Shown here one piece after another: positions 1-64,000 of a stretch of 64,000 nt of DNA. Within the stretch, counting starts at the first letter, position 1. Every line of letters starts with the position of its first letter. Origin of the DNA: Sphingobacteriia bacterium. Lineage in GTDB: Bacteria; Bacteroidota; Bacteroidia; Chitinophagales; Chitinophagaceae. Both the position numbers and the translations under genes were made by a program. Location: NCBI GenBank assembly GCA_017304675.1, contig JAFKLS010000017.1, forward strand, positions 434,001 to 498,000. Direction: 5' to 3'. The notes under the pieces were generated by a model. The model made no database searches. It saw only the letters and a list, made by a program, of their open reading frames with translations, and was not told the origin of the DNA.

Positions 1-613
1 CAATATAATCTTCTCCTTCAAGGTTTGGCTGCACCTGCGGATTTTCGAGATAAATTTTCTTTTCTCTTTCCATTAATGTCAGACCAAGAAAAGCGCCGCC
101 AAGATCGCCGCTTACGCAAATCAGATCTCCTTTTTGTGCCGTATCTCTCCTAATAAATTTACCGGGCGCAACTTCTCCCAGGGCTGTTACGGAAATAATG
201 AATCCTTTTTGTGAAGAAGAAGTGTCTCCGCCAACAAGATCTACTTTATATTTTTCACAGGCGGCATATACACCTTCATAAAATTCATCTAACGCTTCCA
301 CGCTAAAGCGGTTGCTAATACCAATGCTCACTGTAACCTGTGTAGGGGTTGCATTCATGGCATATACATCGCTTAAATTCACTACCACACTCTTATAGCC
401 CAAATGTTTCAGAGGGGTATACATTAAATCGAAATGAATTCCCTCTATCAGCAAGTCTGTTGTAACAACAGTTTGTTTACCGAAATGGTCTACCACAGCA
501 GCATCGTCTCCAATACTTAACAGTGTTGAAGCATTTTGAATTTCAAAATTTCTGGTAAGGTGATTTATCAGGCCAAATTCTCCGAGAGATGATATTTCAG
601 TTCTGTTTTCCAT
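1..613 (-). CDS. thiL: Thiamine-monophosphate kinase, partial (3' end off the left edge)
   Basis: ThiL phosphorylates thiamine monophosphate to the active cofactor thiamine diphosphate with ATP, in the cytoplasm. The reverse strand reads from an ATG at 611-613 without a stop to the window edge, giving about 204 residues. Visible family marks are the N-terminal GEFGLI stretch, the Mg/ATP motif SIGDDAAV, the TTDLLIEGIHFD segment, LSDVYAMNATP, and VGGDTSSSQKG followed by ALGEVAPGK. The start is fixed by a TAATG overlap with the upstream inositol monophosphatase stop codon, so the two genes are probably translationally coupled. The C-terminal third lies outside the window. I am confident of the family. 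Confidence 0.93.
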   Translation of the reverse strand, partial: MENRTEISSLGEFGLINHLTRNFEIQNASTLLSIGDDAAVVDHFGKQTVVTTDLLIEGIHFDLMYTPLKHLGYKSVVVNLSDVYAMNATPTQVTVSIGISNRFSVEALDEFYEGVYAACEKYKVDLVGGDTSSSQKGFIISVTALGEVAPGKFIRRDTAQKGDLICVSGDLGGAFLGLTLMEREKKIYLENPQVQPNLEGEDYI

Positions 614-1392
614 TATAAGCTCCCTCCGTTAATCACGTTTAGCATCTGATCGTGAATCTTTCCATTCGTTGCTATTAAATGCGGTTGATAAGGGCTGTAT
701 TCATTGCCTGAAAAATCGGTTACCTTACCTCCGGCTTCTTCTACAATTAAAAAACCTGCAGCACTGTCCCATGCCTGTAGTTTATGCTCATAAAAACCAT
801 CGAACCTGCCGGCTGCAACCCAACACAGATCTATGGCAGCACTACCCAATCTTCTTACAGGGATTCCTTTCCTGATAAATTTTTCAAAAACCTGTAATGG
901 CCCGTTGGGAGCATCTAAATAGGTATACGGAAAACCTGTTACCAAACAGCTTTTTATAATTTCTGTTTTATTACTAACTGAAATTTTTCTGTCATTCAAT
1001 GTTGCTCCAAAACCTCTTTGGGCAAAAAACAGTTCATTAATAAAAGGATTATATACCGCCCCCATTAACATTTTACCATTTTTTTCTAAGGCAATGCTTA
1101 CACAACAAATAGGAATGCCGTTGGCATAATTCACCGTTCCGTCAATAGGATCTATAATCCATTTATAATCGCTTTCCTGTACCACTTCTCCGGCTTCTTC
1201 GCTAAGGATAAAATGATCCGGATAATCTTCCTTAATAATATTAATGATGGCTTCTTCACTTTTATGATCCACTTCTGTTACAAGGTTGTTAATTCCTTCT
1301 TTATTAGAAACCGTAAAAGATTTATCGAAATATTCTTTCATGATAGAAGCCCCTGCCTCTGCTGCTTTTAATAAGGTGTGTTTTATTAACAT
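613..1392 (-). CDS. suhB: Inositol monophosphatase family protein (SuhB-like)
   Basis: This is a Mg2+-dependent, Li+-sensitive sugar-phosphatase of the FIG superfamily, probably acting on inositol-1-phosphate or a related phosphomonoester. The metal-binding motifs are visible: LVTEVDHKSEE, SEEAGE, the signature WIIDPIDGTVNYANG, and near the C-terminus QAWDSAAGFLIVEEAGG. I start it at the ATG at 1392, giving 259 residues. A start nine codons further upstream is possible, but a TACTTTTG promoter element lies at 1397-1404, only four bases before this ATG. Its TAA overlaps the thiL ATG. The exact substrate cannot be told from the sequence, and the suhB symbol reflects the family only. Confidence 0.88.
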   Translation of the reverse strand: MLIKHTLLKAAEAGASIMKEYFDKSFTVSNKEGINNLVTEVDHKSEEAIINIIKEDYPDHFILSEEAGEVVQESDYKWIIDPIDGTVNYANGIPICCVSIALEKNGKMLMGAVYNPFINELFFAQRGFGATLNDRKISVSNKTEIIKSCLVTGFPYTYLDAPNGPLQVFEKFIRKGIPVRRLGSAAIDLCWVAAGRFDGFYEHKLQAWDSAAGFLIVEEAGGKVTDFSGNEYSPYQPHLIATNGKIHDQMLNVINGGSL

Positions 1393-1396
1393 GCTG

Positions 1397-1404
1397 CAAA
1401 AGTA
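1397..1404 (-). promoter_or_regulatory. Bacteroidota -7 element (TACTTTTG) of the suhB-thiL pair
   Basis: Read on the minus strand the bases are TACTTTTG, a perfect match to the Bacteroidota TAnnTTTG element. Only four bases separate it from the ATG at 1392, so the transcript would be leaderless or nearly so. I found no convincing -33 TTG. Confidence 0.5.
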
Positions 1405-1510
1405 ACGGCTGAAGCCCACTAAAGGAAAAGATAATTCTCTTGTTGCACCATGCTTAACGGGTTGGCATATAAAATGGCTATCATCATAAGTCTTATCGTA
1501 ATAAATCGTT

Positions 1511-1537
1511 ATCTTCAGCCCTAAAGTAGCTGAAGAT
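1511..1537. repeat. Perfect 9-bp inverted repeat in the suhB/GH3 intergenic region
   Basis: ATCTTCAGC at 1511-1519 and GCTGAAGAT at 1529-1537 are exact inverted copies around a nine-base loop. No T run follows on either strand, so it is not a typical terminator. It lies about 30 bp upstream of a weak promoter-like TAGTTTCG (1569-1576) for the GH3-like gene, and could be an operator or a chance hairpin. Confidence 0.4.
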
Positions 1538-1602
1538 TAGCGTTCTATGATATTTAGCCGATTTAAATTAGTTTCGCATCTCTAAACGCACTGTACTTAA
1601 TA

Positions 1603-3129
1603 ATGGCCCTAATTGAAATAAACCTCCCCAAAACGATCGTTTCTGCCTTAGGGTTGCCTGAAAACAGCCCCCGAAGACAGCAGATAAAGGTTTTGAAAAA
1701 AATATTACGCAAAGCACAATTCACAGAGTTTGGACAGCAATATAAGTTTGACGAGATACTTTTAAGTAAACACCCGGGTAAAAAATTCCAGGAAATAGTT
1801 CCTGCTTTTACTTATAACACTATTTACGAACAATGGTGGCACAAAACATTAGATGGTGTTCCGGATGTATGTTGGCCGGGTAAAATAAAATATTATGCCC
1901 TCTCTTCCGGCACTTCAGAATCTGCCAGCAAATTCATTCCTATTACTAACGACTTGCTGAAGGGGAATAAAATGGTAATGATCAAACAACTGTTAACCTT
2001 GCGCAATTACGACGAAGTACCTCTGGCATCTGTTAGCAAAGGCTGGCTAACGTTGGGCGGCAGTACAGACCTTCAGAAAAACCATGGATATTATGCCGGA
2101 GATTTAAGCGGCATTACAGCCAAAAAAGCGCCTATATGGTTTCAGCCATTTTACAAGCCGGGCAAAAAAATAGCTAAAGAAAAAGATTGGAATAAAAAAT
2201 TACAGGACATTGTAGATAAAGCACCTCAATGGGATATTGGTTTTGTAGTGGGCGTACCGGCCTGGATACAAATGTGCATGGAGATGATTATTGAAAAATA
2301 CCAGCTCAACAACATACACGATATATGGCCCAACCTTGCCTTTTTTGTACATGGCGGCGTAAGTTTTGAGCCCTATAAAAAAGGGTTTGAAAAATTATTG
2401 GGCAAGCCCCTTACCTATATAGAAACTTACCTGGCAAGTGAAGGGTTTATTGCTTACCAGGATAAACAAAATGCTAAAGGGATGCGCCTAGTAACCAACG
2501 GGCATTTGTTTCTGGAGTTTATTGAATTCACCGATAGGAATTTTGATGGTGATGGCAATTTAGTGGAAGGCGCTAAGGCATTAATGATTCACGAAGTAGA
2601 GGAGAATAAAGATTATGCCCTGCTTATTAGTACCACTGCAGGAGCCTGGCGTTACCTTATTGGCGATACCATACGCTTTACAGACAAAGAAAGATGCGAG
2701 GTAATTATTACCGGTAGAACAAAACATTTCCTAAGCCTCGTAGGAGAACACCTGAGTGTTGATAATATGAACAAAGCCATTCAACTGGTAAGCGAAGAAT
2801 TGAATATTTCCATCCCGGAATTTACAGTTTGCGGCATACCCTATGGCAATTTTTTTGCACACCATTGGTATGTTGCCTGCAATGATGCTATTAATGCAGA
2901 ACAGTTGAAAGCAATGATAGATGAGAAATTAAAGATTCTGAACGATGATTATGCTGTTGAAAGGAAAAGCGCATTGAAAGAAGTATTTCTTGATATTTTG
3001 AGTGAAGAACAGTTTATGGATTTTATGAAAATGAAGGGTAAACTGGGCGGGCAACACAAATTTCCAAGGGTTTTAAAAGGGAAAATGTTGGAAGACTGGC
3101 AACGATTTTTAAACACAGTTCCTGCATAG
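1603..3129 (+). CDS. GH3 auxin-responsive-promoter family acyl-adenylating protein
   Basis: A 508-residue member of the GH3 branch of the acyl-adenylate-forming (ANL-like) superfamily. The plant members conjugate acyl acids such as indole acetate to amino acids; the bacterial role is mostly unknown. Visible marks are the nucleotide-binding stretch YALSSGTSESASKFIPIT (about 105-122), the central YIETYLASEGF motif (about 276-286) and the hinge region YLIGDTIRF followed by VIITGRTKHFLSLVGEHLS (about 350-385). Length matches the family. No carrier-protein or biosynthetic partner gene is adjacent, so the substrate is open. The ATG start is preceded by a weak promoter-like TAGTTTCG at 1569-1576. 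The family call is firm, the reaction inferred. Confidence 0.85.
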   Translation: MALIEINLPKTIVSALGLPENSPRRQQIKVLKKILRKAQFTEFGQQYKFDEILLSKHPGKKFQEIVPAFTYNTIYEQWWHKTLDGVPDVCWPGKIKYYALSSGTSESASKFIPITNDLLKGNKMVMIKQLLTLRNYDEVPLASVSKGWLTLGGSTDLQKNHGYYAGDLSGITAKKAPIWFQPFYKPGKKIAKEKDWNKKLQDIVDKAPQWDIGFVVGVPAWIQMCMEMIIEKYQLNNIHDIWPNLAFFVHGGVSFEPYKKGFEKLLGKPLTYIETYLASEGFIAYQDKQNAKGMRLVTNGHLFLEFIEFTDRNFDGDGNLVEGAKALMIHEVEENKDYALLISTTAGAWRYLIGDTIRFTDKERCEVIITGRTKHFLSLVGEHLSVDNMNKAIQLVSEELNISIPEFTVCGIPYGNFFAHHWYVACNDAINAEQLKAMIDEKLKILNDDYAVERKSALKEVFLDILSEEQFMDFMKMKGKLGGQHKFPRVLKGKMLEDWQRFLNTVPA

Positions 3130-3164
3130 AACATGCCATTAACCAGATTTAAAATTTGTACTGC

Positions 3165-3800
3165 ATGATTGCTCCTTTCTTAAAAGGATTAGCATTGGGA
3201 GTAATGCTGGCCATTTCTGTAGGGCCGGTTATCTTTTCAATTATAAAACAAAGCATTAACAACGGTTATAAGGGAGGTTTTACGTTTGTTGCAGGCGTTA
3301 GTGCCAGCGATATTACATTGGTGTTAATGAGTCAGCTTTTTACTGCTTTATTTCAGGAGTTACTTTCTTATAAAAAAAGCATAGGCATTTGCGGCAGTAT
3401 TTTATTAATAGCACTGGGTATTTACATTTTGCTCTTTAAAAAAACAAAGAAAAAAGAAGACGGCAGCCAAAGCATTAACATGCGTAAAAGAGATTACCTT
3501 AAAACTTTTTTATCGGGCTTTTTTATGAATACCTTAAACCCCGGCGTAATTGCTTTCTGGCTTATTATTGCCACTTCGGTTGTAGGGCTGCCATTTAATT
3601 ACAGGCTCATCATGTTCGGCACCTGCCTTGTTTTTGTTCTGGCTACAGATGTATTAAAAGTTTTACTGGCCGGCAGATTAAGAGAAAAGCTTACACCACA
3701 TAATATTCATATCATTAACCGTATTTCTGCACTCATATTAATTGGTTTCGGCATTGCACTAATATGGGGTACCATGGAATTTAATACCAAACTCCTTTAA
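3165..3800 (+). CDS. LysE/RhtB family exporter
   Basis: A 211-residue inner-membrane protein of the LysE superfamily, which exports amino acids or similar small molecules. The N-terminus carries the family pattern of a first helix with GLALGVMLAISVGPV (about residues 6-20), and about six hydrophobic segments follow. A lysine-rich cytoplasmic loop (KKTKKKEDG) separates helices 3 and 4. The ATG at 3165 is preferred over a TTG three codons upstream. The gene follows the GH3-like gene by 35 bp on the same strand and may be co-transcribed; export of an amino-acid conjugate is an attractive but untested idea. Confidence 0.82.
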   Translation: MIAPFLKGLALGVMLAISVGPVIFSIIKQSINNGYKGGFTFVAGVSASDITLVLMSQLFTALFQELLSYKKSIGICGSILLIALGIYILLFKKTKKKEDGSQSINMRKRDYLKTFLSGFFMNTLNPGVIAFWLIIATSVVGLPFNYRLIMFGTCLVFVLATDVLKVLLAGRLREKLTPHNIHIINRISALILIGFGIALIWGTMEFNTKLL

Positions 3801-3847
3801 CTTATTATTGCTTTTTTTATTGTTGCAATACCGCTACCTTTCGGTTG

Positions 3848-4408
3848 ATGAAACAACTATTGCTGTTTTTTTTACTAATAGCCTGTACTGCCGCATTTAC
3901 ACAAACGAACGAATGGATGGTATTACGAAAAAGAGGCGTTTCTGTTAAAACATTTTTCCCGGGAAACTTTATAGCCTTTCAGTTAAACAATTACCAGTGG
4001 ATTGAAGGAAACATTACTGCCTTCAGGAACGATTCCATTTTTTTATCTCAATTAAGAATTCAAATACTGTATAATGCATGGGGCCTGCCTGTTAGAGATA
4101 CCGTAAACATGGGCATGCTCGTTTACAGGATTAACGAAATATATGCACTGCCCTTAGAACAAAAAGGGGTTACTGCTTTTAACAACGGTTCTCTTTTACA
4201 GGTTGCAGGTGCCGGCTATATTGTACTAAATGCCATTAACAGCGCTATACTGCACGATCCTTTTTTCAGTACTGTAAACTTAGCCAGGATAGGTATTGCT
4301 GCAGGTGTTTTTATGATTGGAAAAACAATGCAATGGAACCATCCCAAAAAAGTGATCCTTGGAAAAAAATATAAACTGGAAGCTATTAAGGTAGATACAA
4401 CTCGTTAA
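3848..4408 (+). CDS. Hypothetical exported protein
   Basis: I do not recognise this 186-residue protein. It starts with a clear signal peptide (MKQLLLFFLLIACTAAF, cleavage near TQTNE), then has a roughly 100-residue domain rich in beta-prone residues and a hydrophobic stretch near residues 115-160 that could be one or two membrane segments. The ATG at 3848 is chosen over an adjacent TTG. A promoter-like TACCTTTC lies about six bases upstream. It precedes mtgA by 22 bp and may share its transcript, which would place it in the cell envelope. No function is assigned. Confidence 0.6.
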   Translation: MKQLLLFFLLIACTAAFTQTNEWMVLRKRGVSVKTFFPGNFIAFQLNNYQWIEGNITAFRNDSIFLSQLRIQILYNAWGLPVRDTVNMGMLVYRINEIYALPLEQKGVTAFNNGSLLQVAGAGYIVLNAINSAILHDPFFSTVNLARIGIAAGVFMIGKTMQWNHPKKVILGKKYKLEAIKVDTTR

Positions 4409-4430
4409 ATCACACCATAAATCAAAAGGA

Positions 4431-5129
4431 TTGAAAAAAGCATGGCATTTTATTAAAAGAGTTCTGTTATACATGTTTATCAGTTCACTTATTTATGCCA
4501 TTGTTTGCAGGTGGGTAATGCCACCTATTACGGTTACACAAATAACAAACTCATTCACTTATGGATTAAAGAGAGATTATGTACGCTGGGATGATATTTC
4601 GTATAATGTAAAGCTTGCTGCCATTGCCAGCGAAGATCAGGCATTTCCCGATCATTGGGGCTTCGATATGAATGCTTTGAAGAAAAGCTTCAATCCTAAA
4701 AAGAAAAATAAAAAAACAAGGATTGCATTAGGTGGTGCAGCCAGTACCATTTCTCAGCAAACTGCAAAGAATGTTTTTTTATGGCAGGGAAGCGGTGTTA
4801 CAAAATATATTAGAAAAGGGCTTGAGTTTTATTTTACCGGGTTAACCGAGCTTTTCTGGAATAAAAAAAGAATACTGGAAGTATACCTTAATACCATTGA
4901 AATGGGGCCGGGTATTTTTGGTATTGAAGCAGCATCTCAGCATTATTTTCATAAACCTGCAAAGAGTTTAAGCAGGGAAGAGGCCGCAAAGATTATTTCA
5001 TGTTTACCCAATCCAAAAAGATTTTCTGTAGTACCTATAAGCAGGCGGGTTGCATGGCGCTATCCCCAGATTATACGCGAAATGAATAATATTGAAGACG
5101 ACCCGGACATTCAAAAAATCATCCGTTAA
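4431..5129 (+). CDS. mtgA: Monofunctional peptidoglycan glycosyltransferase (GT51)
   Basis: MtgA polymerises lipid II into glycan strands. The 232-residue protein has an N-terminal membrane anchor (about residues 9-28) and a single GT51 domain. The catalytic glutamate motif SEDQAFPDHWGFD sits at about 67-79 (Glu68), followed by GGAASTISQQTAKNVFLW, then KRILEVYLNTIEMGPGIFG and AASQHYFHKPAKSL. There is no transpeptidase domain, as expected for the monofunctional class. The start is TTG at 4431; no in-frame ATG fits. Its stop is one base from the stop of the convergent type IX cargo gene. Confidence 0.93.
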   Translation: MKKAWHFIKRVLLYMFISSLIYAIVCRWVMPPITVTQITNSFTYGLKRDYVRWDDISYNVKLAAIASEDQAFPDHWGFDMNALKKSFNPKKKNKKTRIALGGAASTISQQTAKNVFLWQGSGVTKYIRKGLEFYFTGLTELFWNKKRILEVYLNTIEMGPGIFGIEAASQHYFHKPAKSLSREEAAKIISCLPNPKRFSVVPISRRVAWRYPQIIREMNNIEDDPDIQKIIR

Positions 5130-5130
5130 C

Positions 5131-7428
5131 TTACCTGATGATAGTTACTGAACCACCCATAGGTGCCCGTCCGTTTTTTGGTTGAATTATATAATAATAA
5201 GTTCCTATGGGAAGAGGTGTGCCTTTAAACGTTCCATCCCACGGCGTATTATACCCTACCGATTCAAAAACAATTTGCCCTGTTCTGTTAAACACTTGAA
5301 CAATGCAATTAGGATAGTCTTTCAGGTTACCAATGATCCATGTATCGTTGATGCCGTCTCCATTAGGTGAGAATGCATTGGGAGCAATCGGTTTCAGTAA
5401 TACTTTTATATTGACCGTATCGCTGGCTTTGCATCCGTTTGAATCTGTAGCCTGAACAATATATGTTATATTTTTTAAAGGCGTTGTTGTAGGCTGCAAC
5501 AGTGTATCGTTATTCAGATAAGTGGCTGGCGCCCATAAATAGGTAAGGTTATTGCTGCCTGAGCTTGCCTGTATTAAAGCGCTATTACCTTCCAGCACAG
5601 ACAAACCGGGCCCTGCATTTATTATAGGAGTTTGCCAAACGGTAATGGGTTGCACTGCAGAATCTTTACACCCGTTATTTGCGGTAAACAAATATTGCAG
5701 GGTGAATGTTCCGGCCATATTAGGAGTAAACAACCCCTTTGCATTTACCCCTTTCCCCGAAAAAATACCATTCCCTGCCATACCGCTTAACTCAACAGGT
5801 GTGGCTATTGGGTAAGCAGGATTGTTTTTGCACAGAGAGGAAATTGCAGGAAATACAATCTTTGGTTTGGCTAATAAATTAAATGTTTTTATAACAGAGT
5901 TAATGCAAGTTACTCCCGAATAAACATCGTACCGAATAGAAATGGTTTGAGAAAACGGGCTGATAAAAGCATCATAGAAATGTGTGTATCTTTTTTTAAA
6001 ATCCGGGTTCGTATAAGTTTCCATTGCTGTTGGATGATTGATTGCATCCCAATAAATGTCTATTCGGGTAAGCTTACCAAAATCAACCGATGAATTATCT
6101 ATGATGGCAACGGTATCTCCTGAACAAAAATCAGTTTTAGTTAGAAAGTTAAAATCTGCTTTCGGAACAGAACCGTTCACCGTAAATGGTTTTGTTAAAC
6201 TATCTATACAACCTGCGGCAGATGTTACAATACTTTTAACCATATATGTTTTGGCCGCCTTGTATACATGCGATGGATTCTTTAAAACCGAACTATTGGG
6301 GTTAAGAGATGTTGCAAGAGCATCATCAAAATTCCAGGAATAATTTAACGGAAGAGATGCGTTGTCTTTGGTAAATGAGCTATCAGTGAAATTAGCAATC
6401 GCATCATTTAAACAAATTCCGGGTATACCAAAATTCACTTTCGGGTTTGGCCTTATGCTCACTTTAACACTATCTGTAGAAAAACAACCAGCAGAAGCGG
6501 CAAATGCTGTTTTTACATAGTAAGTTGTTGAAATGGTTGTATCGCTTGTATTGTTGTATTGTAAAACAGGATTAGCTGTTGCAGCGTTGCTTAAACCTGT
6601 TGCAGGAGACCAGTTATATACATATCCTGCACTGGCATTTGTGCCTAATTGCAACAATTTATTGGAACATATGCTTGCAATGCCATTAACACCTCCTGCC
6701 ACAGATGGTGGCATATCAGTGTATATAATGGCATTCTTAATGGAATGATTGTCGTTAGAGCCACCTACACTGGCAGTAAAGCCCAAATAGCCGCTGAAGT
6801 TAAATTGTTGGTTTGCCGTTAACAGCAATTTACCATTAACAGAAACATTAATTGCACCATCATTATATTCAATAAGCGCATGATTATAGCTGGCAGAACG
6901 AATAAAGGAAAGGTTCCCACCTGCATTATCCGCAGTTGGCTGATTCCAGCATTCATCATAACCCGCACCATACCTTATTTCAACTTTAGGCATATTGGCT
7001 GTTGTTGGAAACATACAATTATTATAAGTATCAAAACATACTTTCAATCCATTAGCCGTTGCAGGAATGCCTAAGCCCTGGCCTGTAACAAACCCAACAG
7101 GTGGTGTATCTAAAAAACAAAATGCAAGCCCATCCGCACCATTGCCATCATATATTCTAAAATCGAATTCTGCTTTCCATTTTTTACAAATAGATAAGTT
7201 AATGGGCTGGTTATAAAAAATCGCCCCGCTTTTATTACCACCAATACTACAAATAATTACTTCACTCGAATTGTTATTTAAAATATTACCTACTCTTGCA
7301 TCTCCCTGTAAGTTCCATCCTGAAGTATTTACAGGGGTGCCCTGTAACTGGGCAAATACATAAGTTTGGGCACTTATGTAATTGATGACATTGGAAAATA
7401 AAAAAATAAAAAGAAATCTTATATACAC
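5131..7428 (-). CDS. Secreted lectin/PKD-domain protein with type IX (type B) sorting domain
   Basis: A 765-residue surface or secreted protein. An N-terminal signal peptide ends near ISAQ. An L-type-lectin-like domain follows (about 25-235, with DFRIYDGNGADGLAFCF and GLKVCFDTYNN), then PKD-like and immunoglobulin-like repeats (for example YSWNFDDA with KNPSHVYKAAKTY near 365-400). The last about 90 residues form the gliding-motility-associated C-terminal domain: SPNGDGINDTW, VQVFNRTGQIVFES, TPWDGTFKG, IGTYYYII. That domain directs export through the type IX system and attachment or release at the surface. The start appears to be GTG at 7428. The carbohydrate ligand is unknown. Confidence 0.88.
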   Translation of the reverse strand: MYIRFLFIFLFSNVINYISAQTYVFAQLQGTPVNTSGWNLQGDARVGNILNNNSSEVIICSIGGNKSGAIFYNQPINLSICKKWKAEFDFRIYDGNGADGLAFCFLDTPPVGFVTGQGLGIPATANGLKVCFDTYNNCMFPTTANMPKVEIRYGAGYDECWNQPTADNAGGNLSFIRSASYNHALIEYNDGAINVSVNGKLLLTANQQFNFSGYLGFTASVGGSNDNHSIKNAIIYTDMPPSVAGGVNGIASICSNKLLQLGTNASAGYVYNWSPATGLSNAATANPVLQYNNTSDTTISTTYYVKTAFAASAGCFSTDSVKVSIRPNPKVNFGIPGICLNDAIANFTDSSFTKDNASLPLNYSWNFDDALATSLNPNSSVLKNPSHVYKAAKTYMVKSIVTSAAGCIDSLTKPFTVNGSVPKADFNFLTKTDFCSGDTVAIIDNSSVDFGKLTRIDIYWDAINHPTAMETYTNPDFKKRYTHFYDAFISPFSQTISIRYDVYSGVTCINSVIKTFNLLAKPKIVFPAISSLCKNNPAYPIATPVELSGMAGNGIFSGKGVNAKGLFTPNMAGTFTLQYLFTANNGCKDSAVQPITVWQTPIINAGPGLSVLEGNSALIQASSGSNNLTYLWAPATYLNNDTLLQPTTTPLKNITYIVQATDSNGCKASDTVNIKVLLKPIAPNAFSPNGDGINDTWIIGNLKDYPNCIVQVFNRTGQIVFESVGYNTPWDGTFKGTPLPIGTYYYIIQPKNGRAPMGGSVTIIR

Positions 7429-7486
7429 TGCAAGAAACTTAGAACGTAAAAATAAGTTTAAATAAGATGGCCCTTCATAAAAACTA

Positions 7487-8053
7487 CTATAAAATGGTTT
7501 TATTTATAAACTCAATTGCAGTAGAAAGTCTTTGTTGGTAATTGCCCGATATTTCAATCCATGGTGTTGACTGATTGATGAGAATGTCTTTGTAAATATA
7601 ATATAGCTCTTTTCTTGGCTGTTCATCCGGATACTCTCTCAGTGCATCTTTTACCCAAGGGAGATCTATGTTACAAAGCAGGTAAGCATCATATTTCCTT
7701 GCCGTAATCTCATTTAAAATAAACTGGTGGCATTTGCCAAAAACATACTCACACCAAACTTTCATTACATACATATCTGTATCAATAAACAAAACAGGCG
7801 TAATGGATTGTTTACCGGGTAGTTTCCCTTTATTTGTTTTCGTAGCAGTTACCTGTAATTCGCATTTTTTTTCCAAATCCAATTGCCCTTTTGCTATGGT
7901 TAATAACGCATCATACGTATAATCCTTGCCATTGGCCAACAGGTATTCACGCGCATATTCAGGGCAGGAGTACGTTTGATAATGCTCTGCCAGTTGAAGC
8001 GTTAAGGTGCTTTTCCCGGTAGATTCCGGCCCTATGATAACGATCTTTTTCAA
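7487..8053 (-). CDS. P-loop nucleotide kinase, NadR/nicotinamide-riboside-kinase-like
   Basis: The 188-residue protein opens with a Walker A motif, GPESTGKST (residues 8-16), the hallmark of the kinase domain of NadR, which phosphorylates nicotinamide riboside to NMN. The segment CPEYAREYLLANG (about 30-42) and the downstream LFIDTDMYVMKVW also match that family. It belongs with pnuC two genes upstream on the same strand: PnuC would import nicotinamide riboside and this enzyme would trap it by phosphorylation. The start is TTG at 8053; no ATG is available. Function is inferred from motif plus neighbour. Confidence 0.85.
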   Translation of the reverse strand: MKKIVIIGPESTGKSTLTLQLAEHYQTYSCPEYAREYLLANGKDYTYDALLTIAKGQLDLEKKCELQVTATKTNKGKLPGKQSITPVLFIDTDMYVMKVWCEYVFGKCHQFILNEITARKYDAYLLCNIDLPWVKDALREYPDEQPRKELYYIYKDILINQSTPWIEISGNYQQRLSTAIEFINKTIL

Positions 8054-8070
8054 AGAATGAATTTATATTG

Positions 8071-8604
8071 TTAGGCTGCCAGTTGTACCTGGTTATTTTT
8101 CTTATACAATTTAATCATCCGGATATTTATTTTGGCATGATATGTTTTTGTAAAAAAGGTAGTCATCCAAAAATGCTTGCACAATAAAAACTTAGGGTTG
8201 GCAAATATAAAATCAGGGAAGAAATGATACCATCGATAGCCATAATTATAGAAATCCTGCCGGCAATACTTTTTAAATCCCACATCGTCTGCGGCAGCCA
8301 ATACAGCATCTCGCTGACATCTTGATCTTATAAAGGGTTTAACAAACCTGGCATTATAACCATAGGAATAAAAAAGATCACGCAACTGTTTATAATTTTG
8401 ATAACGGGAATAAGCATCGAGCTGAGGAAACAAAGGCATTGTTATAAAAGGATATAACAATAATCGTTTTACAAATACAAATTGCCCTTCCATGAAACCG
8501 TTTTTATTAAGTCCATTAAAAACAAGGTATAAAAAAACAATTTCGGCAATAGTTACATAATGCAATAATATTCCTGCCCGTATATATGGATGAACCTTCT
8601 TCAA
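8071..8604 (-). CDS. Conserved hypothetical membrane-associated protein in the NR-salvage unit
   Basis: I cannot name a family for this 177-residue protein. It has a single hydrophobic segment near the N-terminus (about residues 10-30) followed by an aromatic- and lysine-rich region (many Tyr, Phe, Trp) and a basic C-terminal tail ending QVQLAA. It lies 27 bp downstream of pnuC and 17 bp upstream of the kinase-like gene on the same strand, which suggests a shared transcript and a role connected with nicotinamide riboside uptake. The start is TTG at 8604, followed by two lysine codons. Confidence 0.6.
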   Translation of the reverse strand: MKKVHPYIRAGILLHYVTIAEIVFLYLVFNGLNKNGFMEGQFVFVKRLLLYPFITMPLFPQLDAYSRYQNYKQLRDLFYSYGYNARFVKPFIRSRCQRDAVLAAADDVGFKKYCRQDFYNYGYRWYHFFPDFIFANPKFLLCKHFWMTTFFTKTYHAKINIRMIKLYKKNNQVQLAA

Positions 8605-8631
8605 AACCTTATTGTTTGTATTTAAAGATAC

Positions 8632-9246
8632 TTAAAGTAATGCTTTCCTGTATCGCTGCTGCCACTGCATCCAGCCGGATATAGCCAATATTAGTAACAC
8701 TATATATTGAAAAGAAGTAAAGGCCAGCCCTTTGTAATAATTGAGAGGGATTGATGCTATGTTGGTAACGATCCACCAAATCCAATTTTCCATTTTCTTC
8801 TTATTCATCAACAACATTCCCGTAAATGCTGCGGCACTGGTAAAAGCATCGGCCTGCGGAACTGTACTATCTGTAAAGTTTTTTAATACAAAAAATAAAA
8901 TACCCCAGCAGGCTATAAAAAAAATTATCGACTGTACCCATTCTCCGGTACTACTGAAACTAATCAGCAGTTTTTCATTTCCGTTTCTTTTCCTGCTCCA
9001 CATAACCCAGCCAATAATACTCATTACGGTATAATAAAAGTTAACGGAAGCATCGGCATACAGCCCATGCTTAATGTATAAATAAATATAAATACAAGTA
9101 CTCACCATACCTACAGGATATACCAGTATATTTTCTTTTCTTGAAAACAATACGCTGCTAATGCCAAACACCACACCAATAAACTCAAGCGGTGATGTGT
9201 GTTGTATCTCTGTGGTAAATTGTTGAAAAATAGTTAACAGGTTCAC
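8632..9246 (-). CDS. pnuC: Nicotinamide riboside/mononucleotide transporter PnuC
   Basis: PnuC proteins are seven-helix facilitators for nicotinamide riboside. The family marks are visible: SSVLFSRKENILVYPVGMVST, YADASVNFYYTVMSIIGWVMW with the conserved tryptophans, and WIWWIVTNIASIPLNYYKGL. I place the start at GTG 9246 (about 204 residues). A TTG at 9273 is also in frame, but it lies inside the promoter element TATCTTTG at 9271-9278 and so could not be read from that promoter. The downstream riboside-kinase-like gene supports nicotinamide riboside as substrate. No thiamine or other riboswitch fits in the 76 bases to the divergent osmC start. Confidence 0.9.
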   Translation of the reverse strand: MNLLTIFQQFTTEIQHTSPLEFIGVVFGISSVLFSRKENILVYPVGMVSTCIYIYLYIKHGLYADASVNFYYTVMSIIGWVMWSRKRNGNEKLLISFSSTGEWVQSIIFFIACWGILFFVLKNFTDSTVPQADAFTSAAAFTGMLLMNKKKMENWIWWIVTNIASIPLNYYKGLAFTSFQYIVLLILAISGWMQWQQRYRKALL

Positions 9247-9270
9247 GAAAAAAGGAATTAATGTTTTTTT

Positions 9271-9278
9271 CAAAGATA
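9271..9278 (-). promoter_or_regulatory. Bacteroidota -7 element (TATCTTTG) of the pnuC unit
   Basis: On the minus strand the bases read TATCTTTG, a perfect TAnnTTTG. It overlaps the TTG codon at 9271-9273, which argues that pnuC translation begins further in, at GTG 9246. Confidence 0.5.
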
Positions 9279-9322
9279 GCCATCCAAATGTTTTGTAATT
9301 TGGTTTAAAACTTATTACACAT

Positions 9323-9733
9323 ATGATACGTACAGCTACCGCCGTTTGGAACGGCTCAGGAAAAGAAGGTAACGGGCATCTTACAACTCAAAGCACAGTG
9401 CTTAACAACACCCAATATTCTTTCAATTCCCGTTTTGAGAACGGAATTGGAACCAACCCCGAAGAATTGGTGGCAGCAGCACATGCCGGTTGCTTTACCA
9501 TGAAGTTGAGTTTTGTACTTGGCGCAGCTGGTTTAACACCAGAAACGCTTAATACCAAATGCGAGTTAGAGTTTAAAGATGGTGCCATTACCAAATCTCA
9601 TTTAATTGTTGAGGGAAGAATACCGGGTGCAACAAAAGAGCAGTTTGATGCTGCAGTGAAAGATGCAGAAGCGAATTGCCCTATCAGTAAATTATTAAAT
9701 ACAGCTATCAGCAGTGAAGCTACTTTATTGTAA
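9323..9733 (+). CDS. OsmC family peroxiredoxin
   Basis: OsmC/Ohr proteins reduce organic hydroperoxides with a pair of cysteines. The 136-residue length is typical. The first reactive Cys is at 57 in [16 protein letters not shown] and the second at 119 in ANCPISKLL; the N-terminal [15 protein letters not shown] and [13 protein letters not shown] are also standard. The pattern is closer to the OsmC branch than to Ohr. It is divergent from pnuC, with 76 bp between starts, and is followed by a strong hairpin terminator, so it is probably monocistronic. Confidence 0.92.
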
Positions 9734-9752
9734 AAAAGAGAATATGTATGAA

Positions 9753-9786
9753 AGAAAGATGCTTGCAAAGGCATCTTTCTTTTTTT
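9753..9786 (+). terminator. Rho-independent terminator after osmC
   Basis: AGAAAGATGC (9753-9762) pairs with GCATCTTTCT (9771-9780), ten perfect pairs around an eight-base loop, followed directly by a T run to 9786. Confidence 0.85.
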
Positions 9787-9827
9787 AAACAAAAGGAATT
9801 ACATTTAGTCCAACAACAAAACCTTGT

Positions 9828-10658
9828 ATGATAAAGCAATCTTTTATCCTGCTTTGTACAATTTTTCTTTCTGATGTTTTGTTTGGCCAGGGCACTACCA
9901 ATACCACAACTTCGTCTTCATATTTTAAATTAGAATCTGCTTATATTAACGATAACATTTACAATGGCCGGAAAGATTCTCTCCCCTTTCCTAATATAAT
10001 TACATCATTAAACTATTACCATAAAAACGGGCTTAGCATCGGCAGCTCGGTTTCGTATGCAGCCGACAAAGGTTATTTTGATCTGTTTACAATTGATGCC
10101 GGCTATGATTTTAATATTACTGATAAGCTCAGCGGATCTTTATATGGCAGTAAATATTTTTATAACACTACCAGTAATTCTGTAAAAGGTGCCACCAAAG
10201 GTGTGTTGGGAGGGATGATCAGTTTTGAACCCGGCCTTATCAGCAGCAGCTTAGATATTGGCTTTTTATTTTCCAATAAAACAGATGTTTACATTACTCC
10301 TTCTGTTTACCATGATTTTAGCTTTGGAGAAGAAAACAATAATTTTTCAGTAAGCCCCAATTTTAAACTAACTTTTGGATCGTTAAACTATTATGCAGCA
10401 TATCTTAACAAACCCAAAAAAGGCCGAACACAGCCACAGCACGTAGAAGTGCAGAATGCCAAAAACATCAACTTATTAGATTACGAGTTCTCTATTCCGT
10501 TAACGTATAAGCTAAATAAGCTAAGCCTGTTTTTTACGCCGGCTTATGTTATACCTCAAAGTCCATTGCAGATTACCAAACCCAATGGCACTATATATTA
10601 TACCGAGCCACTGGATAATAGTTTTTATTTTGAAGTTGGAGCCAGTATAAGGTTTTAA
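9828..10658 (+). CDS. Hypothetical outer-membrane beta-barrel-like protein
   Basis: A 276-residue protein with an N-terminal signal peptide (cleavage after VLFGQ). The mature part shows many alternating polar/aromatic strands with glycine turns, and ends in FYFEVGASIRF, the terminal aromatic residue typical of outer-membrane barrels. I cannot assign a named family. It stands between two terminators (9753-9786 and 10666-10689), so it is probably its own transcription unit. Confidence 0.65.
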   Translation: MIKQSFILLCTIFLSDVLFGQGTTNTTTSSSYFKLESAYINDNIYNGRKDSLPFPNIITSLNYYHKNGLSIGSSVSYAADKGYFDLFTIDAGYDFNITDKLSGSLYGSKYFYNTTSNSVKGATKGVLGGMISFEPGLISSSLDIGFLFSNKTDVYITPSVYHDFSFGEENNNFSVSPNFKLTFGSLNYYAAYLNKPKKGRTQPQHVEVQNAKNINLLDYEFSIPLTYKLNKLSLFFTPAYVIPQSPLQITKPNGTIYYTEPLDNSFYFEVGASIRF

Positions 10659-10665
10659 AATAAAA

Positions 10666-10689
10666 AGCCGAAAAAATATTTTTTCGGCT
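10666..10689. terminator. Bidirectional terminator between convergent genes
   Basis: AGCCGAAAAAAT (10666-10677) and ATTTTTTCGGCT (10678-10689) form a perfect 24-base palindrome with A/T tracts inside the arms. It lies between the plus-strand barrel gene and the minus-strand acyl-CoA dehydrogenase. Confidence 0.7.
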
Positions 10690-10712
10690 CAGTTTGTGTG
10701 TTGAAACCTTTA

Positions 10713-12506
10713 CTAGAAACAATATTTGTTGGCTTCAAGCATTTTGTTACAAATTCTTCTCCTCGCTTCTTTTGTATTGAATGGATCTACTTTGGTAAAT
10801 CTCTTCAATCCAATATGCATCATTCGTAACTCATCGCCATCGGCAAAACTATTCAATGCATCTTTACCGGCTTTGTTAATTTTATCTGCTGCATCGTATA
10901 AATATGTTCTCATAATATCTGCCTGCAGGCTTGTGGCATCGTCTCCATGTTGTTCGCTAAGTTTCATTACACGCAGCAAAGCACTTTCTGCATGAAATGT
11001 TTCAATAGCCATATCTGCTATATTCATTAATATTTCCTGTTCTTTATCCAGGCTCATCATCAGTTTTTGAACTGCAGCCCCGGCCACCATTAAAATGGCT
11101 TTTTTAAAGTTGCCGATATATTTTTTTTCTTTTGCAAAAGCACTTTCATCATCAGTTGCAAAGTCAGGAATACTCATGAGCTCTTTTGAAACAGCCATTG
11201 CCGGGCCCATTAAATCAAGCTTTCCTTTCATGGCACGTTTTAAAACCATATCAACGGTTAACAAACGATTGATCTCATTTGTTCCTTCATAAATTCTATT
11301 GATGCGGCTATCTCTATATGCCCTGCTGATATTGTATTCATCACTAAAACCATTGCCTCCGTGTACTTGTACGCCTTCATCTACCACAAAATCCAGTACT
11401 TCACTTCCAAATACTTTAAGCATGGCGCATTCAATGGCGTACTCTTCGGCAGCACCTAATAAGGCTTCGTTAAAAGGCTTACCGTTTTGCATTAATTCCT
11501 GTTCTTTATCGTCAATCCATTTAGATGTTCTGTATAATCCGCTTTCGCCAACCCATATTTTAATAGCCATTTCAGCCAATTTATGTTTAATGGCTCCAAA
11601 CTTGGCAATAGGTAATTTAAACTGCTCACGTGTAGCAGCATACTGTACAGATATGGTTGCCGCATGTTTGCTTCCGCCTAATGCAGCGGCACATAATTTT
11701 AATCGGCCAATGTTTAAAATATTAAATGCAATGATGTGCCCTTTGCCAATTTCCCCCAATACATTCTCTACAGGTACTTTGCAATCCTGAAAGTATAGTT
11801 GCACCGTTGAAGATCCTTTAATACCCATTTTGTGTTCTTCCGGCCCTTGTGTAAAACCTTCAAATCCACGTTCTACAATAAACCCGGTAAACTTATCGCC
11901 ATCTATTTTGGCAAATACGGTATATACATCTGCAAAGCCGCCATTAGTTATCCAGCATTTTTGTCCATTCAATAAATAATATTTTCCATCACTGCTTAAT
12001 GTTGCTGTTGTTTTTGCTCCTAAAGCATCACTTCCACTGTTAGGCTCGGTTAAGCCGTAAGCTCCTTTCCATTCTCCACTGGCCAGCCTGGGTATATATT
12101 TTTGCTTTTGCGATTCTGTTCCAAAATACAATATGGGTAAAGATCCTATGCCGGTATGTGCTGCAACAGCTACGCTGAAAGAATGGCCTCCTCCTAACCC
12201 TTCATTTACGATGGTTGATGTAATGAAATCTTTTCCAAGACCGCCATATTGTTCAGGAAATGAAGTTGATAATAATCCCTGCTCTCCTGCTTTTTCTAAG
12301 AGGTTTTGCATCAGGCCTTCTTCTTGCTTATCAATTTTATCCAGGTTGGGTGTAACTTCTGCAGATAAAAATTGTTCGCACATATCCATTACCATTTTCT
12401 GTTCCTCATCAAAATCTTCGGGAACAAATGTTTCAAATGGATTGCTTTCTTTAATTAACCATTCGCCTCCCTGCAGGGCTTTTGATTGTTGTGTGGCAGC
12501 ACTCAT
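10713..12506 (-). CDS. Acyl-CoA dehydrogenase
   Basis: An FAD-dependent acyl-CoA dehydrogenase for fatty-acid beta-oxidation. At 597 residues it has the standard fold (about 30-430) plus a C-terminal extension like the very-long-chain/ACAD9 class. Signatures are AYGLTEPNSGSDA (about 148-160), KCWITNGGFADVYTVFAK, the helix NRIYEGTNEINR with the expected catalytic glutamate (EGTNEI), and VQVHGGNGFSDEY. The MarR-family gene 49 bp upstream on the same strand probably regulates it. The ATG start and the poly-aromatic C-terminus (NKYCF) are clear. Confidence 0.93.
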   Translation of the reverse strand: MSAATQQSKALQGGEWLIKESNPFETFVPEDFDEEQKMVMDMCEQFLSAEVTPNLDKIDKQEEGLMQNLLEKAGEQGLLSTSFPEQYGGLGKDFITSTIVNEGLGGGHSFSVAVAAHTGIGSLPILYFGTESQKQKYIPRLASGEWKGAYGLTEPNSGSDALGAKTTATLSSDGKYYLLNGQKCWITNGGFADVYTVFAKIDGDKFTGFIVERGFEGFTQGPEEHKMGIKGSSTVQLYFQDCKVPVENVLGEIGKGHIIAFNILNIGRLKLCAAALGGSKHAATISVQYAATREQFKLPIAKFGAIKHKLAEMAIKIWVGESGLYRTSKWIDDKEQELMQNGKPFNEALLGAAEEYAIECAMLKVFGSEVLDFVVDEGVQVHGGNGFSDEYNISRAYRDSRINRIYEGTNEINRLLTVDMVLKRAMKGKLDLMGPAMAVSKELMSIPDFATDDESAFAKEKKYIGNFKKAILMVAGAAVQKLMMSLDKEQEILMNIADMAIETFHAESALLRVMKLSEQHGDDATSLQADIMRTYLYDAADKINKAGKDALNSFADGDELRMMHIGLKRFTKVDPFNTKEARRRICNKMLEANKYCF

Positions 12507-12555
12507 AGAGCTTTTTTTAAAAGTTAGAATATGTTTTTGAATGATCTGTGTAATG

Positions 12556-13008
12556 TTATTTTACTTCTGCGTTCAAATTATCATATACTTTCTGCAGTAC
12601 TATTTTAACCGTTTCTATTTCATCTTTAGCAATGCCTACTAAAGCTTCATCCATAGTTTTATTGGCCAGGTCTATTGTATGTTGTTGTAAATCTTTCGCC
12701 GAATCGGTTAAATAAATCTGGTTCTTCCTTTTGTCGTATTTCGATGTGGTTCTTTTAACCAGTTTCAATTTCTCTAAATTATCTATAAGCCGGGTAATGC
12801 TTGGCTTATCCCTAAAAGTTCTGTTGCACAGGTCTTGCTGGCTCAACCCGTCTTCTTTCCATAAATGGTACAAAACACTCCATTGCTCAATGGTTATATC
12901 TAACCCCGCATCCCTGAAATTTTTTTGCATACGCCTTGCCACGGCAGCTGCTGCCATGGCATTGATTACGCTGTATAATTCTCCTCTTTTAAAATGACTA
13001 TTGGCCAT
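12556..13008 (-). CDS. MarR family transcriptional regulator
   Basis: A 150-residue winged-helix DNA-binding protein. The helix-turn-helix and wing are visible at about 50-95: EQWSVLYHLWKEDGLSQQ, then FRDKPSITRLIDNLEKLKLVKR and KRKNQIYLTDSAK, which match MarR. Members usually act as dimeric repressors released by small ligands. It lies upstream of and in the same direction as the acyl-CoA dehydrogenase, so control of fatty-acid metabolism is likely, and diverges from a plus-strand hydrolase gene across a 95-bp region. Confidence 0.9.
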   Translation of the reverse strand: MANSHFKRGELYSVINAMAAAAVARRMQKNFRDAGLDITIEQWSVLYHLWKEDGLSQQDLCNRTFRDKPSITRLIDNLEKLKLVKRTTSKYDKRKNQIYLTDSAKDLQQHTIDLANKTMDEALVGIAKDEIETVKIVLQKVYDNLNAEVK

Positions 13009-13103
13009 ATAGTTGTTTATGCAACTAATTTCAAAATTGATGTATCTTTAGCACACCACCAAACATTTTTATTAAAATTTTCTGACCAAGCGTATAATTG
13101 CTT

Positions 13104-13904
13104 ATGCAAAAAAAGCATTTGATTTATAAAACATCCCTTATTGAATACCAGGTTTGGGGTAATGGGGAAAATATACTGCTGGCTTTTCATGGTTATGGAG
13201 AGTCTGCAGAAAGTTTTTGGATTTTTGAACCATTTATTGCAGCCACTCATACCCTTATTGCCATTAACCTCCCCTTTCATGGCAATACAAAATGGGATGT
13301 GTTGACTGATTTTAGTCCTCAGGAACTGTTGTTCATCATTCAACAGATTAATCCCGCTACAACACGGCCTTTTAGTATAATCGGTTATAGTATGGGCGGA
13401 AGGGTTGCTTTAAAAATGTATGAATTATACCCGGCACTTATTAAAAAGATGATCTTGGTTGCACCAGACGGGTTGCATAAAAATCCGTGGCAATTTTTAG
13501 CTACACAAACCAGCTTGGGCAACCGTTTATTTAAGTTGTGCATGCATTATCCGCAGCCCATGTTTTTGTTAATGGAGCTTTCTTATAAACTTGGTTTTTT
13601 TAATAAGAGCGTATACTCTTTCGTTAAATTTTATTTAACGGAAAAAGATGCGAGGCTTATGCTCTATGATCGTTGGACATGTATGAGAGAATTTTATCCT
13701 TCACATTCTGCTATACAAAGCAATATAAGAAAGTACAATACCAATATTCATTTGATCTTTGGTAAGTACGATAAAATAATTCTTACAAAGAGAGGCATAC
13801 TTTTTCAACAGCCTGTAACAGAATATGTAACCATTACAGAAATAGATGCCGGGCACCAGCTTCTTAAAGAAAAGTATGCAGCTCAGATTGCTGCGTTAAT
13901 ATAG
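13104..13904 (+). CDS. Alpha/beta-hydrolase
   Basis: A 266-residue hydrolase of the alpha/beta fold. The oxyanion region LLAFHGYGESAESFW, the nucleophile elbow IGYSMGGRVAL (Ser in GYSMGG), the acid-containing strand IHLIFGKYDKI and the terminal histidine AGHQLL are all in order. The ATG at 13104 is chosen over a TTG two codons upstream. It is followed after 26 bp by a GT2 gene and may be co-transcribed with it. Substrate unknown; a lipid or ester linked to the glycosyltransferase product is possible. Confidence 0.85.
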   Translation: MQKKHLIYKTSLIEYQVWGNGENILLAFHGYGESAESFWIFEPFIAATHTLIAINLPFHGNTKWDVLTDFSPQELLFIIQQINPATTRPFSIIGYSMGGRVALKMYELYPALIKKMILVAPDGLHKNPWQFLATQTSLGNRLFKLCMHYPQPMFLLMELSYKLGFFNKSVYSFVKFYLTEKDARLMLYDRWTCMREFYPSHSAIQSNIRKYNTNIHLIFGKYDKIILTKRGILFQQPVTEYVTITEIDAGHQLLKEKYAAQIAALI

Positions 13905-13930
13905 TAAATAATGATTTTCTTTGCTTTGCC

Positions 13931-15079
13931 ATGTTAGCCAGTATTTTATTAGTTATTTTTTCTGTTTTATTTATTTTATATGCTATTATCATTTATCTCT
14001 ACAGAGTTTGGTTTTTAAGGCTACAGCTCTTTACTCTAAATAAACTGCGTGAGCCCTTAACAAAGTTTACAATTATTATACCTGCAAGAGATGAGGAGAA
14101 AAATATTGAAGCATGCCTTGTATCTGTTTTAAATCAACAATATCCGGCCGGTTTATTTGAAGTGATTGTGATAGATGATCACTCTCTTGATCAAACACCT
14201 TATATTGTTCAATCTTTACAAAATAAATATGCCAATCTAAAACTTCTGAGCCTTGCCAACGAATTGAATGGCGAAGTATTAAACGCATATAAGAAGAAGG
14301 CAATAGAAAAAGCAATAGAACAATCAACCGGTAATTGGATTGTTACCACCGATGCAGATTGTATGGTAAAGTCAACCTGGCTTTTATATTATGATGCATA
14401 CATTCAAGACACCAATGCTGTTTTTATAGCAGCGCCCGTTTTATTTAACAAGAAAGCATCTATTCTTTCCATGCTGCAATACATAGATTTTATTGGTATG
14501 CAGGCTATAACGGCTGCTGCTGTTTCTGCAGGCTTCCACAGCATGTGCAATGGTGCCAATCTTGCTTACAGGAAAGATGTTTTTTATGAAGTGAACGGAT
14601 TTAAAGGAATTGATAATATTGCCAGTGGTGATGATATGTTATTGATGAATAAGATAAAAGAAAAACATCCCCGTGGCATTGGTTATTTATTTAGCAGGGA
14701 AGCAATTGTAACCACCGATCCTATGCCAGACTGGAAGAGTTTTTTCAATCAAAGAATAAGGTGGGCCAGTAAATCTGATCAATATAAAGACAAAAATGTT
14801 TTTTGGGTGTTGGTATTGGTGTACTTGTTAAATGCCATGTTGTTAATAGCAGGCCTGCTCTCTTTTGTCAATATAAAAATTGCTGTAATTTTCTTTTTTG
14901 CAATAGCAATCAAAACATTAATTGAATTACTTTTTATTGTACCGGCGCAATATTTTTTTGGAGAAAAATTCTTGCTTTGGTTTCCTGTATTGCAACCATT
15001 TCATATCCTGTACATAGTTTTAGCAGGATGGTTAGGAAAATTTGGCAAATACCAGTGGAAAGGCCGGGTTGTTAAATAG
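13931..15079 (+). CDS. Membrane-bound family 2 glycosyltransferase
   Basis: A 382-residue GT-A enzyme that transfers sugar from a nucleotide-sugar. It has an N-terminal membrane helix (about 1-25), the GT2 start FTIIIPARDEEKNIEACL, the first acidic motif EVIVIDDHSLDQTP, the metal-binding TTDADCMV, the acceptor-site GDDMLL and the QRIRWASK motif of processive or polyisoprenyl-dependent enzymes. Two or three membrane helices close the protein. Gene order suggests partnership with the hydrolase upstream. The 3' end overlaps a small minus-strand reading frame by eight bases. Confidence 0.88.
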   Translation: MLASILLVIFSVLFILYAIIIYLYRVWFLRLQLFTLNKLREPLTKFTIIIPARDEEKNIEACLVSVLNQQYPAGLFEVIVIDDHSLDQTPYIVQSLQNKYANLKLLSLANELNGEVLNAYKKKAIEKAIEQSTGNWIVTTDADCMVKSTWLLYYDAYIQDTNAVFIAAPVLFNKKASILSMLQYIDFIGMQAITAAAVSAGFHSMCNGANLAYRKDVFYEVNGFKGIDNIASGDDMLLMNKIKEKHPRGIGYLFSREAIVTTDPMPDWKSFFNQRIRWASKSDQYKDKNVFWVLVLVYLLNAMLLIAGLLSFVNIKIAVIFFFAIAIKTLIELLFIVPAQYFFGEKFLLWFPVLQPFHILYIVLAGWLGKFGKYQWKGRVVK

Positions 15080-15179
15080 TTTCTTCAGATTTGCTCGATT
15101 GTTGATCGGGCCACCAGGCATATACAATTAACATGATGGTTGCCAATAACAAAAACGGAAGGGAAAATAAATTTTTCAT
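15072..15179 (-). CDS. Possible 35-residue single-span membrane protein
   Basis: An ATG at 15179 opens a 35-codon frame: a positively charged start (MKN), about 18 hydrophobic residues (LFSLPFLLLATIMLIVYA), then WWPDQQSSKSEETI. This is the form of a small N-in membrane protein with a polar tail. It overlaps the last eight bases of the convergent GT2 gene. I found no clear promoter element, so coding is plausible but unproven. Confidence 0.35.
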   Translation of the reverse strand: MKNLFSLPFLLLATIMLIVYAWWPDQQSSKSEETI

Positions 15180-15379
15180 AACTGCACGTTTAAGGTTTGA
15201 CCAATTAATACCGTGAAGGTTTAAATAATAGATATCAAATTCTCTTCCAGTGCTGTTTTATAAGAAATATTTTTCGGTGAATACCCAAAGAATATGGGTA
15301 AGAGCCAAATGCAATGCAGCATTAACATTTTCTTGTAATTGAAAGTACTACAAAAAATATTTATCACTGTACAAATACA

Positions 15380-15409
15380 AAAGCCTGAACTTATTATTCA
15401 GGCTTTTTT
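15380..15409. terminator. Bidirectional terminator
   Basis: AAAGCCTGAA (15380-15389) pairs with TTCAGGCTTT (15398-15407) around an eight-base loop; T tracts follow on both strands. It can stop the minus-strand lipoprotein gene. The rest of 15180-15379 holds nothing I can name. Confidence 0.75.
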
Positions 15410-15436
15410 AATATTAAAATATGCTTAATTTATAAT

Positions 15437-15856
15437 TTATTTCGCTGCAAAAATAAAACTACCCGTCCACACATTTGATGAAGAAGATAAAGATGTTACT
15501 GTTACAGTACACTTACAACTTACAGAACCTGTTGGAATATTAGTGATCGTAAAATTATTGGCAGCATTAGCATTACTTACAGTAGTTGAGAAGAATGTAA
15601 CATTAGAAGTTTGATTTGTTGCTGCAACATCAATCCTCACTCCATTAGAAGGCATGGTAGAAGTAACCGTTACTGTTAACGGCAATCCTGAGCCTAAAGC
15701 TTGTGCAGGCAGGTTACTTCCTGCAGCGGGGTTTAAAGTAACAGCAAGAGTAGCCTCTGTTGTTGAAGAGCCACCGCCACTCGCACCTTTTCCACAACTA
15801 AGCGTAACAACTGAAATAGAAATTAAAGCAATACATAAAAAATAAATCCTTCGCAT
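15437..15856 (-). CDS. Hypothetical lipoprotein
   Basis: A 139-residue protein with a lipoprotein signal: hydrophobic stretch then LSC at about 19-21, followed by GKGASGGGSS. The glycine/serine-rich spacer right after the lipid cysteine is common in Bacteroidota lipoproteins. The mature part is threonine- and valine-rich, with an immunoglobulin-like look (LPLTVTVTSTMPSNGVRIDV) and two cysteines close together (SCKC). No family is recognised. It lies downstream of the Lrp-type regulator on the same strand. Confidence 0.6.
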   Translation of the reverse strand: MRRIYFLCIALISISVVTLSCGKGASGGGSSTTEATLAVTLNPAAGSNLPAQALGSGLPLTVTVTSTMPSNGVRIDVAATNQTSNVTFFSTTVSNANAANNFTITNIPTGSVSCKCTVTVTSLSSSSNVWTGSFIFAAK

Positions 15857-15916
15857 AAAAACAATTTACTTGTGTTAAAAATAAGCAGAAAGCCAATACC
15901 AATAACTGCTTTTCTA

Positions 15917-16381
15917 CTAAATTACCCTCACGGTTCTGTTAATACTCTCTTCAAGAGATATTATTGTTTCTGTTCTGGCTATCCCTTTTACACTTTGAAG
16001 TTTATCGTGCAACACTTCCCTTAACTGCTCTATATCCTTACATACAATCTCAGCAAACATACTATAGTTGCCCGTAGTATAATTTAGCCTTACTATTTCT
16101 GCTATTTCATTCAATTGCTTGGCAACATTATCATATAAAGAACTTTTTTCAAGATAAATGCCAATAAAAGCCACCACATCGTATCCAAGCATCTTAAAAT
16201 CTACCGAGAGTTTTTTCCCTTTAACAAGTTTTTGTTCTTCCAATTTCTTCATGCGTACATGAATGGTTCCGCCGGAAACAAATAATTTTTTGCCCAGGTC
16301 TGCGTAAGAAATATCTGCATCTTCAATCATTGCCTGAATAATCTGCAGATCCAATTTGTCAATATTCAATGGAAGTGGCAT
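15917..16381 (-). CDS. Lrp/AsnC family transcriptional regulator
   Basis: A 154-residue regulator with an N-terminal helix-turn-helix (LDLQIIQAMIEDADISYADLG and VSGGTIHVRMKKLEEQKLVKG) and a C-terminal RAM ligand-binding domain (about 65-145) including the VRLNYTTGNYSMFAEIVCKD stretch. Such proteins sense amino acids and control their metabolism. The ATG at 16381 is preferred; a TTG three codons upstream is in frame. A promoter-like region lies upstream, back to back with the tRNA-like RNA gene. Confidence 0.9.
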   Translation of the reverse strand: MPLPLNIDKLDLQIIQAMIEDADISYADLGKKLFVSGGTIHVRMKKLEEQKLVKGKKLSVDFKMLGYDVVAFIGIYLEKSSLYDNVAKQLNEIAEIVRLNYTTGNYSMFAEIVCKDIEQLREVLHDKLQSVKGIARTETIISLEESINRTVRVI

Positions 16382-16491
16382 TTTGAACAATCGTTTTTAA
16401 AAATTTTCATCCAAAATAATGATTAATTAGATTATTTCAATACTTTATTTTTTTTATTTGGAATTTTTATACTTAAAACAACATTATCGTG

Positions 16492-16499
16492 TAATCTTG
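16492..16499 (+). promoter_or_regulatory. Promoter-like element before the tRNA-like RNA
   Basis: TAATCTTG matches TAnnTTTG in all but one fixed position and lies 30 bases before the predicted mature 5' end, a normal leader length for a processed tRNA-type transcript. Confidence 0.35.
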
Positions 16500-16529
16500 T
16501 ATTGCAAAACAAAAACAAGTTCTTTACAC

Positions 16530-16691
16530 TGTGGGGTGATGAAATTTTTGGCAGACATGCCCTCTCGTCTCGGGGGTGGGGACCAAAGGATAAACGCAGC
16601 ATAGAGCCTCCTGCAAAGGAGACCGGGGTTGACCACCGGACTTTGTACTGTAGCTAACTTCCCCGTGTAGGTTCGACTCCTACCCCTACAG
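16530..16691 (+). ncRNA. Unusual 162-nt tRNA-like RNA with an oversized variable region
   Basis: The ends fold as a tRNA. Acceptor: TGTGGGG (16530-16536) with CCCTACA (16684-16690), seven pairs with one G-U, then G at 16691. D arm: ATG (16539-16541) with CAT (16556-16558), a 14-base loop containing GG and closely resembling tRNA-Leu. T arm: GTAGG, loop TTCGACT, CCTAC (16667-16683). The anticodon-position arm is CCCTC/GGGGG with loop TCGTCTC, which lacks U33 and gives no Leu anticodon. The variable region is about 88 nt: GGGGA/TCCCC (16578-16582, 16660-16664) encloses CAAAG/CTTTG (16584-16588, 16641-16645) and two hairpins (CTCCT-GCAA-AGGAG at 16608-16621; CCGGGG-TTGA-CC-A-CCGG at 16623-16639). 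No CCA is encoded. No tag frame is seen, and it is too short for tmRNA. The gene for the tRNA methylase TrmB follows. Confidence 0.6.
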
Positions 16692-16710
16692 CTTTTTTCT
16701 CAGTGTGTTG

Positions 16711-16745
16711 AAGCCCATAAAGTTTTTACTTTGAGGGCTTTTTTA
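16711..16745 (+). terminator. Terminator after the tRNA-like RNA
   Basis: AAGCCC (16711-16716) pairs with GGGCTT (16735-16740); inside, AAAGT (16719-16723) pairs with ACTTT (16728-16732) around TTTT. A T run follows to about 16744. It separates the RNA gene from trmB. Confidence 0.75.
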
Positions 16746-16752
16746 TTTCGGA

Positions 16753-16760
16753 TAGTTTTG
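16753..16760 (+). promoter_or_regulatory. Bacteroidota -7 element (TAGTTTTG) of trmB
   Basis: TAGTTTTG is a perfect TAnnTTTG, six bases before the trmB ATG at 16767. It decides the start: an earlier in-frame start at 16731 would lie upstream of the promoter and within the preceding terminator. Confidence 0.6.
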
Positions 16761-16766
16761 CCATCT

Positions 16767-17471
16767 ATGGGTCAGAAAAAATTAGTTCGCTTTGCAGAAA
16801 TAAAAGCATTTACAAACGTATTGGAACATCCTGAAAACATGCAGGGTAACTGGCACTCCTTCTTTCAAAATCAAGCATCTGTTACATTAGAGCTTGCATG
16901 CGGCAAAGGCGAATATGCCGTAGGCTTGGGAAGGTTATTTCCCAACAGGAATTTTATTGGTGTAGATATTAAAGGCAACAGGATATGGAAGGGTGCCAAA
17001 ACAGCTTTAACAGAACAACTGAATAATGTTGCTTTTTTAAGAGCCGAAATTGATAAGATCAACCAATATTTTGCAAAAGAAGAAGTAGCGGAAATATGGA
17101 TCACTTTCCCTGATCCGCAATTACGTTTATCTAAAGCAAAAAAACGTTTAACGCATCCTAAATTCCTGAGACTATACCAACAGATTTTATCCGGGAACGG
17201 ATTGGTGAATCTGAAAACAGATAGCCCTGATTTATATCTTTTTACTAAAAAAGTGATCGGCCTTTTTGAATTGGAGGTCTTGATTGATTATGATAACCTT
17301 TATGCTCAGCCTAGTTTAAACCCCGAACTCTATATAAAAACACACTACGAAAGTTTAGATATTGCACAAAGCAACAGGATACATTATTTGCAGTTTAAAA
17401 TTAATAAAGATCTTCCGCTAGAAAAAGATGCTATTTTAAAACAAATGTTACATGAAGAAGCTGTTGATTGA
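16767..17471 (+). CDS. trmB: tRNA (guanine-N7-)-methyltransferase
   Basis: TrmB methylates G46 in the tRNA variable loop using S-adenosylmethionine. The SAM-binding motif LELACGKGEYAVGLGRLFP, IGVDIKGNRIWKGAK, and the family signature IWITFPDPQLRLSKAKKRLTHPKFL are all present, as is LKTDSPDLYLFT. The protein is 234 residues from ATG 16767. The gene lies directly after an odd tRNA-like RNA with a giant variable region, an interesting neighbour for an enzyme that acts on the variable loop. Its 3' end overlaps the DUF5522 gene by 20 bases. Confidence 0.94.
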   Translation: MGQKKLVRFAEIKAFTNVLEHPENMQGNWHSFFQNQASVTLELACGKGEYAVGLGRLFPNRNFIGVDIKGNRIWKGAKTALTEQLNNVAFLRAEIDKINQYFAKEEVAEIWITFPDPQLRLSKAKKRLTHPKFLRLYQQILSGNGLVNLKTDSPDLYLFTKKVIGLFELEVLIDYDNLYAQPSLNPELYIKTHYESLDIAQSNRIHYLQFKINKDLPLEKDAILKQMLHEEAVD

Positions 17472-17637
17472 GGGAGAAGATTTTTATTATGATGCCAATG
17501 GTTATATGGTATTAACTAAAAAATACCATTTGGAAAAAGGATACTGCTGTGGTTTGGGCTGCACCCATTGCCCCTACGATTATGAAAATGTACCTGAACC
17601 AAAACGTTCGGAATTGAAACAGGAAAAGGAGAAATGA
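17452..17637 (+). CDS. DUF5522 small Cys-rich protein
   Basis: A 61-residue protein matching the DUF5522 pattern: a short beta segment (GEDFYYDANGYMVLTKKYHLEKG) then YCCGLGCTHCPYDY, with four cysteines in CC-x3-C-x2-C that could bind a metal. The start at 17452 lies inside trmB, a 20-base overlap, so translation is probably coupled. The function of the family is unknown; the link with trmB hints at RNA or tRNA metabolism, but that is inference only. Confidence 0.8.
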   Translation: MKKLLIEGEDFYYDANGYMVLTKKYHLEKGYCCGLGCTHCPYDYENVPEPKRSELKQEKEK

Positions 17638-17661
17638 ATATCTTCAGGAAAATAAATTCCC

Positions 17662-18045
17662 TTGGCCAAGATAAAGAAAACCGTTTCTTCTAAAACATCA
17701 TCTAAACCTCCAAAGCAATTTTCTTTTTTCGATGATGTGTACGATGTTGTTCGCCAAATTCCAAAAGGAAGGGTAACAAGCTACGGCGCTATTGCCAATT
17801 ATTTAGGAACAAAGCTGAGTGCCCGAATGGTAGGCTGGGCAATGAATGCAGCATCTTCGGCAAAACCAAAAGTACCTGCACAAAGAGTAGTGAACAGGAA
17901 CGGAATGCTTACAGGCAAAATGCACTTTAAAACACCAACAGAAATGGAAACACTCTTAAAGAAAGATGGTGTTACAGTTAAAAAAGATACCGTTCAAAAC
18001 TTCAAAGAAATTTTCTGGGATCCAGCAGAGGAGTTGGGTTTATAA
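17662..18045 (+). CDS. Alkyltransferase-like protein (MGMT family, no active-site Cys)
   Basis: A 127-residue member of the O6-alkylguanine-DNA alkyltransferase DNA-binding domain family. The pattern VYDVVRQIPKGRVTSYGAIANYLG and MVGWAMNAA is typical. In place of the active-site PCHR the protein has PAQR (residues 72-75), so it cannot accept an alkyl group itself. Such ATL proteins bind alkylated guanine and recruit nucleotide-excision repair. A lysine/serine-rich tail of about 18 residues precedes the domain. The start is TTG at 17662; no ATG fits. Confidence 0.88.
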   Translation: MAKIKKTVSSKTSSKPPKQFSFFDDVYDVVRQIPKGRVTSYGAIANYLGTKLSARMVGWAMNAASSAKPKVPAQRVVNRNGMLTGKMHFKTPTEMETLLKKDGVTVKKDTVQNFKEIFWDPAEELGL

Positions 18046-18055
18046 TGCAAGAATT

Positions 18056-18082
18056 AAAAAGCCAGCACTAAATGCTGACTTT
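18056..18082 (-). terminator. Minus-strand terminator after the 29-codon frame
   Basis: On the minus strand AAAGTCAGCA (18082-18073) pairs with TGCTGGCTTT (18067-18058), one G-U, followed by T's (18060-18056). The stronger T run is on the minus side, where the nearest upstream frame is the 29-residue peptide. Confidence 0.6.
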
Positions 18083-18093
18083 TGCTTGTACTA

Positions 18094-18183
18094 TTATCTT
18101 TTTGATAAAATCCATTCTACCATAACAAGAAGAATTTGAAACCATTGCTCTTCTGTAAGGCCAAGAAACTTATGCTTCTCCAT
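18094..18183 (-). CDS. Possible 29-residue peptide
   Basis: An ATG at 18183 (or two codons earlier at 18189) opens a frame of 29 residues: MEKHKFLGLTEEQ, a hydrophobic/aromatic helix WFQILLVMVEWIL, then SKR. The helix is amphipathic and could bind a membrane or protein surface. A hairpin terminator lies 11 bases after its stop in the same direction, and a promoter-like TAATTTTA lies just upstream. Together these support a small transcribed gene. No family is recognised. Confidence 0.4.
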   Translation of the reverse strand: MEKHKFLGLTEEQWFQILLVMVEWILSKR

Positions 18184-18322
18184 AATCATAAAATTATGGG
18201 TTAAGAAAATTGTGCGGCTTTACTTAAATGGATTTGAAACAGGTCTTTAGCCTCTGACGAGCTGGATCCTTTCTTGATAGGTCAAAAGAGCTACCAATAT
18301 TACAAAGATATACAATTTTATT

Positions 18323-18865
18323 TTAATTATAATACGGGCTAATCATTAAATACACAATCGGTCCGGTAACGGCAACATAAAACCATAACGGCCATGTATA
18401 TTTTGCCAGTTTTTTATGTGTTGCAAACTCTGCAGTTAAAGCCCTGTAAGCAGTAAATAAAATAAAAGGGAGTATTACCGCTGCTAAAAAGATATGTGTA
18501 AAAAGAATAAGCAGATACAATACTTTAACCGCCCCTGTTCCGCCGAACTTTGTTTCCCCCGCCAATAAATGATGTGCAATGTAACTCACTAAAAAAATGA
18601 TAGATAATACAAGCGCTGTCATCATTAATTTTTTATGCAATAAATATTTCCCCTGCTTAACAACCACCAGTGCCGCAATTAATAATATAGCAATTATGGT
18701 ATTGATAACTGCATTGGCTGCCGCAAATACATGTACATTAAATCCCAATTCTACATTTAACTTAAACTTGCTTAATAACACAACCACTGCAAACACTACG
18801 AAGGAAAAGATACCGATCAGCCATTTTGCCTGTGTATCGTTCTTTTTAATTACGGCAGGTAACAT
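18323..18865 (-). CDS. DUF420 membrane protein (cytochrome oxidase-associated)
   Basis: A 180-residue protein with about five membrane helices and the DUF420 pattern: LGFNVHVFAAANAVINT, KQGKYLLHKKLMMTAL and SYIAHHLLAGETKFGG, with conserved histidines. DUF420/CtaM proteins are found with heme-copper oxidase genes and help assemble aa3-type oxidases. Here it is the last gene of the act-cox cluster, 16 bp after the SCO gene. Role inferred from family and position. Confidence 0.85.
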   Translation of the reverse strand: MLPAVIKKNDTQAKWLIGIFSFVVFAVVVLLSKFKLNVELGFNVHVFAAANAVINTIIAILLIAALVVVKQGKYLLHKKLMMTALVLSIIFLVSYIAHHLLAGETKFGGTGAVKVLYLLILFTHIFLAAVILPFILFTAYRALTAEFATHKKLAKYTWPLWFYVAVTGPIVYLMISPYYN

Positions 18866-18881
18866 ACTCTATGTTTAAAGT

Positions 18882-19691
18882 TTATTTACGTTTATTATTT
18901 TGAGCAATGACCACAACAAATACAATTACCAATACTACAACCAATGCCCATAACCATTTCAAATCAATTATTTCAAGAAAAAGAGCACTTTTCTTTGTTT
19001 TATCTTTTTCAAGCATTAATAATCCAACATCTTTAGCCAGTTGTGCCAGTGCTGTGGTATCTCGGCCATCGTATAATCCTCTTAATACATAATTCTTATC
19101 GAGCAGTAAAAATTTAGGTGTATGTAAAAAAGCGGTATCTACACCATGACCATCAAACAAACCTATCTTTAATTCGTTAAATGCAAAATCATATATTTTT
19201 TTCTTTTCGCCCGTAAGCATCCACCAATTATCAGGCGATACCTGGTATTGATCTGCATAATTTTTTAAAGCAGTTACACTATCACGTTCGGGGTCTACTG
19301 TAAAAGAAATGAATTGAACAACCGACGAGTCAATCACTTTCCTCCCTTCCTGATAATTGGCAAAAGACAATTGCAGTTTGCGCATGTTGCGGGTGAGTGT
19401 AGGGCAAGGATTTGGACAACGGGTAAAGAAGAAATCAATCACAGTAATTTTCCCGGGCCTATCATATAAACTCACAGAATCCCCTAATTGGTTAATGAGT
19501 TTTATATTGGCTGTTTGATGCCAAATGCTATCAATAATGCTTTTACCGTTTTCAATCCTGCTGTTAACAGAATCCAGCAAATATTTTCTTGGCATCACTA
19601 CTGCTGTTTCGCTGGTAGCTTTAAGAATAACATAACTCAGTACAGGGATAAGTACTGCAATCATTAATGCCAATATTGCTTTTTTGCTCAT
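18882..19691 (-). CDS. SCO family copper-assembly protein
   Basis: SCO proteins deliver copper to the CuA site of cytochrome oxidase. The 269-residue protein has an N-terminal anchor (about 5-24), a thioredoxin-like domain with the copper motif DFFFTRCPNPCPTLT (Cys92 and Cys96), a downstream FLHTPKFLLLD containing the ligand histidine, and, less usual, a second membrane helix at the C-terminus (about 244-264). A terminator separates it from the subunit IV gene, but it is in line with the rest of the cluster. Its target is probably the adjacent CoxB. Confidence 0.9.
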   Translation of the reverse strand: MSKKAILALMIAVLIPVLSYVILKATSETAVVMPRKYLLDSVNSRIENGKSIIDSIWHQTANIKLINQLGDSVSLYDRPGKITVIDFFFTRCPNPCPTLTRNMRKLQLSFANYQEGRKVIDSSVVQFISFTVDPERDSVTALKNYADQYQVSPDNWWMLTGEKKKIYDFAFNELKIGLFDGHGVDTAFLHTPKFLLLDKNYVLRGLYDGRDTTALAQLAKDVGLLMLEKDKTKKSALFLEIIDLKWLWALVVVLVIVFVVVIAQNNKRK

Positions 19692-19710
19692 GAATTATTT
19701 TTTACTAAAC

Positions 19711-19735
19711 AAAAAACCACCGCAGTGCGATGGTT
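19711..19735 (-). terminator. Terminator between the subunit IV gene and SCO
   Basis: On the minus strand AACCATCG pairs with CGGTGGTT (one G-U) around a CACTG loop, followed by six T's (19716-19711 in plus coordinates). It would end or weaken the main oxidase transcript after the subunit IV gene. Confidence 0.6.
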
Positions 19736-19779
19736 ATATACGATAAAAGATGATAAAGATTTTTATTGCTACCAACGCA

Positions 19780-20199
19780 CTATTTTTTCTCTTCTGCAGC
19801 TTCGTTCTTTGTTTCTTTACCTTCTTCTTTTTTCTCTATCTTGGTTTGGCTTACTTCTTTTTTGTACGGATCGTAAGTGTTCTTAAGGTTTTTAAACGAA
19901 TTGCCATCGTATAAAAATGCAATAATAAACCAAACAAATAATAATAAAGGAACAACAATCGTCATAATCATATTGCGTATTTCATGCTTCAGGTGCATAA
20001 AGTATCCAACAATATAAAAAGCCTTTGCCAGCATTAATATAACAATAATCCCTTTAACAGCGATACGGGTACTGTGAGAATCAATCCCCATCATCCAGAA
20101 ACCCAATGCTAATTCTATAATGGTAAGTACGGTAAGAATAATGGTTACATTTCTTACTTCTTTGGCACCGCCGCCATGATGTTCCGTTGTATGATCCAT
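19780..20199 (-). CDS. Cytochrome c oxidase subunit IV (CyoD/COX4-like)
   Basis: A 139-residue protein with three membrane helices (about 14-34, 45-65, 75-95), as in the small subunit IV of bacterial heme-copper oxidases, and a charged C-terminal tail rich in Lys and Glu (EKKEEGKETKNEAAEEKK). It helps stability or assembly of the oxidase. The ATG at 20199 is chosen; a TTG two codons upstream is in frame. It follows the subunit III gene by 56 bp. Confidence 0.85.
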   Translation of the reverse strand: MDHTTEHHGGGAKEVRNVTIILTVLTIIELALGFWMMGIDSHSTRIAVKGIIVILMLAKAFYIVGYFMHLKHEIRNMIMTIVVPLLLFVWFIIAFLYDGNSFKNLKNTYDPYKKEVSQTKIEKKEEGKETKNEAAEEKK

Positions 20200-20255
20200 A
20201 TTCAATTAAGAATTAAAAATTAAAAATTATTATTGCAAAAATGGTATTGCCTCAT

Positions 20256-20939
20256 TTATATTAAATAGAAGCAAGTAAATACGAATACCCATACCAAGTC
20301 TACAAAGTGCCAGTATAACCCGGCTTTTTCTATCATTAAATAATGGCCTCTTTTTTCAAAAACATTATTTAAAGTCATAATCAACATGATGATATTGATA
20401 ATCACGCCGCTGAATACGTGAAACCCGTGAAAACCTGTAATGGTAAAGAAGAAGTTGGTAAAATTGGTGGAAGACTGGGTACCATCTGCATTTAAGAATG
20501 GGTTACTGCCCCACCAGGCGCCTTCGTGGTGTAAGTGTGTCCATTCCCAAGCCTGGCAACCTAAAAATGCCAACCCGCCAATAATGGTAAGGATAAGGTT
20601 AATAACCACTTTCTTCTTTTTCATTTCCTGGCCTGCTTGTACCGCCAATACCATTGTTACAGAACTGATGATTAATATAAAGGTCATAATACTTACAAAC
20701 ACCAATGGTGCTGAAGAACCTTCAGGCATTCCGGGATAGGATTGGAATACTTTATTGGGGTCAGGCCACCCATTGGAAGCAAAACGTGTTGTACCATAAG
20801 CAATAAGAAATGCTCCGAAAGTGAAGGCATCACTCATTAAAAAATACCACATCATCAATTTTCCATACTCTACGTTGAAGGGGCTTTTTCCACCACTCCA
20901 CCATTTACCGGGTGCTGTTACAGTTGCTGTAGTTGACAT
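20256..20939 (-). CDS. Cytochrome c oxidase subunit III
   Basis: A 227-residue, multi-helix subunit III. The N-terminal SPFNVEYGKLMMWYFLMSDAFTFGAFL, the central CQAWEWTHL, and FFTITGFHGFHVFSGVIIN with GLYWHFVDLVWVFVFTCFYLI match the family. Subunit III stabilises the D proton pathway of subunit I. It is one of two subunit III genes in the cluster; this one keeps more of the classical features (longer, with the large loop between helices). Confidence 0.92.
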   Translation of the reverse strand: MSTTATVTAPGKWWSGGKSPFNVEYGKLMMWYFLMSDAFTFGAFLIAYGTTRFASNGWPDPNKVFQSYPGMPEGSSAPLVFVSIMTFILIISSVTMVLAVQAGQEMKKKKVVINLILTIIGGLAFLGCQAWEWTHLHHEGAWWGSNPFLNADGTQSSTNFTNFFFTITGFHGFHVFSGVIINIIMLIMTLNNVFEKRGHYLMIEKAGLYWHFVDLVWVFVFTCFYLI

Positions 20940-21016
20940 GTTAATAATAAAAATTTCGTTCGCAAATTTATTGGCTCATGCTTAAAGTTCCTGCATTAAA
21001 GCCAATTTTTTTCATT

Positions 21017-21595
21017 TTATTTTATCCAGTTTAAAAATATAAATAGGTAAATCCAAAGCAGGTCTACAAAGTGCCAGTATGTGGCTACTATTTCAACCGG
21101 TGTACTGGTATATACTTTGGTGCCCGTTCTAAAAGCCCTTATGGTTGTTATGAGCAAGGCAATAATTCCTCCCAATACATGCAGCACGTGCAAGCCGATT
21201 ATTACCACCAGAAAAGAGGCGGCAGGATTACTTCCATTACCTAATAATTGAATTCCGTGATTCTTCAGATTAGCGAAGCCTGTCCATTGCAAATAACCGA
21301 ATACTACCCCCAATGCCGCTGTAAAAAGCATGAAGTTTTTATAACGGCTTCTTTCTCTTGCTTTAATTGCCTTTACTGCCAAATGCATGGTAAGACTGCT
21401 AATTAATATAACAATTGTTGAATAATAAAAAACAACCGGCAGATCGAACTCTAACCAATTACTTTGATTTTTCTTTACAATGTAAGCGCTGGTTAAACCT
21501 GCAAACATCATACATATACTGGCCATGGCCACCCACAAAGTAAATTTATGCGGATGGATTCTGTTTCGTTGATTGGATGCTGCTGCTGTCATCAT
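21017..21595 (-). CDS. Second cytochrome c oxidase subunit III-like protein
   Basis: A 192-residue protein with five predicted helices. It retains FTLWVAMASICMMFAGLTSAYIV at the N-terminus, VVIIGLHVLHVLGGIIALL, and the closing VATYWHFVDLLWIYLFIFLNWIK, which are subunit III marks. Two tandem subunit III-like genes are usual in Bacteroidota oxidase clusters. The start is one of two adjacent ATGs (21595 or 21592 boundary; a GTG precedes). It lies 17 bp after ctaB. Confidence 0.9.
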   Translation of the reverse strand: MMTAAASNQRNRIHPHKFTLWVAMASICMMFAGLTSAYIVKKNQSNWLEFDLPVVFYYSTIVILISSLTMHLAVKAIKARERSRYKNFMLFTAALGVVFGYLQWTGFANLKNHGIQLLGNGSNPAASFLVVIIGLHVLHVLGGIIALLITTIRAFRTGTKVYTSTPVEIVATYWHFVDLLWIYLFIFLNWIK

Positions 21596-21612
21596 CACAA
21601 AATTATTTATGT

Positions 21613-22503
21613 TTAATGAACCTTATCGGCTAATAAAGCCAATAAAACAATAGGTAAATAAATATAGCTGCTAAACATTACCCTACGTGCTGCTTTCGCA
21701 TTCATTTCCTTATATAGCCTTATACTCTGTATTACCATAAAGAGGTTACAGGCCAACAGTATCCACATACTGGCAGATCCTGCCATATGGAAATAGGCAG
21801 GCAGCAATCCCACAGGAATCATCAGTACACTGTACATAATGGATTGTACTGCCGTAAAAGTTGTTGGTCCTTTATCACTGGGTAATAATTTAAATCCTGC
21901 TTTAGAATAGTCTCCATGTGCCACCCAGGCTATTGCCCAAAAATGAGGGAATTGCCATAGAAACTGAATGCCAAATAAGATCCATCCCCCAACACTAAAA
22001 TCATCCTGCCCGGCTACCCAGCCAATTAAACAAGGTAATGCACCGGGAAAAGCGCCTACCAATACTGCTACAGAGTTTTTTGTTTTTAAGGGAGTATAAA
22101 TAAAGGCGTAAATAAATAAACTGAATGCTGATAATAATGCAGAAGAAAGATTGAAAAAGTACCACATCATTATTACTCCTATTATACCGGTAACAGCAGC
22201 AAATGTATATGCTTCGGTTACACTCATTCTTCCGGCAGCCACCGGCCTCGATGCAGTTCTCTTCATTAAGGCATCGGTATGTTTTTCTGCCGCCTGATTA
22301 ATGGCATTGGCACTACCTGTAACAAACATACCTGCTACAAATAACAAAACAATCATTCCCCAATCGTATAATACCACTTTGGGTGCTATTAAATAACAAA
22401 CCACGCAAGAAAATACAACCGTAAAACTCAAAGTAAATTTTGAGAGTGCTGCATAGTCTTTCAGCTTGTCTTTAACAGAATATGTAATGGTTGTTGATTG
22501 CAT
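21613..22503 (-). CDS. ctaB: Protoheme IX farnesyltransferase (heme O synthase)
   Basis: CtaB/CyoE farnesylates protoheme to heme O, the precursor of heme A for the neighbouring oxidase. The 296-residue UbiA-type protein has about eight helices and the conserved prenyl-diphosphate motifs NAINQAAEKHTDALMKRTASRP (first Asp-rich motif, about 66-87) and WVAHGDYSKAGFKLLPSD (second, about 195-212). It sits between the coxA terminator-like hairpin and the subunit III genes. Confidence 0.94.
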   Translation of the reverse strand: MQSTTITYSVKDKLKDYAALSKFTLSFTVVFSCVVCYLIAPKVVLYDWGMIVLLFVAGMFVTGSANAINQAAEKHTDALMKRTASRPVAAGRMSVTEAYTFAAVTGIIGVIMMWYFFNLSSALLSAFSLFIYAFIYTPLKTKNSVAVLVGAFPGALPCLIGWVAGQDDFSVGGWILFGIQFLWQFPHFWAIAWVAHGDYSKAGFKLLPSDKGPTTFTAVQSIMYSVLMIPVGLLPAYFHMAGSASMWILLACNLFMVIQSIRLYKEMNAKAARRVMFSSYIYLPIVLLALLADKVH

Positions 22504-22511
22504 TTTTATTT

Positions 22512-22539
22512 GAAAAAGAATGCCCCCAGTTCGGGAGCA
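22512..22539 (-). terminator. Terminator-like hairpin between coxA and ctaB
   Basis: On the minus strand TGCTCCC pairs with GGGGGCA (one G-U) around GAACT, followed by TTCTTTTT. It could attenuate transcription past coxA. Confidence 0.55.
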
Positions 22540-22586
22540 CTCAAACTATTCAACCTGTCTTTTAGCAGTAAACTATACTGCAATTA

Positions 22587-24404
22587 TTAATGATGACTCT
22601 CATCTGCTCCAACCGCTTCCGTTTGTGGTATAAACTCCCTTCCATCTTTTCCATAGTCGTACGCCCAGCGATGTACCTCAGGAATTTCTCCTACCCAGTT
22701 TCCATGGCCTGGTCTTATTGGTGTTGTCCATTCCAGTGTATTAGAGTTCCATGGATTAAGCGTAGTAACTTTTCTTCCTTTGAAAATAGAATAGAAGAAG
22801 TTGAACAAGAACAATAGTTGGGTCATAAATACAATCATGGCAACAGTACTGATAAACCTGTTCAGCTCAGCAAACTGCTTAAAGCTTTCCCAAATACTAT
22901 AATCGTAATAACGGCGAGGCATACCGGCCAAACCTTCATAGTGCATTGGCCAGAAAATAAGGTAAGCACCAATCATCGTAATCCAAAAATGGATATAACC
23001 TAATGTATTGTTCAAATAACGACCGTACATTTTAGGATACCAGTGATAAATTCCGGCAAACATTCCGAACATAGATGCAACACCCATTACAATATGAAAG
23101 TGTGCAATTACAAAATAAGTATCGTGTAGGTGAATGTCTAATGCTGAATTTCCAAGCCATATACCTGTTAACCCGCCTGAAATAAATAAACTTACAAAAC
23201 CAATTGCAAACAACATTGCCGGAGTAAACCTAATATTTCCTCTCCACAATGTGGTTAACCAGTTAAATACTTTAATAGCAGAAGGAACTGCGATTAATAG
23301 TGTTAACAATACGAATATAGATCCTAAGAATGGGTTTAAACCGGTTACAAACATATGGTGCGCCCATACCAGGAAGGCCAGGATAGCAATGGCAAACATT
23401 GATCCGATCATGGCGATATAACCGAAAATGGGTTTACGTGCATTGGTTGATAAGATTTCACTTACCATACCCATTGCCGGTAATAGAATAATATATACTT
23501 CTGGGTGCCCTAAAAACCAGAATAAGTGCTGGTACAGAATGGCACTACCACCCTCATTTGGCAAGGCTCCAACACCATTAATATAAATGTCTGATAAATA
23601 AAAACTGGTTCCGAAGTTTCTGTCAAAAATCAATAAAATAAAGCCGGAGAACAATACCGGAAATGATAGTACACCTAATACGGCAGTAAAGAACAATGCC
23701 CATATGGTTAAAGGCATCCTTGTCATGCTCATTCCTTTTGTTCGCATATTTAATACCGTAGCGATGTAATTTAAACCGCCTAATAAAGAAGAAACAACAA
23801 ATAATGCCATGGCAACAAGCCATAAATCCATACCTGTTTTAGAACCGGGAGAAGCTGTGCCAAGAGCGCTTAAAGGAGGGTACGCTGTCCAACCACCACT
23901 GAAAGGTCCTGTTTCTACAAACATAGAAGACAACATTACCAAACTGGCTATAAAAAAGAACCAGTAAGAAAGCATATTCATGAACGGAGAAGCCATATCT
24001 CTTGCACCAACCTGTAAAGGAATTAAGAAGTTGGCAAAAGTTCCGCTTAACCCAGCAGTTAATACAAAGAATACCAATACTGTTCCGTGTGTGGTTACCA
24101 ATGCATAATATGCTTGTGGTGTTATACGGCCATCTTCTACCCAGAATTTTCCGAGAATGTCCTGTAACCAGGAAAAATGAGCATCAGGATATCCTAACTG
24201 TAAACGAAATAACACACTCATTAAACCACCCAATACTGCCCAAACCATACCGGTGATTAAAAATTGTTTTGCAATCATTTTATGATCCTGACTGAAAACA
24301 TACTTGGTAATGAATGTTTCATGATGATGGTGTTCATGATGATGATCACCATGCGCTTCATGATGCGTAGCCGAAGGGGCTTGTAAAACTGCTTCTGTAC
24401 TCAT
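22587..24404 (-). CDS. coxA: Cytochrome c oxidase subunit I
   Basis: The 605-residue catalytic subunit reduces O2 to water and pumps protons. It has 12 helices. The active-site motif FWFLGHPEVYIILLP (His-Tyr cross-link plus the Glu of type A oxidases), the CuB histidines in WAHHMF, and the heme ligands in HDTYFVIAHFHIVMG are present. A His-rich cytoplasmic N-terminus (about residues 12-30) precedes the first helix. It follows coxB by 45 bp and is part of the minus-strand act-cox cluster. Confidence 0.96.
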   Translation of the reverse strand: MSTEAVLQAPSATHHEAHGDHHHEHHHHETFITKYVFSQDHKMIAKQFLITGMVWAVLGGLMSVLFRLQLGYPDAHFSWLQDILGKFWVEDGRITPQAYYALVTTHGTVLVFFVLTAGLSGTFANFLIPLQVGARDMASPFMNMLSYWFFFIASLVMLSSMFVETGPFSGGWTAYPPLSALGTASPGSKTGMDLWLVAMALFVVSSLLGGLNYIATVLNMRTKGMSMTRMPLTIWALFFTAVLGVLSFPVLFSGFILLIFDRNFGTSFYLSDIYINGVGALPNEGGSAILYQHLFWFLGHPEVYIILLPAMGMVSEILSTNARKPIFGYIAMIGSMFAIAILAFLVWAHHMFVTGLNPFLGSIFVLLTLLIAVPSAIKVFNWLTTLWRGNIRFTPAMLFAIGFVSLFISGGLTGIWLGNSALDIHLHDTYFVIAHFHIVMGVASMFGMFAGIYHWYPKMYGRYLNNTLGYIHFWITMIGAYLIFWPMHYEGLAGMPRRYYDYSIWESFKQFAELNRFISTVAMIVFMTQLLFLFNFFYSIFKGRKVTTLNPWNSNTLEWTTPIRPGHGNWVGEIPEVHRWAYDYGKDGREFIPQTEAVGADESHH

Positions 24405-24449
24405 ATCAATTCGTTAATATTATTATAACCGTTCAGCCGGTTAATGAGT

Positions 24450-25553
24450 TTAGTTTTTTGCAATAATTTTTTTGTCAGCAGGCATACTGGCAGCCATTGG
24501 TTTTACTGCAGTAGTATCTGATTTTTTTGAAGGGTCTTTGTCCGGGAAAATATCTAGGTATTTTGGTTTTTGCTTCGCCATCCAAACATCAAATTCTTCT
24601 TGCGTAACCACTTCAATAACACCTTTCATGGAATAATGCCCGTTACCGCACATTTGATCACAACTGATTTCATATTGGAAATTAGGGTTGCCTGTTTTGT
24701 CTTTCATTTCCTTAGTAGTATACTTGGGAGTGAACCACATGGTTGTAGGAATACCCGGTACGGCATCCATTTTCATCCTGAATTGAGATAACCCAACATC
24801 GTGAATAACATCCCTTGAGCCGATGATTAGTTTAACCGGTTTATCTTTTACAACATACATGGTTTGCTCCAATACGATGTCGTCGTGTGTTGCAGGATCA
24901 TCTTTCAGATTTAAAGTCGCACTGTCTTTCCAAACCAGGCCCAAAGAGTTATCGGCAGCATCAATTACTTTATAATATTTTTTACCAAATGTTTTATCCT
25001 GGCCAGGATACCTGAATATCCAGCCGAATTGTTTACCGGTAACTTCTACCTGCATAGCATCAGCCGGGGCATCGCCTGTAAAATAAAACCAGTTGCGTAA
25101 CCCAATTACCACCAATACAGTTAAAGCAATGGCCGGTACAACGGTCCACAATACTTCTAATTTATTGTTGTGTGGAAAGTAGAATACTTTTCTTTTATCA
25201 CTTTCCTGGTATTTATATGCAAACCAAAATAATAAAATCTGGGTGGCAATAAACACTATTCCTGTAACAATTAATGTAACCCAAAGCATACTATCAACCC
25301 GCTCACCCTGTACACTGGCAGAGCCAACCGCCAATAAGGTTTTGTTATATAAAACCTCGTTGCAGTACCAAACGCCAATAAGCCCGGCCACCAAAAAGCC
25401 CACCATTAAAAATCCATTGATTTTGTTGGTTTGTTTGCGGCTCGTTTCCTCACCTTTTAATACCGATACATATTCCGCTGCTTTAGAAATCTGGAAGATC
25501 ACTAAAAAAATCAACGCAACTACTGCAATTACTAAATATGTTGTTGTGGTCAT
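24450..25553 (-). CDS. coxB: Cytochrome c oxidase subunit II
   Basis: Subunit II accepts electrons through its CuA centre. The 367-residue protein has an extra N-terminal helix besides the usual pair (helices at about 5-22, 48-66, 90-112 and 135-155), then a cupredoxin domain. CuA ligands are seen as IHDVGLSQFRMKMD and ISCDQMCGNGHYSMKG (two Cys, His, Met). No cytochrome c domain is fused, so an outside cytochrome or complex III heme must deliver electrons. The Lys/Ala-rich tail is not conserved. Confidence 0.95.
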   Translation of the reverse strand: MTTTTYLVIAVVALIFLVIFQISKAAEYVSVLKGEETSRKQTNKINGFLMVGFLVAGLIGVWYCNEVLYNKTLLAVGSASVQGERVDSMLWVTLIVTGIVFIATQILLFWFAYKYQESDKRKVFYFPHNNKLEVLWTVVPAIALTVLVVIGLRNWFYFTGDAPADAMQVEVTGKQFGWIFRYPGQDKTFGKKYYKVIDAADNSLGLVWKDSATLNLKDDPATHDDIVLEQTMYVVKDKPVKLIIGSRDVIHDVGLSQFRMKMDAVPGIPTTMWFTPKYTTKEMKDKTGNPNFQYEISCDQMCGNGHYSMKGVIEVVTQEEFDVWMAKQKPKYLDIFPDKDPSKKSDTTAVKPMAASMPADKKIIAKN

Positions 25554-25624
25554 GATGTATCTAAAATTTTCTTTTCGTCAAATTCATTTTCAAAATCGCA
25601 TCAAACAAAAATTTGTTTTACCGA

Positions 25625-26851
25625 TTATGTATGGTGAATAATACTTTCTTTTAAGAACGGATGATATTTTGGAATCAGTGGTTTGCTTGCCAATGCTCTT
25701 GAAACGAAGAAAATCATTAGCCCAACAAATAAACTCAATATGCCAAAATCCAACCATCCTAATGTAACTTCCTCCTTGCTGATACTACCCATCACTTCCT
25801 GATAAAAATCTATCCAGTGGCCAAATAAAATCAGTACGGCCATAAAGGTTATAAGTGTATAATTCCTTTTAGCTGAGCGCTTCATTAAAATCAATAACGG
25901 GCAAATAAAGTTGATGATCAGGTTTAGGAAGAAAATTCCTTTATAAGGCCCCTGTACCCTATGTTTAAAATAAATCGTTTCTTCCGGTTGGTTACTATAC
26001 CATATAAGCATGTATTGAGAAAACCATAGGTATGTCCAGAAAATAGAGAAAGCGAACATGAATTTACCAATATCGTGCAAGTGTTCCTGATTGGTATATT
26101 CCAGGTAGCCTTTATTTTTTAAATAAATAACCCATAGCGCAATAAGACTCATACCGCTAACAAATGAACTGGCAAAATTGTACCAGCTGTACATGGTGCT
26201 ATACCAATGCGCATCGATACTCATCATCCATAACCAAGGCACGGTAGATCCAACAGTTAAGGCAAACCAAACAATAAATAATGCAGCTCTAACAGTGTTT
26301 CTCCATATAAAAGAGGCTCCTATTTCTCCATCCATGGCAGCAGTATCTGCTTCGTTGCTAATCTGGCGCATTCTCCAGCCTAATAAACTCCATAATCCTA
26401 CCGCCAATAAAGTCCATATAACAAAGAATTTAACATTTAAGAACCCGGATTTTCCTTTTAATATCTCATCATTTTCCACCGCTTTGGTATCTAACCAATG
26501 ATAAATATGGTGGTTACCGCTTAAAGCAACAAATAATAAAACAGCAACAGTAATAGAGCCAAAAATAGGTACCATGGTAGAAATAGCTTCCGGTACACGA
26601 CGGAAAGATTGTTGCCAGCCACCCCATGCCAATGTTGTTACGCAGATAAAAAACATACTGGCATTACAAATCAATGTCCAAAATATGGTATTGTACATAA
26701 TGGTGCCAATGAATACCGCTTGTTCTTCTTCTGTTCCTCTGCCTTTGGTTATAAACCCGGCAATTAATGCCACCAAACCAAAACCAATTAAGGCGTAGGC
26801 CCATGTTTTTAATTTGGAAGGAATTTCGAATTGTTCTTTAATTGATGCCAT
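25625..26851 (-). CDS. actF: Alternative complex III, integral membrane subunit ActF
   Basis: ActF is one of two NrfD-like ten-helix subunits of alternative complex III, a quinol:cytochrome c/oxidase oxidoreductase. The 408-residue protein shows a run of hydrophobic segments and the pattern FWTYLWFSQYMLIWYSNQPEE near the middle. The ATG at 26851 is preferred. A TTG six codons upstream would lie inside an intergenic REP-like repeat. It follows actE by about 87 bp, that gap holding the repeat, and precedes coxB by 71 bp. Confidence 0.92.
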   Translation of the reverse strand: MASIKEQFEIPSKLKTWAYALIGFGLVALIAGFITKGRGTEEEQAVFIGTIMYNTIFWTLICNASMFFICVTTLAWGGWQQSFRRVPEAISTMVPIFGSITVAVLLFVALSGNHHIYHWLDTKAVENDEILKGKSGFLNVKFFVIWTLLAVGLWSLLGWRMRQISNEADTAAMDGEIGASFIWRNTVRAALFIVWFALTVGSTVPWLWMMSIDAHWYSTMYSWYNFASSFVSGMSLIALWVIYLKNKGYLEYTNQEHLHDIGKFMFAFSIFWTYLWFSQYMLIWYSNQPEETIYFKHRVQGPYKGIFFLNLIINFICPLLILMKRSAKRNYTLITFMAVLILFGHWIDFYQEVMGSISKEEVTLGWLDFGILSLFVGLMIFFVSRALASKPLIPKYHPFLKESIIHHT

Positions 26852-26865
26852 TGTTTTCTTTTTTG

Positions 26866-26930
26866 TCAACCTGAGCTTGTCGAAGGCTCATTTATTTTTG
26901 AGTTGTGTTTCGACTGGGCTCAACACAACC
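26866..26930. repeat. REP-like inverted pair between actE and actF
   Basis: The first unit carries CTGAGCTTGTCGAAGGCTC (from 26871), and the second, inverted, reads on the other strand TTGAGCCCAGTCGAAACAC. Within the second, GTTGTGTT (26903-26910) pairs with AACACAAC (26922-26929). The GAGC-TTGTCGAA core is widespread as an intergenic palindromic repeat in many bacteria. I see only this pair in the window. Confidence 0.55.
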
Positions 26931-26937
26931 GTTGAAT

Positions 26938-27567
26938 TTATTTTGCTGCAGTAGCTGTTGCAGGAGCAGCCCCTGCTTTTGCTTCTGCCTGTTTTATTTT
27001 AATGTAACGGATCACCATCCAACGTTGTTTGCGGCTTAATTGAGAGGCATAGCTGCCCATTAAATTTTTTCCGTAAGCAACTGAGTAAAACATTTGCCCT
27101 TCCGGCATTGCTTCATACTTTGCATCGCCTACCAATGTAGCCGGTTTTGCAGGGTAGGGCCCATCTCCTCCTTTATACAACGGCCCATTGCCATCTAATT
27201 TTTTACCGTGGCAAATACCGCAATTAATTAAATACAATCTTTCTGCTTCGGCTAAATCTGTTTTGTTTAAAGAATCAACAGGGCTTTTAACTGATTTAGA
27301 AGCTGCATAATTGGTTGTGTCGCCGGCCTTATCTTTTGTAAGATGAAAAGGCATTTCTTCTCCACGGGCAATGGTTCCTTCTACCGGTCTGTTGTTATAG
27401 TTAATTCCCTGTTCTTTTAAATTGCTATGATCTGCATACGTTTCATACGCACGGCTGTATGCCATATCCGGCATATAAATATTATTGGGCTTACGCTTAA
27501 CATCATCGCAGCTAACAATAACTGTTGCAGCTGTGGCGATGAATGCTATGATTGATAATTTCTTCAT
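26938..27567 (-). CDS. actE: Alternative complex III monoheme cytochrome c subunit ActE
   Basis: A 209-residue lipoprotein cytochrome (signal ends VSC at about 18-20). One heme-binding motif CGICHG lies near residue 117, and MPEGQMFYSVAYGKNLMGSY supplies the likely Met ligand. In alternative complex III this subunit is on the periplasmic side and passes electrons to the oxidase or a soluble cytochrome. The C-terminus is Ala-rich. It lies 19 bp after actD. Confidence 0.92.
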   Translation of the reverse strand: MKKLSIIAFIATAATVIVSCDDVKRKPNNIYMPDMAYSRAYETYADHSNLKEQGINYNNRPVEGTIARGEEMPFHLTKDKAGDTTNYAASKSVKSPVDSLNKTDLAEAERLYLINCGICHGKKLDGNGPLYKGGDGPYPAKPATLVGDAKYEAMPEGQMFYSVAYGKNLMGSYASQLSRKQRWMVIRYIKIKQAEAKAGAAPATATAAK

Positions 27568-27586
27568 TGTAAAATCTATTCAAAAA

Positions 27587-28174
27587 TTAAGCTGCTACTA
27601 TTTTGTTTTCAAAAGGCATTTCGTCTTTATCATATCGTCCTAACCACCAGCCATCTTCAGCAACCTGAACGTTTACTTCTACCGCTCCTGCATTCTTTAA
27701 GAATGCTTGCAGGTCATCAATATTGGTTTTACTTGTACACTCAATAGGCATTACAAACAAATCGTCGGTTGCCCTTGCATGAAAATGATGTTTTTTAACA
27801 AATGGTGCCAACTGGCATAGATAGCAGAAAGTAAGTACCATGCCAACAGCAGAGAACAATACGGTTAGCTCAAACATAATGGGTATCCATGCAGGCAAGG
27901 CAAAATGCGGTTTACCACCAATGTTCAAAGGCCAGTCGCTCGTTAATATCCAACTAATGCAGCTCAATGCAGTGGTTGTACCGGTAATACCATAAATAAA
28001 GCCCGCAGTATGCAAACTGGTTTCACGCATACCTAATGCATGATCTAACCCATGCACTGGGAACGGAGTATATACATCCTGAATTTTATACCCTGCAGTG
28101 CGTACTTTTTTTATTGCCGGAAATAAAACCTCTTCATCATCAAAACAACCAACAACAAATGTTTTTTTTGCCAT
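27587..28174 (-). CDS. actD: Alternative complex III subunit ActD (DUF3341)
   Basis: A 195-residue protein with an N-terminal cytoplasmic domain (FVVGCFDDEEVLFPAIKKVR, DVYTPFPVHGLD) and two membrane helices (about 60-80 and 95-120), as in the DUF3341 subunit of alternative complex III. It binds no cofactor in known structures. The gene is in the standard order between actC and actE. Confidence 0.93.
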   Translation of the reverse strand: MAKKTFVVGCFDDEEVLFPAIKKVRTAGYKIQDVYTPFPVHGLDHALGMRETSLHTAGFIYGITGTTTALSCISWILTSDWPLNIGGKPHFALPAWIPIMFELTVLFSAVGMVLTFCYLCQLAPFVKKHHFHARATDDLFVMPIECTSKTNIDDLQAFLKNAGAVEVNVQVAEDGWWLGRYDKDEMPFENKIVAA

Positions 28175-28225
28175 ATCGTTTTTCCCTTCAGGGAATTTAT
28201 TGTTTAAAAAATGATCTTTCTATTT

Positions 28226-29695
28226 TTAATTGTGAGCATGATTGTCTACAGTAGTATGCCCATGGCCGCTATGTCCAAATACTTCTGCAGGTACCTGTTC
28301 CAAGTGACCCATTTTTTCTTTATAGCTTTCTCCTGTTGTTTTCAATACATATTTAATTTCTGCTATTGCAATTACCGGGAAGTATTTTGCAAATAAGAAG
28401 AAGCAGGTAAAGAATAAACCGAATGTTCCCAAATAGAAGCCAATTTCCCAAATGGTTGGGCTATAATATACCGCCCAGGAAGAAGGCAGGTAATCACGAT
28501 ACAGTGATGTAACAATGATCACAAAACGCTCAAACCACATACCTATATTCACAATTACACTCATAAAGAAGGTAACAAAAAGATTTCTTCTCATTTTCCT
28601 GAACCAAAATATTTGCGGGCTTATTACGTTACAAGCCATCATACCCCAATAACTCCATCCGTATGGGCTGAATAAATTAGCACGGCTGTACCAGAAAGTA
28701 TATCCTTCATATTTGTTCTGAGAATACCATCCCATAAACAATTCTGTAAGGTAGGCAACCCCTACAATAGAACCTGTTAGTACAATTACTTTATTCATTG
28801 CCTCTATATGCCCCATAGTAACATAATCTTCCATTCCAAATACTTTACGCACAATAATCATTAACGATTGCACCATTGCGAATCCTGAGAATACCGCACC
28901 GGCAACGAAATATGGAGGGAAGATGGTTGTATGCCAACCGGGAATTACAGAAGTGGCAAAGTCGAAGGATACGATTGTATGTACAGATAATACTAACGGC
29001 GTACTTAAACCTGCCAATACCAATGATAAACTTTCGTGGCGTTGCCAGTGTTTGGTAGAACCACTCCAACCAAATGAAGCAACTCCATATAAATGTTTAC
29101 GCAGTTTAGTTTTAGCTCTGTCGCGTACAGTTGCCAAATCAGGTAATAAACCACTATACCAGAATAATAATGATACTGTAAAATAAGTAGAGATCGCAAA
29201 TACGTCCCACAACAAAGGTGAGTTAAAGTTTACCCATAAAGGGCCACGGGTATTAGGATAAGGCATTACAAAGAAAGCCATCCATACACGACCCATGTGC
29301 CAGATAGGAAACTGACCGGCACACATTACCGCGAAGATCGTCATCGCTTCTGCAGCACGGTTTACACCTGTTCTCCAACCCTGACGGAACAATAATAAGA
29401 TTGCAGAGATCAAAGTACCGGCGTGACCAATACCTACCCACCATACGAAGTTGGTAATATCCCAACCCCAACCAATGGTTTTATTCAGGTTCCACTGGCC
29501 AATACCGTATGTAACATCCCGGTAAATAGAGTAAACACCAAATATCAATAATGCAACAGCAATATAAAAACCTATGTACCAAAGCTTGCTTGGTTTTGCT
29601 TCAATAGGTCGTACAATATCTTCCGTTACATCATGGTAAGTTTTACTACCATATACCAACGGTTCTCTTAACTGGCTTTCGTACTTTAAATGCAT
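28226..29695 (-). CDS. actC: Alternative complex III quinol-binding membrane subunit ActC (NrfD-like)
   Basis: ActC is the main NrfD/PsrC-type subunit, with about ten helices and the presumed quinol site. The 489-residue protein has an N-terminal cytoplasmic segment and features such as GWGWDITNFVWWVGIGHAGTLISAI, a very well conserved family stretch (about 80-104), and HTIVSFDFATSVIPGWHTTIFPPYFVAGA. It is separated from actB by an unexpected NHL-repeat gene. Confidence 0.94.
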   Translation of the reverse strand: MHLKYESQLREPLVYGSKTYHDVTEDIVRPIEAKPSKLWYIGFYIAVALLIFGVYSIYRDVTYGIGQWNLNKTIGWGWDITNFVWWVGIGHAGTLISAILLLFRQGWRTGVNRAAEAMTIFAVMCAGQFPIWHMGRVWMAFFVMPYPNTRGPLWVNFNSPLLWDVFAISTYFTVSLLFWYSGLLPDLATVRDRAKTKLRKHLYGVASFGWSGSTKHWQRHESLSLVLAGLSTPLVLSVHTIVSFDFATSVIPGWHTTIFPPYFVAGAVFSGFAMVQSLMIIVRKVFGMEDYVTMGHIEAMNKVIVLTGSIVGVAYLTELFMGWYSQNKYEGYTFWYSRANLFSPYGWSYWGMMACNVISPQIFWFRKMRRNLFVTFFMSVIVNIGMWFERFVIIVTSLYRDYLPSSWAVYYSPTIWEIGFYLGTFGLFFTCFFLFAKYFPVIAIAEIKYVLKTTGESYKEKMGHLEQVPAEVFGHSGHGHTTVDNHAHN

Positions 29696-29762
29696 ATTTT
29701 TAAGCTTTTAGCCTTCGTAATTACTTTGGCTAATATATTTTTATCTAAAAAAACAATTTCCG

Positions 29763-30896
29763 CTATTGATTCGTTTTTATAATTCTGCGATTGTCAGAAT
29801 CAGTAACATATAAATAGCCTTTTCTATCAACGGCAATTCCCCAAATTAGATTAAACCCAGTTTTTGTTCCAATTACAGCTCCATTAGAATTCAATTTTAC
29901 AACTTTACCAATTCTACTAGTTAGATTATCCCAATCAGCAACATATACATTCCCATTTATGTCAACCGCAACATCTGTTGGATTATTAAACCCTGACGCA
30001 AAAGTATTTAAATTACCTGCTGAATTAATTTTATAAATTACTTTATTGCCTCTATCAGCAACATATACATTATCGTTATTATCGACTGCAATTCCATTAG
30101 GGTTATTTAATCCATTCGTCAAAAAATAGGTACTTATACCAAGATTATTAATTTTAGCAATTTTCCCTCCAGTAAGTACATAAATATTATTGTTATTTAA
30201 ATTTATTGTAAGTCCATATGTAGTTTCAGGATAGCTAGACCATGTTGAAACACTTCCTCCACTTGTGATTTTAGCAACTCTTCCATGGTCATAATCACCG
30301 ACATAAGAATTACCGTTATTATCTACTGCAACTCCTATTGGATTAGAAAAACTGTTGTTTCCAATCCCAACCGCAGTACTATCAAGCATATTGAATTTAA
30401 TAATGTTTCCAACTCCATACATATTAAAGCTAGGGCTTAATTGGTCTGATATGTATAATACTGTACCTGCAGTATCAACAGCAATTTTATACGGAAAATT
30501 TAAGCCACCAATCCTTAGTGCTCTAAAAATATTATAGGTATAAACAGGTCCATTAGCAATAGCCCCATTTACTTTAACACTAACATTTCCAGTCGCTGAT
30601 TGAGGTACTGTAACGATTAATTGATTTTCAGTTGCACTTATAATTTTCGCACTAACTCCATTAAAAAAAACACTATCTAAGGAAGCATTCGAGTTAAAAT
30701 TTAATCCTTTAATTGTGTCTAAGTCTGTAACATTCCCAGAAATAGGACTTATTGATGTAATAATAGGAGTATTATTTACAGGTTCCGACGCACTTGGAGA
30801 ACAAGAAAATAATAGAGTGCAACTAATAAATATCGCTATCGTAATACAGCTCACAACTGCAATTCCAAAATTCAATATGTAAATTATTTTCTTCAA
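29763..30896 (-). CDS. NHL-repeat lipoprotein with IPT/TIG domain, inserted in the act operon
   Basis: A 377-residue exported lipoprotein: a hydrophobic N-terminus ending LFSC (about 29-32) followed by SPSASEP, an IPT/TIG-like domain (about 44-120, TPIITSISPISG to VYTYN), then five or six NHL blades of a beta-propeller (IAVD-x-G-VYVAD pattern, 135-377). It is not an alternative complex III subunit. It lies nine bases after actB and 67 bp before actC on the same strand, so it should be on the operon transcript. Its DNA looks more A/T-rich than the neighbours. The start is TTG. Its role in the complex, if any, is unknown. Confidence 0.85.
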   Translation of the reverse strand: MKKIIYILNFGIAVVSCITIAIFISCTLLFSCSPSASEPVNNTPIITSISPISGNVTDLDTIKGLNFNSNASLDSVFFNGVSAKIISATENQLIVTVPQSATGNVSVKVNGAIANGPVYTYNIFRALRIGGLNFPYKIAVDTAGTVLYISDQLSPSFNMYGVGNIIKFNMLDSTAVGIGNNSFSNPIGVAVDNNGNSYVGDYDHGRVAKITSGGSVSTWSSYPETTYGLTINLNNNNIYVLTGGKIAKINNLGISTYFLTNGLNNPNGIAVDNNDNVYVADRGNKVIYKINSAGNLNTFASGFNNPTDVAVDINGNVYVADWDNLTSRIGKVVKLNSNGAVIGTKTGFNLIWGIAVDRKGYLYVTDSDNRRIIKTNQ

Positions 30897-30905
30897 AAAA
30901 GTAAA

Positions 30906-33900
30906 TTAAGCATGTTCTTTTTCTTCTTTCTTTTCAGCACCTGCATGTTCTTCTTCAATGTTTCTCACTTTAGCTAAGTAAGTAACATTCGGTAACACGT
31001 GCAATTGCTCTAATGAGTAGAAAGAACGTAATTTATTTTCCTGTCTGGTGATGCTGATGGCACTATGGCTATCATTAGCATTACCAAATACAATGGCATT
31101 TGTTGGACAAGCCTGCTGACAAGCCGTTTTCAAATCCCATTTACCTTCGTTACCTGTTTCTAATGGTCTGCTTTCTTTCTTGGCTTTTAGTTTACCTTCT
31201 TGTAAGCGTTGAACACAGAAAGAACATTTTTCAATCACACCACGGGAACGAACAGTAACATCAGGGTTCAATACCATTCTTGTTAAATCATCGTTCATCA
31301 TCAACACCACATCATTCAACACATCTTTTTGGTTATCCGGGAAGCTGTCTGCACCGGTATAATCCGCCCAATTGAAACGACGAACTTTATAAGGACAGTT
31401 GTTAGCACAATATCTTGTACCGATACAACGGTTATAAGTCATTTGGTTCAAACCTTCACTACTGTGGTTGGTTGCTGCCACCGGACAAACGTTCTCACAA
31501 GGAGCATTATCACAGTGTTGGCACATCAATGGTTGGAATACTACATTCGGGTTATCCATATCGCCGCTGTAATAACGGTCGATTCTTAACCAATGCATAT
31601 CGTGGAAACGCAATACTTCAGGTTTACCAACAACAGGAACGTTGTTTTCTGCATGACATGCTACCACACAGGCAGAACAGCCTGTACAGGTATTCAGGTC
31701 TACACTCATTCCCCATTTAATTCCCGGCCTGTCAAAAACAGGGTAAATGGTTCCGTCTTTTTCAAATTTTGCTAATCCGCCAAAAGGAGCTAATTCTTTT
31801 TCCCTGTCTTCCAAAATTTCTTTCGGATCTTCTTTAAAGTGCGCCAGGGTTAACTCTTTCATCACTTCGGTACGATTACCTTGTGCAGTATCGTAGCCAT
31901 TGTGTGTTTGCGTTAAAGCAACTTTATATGTTTCGTTTGTTAATTCTAATTGAACATCGGCTACTGAATAATTTACAGTATTACCGTTCAGGCTGGTAAA
32001 TACAAATGCATTTTGACCTGTACCTGCAGCAGCTTTACCAATTTTTTCAGATCTTCCGTAACCCAGCGCAATACCTACTGTATCTGCCTGTGTGCCCGGA
32101 ATAATCAGTGCCGGCAAAGAAATTGTTTTACCATTAACGGTAACTTTTACTACTTTTTTAGGAGGCTGCACCTCGTAAGCATCTGCCTGGCCATTATTAG
32201 TAAGATCAATGTTTAATAATGTTTTTGCCAAAGCTGGAGAAACAATTAAATAATTATCCCATGTAGCTTTTGTAACCGGATCGGGTAATTCTTGTAACCA
32301 AGGATTAGATGCGCCATCAGTAGCACCAACTGTTACTTTTTGGTATAAAACCAATTCGTATTTACCAGCTTTCTTGCCCGAAGTCGCAGCGCTTACTGCA
32401 TTTGCAACTGCACTGCTACTAAAGTTTGCACTTACAGTATTGGTAGATGCAGGGGCAATAATACCTTCTTGTAATACTTTATCCCAACCATTTTCTCCAC
32501 CAACTTTTGCAGACCAATATGTTTTTAAATAAGTAACATAATCTGTTGTAGAGCCATTCCACAACAACAAACTATCTTGCCATTGACGTGTTTTGAATAA
32601 AGGGGCGATAGTAGGTTGTAAAAAAGAGTAATGCCCTGTTTTAATCTCGGCGTCTCCCCAGCTTTCTAAATAATGGTGAGATGGGATTACATATTTACAC
32701 AACTGTGTTGTTTCGTCGTTTTTACCATTAAAAGAAACAGCAACTTTTACTTTTTTCAATCCTGCTATAAACTTATCTGCCGCAAACCAGGAGTAAGCAG
32801 GGTTTGTTCCGTAAACGAACAATGCAGGAACATTGCCGGCATTCATTTCTTCTACCAGCTTCGCAAAATCTGCATCTACACCCTGGTAAGTATATGTTGC
32901 AGACCAATCGATTGTTTTACCGTTGCTTTGTAATGCTTCGTTAATGGCATTTACAACTATCTGAATATTTACATCGTTACTACCCGAAACAACCAAAGCC
33001 TCACCTTTAGCTGATGTTAATGCTTTTGCCGCTTTCTCAATACCTGCTTTTAATTTGGCATCAGCTATAGATACAGCCTGCCCGTTAATAGCATTTAATA
33101 ACGCAACGGCAACTGAACCTGTTTCAGAAGGTTTGTGTAAAAATCTTTCATCTGCATTAGAACCTGTTAAGCTGGCCACACTTTCAAAATGAATGTGTTT
33201 GCTCATGCTTGGGTTCTTTTCGTTTATTTTTTTGCCCTTGGCATATTGTTTAGAGAATTCAATAGGGCTAATCCAGGTTCCTAAAAAATCTGCTCCTAAG
33301 CTTACAATCACTTTTGCATTATCGAATTTATAGGAAGGAATTGCTTTTTTTCCGTAGGTAGCTTCATTGGCCAATAAGATTCCGGAATAAGAAACAGCAT
33401 CGTACACAACATGCTTGCTGCCCGGATGTTTAGCAATGAATTGGTTGATGATTTCTTTTGTAGAAGGAGAAACTATTGAGCTGGTTAAAATAGTAACAGG
33501 GTTAGAACCTAATGCTACAGCTATTTCTTTATCAAATGCCTCAAAAGTTACTTCTTTGGCATCTTCTCCAACACCAATGGTTGGAAAACGCAAACGGGCC
33601 GTATCATACAAATCCAGCACAGAGGCCTGAACTCTTGCAGAAGTACCGCCACCAGTGATATTGCTTAAATCGTTTCCTTCAATTTTAATAGGCCTTCCAT
33701 CGCGAACTTTTGCAACAACGCTAACAGCTTCGCCGCCGTTTACATAGGTTGTAGCATAATAATTGGAAATACCCGGAACAATATCTTCCGGTTTATTGGC
33801 AAAAGGAATGGCTTTTTTTACCGGTACTTCGCAACTTGCGGCAATTGTTGCTGCGGCAGTGCTAAAACCTAAATATTTCAAAAAGTCTCTGCGAGGTGTA

Positions 33901-34025
33901 CTTGCAGAAAGTAATCCTTCGTTTTCGAAAGGGAGTTCTTCTTTAAATTCATCCTTTACAGATTGCTGATAAGCTTCTGAATTGTTTAATTCCCCGAAAC
34001 TTTGCCAATACTTTTTATCGCTCAT
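30906..34025 (-). CDS. actB: Alternative complex III iron-sulfur subunit ActB
   Basis: The 1039-residue protein fuses a molybdopterin-oxidoreductase-like part (about 90-720) with a ferredoxin part (about 770-1010). A Tat signal, PRRDFLKYLGFSTAAATIAASC, ends in a lipobox-like Cys. In known complexes the first part lacks molybdenum cofactor. The iron-sulfur cysteines are visible: CTGCSACVVAC, CQHCDNAPCENVC, RCIGTRYCANNC, CSFC and CQQACP, enough for four clusters. It takes electrons from the quinol site of ActC toward the hemes of ActA. It lies 46 bp after actA. Confidence 0.95.
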   Translation of the reverse strand: MSDKKYWQSFGELNNSEAYQQSVKDEFKEELPFENEGLLSASTPRRDFLKYLGFSTAAATIAASCEVPVKKAIPFANKPEDIVPGISNYYATTYVNGGEAVSVVAKVRDGRPIKIEGNDLSNITGGGTSARVQASVLDLYDTARLRFPTIGVGEDAKEVTFEAFDKEIAVALGSNPVTILTSSIVSPSTKEIINQFIAKHPGSKHVVYDAVSYSGILLANEATYGKKAIPSYKFDNAKVIVSLGADFLGTWISPIEFSKQYAKGKKINEKNPSMSKHIHFESVASLTGSNADERFLHKPSETGSVAVALLNAINGQAVSIADAKLKAGIEKAAKALTSAKGEALVVSGSNDVNIQIVVNAINEALQSNGKTIDWSATYTYQGVDADFAKLVEEMNAGNVPALFVYGTNPAYSWFAADKFIAGLKKVKVAVSFNGKNDETTQLCKYVIPSHHYLESWGDAEIKTGHYSFLQPTIAPLFKTRQWQDSLLLWNGSTTDYVTYLKTYWSAKVGGENGWDKVLQEGIIAPASTNTVSANFSSSAVANAVSAATSGKKAGKYELVLYQKVTVGATDGASNPWLQELPDPVTKATWDNYLIVSPALAKTLLNIDLTNNGQADAYEVQPPKKVVKVTVNGKTISLPALIIPGTQADTVGIALGYGRSEKIGKAAAGTGQNAFVFTSLNGNTVNYSVADVQLELTNETYKVALTQTHNGYDTAQGNRTEVMKELTLAHFKEDPKEILEDREKELAPFGGLAKFEKDGTIYPVFDRPGIKWGMSVDLNTCTGCSACVVACHAENNVPVVGKPEVLRFHDMHWLRIDRYYSGDMDNPNVVFQPLMCQHCDNAPCENVCPVAATNHSSEGLNQMTYNRCIGTRYCANNCPYKVRRFNWADYTGADSFPDNQKDVLNDVVLMMNDDLTRMVLNPDVTVRSRGVIEKCSFCVQRLQEGKLKAKKESRPLETGNEGKWDLKTACQQACPTNAIVFGNANDSHSAISITRQENKLRSFYSLEQLHVLPNVTYLAKVRNIEEEHAGAEKKEEKEHA

Positions 34026-34071
34026 ATTGTATGATGATTAATTGCCAAACGGAGGCAATGTTCTACTTAAA

Positions 34072-35322
34072 TTAATAATGACATTTTTGACACTCAGTAC
34101 CACCTATTTTTTCAACAGTAATGCCTTTAGTGCTGTCGATCTTTCCGTTCTTCAGGTCTTCGTGGTATTTTTCGTATATGCTATAAAAACCATTTTCTTT
34201 AAACTGTACTTTGGTTTCTCTGTGACAATTAATACACCAGCCCATGCTTAAGTCAGTAAATTGTTTTACCTCATCCATTTTAGTGATCTCCCCATGGCAG
34301 GTTTGGCACTGCACTTTACCAGCGTTAACGTGTTGGGCATGGTTAAAATATACGTGATCTGGCAGGTTATGAATGCGCACCCATTCTATTGGCTCTGCCT
34401 GTGTAGCGTCCCATGGCTGGCCGGGAGTATAATGTGCTTTTTTGTATAATTTCTGAATTTCTGCCGTACCATTTACTTCGTTTCCTTCTTCAGTATAAAT
34501 TTTTTCTCCTTTATACTCATTAATAGCCATATGGCAATTCATACATACATTCACTGAAGGAATGGTTGCCTGTTTGCCCTGGTAAACACCAATATGGCAA
34601 TACTGGCAATTGATTTGGTTGATGCCGGCGTGTACCTTATGGGAATAATAAATAGGTTGTTCTGGCTGGTAATTTTTATTTCTACCCAGGCCAATTGCGC
34701 CTTTTGTAGTATAATAGCCACCCACCAGGAAAAGGATAACCGTTACAAAAGCAATGTAGGCTTTGTTTTTCCAGAAAGGTACCGGCTCAGGAGCAGGAAC
34801 CCCTTCTTTATCGTCAGATAATTTTTTAAGATTGCTGTTTACCTGCATTAAGGTAAAGGCTACAACAGCTAACACAAGGGTTAAAATTCCAAACAGCAAA
34901 GAACTGTCTTTATCATCTGCGGTTGCACCGTTAGCACCTGGCTGAACAGCTGCTGCTGCCGGTTTCCAATCTTTAATATATTTTAAAATAGCGTCTATTT
35001 CTGCATCTGTAAGATTAGGGAACAGGTTCATTGCTGTTTTATTGTACTCGTTGTACAAATCATTAGCATATTTATCGCCTGTTTTCAGGAATGCCTGGTT
35101 ATTCCTTATCCATGCATGCAGGTTAGCCTTGTTGGGCCAACGATCTTCTACCCCCATCAGGGCAGGGCCGGTTAGTTTTTTATCAATAGCATGGCAGGAG
35201 GCACAATTAGCAGAGAAGAGTGCTTTACCATCTTGCGCAGAGGCTGAATTACTAAAACAGAAGCTCAAAAAAACAATGATTCCGGTCAGGAAAATCTTAA
35301 GTGTATTTCTTAGAAATGCCAT
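34072..35322 (-). CDS. actA: Alternative complex III multiheme cytochrome ActA
   Basis: The first gene of the cluster encodes a 416-residue exported protein: a signal peptide (ending near SASAQ), an N-terminal monoheme cytochrome c domain (C40-ASCH), a membrane helix (near 205-225) and a C-terminal multiheme region. I count six CxxCH motifs in all: CASCH, CQYCH, CMNCH, CQTCH, CINCH and, next to the C-terminus, CQKCHY. Five belong to the usual pentaheme ActA and the sixth to the fused cytochrome domain. The ATG at 35322 matches the signal peptide better than earlier in-frame starts. Confidence 0.93.
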   Translation of the reverse strand: MAFLRNTLKIFLTGIIVFLSFCFSNSASAQDGKALFSANCASCHAIDKKLTGPALMGVEDRWPNKANLHAWIRNNQAFLKTGDKYANDLYNEYNKTAMNLFPNLTDAEIDAILKYIKDWKPAAAAVQPGANGATADDKDSSLLFGILTLVLAVVAFTLMQVNSNLKKLSDDKEGVPAPEPVPFWKNKAYIAFVTVILFLVGGYYTTKGAIGLGRNKNYQPEQPIYYSHKVHAGINQINCQYCHIGVYQGKQATIPSVNVCMNCHMAINEYKGEKIYTEEGNEVNGTAEIQKLYKKAHYTPGQPWDATQAEPIEWVRIHNLPDHVYFNHAQHVNAGKVQCQTCHGEITKMDEVKQFTDLSMGWCINCHRETKVQFKENGFYSIYEKYHEDLKNGKIDSTKGITVEKIGGTECQKCHY

Positions 35323-35370
35323 ATTCACAAACAGATTGGTCTTGTGTGGAAAAATAACCATACGCGGCTG

Positions 35371-35378
35371 CAAAAATA
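35371..35378 (-). promoter_or_regulatory. Bacteroidota -7 element (TATTTTTG) of the act-cox cluster
   Basis: On the minus strand the bases are TATTTTTG, a perfect TAnnTTTG, 48 bases before the actA ATG. This is the best promoter candidate for the whole respiratory cluster. An upstream TTG at 35393-35395 is only 14 bases away, so the -33 is uncertain. Confidence 0.5.
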
Positions 35379-35560
35379 GTATACCAATCGTACAAAAAAG
35401 CATAATGCTGAAAATTTTTTTAGCCTTATCTGGCTTGCATTTTAGCCGATTGTTTGAAATTAATGATGATCTGTGTCATATAAGTGTAAACAAAATCGTT
35501 CGTAAAGAAGAAGAAGCTGTTAAATAAAAAAATCCGCAAAAAATAATTCATTTTTGAGGC

Positions 35561-36427
35561 ATGGCGAGTTTAAAACAAAAATGGAAAGTTGATCAAAAGC
35601 AGTTTATTCTCATCTTCCTCACTTTTGCATTAGGTGGCAGCCTATGCGGTTATAGTGGAAGAAAGCTTTTAAGCTTCACTGCTCTTGATAAAACCCTTTT
35701 GTATTATGTACTCTACGTTATACTCATCACTTTTTTGTGGCCAATTTGTGTTTTACTCATTAGCATACCGCTCGGGCAATTTTCTTTTTTCAAAAATTAT
35801 TTAATCAGGATGTATAACCGGCTCTTCAGGCCTGCACTTAAAAGTAAGCAGGATAAAAAAGTACAGCATTTAGCCATTTTTGCATCGGGCACAGGAACAA
35901 ACGCAGAAAAAATAATTGATCATTTTAAGGATCATCCTTTTATTAAAATAAGCCTGGTTGTTTGCAATAAACCAGATGCAGGTGTTTTGAATATTGCTTT
36001 GCAGCATTCCGTTCCTGCATTATTAATAGAAAAAGAACAATTTTTCAGGGGAAATGCTTACGTAGATGAGCTGAAATTGCGGGGAATAGATTTTATTGTG
36101 CTGGCAGGCTTTTTATGGAAACTGCCCCAAAAGCTTATAGAGGCCTATCCGCAAAAAATTATCAATATACACCCTGCCTTGCTGCCTAAGTACGGAGGCA
36201 AAGGCATGTATGGACATTTTGTACACGAAGCTGTAATTGCACATAAAGAAAAAGAAAGCGGTATTACCATTCATTATGTAAATGAGCACTTCGACGAGGG
36301 TGCCCCCATTTTTCAGGCAAAATGCAATGTAGATATTACAGATACGCCGGAAACGCTGGCCAAAAAAATTCATGTATTAGAACATGCACATTTTGCTCCG
36401 CAGATTGAAGCATTGCTTTCTAAATAA
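35561..36427 (+). CDS. purN: Phosphoribosylglycinamide formyltransferase with N-terminal membrane domain
   Basis: Residues 103-288 are PurN (GART), which formylates GAR with 10-formyl-THF in purine synthesis: FASGTGTNAEKIIDHF, the catalytic INIHPALLPKYGGKGMYG (Asn202, His204) and HFDEGAPIFQ (Asp245). Residues 1-95 are different: two hydrophobic helices (about 15-35 and 47-70) in a pattern like the small DUF6787-type membrane domain, ending GQFSFFKNYLIRMYNRLF. The reading frame is open through the junction, so this is a real fusion in the DNA. PurN is normally soluble and about 190 residues long. Divergent from actA. Confidence 0.88.
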   Translation: MASLKQKWKVDQKQFILIFLTFALGGSLCGYSGRKLLSFTALDKTLLYYVLYVILITFLWPICVLLISIPLGQFSFFKNYLIRMYNRLFRPALKSKQDKKVQHLAIFASGTGTNAEKIIDHFKDHPFIKISLVVCNKPDAGVLNIALQHSVPALLIEKEQFFRGNAYVDELKLRGIDFIVLAGFLWKLPQKLIEAYPQKIINIHPALLPKYGGKGMYGHFVHEAVIAHKEKESGITIHYVNEHFDEGAPIFQAKCNVDITDTPETLAKKIHVLEHAHFAPQIEALLSK

Positions 36428-36428
36428 C

Positions 36429-36638
36429 CTATTTCTTTTCTTTTTTGCAGGTATTAATGCCAAATGGTAAATACAAGGGGCAAAAACTGATAAAAGAGGT
36501 AAGCAAAAAAACAATGGCTAATACCAATAAAATTATGCCAGCCGTTCCTTCTAACGTTTTTGTTAAGAATAACATGGCAAAAAGAATGGCTACCAAAACC
36601 CTTATTGCCTTGTCGGCTGTTCCCATATTTTTTTTCAT
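36429..36638 (-). CDS. DUF2892 (YgaP-like) small membrane protein
   Basis: A 69-residue protein with two hydrophobic helices (about 11-30 and 34-55), and the pattern MKKNMGTADKAIRVLVAI at the start and FCPLYLPFGINTCKK at the end, which match the YgaP transmembrane domain family. Function in such stand-alone proteins is unknown. The ATG at 36638 is preferred. It converges with purN with only one base between stop codons. Confidence 0.8.
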   Translation of the reverse strand: MKKNMGTADKAIRVLVAILFAMLFLTKTLEGTAGIILLVLAIVFLLTSFISFCPLYLPFGINTCKKEKK

Positions 36639-36829
36639 AACAAAAATTTTTAAGTACGAGACCAAGCTATTCTAATAAACAGGCCGGTACAATGACTTTT
36701 GTCACAAACTGCTTTCTATTTAATAATTCAGTTGTGTTTTTAGCATACAAAAATTATTAAAAAATATAGTACCGCTACCCCTCTCGTATTAATTCCATAT
36801 GCAATCAATTAATGTAAATAAAAAATGAA

Positions 36830-36861
36830 TAGAGCCCTATCGGTAAATCAATAAGGCTCTA
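36830..36861. terminator. Possible terminator downstream of the PepSY-like gene
   Basis: TAGAGCC (36830-36836) pairs with GGCTCTA (36855-36861), with a further TAT/ATA inside. No long T run on either side, so the call is tentative. The region 36666-36879 holds nothing else I can name. Confidence 0.35.
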
Positions 36862-36879
36862 TCATCTGAAGCAGAATTA

Positions 36880-37299
36880 TTATTTAATAAATTTCCAGTC
36901 TTTATCAAAAAACAGTTCTTTCGATTTTTTATTGATCGTTATTTCTACTTCATACTCTTTTTTACCATCTGCTTTTTCAATACTATACACTTCTTTTATT
37001 GTAGCCAATGCATACTTTTCTTTAATTAAATTAACAGCGGCCGCAGGTATAGCACTTGCATCTATTTGCATTTCGGTTTCAACCCATTCTCCTTTTGTAT
37101 TAAAATTGGCAGAAGCTTTTTTGCCATTTATCGTAAACGCTGCCTCATATTCGGTTTTGCTCTCTTTCGCCCATTTTACATTCTGTGCATTGGGGAATTT
37201 TTGTTTAAAAGCATTTTCAACCGTTACAGGTATTTTTGTTTGTGCAGTAGTAACAAAAGCTATTGATATGAAGCTTAATAAAATGAATAATTTTTTCAT
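36880..37299 (-). CDS. Exported PepSY-like (DUF2874) protein
   Basis: A 139-residue periplasmic protein: signal peptide ending TTAQ, then a BLIP/PepSY-like domain. The repeated pattern NAFKQKFPNAQNVKWAKES, YEAAFTINGKKASANFNTKGEWVETEM and LIKEKYALATIKEV with KKEYEVEITINKKSKELFFDKDWKFIK is typical of DUF2874. The family is common in Bacteroidota and thought to bind or inhibit other proteins in the periplasm. Confidence 0.8.
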   Translation of the reverse strand: MKKLFILLSFISIAFVTTAQTKIPVTVENAFKQKFPNAQNVKWAKESKTEYEAAFTINGKKASANFNTKGEWVETEMQIDASAIPAAAVNLIKEKYALATIKEVYSIEKADGKKEYEVEITINKKSKELFFDKDWKFIK

Positions 37300-37395
37300 T
37301 TCAAATAAATATTTTAAATAATAATAATATGATTACATGAATAAAAACCTACCATCGGCTATGCCGATAAGATAGTTAAATACTGGAATGGTTAA

Positions 37396-37803
37396 TTAAC
37401 TGAGCGGAGGATGAAAAATACCCGGATGAAATTCTTGCGGGTGAAAGAATGAATTGAAAACAAACTTTTCTAATTTTACAGGAAGAGGTTGTGCAATATT
37501 TATTTCTGTAACTGGAAAATGAAATATAGCTCCTGACTCTATCTGAACAGAAGCATTTGCACCAACCGGTGGAACGGAATGTTTTAAAGGAAAATCGGTT
37601 TCTTCGTCTTGTTCAAAAGGATCTAAACCTGCTGTAAGGAGTTTTTCTCCAACAAATTCAAACACATTCATATTACCATCATCCATTAAAGACTGATAAT
37701 ACAATGTTTTGATGGATTGAACATCATCAAAATTAGCATAAGGCATTATCAATGTAGATAATAAAAATAAAAAACTAACAGGTATAAGCAATATTTGTTT
37801 CAA
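37396..37803 (-). CDS. Hypothetical exported protein
   Basis: A 135-residue protein I do not recognise. It has a signal peptide (MKQILLIPVSFLFLLSTLIMPY), an acidic middle (PFEQDEETDFPLKH) and a His/Pro-rich C-terminus (FFHPQEFHPGIFHPPLS), which could bind metal. The start is TTG at 37803. It lies alone between the PepSY-like gene and the TPR gene. A small exported protein of similar form lies at 63047-63334, but the sequences are not clearly related. Confidence 0.5.
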   Translation of the reverse strand: MKQILLIPVSFLFLLSTLIMPYANFDDVQSIKTLYYQSLMDDGNMNVFEFVGEKLLTAGLDPFEQDEETDFPLKHSVPPVGANASVQIESGAIFHFPVTEINIAQPLPVKLEKFVFNSFFHPQEFHPGIFHPPLS

Positions 37804-37866
37804 CAGGTTACGTTATTTCTGATACTGCCACTAAAATACAAAACAACTGAGCTAATAAACAGTTTA

Positions 37867-38520
37867 CTACCCCGGAATTCTGGAAATATATTTTTCAATT
37901 TCTTTAATTTGGTCTACCACCTGCTTTGTTGTAGGCTTACAGGCTTTTGCTTTTCTAAAAAAATCTTTAGCTGCTCTAAATTCTCTTTTGTTCATAAAAA
38001 TCTGGCACATGCTTAAGTAGGCAACAGCTTCGCTTTCCTTATCGGGTATACCGGCACGAATAGCTGCTCGAATATAGCTTTCGCCTTGCTTCAGATCTCC
38101 TCTTTGCATGGCCATCATTCCCAATTGCAACTTGTTAGCGCCTTCTGCTTCAGGCATTGGCGCACCCAGTTCGCTACTTTTCTTTAAATGTTTTTCTGCA
38201 GAATCGAAGTCCTGCTTCATCATAGCAAGGTTGCCTTTAATGGTAAAATAAGTAGAGCGGATAGGTTTATATAACAGACCAGGATACCATACACTGTTTA
38301 ATATTTTTTCTACCTCCTCAATATTTCCTGCTTCCATGGGTTCTTGTATTAAACGAAGCGGCCCTATAAAAAAGTGGGTAAACAGCCCTATTACACCAAT
38401 AAAGTATAAAGGAAAAGCAGGCCAGAAACCTGTGCCTGTTATATTTAAAACAGCGCCCAAGGCTACTGATAATAAACTAAGCGCAAAACGGTATTTAATA
38501 ATAAGATTGTAAAACTTCAT
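37867..38520 (-). CDS. Membrane-anchored TPR-repeat protein
   Basis: A 217-residue protein with two N-terminal membrane helices (about 9-27 and 32-52) and a cytoplasmic TPR-like region (about 60-210): VWYPGLLYKPIRSTYFTIKGNLAMMKQDFDSAEKHLKKSSELG and the repeat around QLGMMAMQRGDLKQGESYIRAAIRAG. TPR repeats bind other proteins. The ATG at 38520 is chosen over an upstream TTG or GTG. Function unknown. Confidence 0.72.
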   Translation of the reverse strand: MKFYNLIIKYRFALSLLSVALGAVLNITGTGFWPAFPLYFIGVIGLFTHFFIGPLRLIQEPMEAGNIEEVEKILNSVWYPGLLYKPIRSTYFTIKGNLAMMKQDFDSAEKHLKKSSELGAPMPEAEGANKLQLGMMAMQRGDLKQGESYIRAAIRAGIPDKESEAVAYLSMCQIFMNKREFRAAKDFFRKAKACKPTTKQVVDQIKEIEKYISRIPG

Positions 38521-38577
38521 ACACACCAATTAAAGGCGGCAAAGATAAAGGCATTATTATAACAGTAGCTGGCGATT

Positions 38578-39024
38578 CTAAAATTTATCATCATTTATCT
38601 CTATCCAATACCCGTCTGGGTCTTGTAGCCATAGCTGGTGAACACCGTCTGCCCTGGTGGTTATTGTATTACGGATACTCTTTGCATCCTGCCAATCAAT
38701 ATGGTTCTTTTTAAGTATCGCTGTAAAATCTGTTATGGAAGGCACACTGAAGCATGTATGATGTTCCCAGAAATATACTTTTTTTTCCTTTGCTCCTTCT
38801 ATAAGGTGCAGGGCTATGCCCGGTCCTGTTTTTAACCAAACATGTTTCCCATCGTGAAAGGGGTTGGTAATGGTATCTAACCCTATAATGTTTTGATAAA
38901 AAAGCTTGCTCGCCTGAAGGTTAGTTACAAACAAGGCCGTATGATTAATTCTTGTGTGTTGGGGTTGTGCTTCTGCAATTTGATACAGGAAGGTTGCCAG
39001 CAAAAGAAAAAATATTTTTCGCAT
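38578..39024 (-). CDS. Exported VOC/glyoxalase-like protein
   Basis: A 148-residue protein with a signal peptide (MRKIFFLLLATFLYQIAEAQ) and one vicinal-oxygen-chelate domain: INHTALFVTNLQASKLFYQNIIGL at the start, HTCFSVPS in the middle, and WLQDPDGYWIEINDD at the end, with the metal ligands His and Glu in the usual positions. Most VOC proteins are cytoplasmic, so periplasmic location is of note. It follows the type IX cargo gene after four bases. Confidence 0.82.
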   Translation of the reverse strand: MRKIFFLLLATFLYQIAEAQPQHTRINHTALFVTNLQASKLFYQNIIGLDTITNPFHDGKHVWLKTGPGIALHLIEGAKEKKVYFWEHHTCFSVPSITDFTAILKKNHIDWQDAKSIRNTITTRADGVHQLWLQDPDGYWIEINDDKF

Positions 39025-39028
39025 ACTA

Positions 39029-41179
39029 CTAAGGTAATAAGGAAACACTACCCGACACAATATCACCCGTTTTATTTAGCTTAATTACATAATAATAAGT
39101 GCCGAAAGGTAGTTTCTGATTTTTCATGCTGCCATCCCATGGCTTGGCATACCCGGTGGAATGGTACACTATCTGCCCATAACGATTAAACACGTCTATC
39201 GTACAATCGGCAAAGCGGGTTTGTAAATATTGTATCTCCCATGTATCATTAATACCATCTCCATTGGGCGAAAAAGCATTGGGAGGAGTAATAGTAGGTT
39301 CCTTCACAACTGCTTTCACAGAATCTACCGTAAAACAACCAATATTATCGGTTGCTTTTATATACAACTTTATGGTTGTATCTACGGCATAAGGCATTAT
39401 AACCGGCCTGGTTAATGCAGCATCGTACCAATAAGAATAACGTACTCCGTTAACCGGTATAAATGTTTTGGTAATATCTACTGTTTGCGGGAAAGTTACC
39501 GGCTGCGGACTGGTTGCCTGTAAAAGTGGGTTAGGGTTAACAATTACCTGAACAGGATGTACAACATTACAACCGTTAACACCATTTCCTTTAATATAGT
39601 ATGTTCCGCTCGATTGAATTCTTTTTGCATTGGTTACCAATTGTGTAGTAGCCGCATCTTCGTAATATTCAAACAAAAATTCACCGGGGTTGGTATTCGT
39701 TACTTTAGAAGCAGTTAAATCTACAAAGCCACAGGAGGTTTGATCATTAGCAGAAAAAATATACGGTGCAACAATTGTTGCAGCAATATTAATGGTAGCC
39801 GTGCAACCTTCCGGATCTTTGGCCAATATATAGTATACGCCTGAAACATCTATTTGTTGAGGTAACGGAACCGGCTTTGTTGCATCAATATCTTTCCAGT
39901 AACTATATTGATATGCAGAGCTGGCGCCATTAAGCAGGTTCAGATCTGTAAGATCAAATTTATCAGGAAGACATACAAGCACAGAATTTGTTTTGGCCGA
40001 TAAATTGGGAACAGGCTTAATAAATACACTAATGGGTTTTATTTCATTGCAGCCTGCTGCATTTTCAGCCTTTATATAATAGGTCCCCTGGCTCGTAACA
40101 TTTTTGGGGGTAGGAATATAATTCAGCCCCAAATTATCTAGAAAATAGGAAAATTTAAGCCCGGGTGTTGATCCTGTTATATACTTGGTCCTGGTTAAAT
40201 CTGCACCAAATGTTGCACAGCTGATTGCCGTATCCTGCAAGGCAAAACGGAAAGCATCCGGAGATTCTGTAATGGTTGTATATACAGTATCTAAACATCC
40301 ATATCCATCATAAGGAATCAGTTCCAATGCAAAAACAGTTCCGGCCGGTGGTGGCGGTTTAAGTGTAAGTGTGTTGGTGGTTCCAATAACATTTGTAAAT
40401 CCTGCATCGAACCATTTATATTCCTTAAAGCCAAAAGGAGCTGTTAAGGTTATTTGTTCTGCCCCGTTACAATACACGTTTCCTTCTATAGGCGAAGTAC
40501 AGTTTTCGTTTACGTCTAAATAGGCGTAACCAAAATGCCCTCCTTTAGTGCAGGCATTGGTTGTAAATTCCAGCCTAATGGTTTTACCGGCATATCCTAC
40601 CAATTTTATACTTACGGGAGACCAGGGTTTATAAAATACGTTTTGCCCTTTAGAAGATTGCTGAAACCCGGGCAGGTTACCCGAAGCCACAAAAGAAAAA
40701 GACGGGCAATTAATATACTTGCCAGCAGAAACATCAAACACATTGGCGGTAAACTTTGGTTGTTCAAAATCCTGGTGATTAGGATTTTCGAACACTACTG
40801 CATAATTATAAATAATGCTGAATACACTTTGATTAACGGGGATGGTGAACTCGTAGCTTACTCTCTCTGCGTGCTTTTGAGCACTCTCATCTCCCAGTTT
40901 TATGGAATAATTGCTGCCATTAGGACAATTTACAGGAAACCCTCCGTACAGATCTTTTTGCTGTGGAAAGCTGTTCTGCAAAATGGTATGCCGCCCCGCT
41001 ATGGGTAATGTAGGCTGTACATTAATAATGCCCTGTGCATCTACAAGGCCGGCATAACAAACCCAATTGGTAAAATCTCCATTCTCAAACCCTATATTGG
41101 CAGGACATTGGGCATTAAGTTTTAGCTGTATCATTGCTAATACAGTTAAACAGGCTATAATAAATTTAGTTTTCCGCAT
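39029..41179 (-). CDS. Secreted multidomain protein with type IX (type B) sorting domain
   Basis: A 716-residue secreted protein. The signal peptide ends LKLNAQ. The N-terminal part (CPANIGFENGDFTNWVCYAG, about 25-230) looks like a jelly-roll binding domain; several Ig-like repeats follow, each with TYYIKA or YYILA strands and Cys pairs. The C-terminal domain is the gliding-motility type: SPNGDGINDTWEIQYLQ, IDVFNRYGQIVYHS, PWDGSMKNQ, FGTYYYVI, ending SGSVSLLP. Export by the type IX system is expected. The function (adhesion or degradation) is open. Start is ATG 41179. Confidence 0.87.
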   Translation of the reverse strand: MRKTKFIIACLTVLAMIQLKLNAQCPANIGFENGDFTNWVCYAGLVDAQGIINVQPTLPIAGRHTILQNSFPQQKDLYGGFPVNCPNGSNYSIKLGDESAQKHAERVSYEFTIPVNQSVFSIIYNYAVVFENPNHQDFEQPKFTANVFDVSAGKYINCPSFSFVASGNLPGFQQSSKGQNVFYKPWSPVSIKLVGYAGKTIRLEFTTNACTKGGHFGYAYLDVNENCTSPIEGNVYCNGAEQITLTAPFGFKEYKWFDAGFTNVIGTTNTLTLKPPPPAGTVFALELIPYDGYGCLDTVYTTITESPDAFRFALQDTAISCATFGADLTRTKYITGSTPGLKFSYFLDNLGLNYIPTPKNVTSQGTYYIKAENAAGCNEIKPISVFIKPVPNLSAKTNSVLVCLPDKFDLTDLNLLNGASSAYQYSYWKDIDATKPVPLPQQIDVSGVYYILAKDPEGCTATINIAATIVAPYIFSANDQTSCGFVDLTASKVTNTNPGEFLFEYYEDAATTQLVTNAKRIQSSGTYYIKGNGVNGCNVVHPVQVIVNPNPLLQATSPQPVTFPQTVDITKTFIPVNGVRYSYWYDAALTRPVIMPYAVDTTIKLYIKATDNIGCFTVDSVKAVVKEPTITPPNAFSPNGDGINDTWEIQYLQTRFADCTIDVFNRYGQIVYHSTGYAKPWDGSMKNQKLPFGTYYYVIKLNKTGDIVSGSVSLLP

Positions 41180-41317
41180 CGCCGTTGTAAAATAGCTATT
41201 CTTTGAAAAGAATGACAAAAAATAGTGTGCATTTGTTTCAATATTTAAAAAAATCGGTGAAACAATAAAACTGAATCCACTAATTTCGCAACTCCTTTTC
41301 GTAGACCGCTTTTATTT

Positions 41318-41325
41318 TACCTTTG
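41318..41325 (+). promoter_or_regulatory. Bacteroidota -7 element (TACCTTTG) of tRNA-Arg
   Basis: TACCTTTG is a perfect TAnnTTTG, 50 bases before the tRNA 5' end, leaving a leader of about 45 bases for RNase P to remove. Confidence 0.45.
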
Positions 41326-41375
41326 AAAACAGGAAAATATAGCTGAAAAGAAAAGTTTGTTACAAGAAAAATAAT

Positions 41376-41447
41376 GGTCCCGTAGTTCAATGGATAGAAT
41401 AGAAGTTTCCTAAACTTTAGATACAAGTTCGATTCTTGTCGGGACTA
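41376..41447 (+). tRNA. tRNA-Arg (anticodon CCT)
   Basis: A normal cloverleaf: acceptor GGTCCCG/CGGGACT (first pair G-U), D arm GTTC/GAAT with GG in the loop, anticodon arm GAAGT-TTCCTAA-ACTTT with CCT at 41409-41411, four-base variable loop, and T arm ACAAG-TTCGATT-CTTGT; discriminator A at 41447. CCA is not encoded. It decodes AGG arginine codons. Confidence 0.93.
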
Positions 41448-41455
41448 CGAAAAAA

Positions 41456-41486
41456 CCGCTCTGATATGTAATCAGGGCGTTTTTTG
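41456..41486. terminator. Bidirectional terminator after tRNA-Arg
   Basis: CGCTCTGAT pairs with ATCAGGGCG (one G-U) around ATGTA, followed by TTTTTT on the plus strand; on the minus strand a T run also follows, so it can end the nos transcript from the other side. Confidence 0.8.
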
Positions 41487-41555
41487 TTTATGCAGAGGTC
41501 AATGAAATATATATTTTCTTTACTAAAATAAATTCATTACAAAGCATTCTTCCCA

Positions 41556-41930
41556 TTACTCCGTAGTTGTCTGCAATATTTTTATTTGCATTACCGTAGC
41601 AATACTATAGGCTCTTTGTTTAATTAGTTCTGCTTTTTCCCCTTCATATCTTTCATTCACCGCCTCATTAAATAAGAAAAGCCATCGTGCAAACCCTTCC
41701 TCAGAAAGCGGCATCATCATATGTACATGCCTATGAGCTTCCATAGGATTACCGGAATATGTTCCTGTGTAAAAAATAGCATTCTCCCAGAAATTAAACA
41801 TTATTTGGAGATGATTATCCCAATCTACTTTCTTAAAATAGTTTTTAAGTACCTCATCCGCCTTCACTTTTATGTAAAAAGCTGTTACCAGTAATTCAAT
41901 ATCCCTTCTGTTGGAAATATCTTTTTTCAT
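41556..41930 (-). CDS. Group III truncated hemoglobin
   Basis: A 124-residue 2-over-2 globin. The pattern RDIELLVTAFYIKVKADEVLKNYF (Phe/Tyr B9-B10), WDNHLQIMFNFWENAIFYTGTYSGNPMEAHRHVHMMM (proximal His near 68-72) and FARWLFLFNEAVNE is group III. These proteins bind O2 or NO and may detoxify NO. It is the last gene of the nos operon, 15 bp after the hemerythrin gene. ATG 41930 is chosen; a GTG two codons upstream is in frame. Confidence 0.9.
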   Translation of the reverse strand: MKKDISNRRDIELLVTAFYIKVKADEVLKNYFKKVDWDNHLQIMFNFWENAIFYTGTYSGNPMEAHRHVHMMMPLSEEGFARWLFLFNEAVNERYEGEKAELIKQRAYSIATVMQIKILQTTTE

Positions 41931-41945
41931 AATCACTTTTTTAGA

Positions 41946-42380
41946 TTAATGAATAATCATTTTTATTTTTTCCAAAACATCTTCGCTGCATCGCTCCTGT
42001 ATCAGCTCAAACAATACCCTTTCTTCTTTCCTGATATGCTGCTCTAAGTCTCTGCCCAGTTTATCCAGTTTTTCTTCAAGCGCCTGAGCAGTTTGCAGGG
42101 AAATAAACTGGTGCTCTAACAATACATGCTCAGCTCTTATTTCATTAAATAAGAGCAGCAACTCTTTATCACTTGTATTAATCAGCGCCAGCATTTTTTC
42201 TTCGGCTGTAAAGTGTTCCTTGAGTTTTACAGAAAACAATTCCAGTGCATAATCCGCTTTCTCTTTTATACGGGTAGGAAGCCCTCTATAAACAGGCGCT
42301 CCTTTCTGGATTAATCTTGATAAGATCAGTGCATCATGATGTTCCCGAGAAAAAGGGATCAAAGCTTCATGCCTTTTCAT
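41946..42380 (-). CDS. Hemerythrin HHE-domain protein
   Basis: A 144-residue all-helical di-iron protein. The ligands are visible in order: FSREHHDAL (His near 14), KLKEHFTAEEKML, RAEHVLLEHQF, and LEQHIRKEERVLF. Hemerythrin-like proteins bind O2, NO or act in iron-centre repair. It lies four bases after nosY and before the truncated hemoglobin, so it is probably part of the response to NO made during denitrification. The ATG at 42380 is chosen over longer in-frame starts that would overlap nosY. Confidence 0.85.
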   Translation of the reverse strand: MKRHEALIPFSREHHDALILSRLIQKGAPVYRGLPTRIKEKADYALELFSVKLKEHFTAEEKMLALINTSDKELLLLFNEIRAEHVLLEHQFISLQTAQALEEKLDKLGRDLEQHIRKEERVLFELIQERCSEDVLEKIKMIIH

Positions 42381-42384
42381 AATA

Positions 42385-43152
42385 TTACATATCTTTTTTA
42401 TTGAACCGTACAATTGAAATTACTACTGGTACAAAGATCCAAATAAGCATTACCAGTATAGAAGAGGCAAAGCCCCACGACGTACCGAAAAAATTTTTAA
42501 AAACAGCTCCGGTATATCCCATTAATGCAGATACATCCATTTTTAACAATACCAAAATCCTCCCCAGGTCAATTGGGTTTAACATACTTATGCCGATCAT
42601 TATTTTTTCCATCGGATAATCTGCAAACTGAAATTCAAGAAATAAAACCAGCCCATCAAACAACAAAGAAAAACACAACCACAACAAGATAACAATACCT
42701 ATTCCTTTAGCCTTATCTCTTGTAAGCAGTGTTGCCAGCATGGCAATGGCAATAAAAATAATTGTAAGCAAAACCCCTACTATTAAAATAGTTAGCCCAA
42801 CAGCAGTAGGCTCATAAATACAAACCGGGATGGCTACACCTAACAAAAAAGCAACTACCAGAGAAACCGTTAACCCGCTAAAAAGGCTTATCCAGATCTG
42901 TTTTCGTAATAAAGGCTGACTTACCAAAAGTTCAATAAACTCTGCACTGTTGTACACATAAATGGCTGAAAAAATGATACTGATTAACGGAACAATAATG
43001 AGTATTATGTTTAACAGCCCTAGTAACCCTTTTGAAGTATTGTCTTCTAAATTGAAAATACTGAAAGAAAAAACAAATAAGCATAAAGTGTACGCCAAAA
43101 CAATTTTGTTTCTAAGAATATCTGCAATTACATATTTAATTATTTTCTTCAT
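42385..43152 (-). CDS. nosY: ABC transporter permease NosY
   Basis: NosY is the membrane part of the NosDFY system required to build the CuZ centre of nitrous-oxide reductase. The 255-residue protein has six predicted helices and an N-terminal cytoplasmic start, MKKIIKYVIADILRNKIVLAYTL. Its start overlaps the nosF stop by four bases (ATGA). Identity rests on topology plus place in the operon. Confidence 0.9.
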   Translation of the reverse strand: MKKIIKYVIADILRNKIVLAYTLCLFVFSFSIFNLEDNTSKGLLGLLNIILIIVPLISIIFSAIYVYNSAEFIELLVSQPLLRKQIWISLFSGLTVSLVVAFLLGVAIPVCIYEPTAVGLTILIVGVLLTIIFIAIAMLATLLTRDKAKGIGIVILLWLCFSLLFDGLVLFLEFQFADYPMEKIMIGISMLNPIDLGRILVLLKMDVSALMGYTGAVFKNFFGTSWGFASSILVMLIWIFVPVVISIVRFNKKDM

Positions 43153-43862
43153 GCTTCCAAGGGATTGTTCATGATTTTGGAAATGGCTTTCGCCAATTTT
43201 TTTTCTCCTGTTTCTTCGTGCAGTTGTTCAACAGATTGATGAAAACGCAATACACCTTCCTGCATATACACTACTTCCGTTGCAAGTTCATCTAATTCGC
43301 TTAAGATGTGTGAAGTGATGATAACAAGTTTTCCTTTTTGCTTTTCTTTTTCAATTTTTTGTTTGAGTATTTCAGATGACACAGGATCGAGTCCCGCTGT
43401 AGGTTCATCTAATATCAATACTTCAGGATTGAACAAAAAAGCCAGGCATGCACTTACTTTCTGCCTTGTGCCGCCTGATAGTGTTCGCATTCTTTTTCCC
43501 AATAAATTTTTCATATTGAATGCTTCGAACAGGTCTTCATCCAATGCTGCGATGGAGCGCCGAATATCTTTCATCATATCTATCACTTGTCCAATGGTCA
43601 TATTATCCGGATAGCGGCCTATCTGCGGCATATAACCAATATTGGCCCTGTACATCCAATCGTTTTTAATATTCATTCCTTTAAAAAAGATAGTGCCTGA
43701 ATCGGGTACAACCATTCCTAAAACAGATTTTATTAAAGTTGTTTTACCGCTTCCGTTGGGGCCTATCAATGCAATACATTCGCAGGCATTAAAAGAAGCA
43801 GAAACTTCTTTTAACACTATGAGCTTACCAAACTGCTTCGATATATTTTTTATGCAGATCAT
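43149..43862 (-). CDS. nosF: ABC transporter ATP-binding protein NosF
   Basis: The ATPase of the NosDFY maturation complex, 237 residues. Walker A is GPNGSGKTTLIK, the signature is LSGGTRQKVSACLAFLFNP, and Walker B is VLILDEPTAGLDPVSSE, followed by the His switch TSHILSELDE. It supplies energy for delivery of a sulfur/copper compound to NosZ through NosD. TAATG overlap with nosD and ATGA overlap with nosY. Confidence 0.94.
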   Translation of the reverse strand: MICIKNISKQFGKLIVLKEVSASFNACECIALIGPNGSGKTTLIKSVLGMVVPDSGTIFFKGMNIKNDWMYRANIGYMPQIGRYPDNMTIGQVIDMMKDIRRSIAALDEDLFEAFNMKNLLGKRMRTLSGGTRQKVSACLAFLFNPEVLILDEPTAGLDPVSSEILKQKIEKEKQKGKLVIITSHILSELDELATEVVYMQEGVLRFHQSVEQLHEETGEKKLAKAISKIMNNPLEA

Positions 43863-45094
43863 TATAAAACCGGTTTCATTAGTGGACGATTGTCTTTTAA
43901 ATTTTCAGGTGTTAATCCGGGCATTATTTTTTCGGTTTTATCCATTAATGAGGTGATGAAACTTCTGAATAACAAAACCGCCGTCGGATTTTTTTCTATG
44001 ATCATAGAATACATGCTCACAGGATGGTAAGGCACATCTCCAAACTTGTCTTTATTCAAATCGTAGCCTTCATATTTATCCCAATAATTTTCGTTGAAGT
44101 TATTCAACACTAAAGAGCCATTGGTGGCCACGTCAAAAGTGTTAGCAATAAAATTATTGTGATGCAGGTTAATATCCATGCAACTTGCCTGTATCTTCAA
44201 AGCCCACCCATTGTGCTTGAAAGTGTTTTTTTGAAAATCAATTCTGCTGGCACCTTCCATATATACACCGGTTGTGTTATTTTCAAAAATGTTTCCCTGT
44301 CCGTAACTATCTGAAATTTCTTTGAATAAAATACCATAAGCACCATCACCCCAGTTTTTTCTAAAGAGATTGTTGAACATTTTTACTCCATGAGAAAACA
44401 TTACAGATACTCCGGAGCCGTTGCCTTCAAACGTGTTGGTAATATAAGTATCATCATTAGAAAACATAAAGTGCAAACCATAGCGAAGGTTTTCATGCGA
44501 AAAGTTTCGCCATATTAAGGAGTGGGTAACAAATTCAAAATAAATGCCGTCTCTGTGCCCGCTTACCGTATTGTTTATAATCTGTATGCTATCGCTTTTC
44601 CAACAATGAATGCCATTGCCGCTCTGCTGCTCTTCTTTCTGGTGTGCGACCAGCGTATTGTTTTTAATAACACAATCAATTCCATATTGCACATAAACAC
44701 CAAAAAAAGTGTCTTCCAAAATATTGTTGATGATGGTAACCTTATGTTTGTTGTAAATCTTTATCCCTGCATAATCTACTATACTTGAAATGGCGGAATG
44801 CTGCAACCTGAACCCATCAACGGTTACACTGTCTGCTTTAACGGAAATAATCTCGTATTTACTTTCGCCATCCAACAAAGGTTTATCCAGCCCCATTAAA
44901 TAAACAGGTTTATCAATCACCAGATTATGTTCTTTATATATGCCTTTTTCAACAAAAATGGTATCGTAACGTTTTGCAATAGCAATTGCTTCTGTAATGG
45001 TTGCAATATTTTTTTTACCGACACGAATGATATTGGCATTTGCAGTATTTACTGAAAAGAACAGTAAAAGCAATATGGTTAAATGCATATTCAT
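43862..45094 (-). CDS. nosD: Nitrous-oxide reductase maturation protein NosD
   Basis: NosD is a periplasmic parallel beta-helix protein that works with NosF and NosY in CuZ assembly. The 410-residue protein has a signal peptide (MNMHLTILLLLFFSVNTANA) and many right-handed beta-helix coils with the pattern NNTxxGVYVxxG (about 70-340). The start is decided by an ATGA overlap with the nosL stop (45091-45094). Confidence 0.93.
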   Translation of the reverse strand: MNMHLTILLLLFFSVNTANANIIRVGKKNIATITEAIAIAKRYDTIFVEKGIYKEHNLVIDKPVYLMGLDKPLLDGESKYEIISVKADSVTVDGFRLQHSAISSIVDYAGIKIYNKHKVTIINNILEDTFFGVYVQYGIDCVIKNNTLVAHQKEEQQSGNGIHCWKSDSIQIINNTVSGHRDGIYFEFVTHSLIWRNFSHENLRYGLHFMFSNDDTYITNTFEGNGSGVSVMFSHGVKMFNNLFRKNWGDGAYGILFKEISDSYGQGNIFENNTTGVYMEGASRIDFQKNTFKHNGWALKIQASCMDINLHHNNFIANTFDVATNGSLVLNNFNENYWDKYEGYDLNKDKFGDVPYHPVSMYSMIIEKNPTAVLLFRSFITSLMDKTEKIMPGLTPENLKDNRPLMKPVL

Positions 45095-46116
45095 TTCAAT
45101 AAGTCGTTCCACGCCAATGCGGTTACATTTTTATACAGTTCCAATTTTCCCGCTTCTTCTTTCTTAGTGAAGGCTGCTATATTTCCACTCATTGGGCTTT
45201 TAAATAATTCGCCCGATCTAAGTAAAAAAGCATTTTTAATATTAATAAATTGATGCTCATTGGAAAGGAAGTCTGTTACATAAATATCTTTCGTTTGGGT
45301 AATTTCTGCCGGATTGGATTTGATATATTCCAGTAAACAATGCATATCATCAAACTTTAAAATCCTGCCTTTTTTGGTAATGATTTCTGAGCCGAATTTT
45401 AAATCTGTTACCGTCATCTTACAATAAAAGCATTGGTCTTTTCCGGCAACAATGGGCTCAGGGTTTACAGTACAAGAAGAAAAAAACATCGTTGCAAAAA
45501 ACAGTACAACAACTGCAAGAGGAGTTTTTAGTTTTGTTTTCCGGATGAATGGAAACTCCCTGAGCAATACTAAAAACAATATAATACCAACACCAATAAA
45601 TACCCAGCCACCAATATCAGGAATAGAATACGCCCCAAAGTTCAATAGTTGTTTAAAGCCAATCAGCGGAGGCTGGTATGCCATACCGGGAACTTTTATT
45701 GCAGCATCAGGATTTAAATGATGCCCGTAATCGTATTCCCATCTCCAGAAATCTATCATAGCAATAACTCCGAATGCAACAAACAAAAAGAACGAAAGCC
45801 TGAACATTTTTTTATTATTTCTGATTCCAACAATAATAAACAGCAGAGCATAGCATACAACAATGTAAGGCAACACTACAAGCTCTGTAAAGTCTTCTTT
45901 ATGCAATGTTCTCATTCCAATATAATGGTTCAATCCATTTATGATATCAACATTACCGCCTAATTTGCTGGCATAAATATTCAACTCCAGCCCTTCAGGA
46001 TATTGTGGGGCATCTAACTGTATTTTCCAGATTGGTGTAAACAAAACTGCAATAAGAGCAATTCCCGATAACAAAATGACAACCCTGTTAACGCTCTTTA
46101 ATTTATTGCTTTTCAT
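45091..46116 (-). CDS. nosL: NosL copper chaperone fused to an N-terminal membrane domain
   Basis: NosL brings copper to NosZ. The C-terminal half (about 215-341) is NosL: a lipobox-like SSC at 215, then AGKDQCFYCKMTV (Cys229, Cys232, Met234, the copper site) and KFDDMHCLLEYI. The first 210 residues are an added domain with about four or five helices (12-28, 82-98, 105-122, 168-186, 197-213), which places the chaperone at the membrane without a free lipoprotein form. Proximal to nosZ after 50 bp. Confidence 0.88.
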   Translation of the reverse strand: MKSNKLKSVNRVVILLSGIALIAVLFTPIWKIQLDAPQYPEGLELNIYASKLGGNVDIINGLNHYIGMRTLHKEDFTELVVLPYIVVCYALLFIIVGIRNNKKMFRLSFFLFVAFGVIAMIDFWRWEYDYGHHLNPDAAIKVPGMAYQPPLIGFKQLLNFGAYSIPDIGGWVFIGVGIILFLVLLREFPFIRKTKLKTPLAVVVLFFATMFFSSCTVNPEPIVAGKDQCFYCKMTVTDLKFGSEIITKKGRILKFDDMHCLLEYIKSNPAEITQTKDIYVTDFLSNEHQFINIKNAFLLRSGELFKSPMSGNIAAFTKKEEAGKLELYKNVTALAWNDLLK

Positions 46117-46166
46117 AATAAAGAATTGAAATGAGGGCTTTTTGCAGCCCTCATTATCTTAAAAAT

Positions 46167-48152
46167 TTATTTACCGTTTGTGCTATCTGCTTTCGGCAAA
46201 TTTTTTCCTGTGTTAAAGAGTAGCGGAATGTTACTGCCAGCTACCGAAACACGGATATAGCCCTGCATTTCCTGGTGCAAAGCACTACAGAAATCTGTAC
46301 AGTACATTGGGAATATACCCGCTTTTTCAGGAACCCATTTTAAGGTTTGCGTTTCACCAGGCATAATTAAAAGTTCTGCATTGGAAGCACCTTTAATGGC
46401 AAAGCCATGAGGCAGATCCCAGTCCTGCTCAATATTGGTAATATGGAAATACACTTCATCTCCAACCCTTACACCTTCAATATTGTCTGGTGTAAAGTGA
46501 GAGCGAATGGCTGTCATATACACATGCACTTTATTACCTTCCCTAACAACTTTCGACTGGCCTTCTCCTTTCGTAATAAAATGGTGTACATTCTCTTCTA
46601 TGTTATAAAATTTAAGTGAATTGTTTTTAATCAGGTCTGCAGAAACAGCTTGGGCATAGTGTGGTTCGCCAATGGTAGGAAAATCCAGTATCAATTGCAT
46701 CTTCTCTCCGCTAATATCGTACAGCTGTGCACTTTGCGATAATTCAGGGCCAGTTGGTAAATAACGATCTTTCGTTATTTTGTTATAAGCGATTACATAT
46801 TTAGCGTTTGGTTTTTTAGTATCGCCGCCGGGAACACATAAGTGGCCCACAGAGTAATAAGTAGGTGCCCTATCTACAACTTTTAAATCTTTAATATTCC
46901 ATTTAACTACTTCAGAAGAAACAAAGAAAGAAGTGTATGCGTTCCCCTTCCCATCAAATTCTGTATGCAAAGGCCCTAAACCCGGTTTTTGAACTTCTCC
47001 ATATAGAGCCGATTCATATTTTATTACCGGAATACCATCGTACTCTCCGGCAAAGTCTTTTGCCGCAATGGCTTTCTGCATCTTATCGAAACTGAATACA
47101 GGGATGAGGGCAGCTAGTTTCCCACTTCCTACAATGTACTCTCCTGTAGGGTCTACATCGCAACCATGCGGAGATTTGGGGCAGGGGATAAAATAACAAA
47201 TATCTTTTAGTTCTTTTGTATCCAATACCACCACTTCTGTTTTCATTTCAGAGTTTGCTGTATGTGTTTTTTCGTTGTAAACATTGTGGGCATATTTCAC
47301 GCTTTGCTTTCTTCCTTTACCGGCTTTCAGGTATTCTTCCGCTTTTTTCCAGTTAACCGCCATTATGAAATCTTTATCGCGCTGCGAAGCATTCACTTCC
47401 AATAATGTATTAGCCTGCTCTGTGTTGTAACAGGAAAAAAAGAACCATCCGTGAGATTTTCCTTTTCCAGCATGGCTTAGATCAAAATTAACAGCAGGGC
47501 ATTGTAATTGAAAAGCAATATCCATCTTGCCATCTTCTTTTCCTACACTAATAAAGCTTATGGTTCCTTTAAAGTTTTTCTTGTACGTATTAATGGGTAC
47601 ATCTCCATTAACATCATCCGGTGGTACACTAAATCTTGTACCGGCCACCACATATTCTGTATTTTCTGTGATGAAAGGGGAGCTATGGTTACCAGCGCTG
47701 TTGGGTATTTCTATTATTTCTGTTGTTCGAAAGGTTTTAAGATCTATCCGTGCTACACGTGGCGTGTTGTTTGCGTTTGCAAAAACCCAGCGCCCATCTA
47801 TTTCTCCATTGGTTTGAGACAGATCCAGATGGTGCTCATCATCCCAGGGAATAAAGCCATGAGAAGTATTGAGCATTGGTTTTGTTTCTTCAGAATAACC
47901 ATATCCTTTTTCCGGATCAAGAGAAAAAACAGGAATCACTCTTAACAGCCTGCCGCTTGGTAATCCGTATACACTTACCTGACCACTAAAACCACCGGAA
48001 ACAAAATTGTAAAACTCATCGTACTTACCAGGGGGTACGTATGCTTTTTGTGCAGCATCTGCACTAACAACATTACCAGCAGATTTTGGTTTACAGGAAT
48101 AAAGCCCTGCAACAAACGCAATCGTAATTACTACAAAATATTTTTTTTTCAT
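46167..48152 (-). CDS. nosZ: Nitrous-oxide reductase, clade II (lipoprotein/Sec type)
   Basis: NosZ reduces N2O to N2. The 661-residue protein has a Sec lipoprotein signal (GLYSC, Cys about 20) and not a Tat signal, which marks clade II. A seven-blade propeller holds CuZ: FIPWDDEHHLDLSQTNGEIDGRW, LSHAGKGKSHGWFF, KSPHGCDVDPTG and LGPLHTEFDGKG supply histidines. The C-terminal cupredoxin domain has CuA with PMYCTDFCSALHQEMQGY. The ATG at 48152 is chosen over a GTG two codons before. Electrons probably come from the cytochrome c encoded just upstream. Confidence 0.96.
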   Translation of the reverse strand: MKKKYFVVITIAFVAGLYSCKPKSAGNVVSADAAQKAYVPPGKYDEFYNFVSGGFSGQVSVYGLPSGRLLRVIPVFSLDPEKGYGYSEETKPMLNTSHGFIPWDDEHHLDLSQTNGEIDGRWVFANANNTPRVARIDLKTFRTTEIIEIPNSAGNHSSPFITENTEYVVAGTRFSVPPDDVNGDVPINTYKKNFKGTISFISVGKEDGKMDIAFQLQCPAVNFDLSHAGKGKSHGWFFFSCYNTEQANTLLEVNASQRDKDFIMAVNWKKAEEYLKAGKGRKQSVKYAHNVYNEKTHTANSEMKTEVVVLDTKELKDICYFIPCPKSPHGCDVDPTGEYIVGSGKLAALIPVFSFDKMQKAIAAKDFAGEYDGIPVIKYESALYGEVQKPGLGPLHTEFDGKGNAYTSFFVSSEVVKWNIKDLKVVDRAPTYYSVGHLCVPGGDTKKPNAKYVIAYNKITKDRYLPTGPELSQSAQLYDISGEKMQLILDFPTIGEPHYAQAVSADLIKNNSLKFYNIEENVHHFITKGEGQSKVVREGNKVHVYMTAIRSHFTPDNIEGVRVGDEVYFHITNIEQDWDLPHGFAIKGASNAELLIMPGETQTLKWVPEKAGIFPMYCTDFCSALHQEMQGYIRVSVAGSNIPLLFNTGKNLPKADSTNGK

Positions 48153-48182
48153 ATACACTGTTATTAGTTAAAGGAGATAAGG

Positions 48183-48668
48183 TTATTTAATGCCATCGTT
48201 TTTACGCATGTATTCATAAATGTTTCTTGCATCTTCATCGCTCAGGTTCTGATTAGGCATTCTTACCAAACAGATTTCAAGCATGGCCTGTGCTTTTGGA
48301 TCTTTATCAAGCATGGCATCTGTATTGGTAGCAAAATTCATGATCCAGTCTGCTGTATGGCGGGAAGTAACACCTTTCCAACCGGGCCCAACTAATTTTT
48401 CATCGGTGAGTTTATGGCAGCTACTGCATTTTACATTGTATACTTTTTCTCCTGCTGTTGCTTTGGCACCATCTAACCCTGCAGGTATTTCTACGTTCTT
48501 AAACTTACCTTCCCCTCTATTGGGATCATAAGAAGGGTTACCGCTTGCAGAAGCAGCCTCCTTAGATTGTGCGTTATCTGTTCCCGAAGGGTTTGAAGTT
48601 GCTCCGCCGCCACATGCTATTAACAACAAAAAGGCAGAAACCGGTAGCAGAAAGAATGCTTTTTTCAT
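48183..48668 (-). CDS. Lipoprotein cytochrome c, probable NosZ electron donor
   Basis: A 161-residue monoheme cytochrome with a lipobox (LLIAC, Cys about 19) and Gly/Ser-rich spacer. The heme motif is VKCSSCHKLTDEKLVGPGWKGV (CSSCH near 80) and the Met ligand lies in RMPNQNLSDEDARNIYEYM. As the first gene of the nos operon it is the likely electron carrier to NosZ. A promoter-like TAATCTTG is at 48688-48695 on the minus strand. Confidence 0.9.
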   Translation of the reverse strand: MKKAFFLLPVSAFLLLIACGGGATSNPSGTDNAQSKEAASASGNPSYDPNRGEGKFKNVEIPAGLDGAKATAGEKVYNVKCSSCHKLTDEKLVGPGWKGVTSRHTADWIMNFATNTDAMLDKDPKAQAMLEICLVRMPNQNLSDEDARNIYEYMRKNDGIK

Positions 48669-48687
48669 TTGAAATATTTTTAAGGAG

Positions 48688-48695
48688 CAAGATTA
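48688..48695 (-). promoter_or_regulatory. Promoter-like element of the nos operon
   Basis: On the minus strand TAATCTTG differs from TAnnTTTG at one position and is 19 bases before the cytochrome c ATG. The same octamer precedes the tRNA-like RNA at 16492. Confidence 0.35.
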
Positions 48696-48724
48696 GAAAT
48701 GAAAAAAAAGATGCTTTATGCGTG

Positions 48725-48736
48725 CAATCATAATCA
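48725..48736. promoter_or_regulatory. Possible Crp/Fnr site, imperfect
   Basis: On the minus strand TGATTATGATTG matches nine of twelve bases of the perfect palindrome TGATTATAATCA found at 49496. Its centre is about 45-50 bp upstream of the start site inferred for the nos operon, near the usual activator position. Confidence 0.35.
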
Positions 48737-48787
48737 AGAAAAATGTTTAATTTAAAACACAAGAGCAGGCACCGTTTTTATATATAC

Positions 48788-48801
48788 ATGACAAAAATCA
48801 T
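48788..48801. promoter_or_regulatory. Candidate Crp/Fnr-family operator
   Basis: ATGACAAAAATCAT has half-sites ATGA and TCAT separated by six bases, the geometry of Crp/Fnr operators. GACAAAAATCA is repeated at 48812-48822. It lies in the divergent region between the nos operon and the Crp-type gene. Confidence 0.4.
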
Positions 48802-48883
48802 ATTTTAAAAAGACAAAAATCAGCTTCACTACAAACAAACATTTTTTGTTTTGATGCTGCATAGTTTATTAAGTTATACATGT

Positions 48884-49483
48884 ATGATTGATATTGAGAT
48901 TTTATTGGCCTGGGGTGCTGTTTATAAACCTGCAAGTGCAGAAGAAATAATTTTTCAGGAAGGCAATCCCTGTAATTTTTACTATCAGCTAATAGAAGGA
49001 AGCATTCGCTGGGTAAACATTGATGAGTCAGGTAAAGAATTTATACAGATAATGGTGCAACCCAATGAGCCTTTCGGCATATTGCCATTGTTTGACAATG
49101 AACCTTATGCAGCAACTGCCATTACCAATACAGACTCGCTGTTATTAAGGCTTCACCAATCTACATTCTTACAAATGCTGAAAGAACACCCGGAAATACA
49201 TGTTAAATTTTCTACGCACCTGGCAGGCATGGTAAGAAATAGGTTTTCCATATTAAAAGCTATTGCTCTTAACAATCCTGAACACACCATTTCTTATTTG
49301 CTGCAAAACTTTAAAGAGAAGAACCAGCATATTTGCCCCAAATGCCAGCAGCTTAAATTAACAAGACAACAGATAGCCGGAATGACCGGCTTAAGAGTAG
49401 AAACCGTTATTCGTACCATGCGCCAAATGCACCACAAAGGTCTTATAAAAATTAAACACGGTAAAGTATACCTGTTTAGTTAA
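48884..49483 (+). CDS. Crp/Fnr family regulator of the nitrogen-oxide island
   Basis: A regulator of about 199 residues with an N-terminal cyclic-nucleotide-binding-like jelly roll (YKPASAEEIIFQEGNPCNFYYQLIEGSIRWV to about 125) and a C-terminal winged helix (LKLTRQQIAGMTGLRVETVIRTMRQMHHKGLI). Just before the helix-turn-helix it carries HICPKCQQ, a CxxC pair that could bind Fe-S, zinc or act in redox sensing; a further Cys lies at the GNPC site. I place the start at ATG 48884, matching where relatives begin; an ATG at 48854 gives ten more residues. Divergent from nos, upstream of the His-rich membrane protein and ric. Confidence 0.88.
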   Translation: MIDIEILLAWGAVYKPASAEEIIFQEGNPCNFYYQLIEGSIRWVNIDESGKEFIQIMVQPNEPFGILPLFDNEPYAATAITNTDSLLLRLHQSTFLQMLKEHPEIHVKFSTHLAGMVRNRFSILKAIALNNPEHTISYLLQNFKEKNQHICPKCQQLKLTRQQIAGMTGLRVETVIRTMRQMHHKGLIKIKHGKVYLFS

Positions 49484-49495
49484 TTGTTATTGTTG

Positions 49496-49507
49496 TGATT
49501 ATAATCA
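49496..49507. promoter_or_regulatory. Perfect palindrome, candidate Crp/Fnr operator
   Basis: TGATTATAATCA is a perfect 12-base palindrome of the TGA-N6-TCA form, between the regulator gene and the membrane-protein gene, 43 bp before its ATG. Confidence 0.45.
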
Positions 49508-49549
49508 TACCCCTTGTATTTCCTGTTTTGTTCTTTTGTTAAAAAAGAA

Positions 49550-50776
49550 ATGTTCTATTCTACCAATAAATGGGTGCGGATTCCTTTGTTTAATTTTCTT
49601 TTAACTGCTTTTATTGGTGTAATCCTCCGCTATAAGATTGCTTTTTCATTACCTTTTGTTCATCAGAAAAATTTATTGCACGGCCATTCTCATTTTGCTT
49701 TTTCAGGTTGGGTTTCACAAATATTAATGTTTCTAATAGTAAAACACCTTACTGCAAACAAGGAGTTTCCTAAAAAGTACGAAAGGCTATTATGGATAAA
49801 TTTTTTTACAGCTACCGGTATGCTTATAACATTCATCATACAGGGCTATGGCTTATTTTCCATTATTTTCTCAATCATCTCTATTCTTATTTCTTATCTG
49901 TTTGCATTGTATGTTCTGAAAGATATTAAGCAGCAGGCTGTTGTCAGGCCATCATACCTGTTTATAAAAGCCGCAATATTTTTCAATACCTTGTCTTCTT
50001 TAGGTGCATTTAGCCTGGCGTTTATAATGGCCAATAAAATTGTACACCAGGAATTTTCTCTGCTCTCCGTTTATTTTTTTCTGCATTTTCAATATAACGG
50101 GTGGTTTTTATTTGCATGTATGGGTTTACTGGCCGGCGCAATTGAACAATATTTACAAAACTTCAAAAAGCTACGTACTGCTTTTTGGATGCTGTTTGTT
50201 TCATGTATCCCATCCTTTTTCTTATCGGCACTTTGGTTAAAATTACCGTGGCTGATACATTTGCTTATACTTATTTCGGCATTTGTGCAATTAATCGGTT
50301 GGTGTTTTTTTCTCAAAACAATTACCCATCAAAAAATATTCTTTAATTCCATTTCCAGCATTTCGCGTATGTTGTTATTGCTCAGCGGCACTGCGGCAAC
50401 AATAAAATTTTTATTACAATTAGGTTCACTGGCTCCCTCTCTAAGTACTTTGGCTTTTGGTTTCAGGCCAATTGTTATTGGCTACCTGCATCTTGTATTT
50501 TTAGGAGCAATCAGCATTTTCATTGTTGCTTATTGCAGTGTTTTTTTCATGCTACATACACGCCGGAGGTTAAGAGCAGGCATTTTTATTTTAACGATAG
50601 GAGTTATTTTGAATGAATTCATTTTAATGATACAAGGCCTGGCAGACATATATTATATTTTTATCCCTAATCTAAATATTGCTTTGCTCTGTGTTGCAAT
50701 TGTTATGTTTATTGGGCTGGTGTTGATCAATTTATCGCTTTCAGGAAATTCGGCTAAAGTATGCTCCCAATCATAA
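49550..50776 (+). CDS. Polytopic His-rich membrane protein, distantly like heme-copper oxidase subunit I
   Basis: I cannot give a firm family. The 408-residue protein has about 12 hydrophobic helices. Histidines sit inside helices at telling places: LLHGHSHFAFSGW (His44, 46, 48), FFLHFQYNGWF (His179) and IGYLHLVFLGA (His314). This recalls the heme ligand helices of heme-copper oxidases and nitric-oxide reductases, but the HPEVY and double-His CuB motifs are missing. It lies between the Crp-type regulator and ric, so a membrane heme protein that handles NO or O2 is a fair guess. ATG 49550 is chosen over an upstream TTG. Confidence 0.7.
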   Translation: MFYSTNKWVRIPLFNFLLTAFIGVILRYKIAFSLPFVHQKNLLHGHSHFAFSGWVSQILMFLIVKHLTANKEFPKKYERLLWINFFTATGMLITFIIQGYGLFSIIFSIISILISYLFALYVLKDIKQQAVVRPSYLFIKAAIFFNTLSSLGAFSLAFIMANKIVHQEFSLLSVYFFLHFQYNGWFLFACMGLLAGAIEQYLQNFKKLRTAFWMLFVSCIPSFFLSALWLKLPWLIHLLILISAFVQLIGWCFFLKTITHQKIFFNSISSISRMLLLLSGTAATIKFLLQLGSLAPSLSTLAFGFRPIVIGYLHLVFLGAISIFIVAYCSVFFMLHTRRRLRAGIFILTIGVILNEFILMIQGLADIYYIFIPNLNIALLCVAIVMFIGLVLINLSLSGNSAKVCSQS

Positions 50777-50820
50777 CCCATGCATATTTGTCTTTGCAAT
50801 TTTGAGGAAACAAAAACATC

Positions 50821-51513
50821 ATGAATAGTTTAACCGGTCAAACATTAGCCGCCATTGTTACCAACAATCATCGGGCTGCAACAGTATTTGAAAAATACAG
50901 TTTAGATTTTTGTTGTAAAGGAAAAAGAAGCCTGGCAGAAGCCTGTGCTGAAAAAAATATTGTGCAGGGAGATGTTATTAATGATTTATTAAATCAACTC
51001 TCCGAACAGCCCAAACACATTCCCTTTGCGGAAATGACCAACGAACAATTAATAAGTTATATTCTTATCCGCCATCACTTTTATGTAAAACAGTCTATGC
51101 CAACAATCAACATGCACCTGCAAAAAGTTGCTGTAAAACATGGTGAGAGGTTTCCATACATGCTTAAAGTATGGGAGTTGTTTAAACACTTAGAACAGGA
51201 TATGCTAATGCACCTGCATAAAGAAGAGGTTATATTGTTTCCAAGAATAAAAGAATTAAATAGTGAGCCAATATCTGGCAACATTGCTTCCATTAAAAAC
51301 CCTATTCATGTTATGGAAGCAGAGCATGACGAAGCAGGAGAGTTAATGTATAAGATAAGAACTCTTACCAATAATTATGAAATACCGGAAAATGCCTGTA
51401 CCACATTTAAAGTTGTTTTGGGAGAGTTGAAAGAATTTGAAGAAGACCTGCACCAACATGTTCACTTAGAAAACAATATTTTGTTCCCTAATTCTTTAGC
51501 CTTATTTGTTTAA
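50821..51513 (+). CDS. ric: Iron-sulfur cluster repair di-iron protein Ric (ScdA/YtfE)
   Basis: Ric repairs Fe-S clusters damaged by NO or oxidants and can reduce NO. The 230-residue protein has the N-terminal ScdA domain with the double Cys YSLDFCCKGKRSLAEAC (about 27-43) and a hemerythrin domain: IRHHFYVKQ, LMHLHKEEVILFPRI, VMEAEHDEAGELM and LHQHVHLENNILFP give the di-iron ligands. It is 44 bp after the His-rich membrane protein gene and probably co-transcribed. A strong terminator follows. Confidence 0.95.
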   Translation: MNSLTGQTLAAIVTNNHRAATVFEKYSLDFCCKGKRSLAEACAEKNIVQGDVINDLLNQLSEQPKHIPFAEMTNEQLISYILIRHHFYVKQSMPTINMHLQKVAVKHGERFPYMLKVWELFKHLEQDMLMHLHKEEVILFPRIKELNSEPISGNIASIKNPIHVMEAEHDEAGELMYKIRTLTNNYEIPENACTTFKVVLGELKEFEEDLHQHVHLENNILFPNSLALFV

Positions 51514-51532
51514 GAAAAGATTGCATATACCC

Positions 51533-51560
51533 GTAAAGAAAGCAACGTTGCTTTCTTTAC
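51533..51560. terminator. Perfect 28-base palindrome, bidirectional terminator
   Basis: GTAAAGAAAGCAAC (51533-51546) and its exact inverse at 51547-51560 lie between the convergent ric and DsbD-N-like genes. The arms carry CTTTCTTT on both strands. Confidence 0.7.
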
Positions 51561-51585
51561 CAGGTTCACTAAAACAGATATACTG

Positions 51586-52062
51586 TTATTTGTATTTTTT
51601 GTGAAAGGCGAAAAAAGCATATTCTGTTAAACGCTTGCGTTCCGTTTGCCCGGAAGAAGATTGGTTACATATACCATAATCTATTTTGCCTGTTAAAACA
51701 GTTTCCCTGTTCATTCTAATATATACCAGTTTTGTAAACTCCACTTTATGTTCATAATACTTTGCCGTAAGGCTGGTACTTTTTTCCAGAATAGTTTGCA
51801 GTACTCCTTTTTCTTTAACTTCTTCTTCAGCAATTATTATATCATTGTTCGGTTTAAAGGTTATAACAGTTTTAAAAGGAAAATTCGTTTCGTTATACAA
51901 AGAGTATAGATACCAGGAAGGGCTCATTCTGGCAACCATATGCAACTGGTAAACGGTATCTTTTATTTTGGTAGAATAAAACTCCCAGTTAACAGGATTT
52001 CCCTGTGAGCGAGAGGTATAGCTGCAGCACAGCATTGCAAGAAGAACAACAAGAGTTCTCAT
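51586..52062 (-). CDS. Stand-alone DsbD N-terminal-domain-like exported protein
   Basis: A 158-residue exported protein: signal peptide then NPVNWEFYSTKIKDTVYQLHMVARMSPSWYLYSLY, which matches the start of the DsbD/CcdA-linked N-terminal immunoglobulin-like domain. In DsbD this domain carries a redox Cys pair; here the matching region reads KIDYGICNQSSSGQTERKRL, with only one Cys. So it probably does not do disulfide exchange in the usual way. No transmembrane or thioredoxin domain follows. Confidence 0.75.
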   Translation of the reverse strand: MRTLVVLLAMLCCSYTSRSQGNPVNWEFYSTKIKDTVYQLHMVARMSPSWYLYSLYNETNFPFKTVITFKPNNDIIIAEEEVKEKGVLQTILEKSTSLTAKYYEHKVEFTKLVYIRMNRETVLTGKIDYGICNQSSSGQTERKRLTEYAFFAFHKKYK

Positions 52063-52276
52063 AAAATGATGGGGGTGGTTAATTTATGTTCTTTCCTTTC
52101 ACAGGCAGGCTCTCGTTGTACTAGGTTTTTCAGGCCAGTAATTTGTAAACACTATCAGCCATTGCAGGATTGTTGGAACAAGTATCAGTGAAGTAAAGAA
52201 ACACATAAAACAAGAACTATGCAAGTAATGTAATGCATATTCTTTTTGTTAATACATGCCTGGCCGTTAACATTAT

Positions 52277-55200
52277 TTAATTGTCTTCCTTATCATCCGT
52301 TTCTTCCAATTTACCATCACCTCCTCTTTTAAGCTTTACCTGGGGATTACTTTGTGTGCCGGTAACAGAGAAAGGAATACCAAAAATACCCAGTGGCGGT
52401 AAGCCAACTCTTCCTTTCAGGTTCAGTTTCCCATCTAAACTTACCTGTCCTTCCAACCTGGGCCTAAAGCCAAACACACGCATTTTGGTTTTTTCAATAG
52501 TAAGAATGTTATTGGCGATAGTAGATTTTATAGTCACCGCAGAAAGGTCTGGATTGTTTAGACTATCCTTTCCTGTTGCTTTGCTTACAGCCGAGAATAA
52601 TTTAAAGCCTTTTACTTTTACCTTGCCCAGGGTTAGGTTTCCGCCACCGCTTAAAGATGGCATTACCGGGTACATGTTCTCATTCAGCCGGCCTTTAATT
52701 GAATAGTCTAAAGAAACGATGCCTTCACAATAGGCCGCAGCACTGGCCATATCATGAAACAGTTTTATTTCTTTATACGCTCTTTTAATATTGAAATCTT
52801 TTGCTTTAATATCAAATTCAAACAATGCTTTCCTTGCATTTATACTCGCATATTTTGCATTCATGCTGGCATTGGCGCCAATCATATCAAACCCTGTTTG
52901 ATTAAGTGCAACAGTGCCTGTATCTATTAACATCTGGCCTTTAAAGTTTTGCAGCATAATATCTCCATACTGTACTTTTTTTGCAGCAGCATTAACGGTT
53001 ATGTTCAGGTTTTTAGGAACCATAAAAACACCGCTGGCCGTAGTAGCAGATTTACCCGTATCACCCGCAAAGGCCAGGAACTCGTTTACATTAATATATT
53101 CCGAAGCAAGGTTAAAATTGCCTTCCAGCGGGGCTTTATCCTGCAATGCATAATTCACCACATTGGCTATATAACCATTCATGGTAAGATCAGATGCACC
53201 ATACCTGCTTTTTACATCCTGCAGCCATATTTTATCCTGCTCAAATTTTAAACTGCCTGATTGTATATAAAAGGGTTGCGGAAAATATTCTGTATTCACC
53301 TTTATATTTTTCATTTCCATAATGCCGGCATTAAACAATTTATCTATTCGTTTGGCCATAGCATCATTTTGTGTGCCGCGCAAAGCAAGGTTTGTTTTAA
53401 TGTACCCGCTAACATCAAGCCCTTTTCTTGAAAACACTTTGTATATTTTACCAATATCCAGTATGCCATTGCTTTTAATATCGTAATGAATATTACTAAA
53501 ATCGTTCAAGCCGGCCTGTATAAAGAATGGCTGACCTTCGAACAAGAAAGAAACAGGTTTAATGTTTAGGGAAAGATCTTTCAACGAACCTTTTGCAGAA
53601 TTTACAGACGCATCTATTGTAATTTTTTCTATAGGATGCGGATAGTATTTAGTTTGAATACTACCATCATTCATTTTTAATCCAATAACTGTTACAGGAA
53701 ACATTTTTTTAGCCGGGTTGTAATTGCCCTTGGCAAGAAGGTTAACCAAAAGGTTTCCTTTTAATGCAATACTATCTAAAGGATATACTTTTTGCAGATC
53801 GTTTAAATGCAACTCAGCATTTAAACCGGCATCAACAGTATTGTTGGCAGTTCCTCCCAGTTTAATATATCCTTTTACAAAACTGGTTACCGCTTTTGCG
53901 TTAATATCGTTTACGATTAATAAAGCATGGTGATAGTTGCTATCTGCACAGGAAGCATCAATGGTTGCGCTAATATTTTCAATGGCTTCCGGCAAATGCC
54001 GGTATTTAAAAAACCCTTTCTGTAACTGTGAGTGAAAATTAAAATGCGGTATGCTGCTCACTACTGTATCGTATGTAATTTTCTCTCTTGCATTTTTTTT
54101 GGCAATCACTCTGGTGGCATATACTCCATTCACGGTTGCGTTCAGTTTATAATCCCCTTTTAAAGTAATGCCTTTAATGCCTGCAGATTCTGCCAGTTTT
54201 TCTATGTCGAGATCTGCTTTGGCCCTGGTATTAATAAACATCCGGCTCAATCCTTTCAGTTTAAAAGAAAGGTCAGCATAACTTTTGGCCTGATTAAAAT
54301 GCAATGTATCTATAGTAAATACCAGGCTGTCTGGCGTAAGGTTAGGTAATTTAAAAGAAGATTTTAAGAGCAGGTTGGTAATGGGCACAGGTGCTTTATT
54401 ATAATTGAGCGACCCGTTGACAATGTCCATGGTAAGATCAAAATCCGGCATTTTATTTTTAGCTGCCAGGTAATCGCCTTTTAGTGTTGCTTTAATATCC
54501 GTACTGCCGTCTGCATCAATCTTATCAAACCAGGGCGTATACTCCGGAGGCAAAGCCCCCAATACATCATAAAGGTCTGCATTAGTGGTTTTCATTTTAA
54601 AATCCATAGAATAACCATCTTTTAAAAATTCAAATTTTCCATTAAACTCAAAAGGCAGGCTGTTCAATACCACTTCATTCTTTTCGAATACAAATGCGAG
54701 TGAATGCGTATTGATCTTGGTAATAAGTTTTGCTTTTAGTTTTTTAGAGCCTATATAATGCGAGCCGCCATAATCCAGATCAAAAGAATCGATTTTAATA
54801 GATGAGGCAAGATCGAAAATGGCTTTGCTAAGATCTCCTTTGCCCAGATAATTTACTCCCTTTGCATTGATATTGATAGGGATGGACTGGTCGTTATAAA
54901 GTATATTGCTCTTATCAATTTGTATATGTTCAATTTTCAGCGCTGTAGTGCTGGAATCGTTGGTATTTTTTACTGTTGCCGTATCTGATTTGTAAACATT
55001 GTAGTTGGCCTGCCCCTTTGCATTTACCAGTACGTTAATATTGCTTTTGTTGAGGTATATCTCATCAATTTTTATTTTATTTGAAAAAATACTGGCCAGG
55101 TTAATACCAAAAGAGATCTCTTCTGCATTAATAAGGTCTTCTTTCGGAAAAGGATCGGAGCCTTTTAAAGTACAATCGTATAAGGTTAATGTGAGCGATG

Positions 55201-55402
55201 GGAAATGTTTAAAGAATGACAGCCGGGTTTTAGAAAAATTAAGATCCGTAACAACAGCACTTTTTGCCCATGATTTTATTTTTTCTGAAACAAACCCGGG
55301 GAACAGAATGGGCAATAGAAACATTAATGCCAATATGCCTGCAAAAACAATTCCGGATACTTTAAAACCTTTTTTTACACTACGAGGTATACTTAATTTC
55401 AT
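52277..55402 (-). CDS. AsmA-like family protein
   Basis: A 1041-residue protein with one N-terminal membrane helix (about 15-35) and a very long periplasmic body of beta strands. The start GFVSEKIKSWAKSAVVTDLNFSKTRLSFFKHFPSLTLTLYDC and the C-terminal MRVFGFRPRLEGQVSLDGKLNLKGRVGLPPLGIFGIPFSVTGTQSNPQVKLKR are typical of AsmA. Related proteins form bridge-like lipid-transfer structures between the two membranes; that role is likely here but not shown. The tail is acidic (EETDDKEDN). The 214 bases downstream (52063-52276) hold nothing I can name. Confidence 0.88.
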   Translation of the reverse strand: MKLSIPRSVKKGFKVSGIVFAGILALMFLLPILFPGFVSEKIKSWAKSAVVTDLNFSKTRLSFFKHFPSLTLTLYDCTLKGSDPFPKEDLINAEEISFGINLASIFSNKIKIDEIYLNKSNINVLVNAKGQANYNVYKSDTATVKNTNDSSTTALKIEHIQIDKSNILYNDQSIPININAKGVNYLGKGDLSKAIFDLASSIKIDSFDLDYGGSHYIGSKKLKAKLITKINTHSLAFVFEKNEVVLNSLPFEFNGKFEFLKDGYSMDFKMKTTNADLYDVLGALPPEYTPWFDKIDADGSTDIKATLKGDYLAAKNKMPDFDLTMDIVNGSLNYNKAPVPITNLLLKSSFKLPNLTPDSLVFTIDTLHFNQAKSYADLSFKLKGLSRMFINTRAKADLDIEKLAESAGIKGITLKGDYKLNATVNGVYATRVIAKKNAREKITYDTVVSSIPHFNFHSQLQKGFFKYRHLPEAIENISATIDASCADSNYHHALLIVNDINAKAVTSFVKGYIKLGGTANNTVDAGLNAELHLNDLQKVYPLDSIALKGNLLVNLLAKGNYNPAKKMFPVTVIGLKMNDGSIQTKYYPHPIEKITIDASVNSAKGSLKDLSLNIKPVSFLFEGQPFFIQAGLNDFSNIHYDIKSNGILDIGKIYKVFSRKGLDVSGYIKTNLALRGTQNDAMAKRIDKLFNAGIMEMKNIKVNTEYFPQPFYIQSGSLKFEQDKIWLQDVKSRYGASDLTMNGYIANVVNYALQDKAPLEGNFNLASEYINVNEFLAFAGDTGKSATTASGVFMVPKNLNITVNAAAKKVQYGDIMLQNFKGQMLIDTGTVALNQTGFDMIGANASMNAKYASINARKALFEFDIKAKDFNIKRAYKEIKLFHDMASAAAYCEGIVSLDYSIKGRLNENMYPVMPSLSGGGNLTLGKVKVKGFKLFSAVSKATGKDSLNNPDLSAVTIKSTIANNILTIEKTKMRVFGFRPRLEGQVSLDGKLNLKGRVGLPPLGIFGIPFSVTGTQSNPQVKLKRGGDGKLEETDDKEDN

Positions 55403-55436
55403 TGGATGGCTGCTTGCTTTAATAAGAAAGTTACAA

Positions 55437-55444
55437 CAAAGCTA
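55437..55444 (-). promoter_or_regulatory. Bacteroidota -7 element (TAGCTTTG) of the AsmA-like gene
   Basis: On the minus strand TAGCTTTG is a perfect TAnnTTTG, 34 bases before the ATG at 55402. Confidence 0.45.
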
Positions 55445-55479
55445 CATGCAAATAAAGCCATTTAAAAACTTAACAATAA

Positions 55480-56211
55480 TTATCCTTTCTCCATTAACCA
55501 CCATAATTTTTTTCGCGGCTTGATGCCGAATCTCTTTTGTACGGCCGATTGAATATGCCGCATCGCTTCATCAATATCATCTGTAAGTATTACCAAATGA
55601 ATATCTTCCCTGGCAATAGTACCGGCATTGGCCATTTCTTCCATATAAGCAATCAGGGGTTTAAAAAAATCTTTCCCGAATAAAATAATAGGGAAGTTCT
55701 CAACAGTTTTGGTTTGCACCAGTGTAACGATCTCAAAAAATTCATCCATTGTTCCAAATCCGCCGGGCATAATAACAAATGCATAAGAGTATTTTACTAA
55801 TAAAACCTTTCTGGTAAAAAAATGCTCGAACGTAATGCTTTTATGTACATACGGATTGGGCTTTTGTTCAAAAGGCAGTTTAATATTGCACCCTACAGAA
55901 TAGCCCTTATTTTCATAGGCACCACGGTTGGCCGCTTCCATAACACCCGGGCCACCACCGGTAATAGTGGTAAAACCCAGCGATGCAATACGTTTACCGA
56001 ATTCTCTGGCCGCCTTATAATATATATGATCTTCTTTAAACCTCGCACTCCCGAATACGGTTACACTGGGCCCTATAAAATGCAGGTGCCTGAAACCATG
56101 AATAAACTGTTTAAACACTTTAAATGCAAATTGTAACTCGTGTAAACGGGGCCTCGGCCCTTCCAGGTATTTGTGCTTTTTAGCGGGAATGATCTTAAGA
56201 AAATTATTCAT
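55480..56211 (-). CDS. LOG family protein (TIGR00730-type)
   Basis: A 243-residue Rossmann-like protein of the LOG family, whose tested members are cytokinin-riboside or nucleotide 5'-monophosphate phosphoribohydrolases. The two signatures are present: GGGPGVMEAANRGAYENKG and PGGFGTMDEFFEIVTLVQTK (with Glu of the second motif), plus VTVFGSARFKEDH at the start. It may act in purine nucleotide salvage. The family is often mis-called lysine decarboxylase. Confidence 0.9.
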   Translation of the reverse strand: MNNFLKIIPAKKHKYLEGPRPRLHELQFAFKVFKQFIHGFRHLHFIGPSVTVFGSARFKEDHIYYKAAREFGKRIASLGFTTITGGGPGVMEAANRGAYENKGYSVGCNIKLPFEQKPNPYVHKSITFEHFFTRKVLLVKYSYAFVIMPGGFGTMDEFFEIVTLVQTKTVENFPIILFGKDFFKPLIAYMEEMANAGTIAREDIHLVILTDDIDEAMRHIQSAVQKRFGIKPRKKLWWLMEKG

Positions 56212-56272
56212 ACAAGTTCTCTACAGTAGGTAAACCATTTTTTACTTTGTTCAGCAAATGAAATTAGTGCAA

Positions 56273-56280
56273 TACTTTTG
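56273..56280 (+). promoter_or_regulatory. Bacteroidota -7 element (TACTTTTG)
   Basis: TACTTTTG is a perfect TAnnTTTG, with a TTG at 56247-56249 about 23 bases upstream. It would drive the beta-barrel-like gene and possibly the exonuclease gene. Confidence 0.5.
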
Positions 56281-56301
56281 CAACTTTAAACAAATTTGGC
56301 A

Positions 56302-57111
56302 ATGAAAAGATTTAGCGTACTTATTATTCTGGCAGGTTTATTTATTCAGGCAACTGCTCAGGAAAAAGAAAAGAAACTTACCACCAGAAAAGGAGAAATT
56401 TATTTTTCGTGGGGTTATAACAAAGAATGGTATACCAAAAGCAATGTGCATATTAAACAAGGTTCACTTGGCAACGATTATACCATGTATGGTGTTACCG
56501 GCAAAGACCACCCGGGTTGGGATGATGGTATCTTTAACAAACCGTTATCTATCCCTCAATACAATTACCGGCTGGGGTTTCTTATCAACAGGAAAAAAGA
56601 CCTTTTCTTCGAGATCAACTTCGATCATACCAAATACATTATTCAGGACCAGGGCGTACATATTGGCGGAACATTAAACAACCGGAAAGTAGATTCTACC
56701 ATTGCCTTTAACGAACCCAACGGTTTTTTTTATTACCTCAACAATGGCGCTAATTTCCTATTGTTCAACCTTGTAAAAAGATGGAAGTTTTATGAATCAG
56801 ACAGCAGGAATTTTAAGTTGGATGGGTTTGGCAAAGCAGGTATTGGCCCGCTGGTTCCGCATGTAGAGAACATGTTGTTCGGTGTTAAGAACGATCCTCA
56901 TTTTCAAATAGGCGGATGGAATATGGGAGTTGAAGCAGCCCTGAGAGCCACTTTTTATAAGTATGCATATCTTGAGTTTTCTAATAAAATAGATTATGCC
57001 CGTTACAGCGGCCTGGGTATTTATCAGGGAACAGCAAGGCAGGCTTTTGGTACTTATGAGTTAATTCTGAGCCTTGGTTTTACCATTCCTACGGGTAAAA
57101 AAATTCAATAA
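56302..57111 (+). CDS. Hypothetical outer-membrane beta-barrel-like protein
   Basis: A 269-residue exported protein: signal peptide MKRFSVLIILAGLFIQATAQ, then a Lys/Glu-rich segment and many beta strands (EIYFSWGYNKEWY, YNYRLGFLINRKKDLFFEINFDHTKY, TYELILSLGFTIP) as in outer-membrane barrels. I cannot name a family. ATG 56302 is chosen over a TTG two codons upstream. Confidence 0.68.
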   Translation: MKRFSVLIILAGLFIQATAQEKEKKLTTRKGEIYFSWGYNKEWYTKSNVHIKQGSLGNDYTMYGVTGKDHPGWDDGIFNKPLSIPQYNYRLGFLINRKKDLFFEINFDHTKYIIQDQGVHIGGTLNNRKVDSTIAFNEPNGFFYYLNNGANFLLFNLVKRWKFYESDSRNFKLDGFGKAGIGPLVPHVENMLFGVKNDPHFQIGGWNMGVEAALRATFYKYAYLEFSNKIDYARYSGLGIYQGTARQAFGTYELILSLGFTIPTGKKIQ

Positions 57112-57137
57112 TTTTAATCCTCTAATCAAAAAATTCC

Positions 57138-57908
57138 ATGCGTGTTATTTCATACAATACCAACGGCATCAGGGCAGCCATTAAAAAAGGATTTATAGAT
57201 TGGTTGAAAACAGACCCTGCAGATATTATTTGCATACAGGAAACCAAAGCCACAAAAGAAGATACAGATTATAATGCCATAGAAGCATTGGGGTTTGAAA
57301 CATATTGGTTCTCCGCCCAAAAAAAGGGGTATAGCGGTGTAGCCGTATTTACCAAGATAAAACCCGATTATATAGAATATGGCAGTAAAATTGAGCAAAG
57401 CGATTTTGAAGGAAGAGTGATTCGTTTGGATTTTGGAAAAATCACTTTGGTTAATGCTTATTTTCCAAGTGGTACCAGTGGAGATGAGCGCCAGACTTAT
57501 AAATACCAGTGGCTCGATGAATTTTTAGAGTACCTGAATACATTAAAACAAACACGTTCACAACTCATTGTTACTGGCGATTACAATATTGCTCACAAAG
57601 AAATTGATATTCACGATCCGAAAGGCAATAAGAATTCTTCCGGCTTTTTGCCCGAAGAAAGAGCCTGGATGGATAAGTTTTTAAGTAATGGCTTTGCAGA
57701 TACTTTCCGCCTTATCAATCCCGCGGCAACAGGTGCGTATAGCTGGTGGAGCCAGCGTTTTCCCAGCGTTCGCCTGCAAAACAAAGGTTGGAGAATAGAT
57801 TATATCAGTGTTAGCGAATCCCTTAAATCTAAAGTAAAAGATGCCAGGATTTACCCTGATGTGAAACACAGCGATCATTGCCCCATTTATGTTGAACTAT
57901 CTGTTTAA
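57138..57908 (+). CDS. xth: Exodeoxyribonuclease III / AP endonuclease
   Basis: A base-excision-repair enzyme that cuts at abasic sites and degrades 3' ends. The 256-residue protein has the full set of motifs: SYNTNGIRAAIKKGFIDWL, CIQETKA (metal-binding Glu), TGDYNIAHKEIDIHDPKGNK (Asp, Asn), GWRIDYISVS and KHSDHCPIY (catalytic Asp-His). It follows the barrel gene by 26 bp and precedes the DUF4286 gene by eight. Confidence 0.95.
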   Translation: MRVISYNTNGIRAAIKKGFIDWLKTDPADIICIQETKATKEDTDYNAIEALGFETYWFSAQKKGYSGVAVFTKIKPDYIEYGSKIEQSDFEGRVIRLDFGKITLVNAYFPSGTSGDERQTYKYQWLDEFLEYLNTLKQTRSQLIVTGDYNIAHKEIDIHDPKGNKNSSGFLPEERAWMDKFLSNGFADTFRLINPAATGAYSWWSQRFPSVRLQNKGWRIDYISVSESLKSKVKDARIYPDVKHSDHCPIYVELSV

Positions 57909-57916
57909 AAAATTGT

Positions 57917-58222
57917 ATGATTATTTATAATGTTACCACGCATGTGCAGCACACAATTCACCACAACTGGGTGAAATGGATGCAGGAAAAACACATACCC
58001 GAAGTAATGGCCACTGGTTGTTTTACGAAGTTTCATTTTGTACGTGTTCTAGATACCGACGAAACGGAAGGCATTACCTATGCCGTACAATATTTTGCAG
58101 AAAGCAAGGCCAATTACAATCGTTATATAGAAATATATGCAGGCGTTTTAAGAGCGGATGCCCAGGAAACATGGGGCCATCAAACCATTGGTTTCAGGTC
58201 GTTAATGGAGTTTGTGAATTGA
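57917..58222 (+). CDS. DUF4286 protein
   Basis: A 101-residue dimeric alpha-beta-barrel-like protein. IIYNVTTHVQHTIHHNWVKWMQEKHIPEVMATGCFTKF and EGITYAVQYFAESKANYNRYIEIYAGVLRADAQETWG are the family pattern. Function is unknown; it is often near exodeoxyribonuclease or tRNA genes. A hairpin terminator lies 57 bases after its stop. Confidence 0.85.
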   Translation: MIIYNVTTHVQHTIHHNWVKWMQEKHIPEVMATGCFTKFHFVRVLDTDETEGITYAVQYFAESKANYNRYIEIYAGVLRADAQETWGHQTIGFRSLMEFVN

Positions 58223-58278
58223 GTGTGGATAGATTTTATCTTAATTTTCCAGTTCGGCAAACTTTACTATATTCCTCT

Positions 58279-58302
58279 AAAAGCCTTACAGGCAAGGCTT
58301 TT
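58279..58302 (+). terminator. Terminator after the xth-DUF4286 unit
   Basis: AAAAGCCTT (58279-58287) pairs with AAGGCTTTT (58294-58302), nine perfect pairs around ACAGGC. Confidence 0.7.
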
Positions 58303-58457
58303 CAGATGTAAAAACTCCAAAACTGTTGTCAGGCTTGCATTTCAGCGTTTTTACTGTTTATTGTTGTAAAACATTGATGCGTTGCTTTTTTATCAAACCC
58401 TTTGGCTGCAAGGCTTTTGCAGGGAAAACCGATTTCAGAAAAATGATAAAAAATATT

Positions 58458-58486
58458 TTGCCGATTGGTAAAAGCCTCTACATTTG
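58458..58486 (+). promoter_or_regulatory. Full -33/-7 promoter of the HU gene
   Basis: TTG at 58458-58460, 18 bases, then TACATTTG at 58479-58486: the complete Bacteroidota promoter form. The HU ATG is 32 bases further. The stretch 58303-58457 shows only a minor CTGCAA/TTGCAG hairpin. Confidence 0.6.
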
Positions 58487-58518
58487 TTACAGTTAAATAA
58501 CTCATTAAAAAAATTTCT

Positions 58519-58788
58519 ATGAACAAAGCTGAATTGATTGCGAAAATCGCTGATGATGCAGGTGTAACTAAAACACAAGCTAATGCTGCTTTAGATTCTT
58601 TTATTGAAGCAGTTACTAAAACTTTAAAAGGAGGCGGTAAGGTAACTTTGGTTGGTTTTGGTACATTCTCTGTTTCTAAGCGTGCTGCCCGTACCGGCCG
58701 TAATCCACAAACAGGTGCTACTATTAAAATTAAAGCTAAAAAAGTTGCCCGTTTTAAAGCTGGTAAAGAATTAAGTGCTAAACTCTAA
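58519..58788 (+). CDS. HU family DNA-binding protein
   Basis: An 89-residue nucleoid protein, highly conserved: [28 protein letters not shown], then [47 protein letters not shown]. The DNA-binding arm (RTGRNPQTG) is complete with the DNA-kinking Pro. HU dimers bend and compact DNA. It has its own promoter and a GC-rich terminator (58811-58835), so it is monocistronic. Confidence 0.97.
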
Positions 58789-58810
58789 TTCTTTGTGAAC
58801 CTAATTAAAG

Positions 58811-58835
58811 TCCCGCTACTTTGGCGGGATTTTTT
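58811..58835 (+). terminator. Terminator after the HU gene
   Basis: TCCCGC (58811-58816) pairs with GCGGGA (58824-58829) around TACTTTG, followed by a T run that leads into the next promoter. Confidence 0.8.
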
Positions 58836-58842
58836 ATTTTTG
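58835..58842 (+). promoter_or_regulatory. Bacteroidota -7 element (TATTTTTG) of the THX gene
   Basis: TATTTTTG, a perfect TAnnTTTG that begins within the T tail of the HU terminator, 32 bases before the THX ATG. Confidence 0.5.
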
Positions 58843-58874
58843 TGCTTTATCAAACATTTACAAAATAAATTATC

Positions 58875-58985
58875 ATGGGTAGAGGCGACAAAAAAACAGC
58901 AAAAGGAAAACGCTTTAAAGGTTCTTTCGGAAAAAGCAGACCACACAAAACCACTACAAAAAAAGCAGCCAAAAAATCAGCTTAA
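58875..58985 (+). CDS. 30S ribosomal protein THX (bTHX)
   Basis: A 36-residue, very basic protein: MGRGDKKTAKGKRFKGSFG, then KSRPHKTTTKKAAKKSA. The first 20 residues are the hallmark of THX, a small protein that sits at the top of the 30S head in Thermus and is widespread in Bacteroidota. It is too short for many gene finders, and another frame covers it. It has its own promoter element and terminator (59006-59034). Confidence 0.92.
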   Translation: MGRGDKKTAKGKRFKGSFGKSRPHKTTTKKAAKKSA

Positions 58986-59005
58986 TTTGGTTTTAACTTA
59001 TTAGA

Positions 59006-59034
59006 AAGCCTTGTATTGTTTGCAAGGCTTTTTT
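59006..59034 (+). terminator. Terminator after the THX gene
   Basis: AAGCCTTG (59006-59013) pairs with CAAGGCTT (59023-59030) around nine bases, then TTTT. Confidence 0.8.
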
Positions 59035-59041
59035 ATTTGCC

Positions 59042-59049
59042 TATGTTTG
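59042..59049 (+). promoter_or_regulatory. Bacteroidota -7 element (TATGTTTG) of the lipid-kinase gene
   Basis: TATGTTTG, a perfect TAnnTTTG, 25 bases before the ATG at 59075. Confidence 0.5.
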
Positions 59050-59074
59050 CAAGGCTGAGTTAGGCGGTTGTATT

Positions 59075-59974
59075 ATGAAAAGAAAAATTATCTACCTGGT
59101 TAATCCCATATCAGGTACCTCTAAGAAAGACGGTATAAAAAAACTGATTGAAAAAGAAACGGCAGCCAGAGAAATACCTTTTGAAATACTTCCCACCAAT
59201 GCCGCCGGTAATTACGATTTTGTAAAAGATAAAATTTTACACAACGAAATAACAGATGTAGTGATTGTTGGCGGAGACGGAACAGTTAACCAGGTTACAC
59301 AAGCCTTACGATATACTCCTGTACATTTTGGAATTATTCCTTTAGGATCGGGTAACGGGCTGGCCTATGCAGCCGGCATATCTAAAAAACCGGAAGCAGC
59401 GCTCTCCATAATTTTTTCCGGATCGGCACGGCCTGTAGATGCTTTTCTCATCAACAACATGTATTCCTGCATGCTTAGCGGTGTTGGCTTTGATGCACAG
59501 GTAGCACACAATTTTGCAGCAAAAGAAACCCGTGGGCTGTTTACTTATACGCAACAAAGTATTTTAAATTTCTTTAAAGCCAATCCTTACCAGTTTGAGG
59601 TGGAGATAGAAGGCTTTTCTTTCTTTACAGATGCTTTTGCCATAAGCATTGCCAATAGCAACCAGTTTGGCAACAACTTAACCATTGCCCCGCAGGCCAG
59701 TTTAAACGACGGCTTATTAGATATAGTGATCATTCAGAAAATGAGCAAGGCTAAAATCCCTTTTGCCCTGCTAAAGCAGATAAGAGGAAACAATAAACTG
59801 GAAACACTTTTTGAAAATTTCTCCAAAAAAAGTGTGATCTATTTTCAAACTGCATCACTTCACATCAAGAATCTGAAACATGCTCCCCTGCATATTGATG
59901 GTGAGCCCAAAATAGCGCCAGAAGTGTTAAATGTTTCTGTTATAAAAGATTGTTTTCAGTTATTGCAGCCATAA
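59075..59974 (+). CDS. Diacylglycerol kinase family lipid kinase (YegS-like)
   Basis: A 299-residue lipid kinase of the DAGK catalytic family. The signature VNPISGTSKKDGIKKLIEKE, the ATP motif VVIVGGDGTVNQVTQAL, IPLGSGNGLAYAAG and the C-terminal HIDGEPK are all there. Members phosphorylate diacylglycerol, sphingosine or related lipids; in Bacteroidota sphingolipids are possible substrates. The substrate is not fixed by sequence. Confidence 0.9.
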   Translation: MKRKIIYLVNPISGTSKKDGIKKLIEKETAAREIPFEILPTNAAGNYDFVKDKILHNEITDVVIVGGDGTVNQVTQALRYTPVHFGIIPLGSGNGLAYAAGISKKPEAALSIIFSGSARPVDAFLINNMYSCMLSGVGFDAQVAHNFAAKETRGLFTYTQQSILNFFKANPYQFEVEIEGFSFFTDAFAISIANSNQFGNNLTIAPQASLNDGLLDIVIIQKMSKAKIPFALLKQIRGNNKLETLFENFSKKSVIYFQTASLHIKNLKHAPLHIDGEPKIAPEVLNVSVIKDCFQLLQP

Positions 59975-59986
59975 AACTTATTCGCT

Positions 59987-59994
59987 TAGATTTG
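59987..59994 (+). promoter_or_regulatory. Bacteroidota -7 element (TAGATTTG) of the enoyl-CoA hydratase gene
   Basis: TAGATTTG, a perfect TAnnTTTG, 16 bases before the ATG at 60011. It favours that start over a TTG at 60002. Confidence 0.45.
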
Positions 59995-60010
59995 CTAACA
60001 TTTGTTAGTT

Positions 60011-60787
60011 ATGACTACGATTGAAGAAAACGGGCTTGTTTCCCTTTTTATTGAAAACAATATTGCAGTGATTGAGTTCTTTCATCCACAAAGCAACTCC
60101 CTACCCGGTAATATTTTAAGGAAATTAGCAACAACTATTAGAGAAGCAGATGCAAACGATGTTGTTAAACTCATGGTGTTGCAATCGAAAGGAGAAAAAG
60201 TTTTTTGTAGCGGGGCATCGTTCAATGAACTTTCTTCTATCAACAGCGAAGAAGAAGGCATTTATTTTTTCAGTGGCTTTGCAGAAGTTATTAATGCCAT
60301 GCGAACTGCTAAAAAATTGATTATTGCTAAAGTACAGGGCAAATGCGTAGGTGGCGGAGTAGGACTGGCAGCAGCAGCAGATTATGTATTTGCTCTGAGT
60401 AAGGCTGATATTAAATTAAGTGAGCTTGCAGTTGGCATAGGACCTTTTGTAGTTGGCCCTGCTGTAGAAAGAAAATTAGGCTTAAGTGCTTTCTCGCAAT
60501 TAAGTATAGATGCTGCATCATGGCGCTCTGCAAATTGGGCGCAACAGCATGGTTTGTTTACAGAGGTTTTTGAAGATGTTAGCGATTTAAATAAAGCTGC
60601 CGATAAGCTCATCGGCACTTTAGCCAATTCAAGCAGTGAAGCCATGTATGCATTGAAAAAAGTTTTCTGGCAGGGAACAGAACACTGGGATACTTTATTA
60701 AAAGAAAGAGCCGCCATTAGCGGCAGGCTCATTCTTAGTGATTTTAGTAAAAACTTCATTGCGAATTTTAAAGCGAAGCAGCAATAA
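60011..60787 (+). CDS. Enoyl-CoA hydratase/isomerase family protein
   Basis: A 258-residue crotonase-fold enzyme. The oxyanion segments VLQSKGEKVFCSGASFNELSS and KVQGKCVGGGVGLAAAADYVFAL are clear, followed by KLSELAVGIGPFVVGPAVERKLG. Typical reactions are hydration of enoyl-CoA or isomerisation; the acids needed are not fully diagnostic. It converges with the carbonic anhydrase gene, with seven bases between stops. Confidence 0.88.
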   Translation: MTTIEENGLVSLFIENNIAVIEFFHPQSNSLPGNILRKLATTIREADANDVVKLMVLQSKGEKVFCSGASFNELSSINSEEEGIYFFSGFAEVINAMRTAKKLIIAKVQGKCVGGGVGLAAAADYVFALSKADIKLSELAVGIGPFVVGPAVERKLGLSAFSQLSIDAASWRSANWAQQHGLFTEVFEDVSDLNKAADKLIGTLANSSSEAMYALKKVFWQGTEHWDTLLKERAAISGRLILSDFSKNFIANFKAKQQ

Positions 60788-60794
60788 AATTCGT

Positions 60795-61430
60795 TTACAG
60801 GTTCTCGTACTCATATAATGGATCAATATGTGTACCGGCTTCCATCTCAAAAATGGGTTTAATAATGCCGTCTTTTAACCCATATACCCAACCATGCAGG
60901 TGTGGGTAATTGTTGTCTTTCCATGCACGCTGAATAATAGATGTTTGGGCAAGATGCAGTACCTGTTCTTTTACATTTAATTCTACCAGCCTGTCTGTTC
61001 TGCTCTCTTCATCTTCTATCTTGTCTAATTCTTCCCGGTACAAATGATATACATCTTTAATATTACGCAGCCACATATTCAGCACAGGCTTAAAGTCTGT
61101 TTTTGACATAGATGCTTTTACACCGCCACAACCATAATGCCCGCAAACAATTACATGTTTTACCTGCAGGTAATTAACGGCATAATCTAACACTGCCAAT
61201 AGGTTTACATCGGTATGTACTACCATGTTGGCAATATTCCTGTGCACAAAAATCTCTCCCGGCCTTGTTCCGGTAATTTTATCTGCAGGTACCCTGCTAT
61301 CACTGCAACCTATCCATAAAAATTCCGGTTTTTGAAGTTTGGATAATCGTAAAAAAAACTCCGGGTCTTCTTCCGTTTGCTCTTTTGCCCAGGCTTTATT
61401 TTCTAATAGTAGTTTTTCGTATTGTTTCAT
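60795..61430 (-). CDS. can: Beta-class carbonic anhydrase
   Basis: Interconverts CO2 and bicarbonate with a zinc ion. The 211-residue protein shows WIGCSDSRVPADKITGTRPGEIFVHRNIANMV (Zn Cys, catalytic Asp-Arg) and VIVCGHYGCGGVKASM (Zn His and Cys). It lies ten bases after a SulP transporter gene on the same strand, a common pairing for bicarbonate uptake. Confidence 0.95.
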   Translation of the reverse strand: MKQYEKLLLENKAWAKEQTEEDPEFFLRLSKLQKPEFLWIGCSDSRVPADKITGTRPGEIFVHRNIANMVVHTDVNLLAVLDYAVNYLQVKHVIVCGHYGCGGVKASMSKTDFKPVLNMWLRNIKDVYHLYREELDKIEDEESRTDRLVELNVKEQVLHLAQTSIIQRAWKDNNYPHLHGWVYGLKDGIIKPIFEMEAGTHIDPLYEYENL

Positions 61431-61440
61431 AAATATTTTT

Positions 61441-62991
61441 TTATTGGGTAACGAGTAAGTTATGCATTTGTTTATTAAGGCTCTTTTTAATTTCCACTTT
61501 TATCTTTTTAAGATGCGCATGGCAAAGAAAGTTATTGATCTCTTCAATTACATCTTTATCAATAAAATCTGCTCTGGTGGCATCTATTATAACAAAAGCA
61601 TTTTCTGGCACTTTTTCCAGTTTAAGTTTAATGATGGGTTTATTTAAAAAAGAAACATCTTTCCGCAATCTTATCAGGAAATGATTTTTATCGTTCACTA
61701 CCAAAACACTGCTCTTAAAATTACTACGAATCAGAAAAAATAAGCCAACAATAATTCCGATACCAATACCAATTAAAAGATCGGTAAGTAAAATAGCTGC
61801 AATGGTTACACAAAATGGAATGAATTGGTCCCATCCTTTTTTAAAAAAGTCTTTGAACAATGAAACCTTGGCAAGCTTATAGCCGGTAAAAATCAATATT
61901 GCCGCTAAAGCACTTAACGGTATTTTATTAAGCCATAACGGAATAAGGGCAACACAAACAAGTAACAATATACCATGGTATACGGCACTCATTTTTGTTT
62001 TTGCCCCCGAAGCCACATTAGCAGAACTCCTAACAATAACAGAGGTTAAGGGCAAACCACCAATTAATCCTGAAGTTATATTGCCAATACCCTGTGCTAT
62101 TAATTCCCTATTGGGTGGTGTTACTCTTTTATAGGGGTCCAATTTGTCAACCGCTTCTATACCTAATAAAGTTTCCAGGCTGGCCACAATAGCCAAGGTA
62201 AAGGCGCTTGACCACACATATGGGTTATTTAGAGAAGCAAGAGATGGCACTGTAAAAAATGAAAAGAAATGGCCTGCGTCTTTAGCAACAGGTAAACTAA
62301 CCAATTGTTTGGTTCCTAAAGTATATGCCTGGTAGCTGCCTGCAAACCATTCGCTAATAAACGTGCCGATCACTACAACAATTAAAGGCCCTGGAATATT
62401 TTTGAGTACCCGATTACGCTTTATAAGTTTACTTTCCCATAAAACCAGAAGAAGTAATGATATAAAGCCGATGAATACTACGGAAGGAGTAATATAATGT
62501 ACGGCGCCCAATAAAGAACTAAACGTATTATGATGATCTGACTGAAGGAATTTTTCGTCTCCCTCAAAATCCGCATCGTATCCAACAAGGTGCGGCAATT
62601 GTTTTAAAATAAGGAGCAATCCTATAGCCGCAAGCATTCCCTTAATAACGGCATTGGGAATATAATCTCCTATAATGCCCGCTTTAATTGTACCGAGGAG
62701 AATTTGAATGATACCGGCAATTACTACAGCGAGTAAAAAAGCCTCATAACTCCCTATTTTAATAATAGAAGCGGCAACTATAACAGTTAAACCTGCTGCC
62801 GGACCACTAACACTTAAATGAGATCCGCTTAAGAATCCTACAACAATACCGCCAATTATACCGGCGGTAATACCAGCAAATAAAGGAGCACCACTTGCCA
62901 AAGCAATGCCCAAACACAGGGGCAAGGCCACTAAGAATACCACTACAGATGCAGCTATATCTGCACCTGAGTGAACAAGATATTTTTTCAT
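61441..62991 (-). CDS. SulP family anion transporter (probable bicarbonate transporter)
   Basis: A 516-residue transporter with about ten to twelve helices and a short C-terminal STAS domain (about 420-510). The SulP core motifs SGSHLSVSGPAAGLTVIVAASI and LASLETLLGIEAVDKLDPYKRVTPPNRELIAQGIGNITSGLIGGLPLTSVIVRSSANVASGAKTKMSAVYHG are strong. The link to the carbonic anhydrase downstream points to bicarbonate, not sulfate. Confidence 0.93.
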   Translation of the reverse strand: MKKYLVHSGADIAASVVVFLVALPLCLGIALASGAPLFAGITAGIIGGIVVGFLSGSHLSVSGPAAGLTVIVAASIIKIGSYEAFLLAVVIAGIIQILLGTIKAGIIGDYIPNAVIKGMLAAIGLLLILKQLPHLVGYDADFEGDEKFLQSDHHNTFSSLLGAVHYITPSVVFIGFISLLLLVLWESKLIKRNRVLKNIPGPLIVVVIGTFISEWFAGSYQAYTLGTKQLVSLPVAKDAGHFFSFFTVPSLASLNNPYVWSSAFTLAIVASLETLLGIEAVDKLDPYKRVTPPNRELIAQGIGNITSGLIGGLPLTSVIVRSSANVASGAKTKMSAVYHGILLLVCVALIPLWLNKIPLSALAAILIFTGYKLAKVSLFKDFFKKGWDQFIPFCVTIAAILLTDLLIGIGIGIIVGLFFLIRSNFKSSVLVVNDKNHFLIRLRKDVSFLNKPIIKLKLEKVPENAFVIIDATRADFIDKDVIEEINNFLCHAHLKKIKVEIKKSLNKQMHNLLVTQ

Positions 62992-63046
62992 GTTACTGAA
63001 TTAAAGAATTAAATAAAATTTTCGCTAAAGAACATTATGATTTAAT

Positions 63047-63334
63047 TCAGCAGTTGGGAGGAGGTACCAATATATCGCAGGAGTGATTGCTGGGAATATC
63101 TACACTATACAAAATACAATATTCTGCAGTAGCAAGTAATGAGTGAGAGAATACCTGCAGCTTATAATCATAAAAGTCGTTCTTCATGTCCAACTTCTTG
63201 CTTATGCCACTGTCAAAAGAATGGGGTATTTCTTCCTGTATTTGGTTACTCATTAATAAATTGCCCACTTGCTTTACAGGAAAAACCTGTACAGCGAGTA
63301 CAATTATTAAAAAGATACCAATTACTTTCTTCAT
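63047..63334 (-). CDS. Hypothetical small exported protein
   Basis: A 95-residue protein I do not recognise. It has an N-terminal hydrophobic segment (MKKVIGIFLIIVLAVQVFPV), then KQVGNLLMSNQIQEEIPHSFDSG, and ends CDILVPPPNC, with two Cys. ATG 63334 is preferred because the promoter element TATATTTG is only six bases upstream; longer in-frame starts would precede the promoter. Confidence 0.55.
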   Translation of the reverse strand: MKKVIGIFLIIVLAVQVFPVKQVGNLLMSNQIQEEIPHSFDSGISKKLDMKNDFYDYKLQVFSHSLLATAEYCILYSVDIPSNHSCDILVPPPNC

Positions 63335-63340
63335 TTTGCG

Positions 63341-63348
63341 CAAATATA
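63341..63348 (-). promoter_or_regulatory. Bacteroidota -7 element (TATATTTG)
   Basis: On the minus strand TATATTTG, a perfect TAnnTTTG, six bases before the ATG at 63334; it implies a very short leader. Confidence 0.5.
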
Positions 63349-63390
63349 ATAAGTGTGCTACCGTATAAAGTGTAAGCGCATTTTTTTTGC

Positions 63391-63422
63391 AAAAAAAAGC
63401 ATGATTCATCATCATGCTTTTT
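63391..63422 (-). terminator. Terminator downstream of fabG
   Basis: On the minus strand AAAAAGCATGAT pairs with ATCATGCTTTTT around a five-base loop, followed by a T run of eight. It lies just after the fabG stop at 63444. Confidence 0.85.
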
Positions 63423-63443
63423 CTAAAAGGGAAAAAATTAATG

Positions 63444-64000
63444 TTAAATATTTAGTCCGCCACAAGTACTAAGTACCTGTCCGGTAATATAACTGCTCAT
63501 ATTGCTGGCAAGAAACAAAGTTGTATTAGCGATCTCTTCGGCCTTACCAAACCTGCCTAAAGGAATTTTTTTCAGGAACTCTTCAGCTCCGGCACCATCT
63601 TTTAAATAATGTGTCATATCTGTTTCAATAAAGCCGGGTGCAATAGCATTGCAACGGATATTTCTGCTGCCCAGTTCGTGAGCTACAGATTTAGTAAAGC
63701 CAATAATACCGGCTTTACTGGCTGCATAGCTGCTCTGACCTGCGTTTCCACGAATGCCGATAATTGAGCTCATATTAATAATACTGCCCACTTTTGCTTT
63801 CATCATTGGACGAATCACTTGTTTCGTCATATTGAAAACACTTTTCAGGTTAATGTTCATCACATCATCCCATTGTTCGGCGGTCATCCTTAATAACAAA
63901 TTATCTTTACTAATGCCTGCATTGTTCACACACACATCAATGTTTCCAAACTCTTTCAATACATCGTTTACGAATGTTTCGCATTGTGCAAAATCGCCGG
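63444..64000 (-). CDS. fabG: 3-oxoacyl-[acyl-carrier-protein] reductase, partial (5' end off the right edge)
   Basis: FabG reduces 3-oxoacyl-ACP with NADPH in fatty-acid synthesis. The fragment contains CVNNAGISKDNLLLRM, the catalytic INMSSIIGIRGNAGQSSYAASKAGIIGFTKSVA (Ser, Tyr, Lys), RCNAIAPGFIETDMT and the C-terminal ASNMSSYITGQVLSTCGGLNI. The frame stays open upstream from 63959 to the edge (ETFVNDVLKEFG), so the true start is outside the window. Other short-chain reductases are possible, but the end motif favours FabG. Confidence 0.92.
   Translation of the reverse strand, partial: GDFAQCETFVNDVLKEFGNIDVCVNNAGISKDNLLLRMTAEQWDDVMNINLKSVFNMTKQVIRPMMKAKVGSIINMSSIIGIRGNAGQSSYAASKAGIIGFTKSVAHELGSRNIRCNAIAPGFIETDMTHYLKDGAGAEEFLKKIPLGRFGKAEEIANTTLFLASNMSSYITGQVLSTCGGLNI

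Follow-up and report, generated by a model that had tools for sequence, protein, structure and literature searches.

Within the window, by which we mean the whole stretch of 64,000 nucleotides that was analysed, a gene for a tRNA-like RNA lies divergent from a regulator gene of the Lrp/AsnC family and is followed by an intrinsic terminator (Table 1). The preliminary description of this locus had placed the RNA at 16530-16691, which spans tRNA positions 1-73; the molecule is of class II, and its variable arm carries an insert of 80 nt. Its stem-by-stem account of the outer shell holds, in that the acceptor, D and T arms are as it read them and their helices covary in relatives. The elbow features by which a cloverleaf is recognised are all found, namely U8, A14, the GG of the D loop, TTC and the T arm. 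The D stem is ATG/CAT in the window copy and ACG/CGT in relatives, and the anticodon stem of the window copy has 5 bp and closes a 7-nt loop, TCGTCTC. Above its GGGG/CCCC base the variable arm continues into an inner 3-bp helix and then a conserved internal loop (GGATAAA/GCTAAC), with a covarying apical stem at the tip and hairpins that differ by lineage. Among long copies, the motif GGGTTGACCAC within the insert is kept in 74 of 105 cellular and 54 of 54 phage ones. Given that other tRNAs of the same genome also encode C74, mostly without the remaining CCA, the 3' end of the RNA can be regarded as an ordinary tRNA end. An 8-bp acceptor with C73 was rejected, since the other tRNAs of the genome encode C74 alone and position -1 is not kept as a pairing partner. 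In copies L022, L028 and L393 the D loop is extended by a small inserted hairpin.

Table 1. Features of the RNA locus, with positions counted from the first nucleotide of the window.
Feature	Position	Strand	Remarks
asnC-like regulator gene, Lrp/AsnC family	15917-16381	-	divergent from the RNA
TAATCTTG	16492-16499	+	candidate, read by eye; resembles Bacteroidota -7 element TAnnTTTG
leader GTTCTTTACA	16519-16528	+	resembles boxA antitermination element of rRNA operons
position -1	16529		
tRNA-like RNA	16530-16692	+	tRNA positions 1-74; covariance model R1, 125 bits
U1	16530		
acceptor stem, 5' strand TGTGGGG	16530-16536	+	
D arm, Leu-like	16539-16558	+	3-bp stem ATG/CAT; GG at 16550-16551
anticodon arm CCCTC-TCGTCTC-GGGGG	16560-16576	+	anticodon GTC at 16567-16569; C38 at 16571
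giant variable arm	16578-16664	+	87 nt; covariation and length variation among copies
variable-arm stem GGGG/CCCC	16578-16581 / 16661-16664		
GGGTTGACCAC motif in insert	16626-16636	+	
T arm GTAGG-TTCGACT-CCTAC	16667-16683	+	5-bp stem
acceptor stem, 3' strand CCCTACA	16684-16690	+	7 bp with 16530-16536
G73	16691		
encoded C74	16692		
intrinsic terminator	16710-16741	+	hairpin, then T run; z -2.6

The RNA is a member of a real and widespread family that is absent from Rfam. Full-length homologs were found by BLASTN in 27 of 61 relatives, and among 28 aligned copies 16 pairs show two-sided compensating changes. When a covariance model covering the shell together with the base of the variable arm (R1) was searched in 395 Bacteroidota genomes, the scores were two-peaked, with members at 68 bits or more and ordinary tRNA-Leu at 60 bits or less. 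The RNA shares its D arm and class II layout with tRNA-Leu and differs from it in anticodon, discriminator (G73) and insert; as the background match of the model, tRNA-Leu is the probable ancestor. The matches listed from a DNA pattern scan of GTDB genomes include Chitinophaga, Pedobacter, Mucilaginibacter, Dyadobacter, Spirosoma, Hymenobacter, Algoriphagus, Cyclobacterium, Fulvivirga, Saprospiraceae and Ignavibacteriales, and R1 confirms 103 copies in at least 78 of these listed loci. Across the 103-copy alignment 96.7% of helix cells are paired, a value that leans towards the model to which the alignment was fitted, although slid controls nonetheless drop to 50-60%; 412 two-sided changes were counted compared with 111 in shuffles, and none of 500 shuffles matches the observed covariation. 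The fold energy of the window sequence alone is unremarkable (z -1.4), and it is the comparison across relatives, not single-sequence fold energy, that leads us to count the structure as real.

At least 170 distinct cellular copies were found across Bacteroidota, together with 68 distinct phage copies among the loci listed, and two or three copies stand in tandem at 35 of 137 loci. The giant variable region that had first drawn attention to the RNA is present here but is not an essential trait of the family, cellular copies being 110-212 nt long and phage copies 92-173 nt. No Rfam 15 family reaches its gathering threshold on the RNA, ARAGORN misses it and calls no tmRNA here, and there is no earlier description of it in the open-access literature, a scope outside which most subscription journals fall. 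The proposal of a stand-alone, undescribed tRNA-mimic RNA is borne out by a covarying structure and the lack of an Rfam match, with compensating changes spread far past close strains. Its dismissal of tmRNA, an intron and 4.5S RNA also stands. The RNA is like tmRNA in its tRNA-like end, long insert and stand-alone gene, but it has no tag frame, its D and anticodon arms are complete, and the third acceptor pair is U3:A70 in 168 of 170 cellular copies (A3:U70 in 2 of 170) rather than the G3:U70 of alanine. The features expected under an intron reading are not found. A tRNA-Sec or allo-tRNA, with an acceptor of 8 or 9 bp, was likewise rejected, since position -1 is C, T or A and the extra pair is not kept.

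Ahead of the RNA no sigma-70 promoter was found, and what remains of the promoter-like element reported earlier is a candidate of Bacteroidota type, TAATCTTG, recognised by eye only. The boxA-like leader, GTTCTTTACA, suggests antitermination of the RNA gene, and similar leader sequence precedes many relatives' copies. The terminator hairpin is real. The suggested link to TrmB was not upheld: TrmB adjoins the RNA at only 7 of 30 loci, the adjacency is incidental and a partnership was rejected, the conserved neighbour instead being AsnC. An AsnC-type gene lies divergent upstream of the RNA at nearly all of the 30 loci, and at 96 of the 131 loci with at least 700 nt visible upstream AsnC is divergent at a distance of 124-252 nt, out to Ignavibacteriales; exceptions cluster in Saprospiraceae-like and Cyclobacteriaceae lineages. 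In the window the product of this gene scores 159 bits with the AsnC model NF008384, compared with at most 66 bits for other Lrp types, and matches E. coli AsnC (2CG4) with E 2e-31, the next best match being 2e-16. Because 159 bits is under the 227-bit equivalog cut-off of NF008384, we refer to the neighbour as AsnC-type rather than as proven AsnC. In E. coli, AsnC answers to asparagine and asnC is divergent from asnA. The present arrangement resembles that pair in that an AsnC-type regulator is divergent from a gene that would provide asparagine, but the partner here is an RNA whereas there it is asparagine synthetase. None of gatCAB, asnS, aspS, asnA and asnB is linked near the RNA, where there is one weak GlnS-like match, and AsnC does not adjoin asnA at the loci looked at in genomes with AsnA. 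A small lipoprotein-like ORF behind asnC (15437-15856) is also kept beside asnC in several relatives.

The positions that are held constant across the family report on what the RNA may be recognised by. We tallied 170 distinct cellular copies, 167 of them with a parsed anticodon loop. The acceptor begins with U1:A72 in 169/170 and G2:C71 in 170/170 copies, and U8, G73 and C74 are each found in 170/170. Within the parsed loops G34 is found in 160/167, and U35, C36 and C38 are each found in 167/167, a constancy fixed by the search pattern for part of the cellular sample, as for the phage sample, and shown equally by 73 copies gathered by BLAST and the model, free of that pattern. The seven copies without G34 have C34 or U34 and glutamate-like anticodons (CUC in 5 and UUC in 2), Hymenobacter being among them. 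Position 37 is a pyrimidine in 163/167 copies and position 33 is U in 126/167, so that the U33 and purine 37 of a canonical elongator tRNA are not found together as a family rule, U33 being missing in the window copy and in 41/167. The absent U33 was therefore correctly reported for the window copy but does not characterise the family, of which pyrimidine 37 is the steadier oddity. A pyrimidine at this position is generally foreign to decoding tRNAs.

The loop had been described as giving no Leu anticodon; that it lacks a usable identity is not supported. Five strong determinants of aspartate identity are recognised, G73, G34, U35, C36 and C38 (PMC9976931), and all five are present in the RNA, whose loop holds GUC and, with G73, the full aspartate set. 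At the end of the acceptor, U1:A72 is the pair needed by bacterial GatCAB and amidotransferases (PMC4206432, PMC9976931), and it stands in place of the G1:C72 that is strictly conserved in bacterial tRNA-Asp and aids AspRS (PMC9976931). The tRNA-Asp of the same genome combines G1:C72 with the loop CTGTCAC, and its tRNA-Asn combines U1:A72 with the loop CTGTTAA; by comparison with these two, the RNA is a chimera in which a loop of aspartate type is joined to an acceptor of asparagine type. Of the glutamate-like anticodons, CUC occurs in L095, L096, L130, L138 and L165 and UUC in L105 and L152. L095 belongs to genome G222, where AsnA is present and is perhaps relaxing selection, and L105 to G372, which has no asparagine synthetase over cut-off.

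We compared 40 genomes with the RNA and 40 without it, scoring GatCAB through its GatB subunit alone. GatB was found in 40/40 genomes that have the RNA, and within the window's family in 20/20 genomes with it and 0/10 without it. AsnRS is present in 80/80 genomes and GlnRS in 61/80, and given that these 61 have both synthetases, GatCAB would have no known role in their translation. Among the 61, the RNA is found in 36/41 genomes with GatB and in 0/20 without GatB; the five with GatB and GlnRS but no RNA (G048, G072, G080, G149 and G235) count against the explanation that we prefer, which predicts a relaxed AspRS for them. On the AsnRS tree at least 14 changes between presence and absence of the RNA are counted, and in phylogenetically independent pairs of genomes with GlnRS, GatB tracks it in 5-6 of 6 and opposes it in none (p 0.03-0.06), event counts that are rough because the tree is a quick one and AsnRS falls into two deep types. 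These two very deep types of AsnRS, seen among the 80 genomes from Bacteroidota and neighbours, hint at an old replacement.

The asparagine synthetases show a less simple distribution. AsnA occurs in 3/40 genomes with the RNA and 5/40 without it. Either AsnA or an AsnB-like protein over the TIGR01536 cut-off is present in 33/40 genomes with the RNA, and for these the RNA is not proven to be the sole route to asparagine. The strict form of the idea, that genomes with the RNA have no asparagine synthetase, was discarded, as most have an AsnB-like protein over that cut-off. Judged by the shape of the TIGR01536 match, however, E. coli-type AsnB is found in 10/40 genomes without the RNA and 0/40 with it. 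True AsnB (PRK09431 over cut-off) is present in four genomes without the RNA (G032, G034, G062 and G178), whereas the four genomes with the RNA that were tested have only longer AsnB-like proteins, which pass TIGR01536 and fail the PRK09431 cut-off. Seven genomes that have the RNA and AsnRS (G022, G026, G037, G206, G246, G305 and G372) have neither AsnA nor AsnB over cut-off.

Loss of the RNA can be followed at conserved loci. Of the members of the window's family without the RNA, 9/11 also lack AsnC, and in the two that keep it, G032 and G034, true AsnB is present (893 and 928 bits); more generally, most genomes in which AsnC is kept but the RNA is lost encode AsnA or true AsnB. In G034, AsnC and TrmB are divergent at a spacing of 118 nt, compared with 389 nt in the window, and the interval contains no RNA; it is the same locus after loss of the RNA. 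Genomes G222 and G128 belong to one genus, and both have AsnA. In G222 the RNA, with the anticodon CUC, lies beside AsnC; in G128 AsnC and the same neighbour gene are present, but the RNA is not.

The genome of the window encodes one AspRS. The enzymes of P. aeruginosa and mycobacteria, which carry the label Asp/Asn in the PDB, show His in RRDHGG and Gly in RPEG. At those two places the AspRS of this genome has Phe and no Gly, and it is most like the Elizabethkingia enzyme. This sequence favours a discriminating AspRS, with which a GatCAB substrate would need an Asp-type loop.

The RNA is also carried by phages. The same pattern matches at least 120 viral contigs in IMG/VR, and 79 of the 80 viral loci listed (L376-L455) score at least 65 bits with the model, 68 of them distinct. 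GUC, pyrimidine 37, C38 and G73-C74 are found in 68/68 of these distinct copies and U1:A72 in 66/68. The neighbours are clearly of phage type on four of five contigs tested (DNA polymerase, terminase, portal, endolysin). Several copies sit in large tRNA arrays, and at least four arrays that hold the RNA also have a separate GUC tRNA-Asp (L420, L429, L430 and L393). Forms of 92-97 nt have an ordinary class II arm, showing the giant insert to be dispensable, and ARAGORN calls the short forms tRNA-Asp. Neither AsnC nor GatB was found next to the phage copies, and the named phages of INPHARED gave no full-length match. Of seven phage tRNA-Asn examined, five have G1:C72 (L430, L393, L405, L394 and L388), whereas the RNA keeps U1:A72. 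Such a G1:C72 would hide the phage tRNA-Asn from GatCAB, host tRNA-Asn having U1:A72. Genes for tmRNA are present on contigs that carry the RNA, at L430:1363-1749, L393:1028-1383 and L454:3960-4294.

Taken together, the RNA is probably a non-decoding tRNA dedicated to AspRS- and GatCAB-dependent asparagine synthesis under AsnC control. From sequence and co-occurrence we infer that the RNA is transcribed and that AspRS would read the aspartate set of the anticodon loop, with G73, and attach aspartate; GatCAB would then read U1:A72 and amidate the bound aspartate to asparagine. Pyrimidine 37 and the outsized variable arm may bar the RNA, or nearly so, from decoding, and since it could not, or could hardly, enter the ribosome, asparagine would be kept off aspartate codons. 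The asparagine would be freed by hydrolysis or another step to feed AsnRS, and AsnC may set the dose by controlling the divergent RNA gene, as its E. coli relative controls the neighbouring asnA. Against this explanation, seven cellular copies have C34 or U34, the G1:C72 that AspRS favours in tRNA-Asp is replaced by U1:A72, and linkage to an Lrp-type gene, taken alone, could reflect only transcriptional control.

That linkage would suit an RNA that acts as a regulator, titrating or sensing AspRS, GatCAB or the charged amino acid and so reporting Asn/Asp status, with AsnC as a transcriptional switch and a relaxed AspRS supporting the synthesis of asparagine on tRNA-Asn. The genome's own tRNA-Asn could serve GatCAB through its U1:A72, and the kept GGGTTGACCAC motif suggests a second binding partner. 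We nevertheless regard this as unlikely, since the AspRS lacks the His/Gly pair of the known non-discriminating enzymes, and a pure titrant need neither retain every element for charging and amidation nor ride in phage tRNA arrays without AsnC. Those same elements, the absence of decoding features and an insert that is left unexplained are compatible with the carriage of Asp or Asn to a non-translational acceptor, such as the cell envelope, a peptide or a lipid, rather than to free asparagine, in the manner of the staphylococcal non-proteinogenic tRNA-Gly. However, no transferase gene is linked, AsnC is the sole linked partner and the RNA co-occurs with genes of asparagine metabolism, so we think such a role quite doubtful.

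We consider it improbable that the RNA functions in translation as a class II tRNA, reading Asp codons or a recoded site. The GUC anticodon, the U33 of 126/167 cellular copies, the phage arrays and the ARAGORN calls on short phage forms would all fit, but pyrimidine 37 prevails in both cellular (163/167) and phage (68/68) copies, the genome encodes a normal tRNA-Asp, as do several of the phage arrays in question, U1:A72 would attract GatCAB and so lead to misincorporation of Asn, and the co-loss with GatB would go unexplained. A role as a decoy that sequesters tRNA-cleaving toxins or nucleases could account for phage carriage and a tRNA-Asp-like loop; as it leaves the AsnC linkage, the co-occurrence with GatB and U1:A72 unaccounted for, we consider it very improbable.

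If the RNA is indeed a dedicated carrier for asparagine synthesis, it would have partial parallels elsewhere. Staphylococcus has a non-proteinogenic tRNA-Gly that is used for peptidoglycan and kept off the ribosome, and so is likewise a tRNA reserved for biosynthesis; it differs in amino acid, pathway and architecture, and is without the giant arm. The tRNA-like pseudo-tRNA of Bacillus cereus (cited in PMC8007984) is also thought not to decode; it and the RNA are unrelated in sequence and different in identity. A further parallel is the synthesis of asparagine on tRNA-Asn by a relaxed AspRS and GatCAB in Deinococcus, Thermus and Bdellovibrio (PMC4206432). With that route the RNA would share the presence of GatCAB alongside AsnRS and GlnRS, a U1:A72 substrate and the making of asparagine on an RNA. 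There, however, it is the decoding tRNA-Asn that is charged, by an AspRS that is relaxed or present as a second enzyme, whereas here a separate RNA with an Asp-type loop would suit an ordinary AspRS, and this RNA seems not to decode.

A survey from 2014 recorded 67 genera, Bacteroidetes included, that keep GatCAB despite having AsnRS and GlnRS, and synthesis on tRNA-Asn was only proposed or assumed for them (PMC4206432). Why such bacteria retain GatCAB has been an open question, to which the RNA offers a direct and testable answer for Bacteroidota. For genome annotation, the gene is near-universal in GatCAB-bearing Chitinophagaceae, Sphingobacteriaceae and Cytophagales relatives, yet it goes unseen by ARAGORN and Rfam. 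On balance we lean, if narrowly, towards the fuller picture of a non-decoding asparagine carrier in much of Bacteroidota, AsnC-controlled where others keep asnA, supplied by phages too through their tRNA arrays and with an additional function for its conserved insert. If this is the case, then an RNA gene would stand under an asparagine-type regulator and phages would bring their own copies of it, and an RNA adaptor would have been copied, barred from decoding and handed over to metabolism, making a tRNA into a metabolic cofactor.
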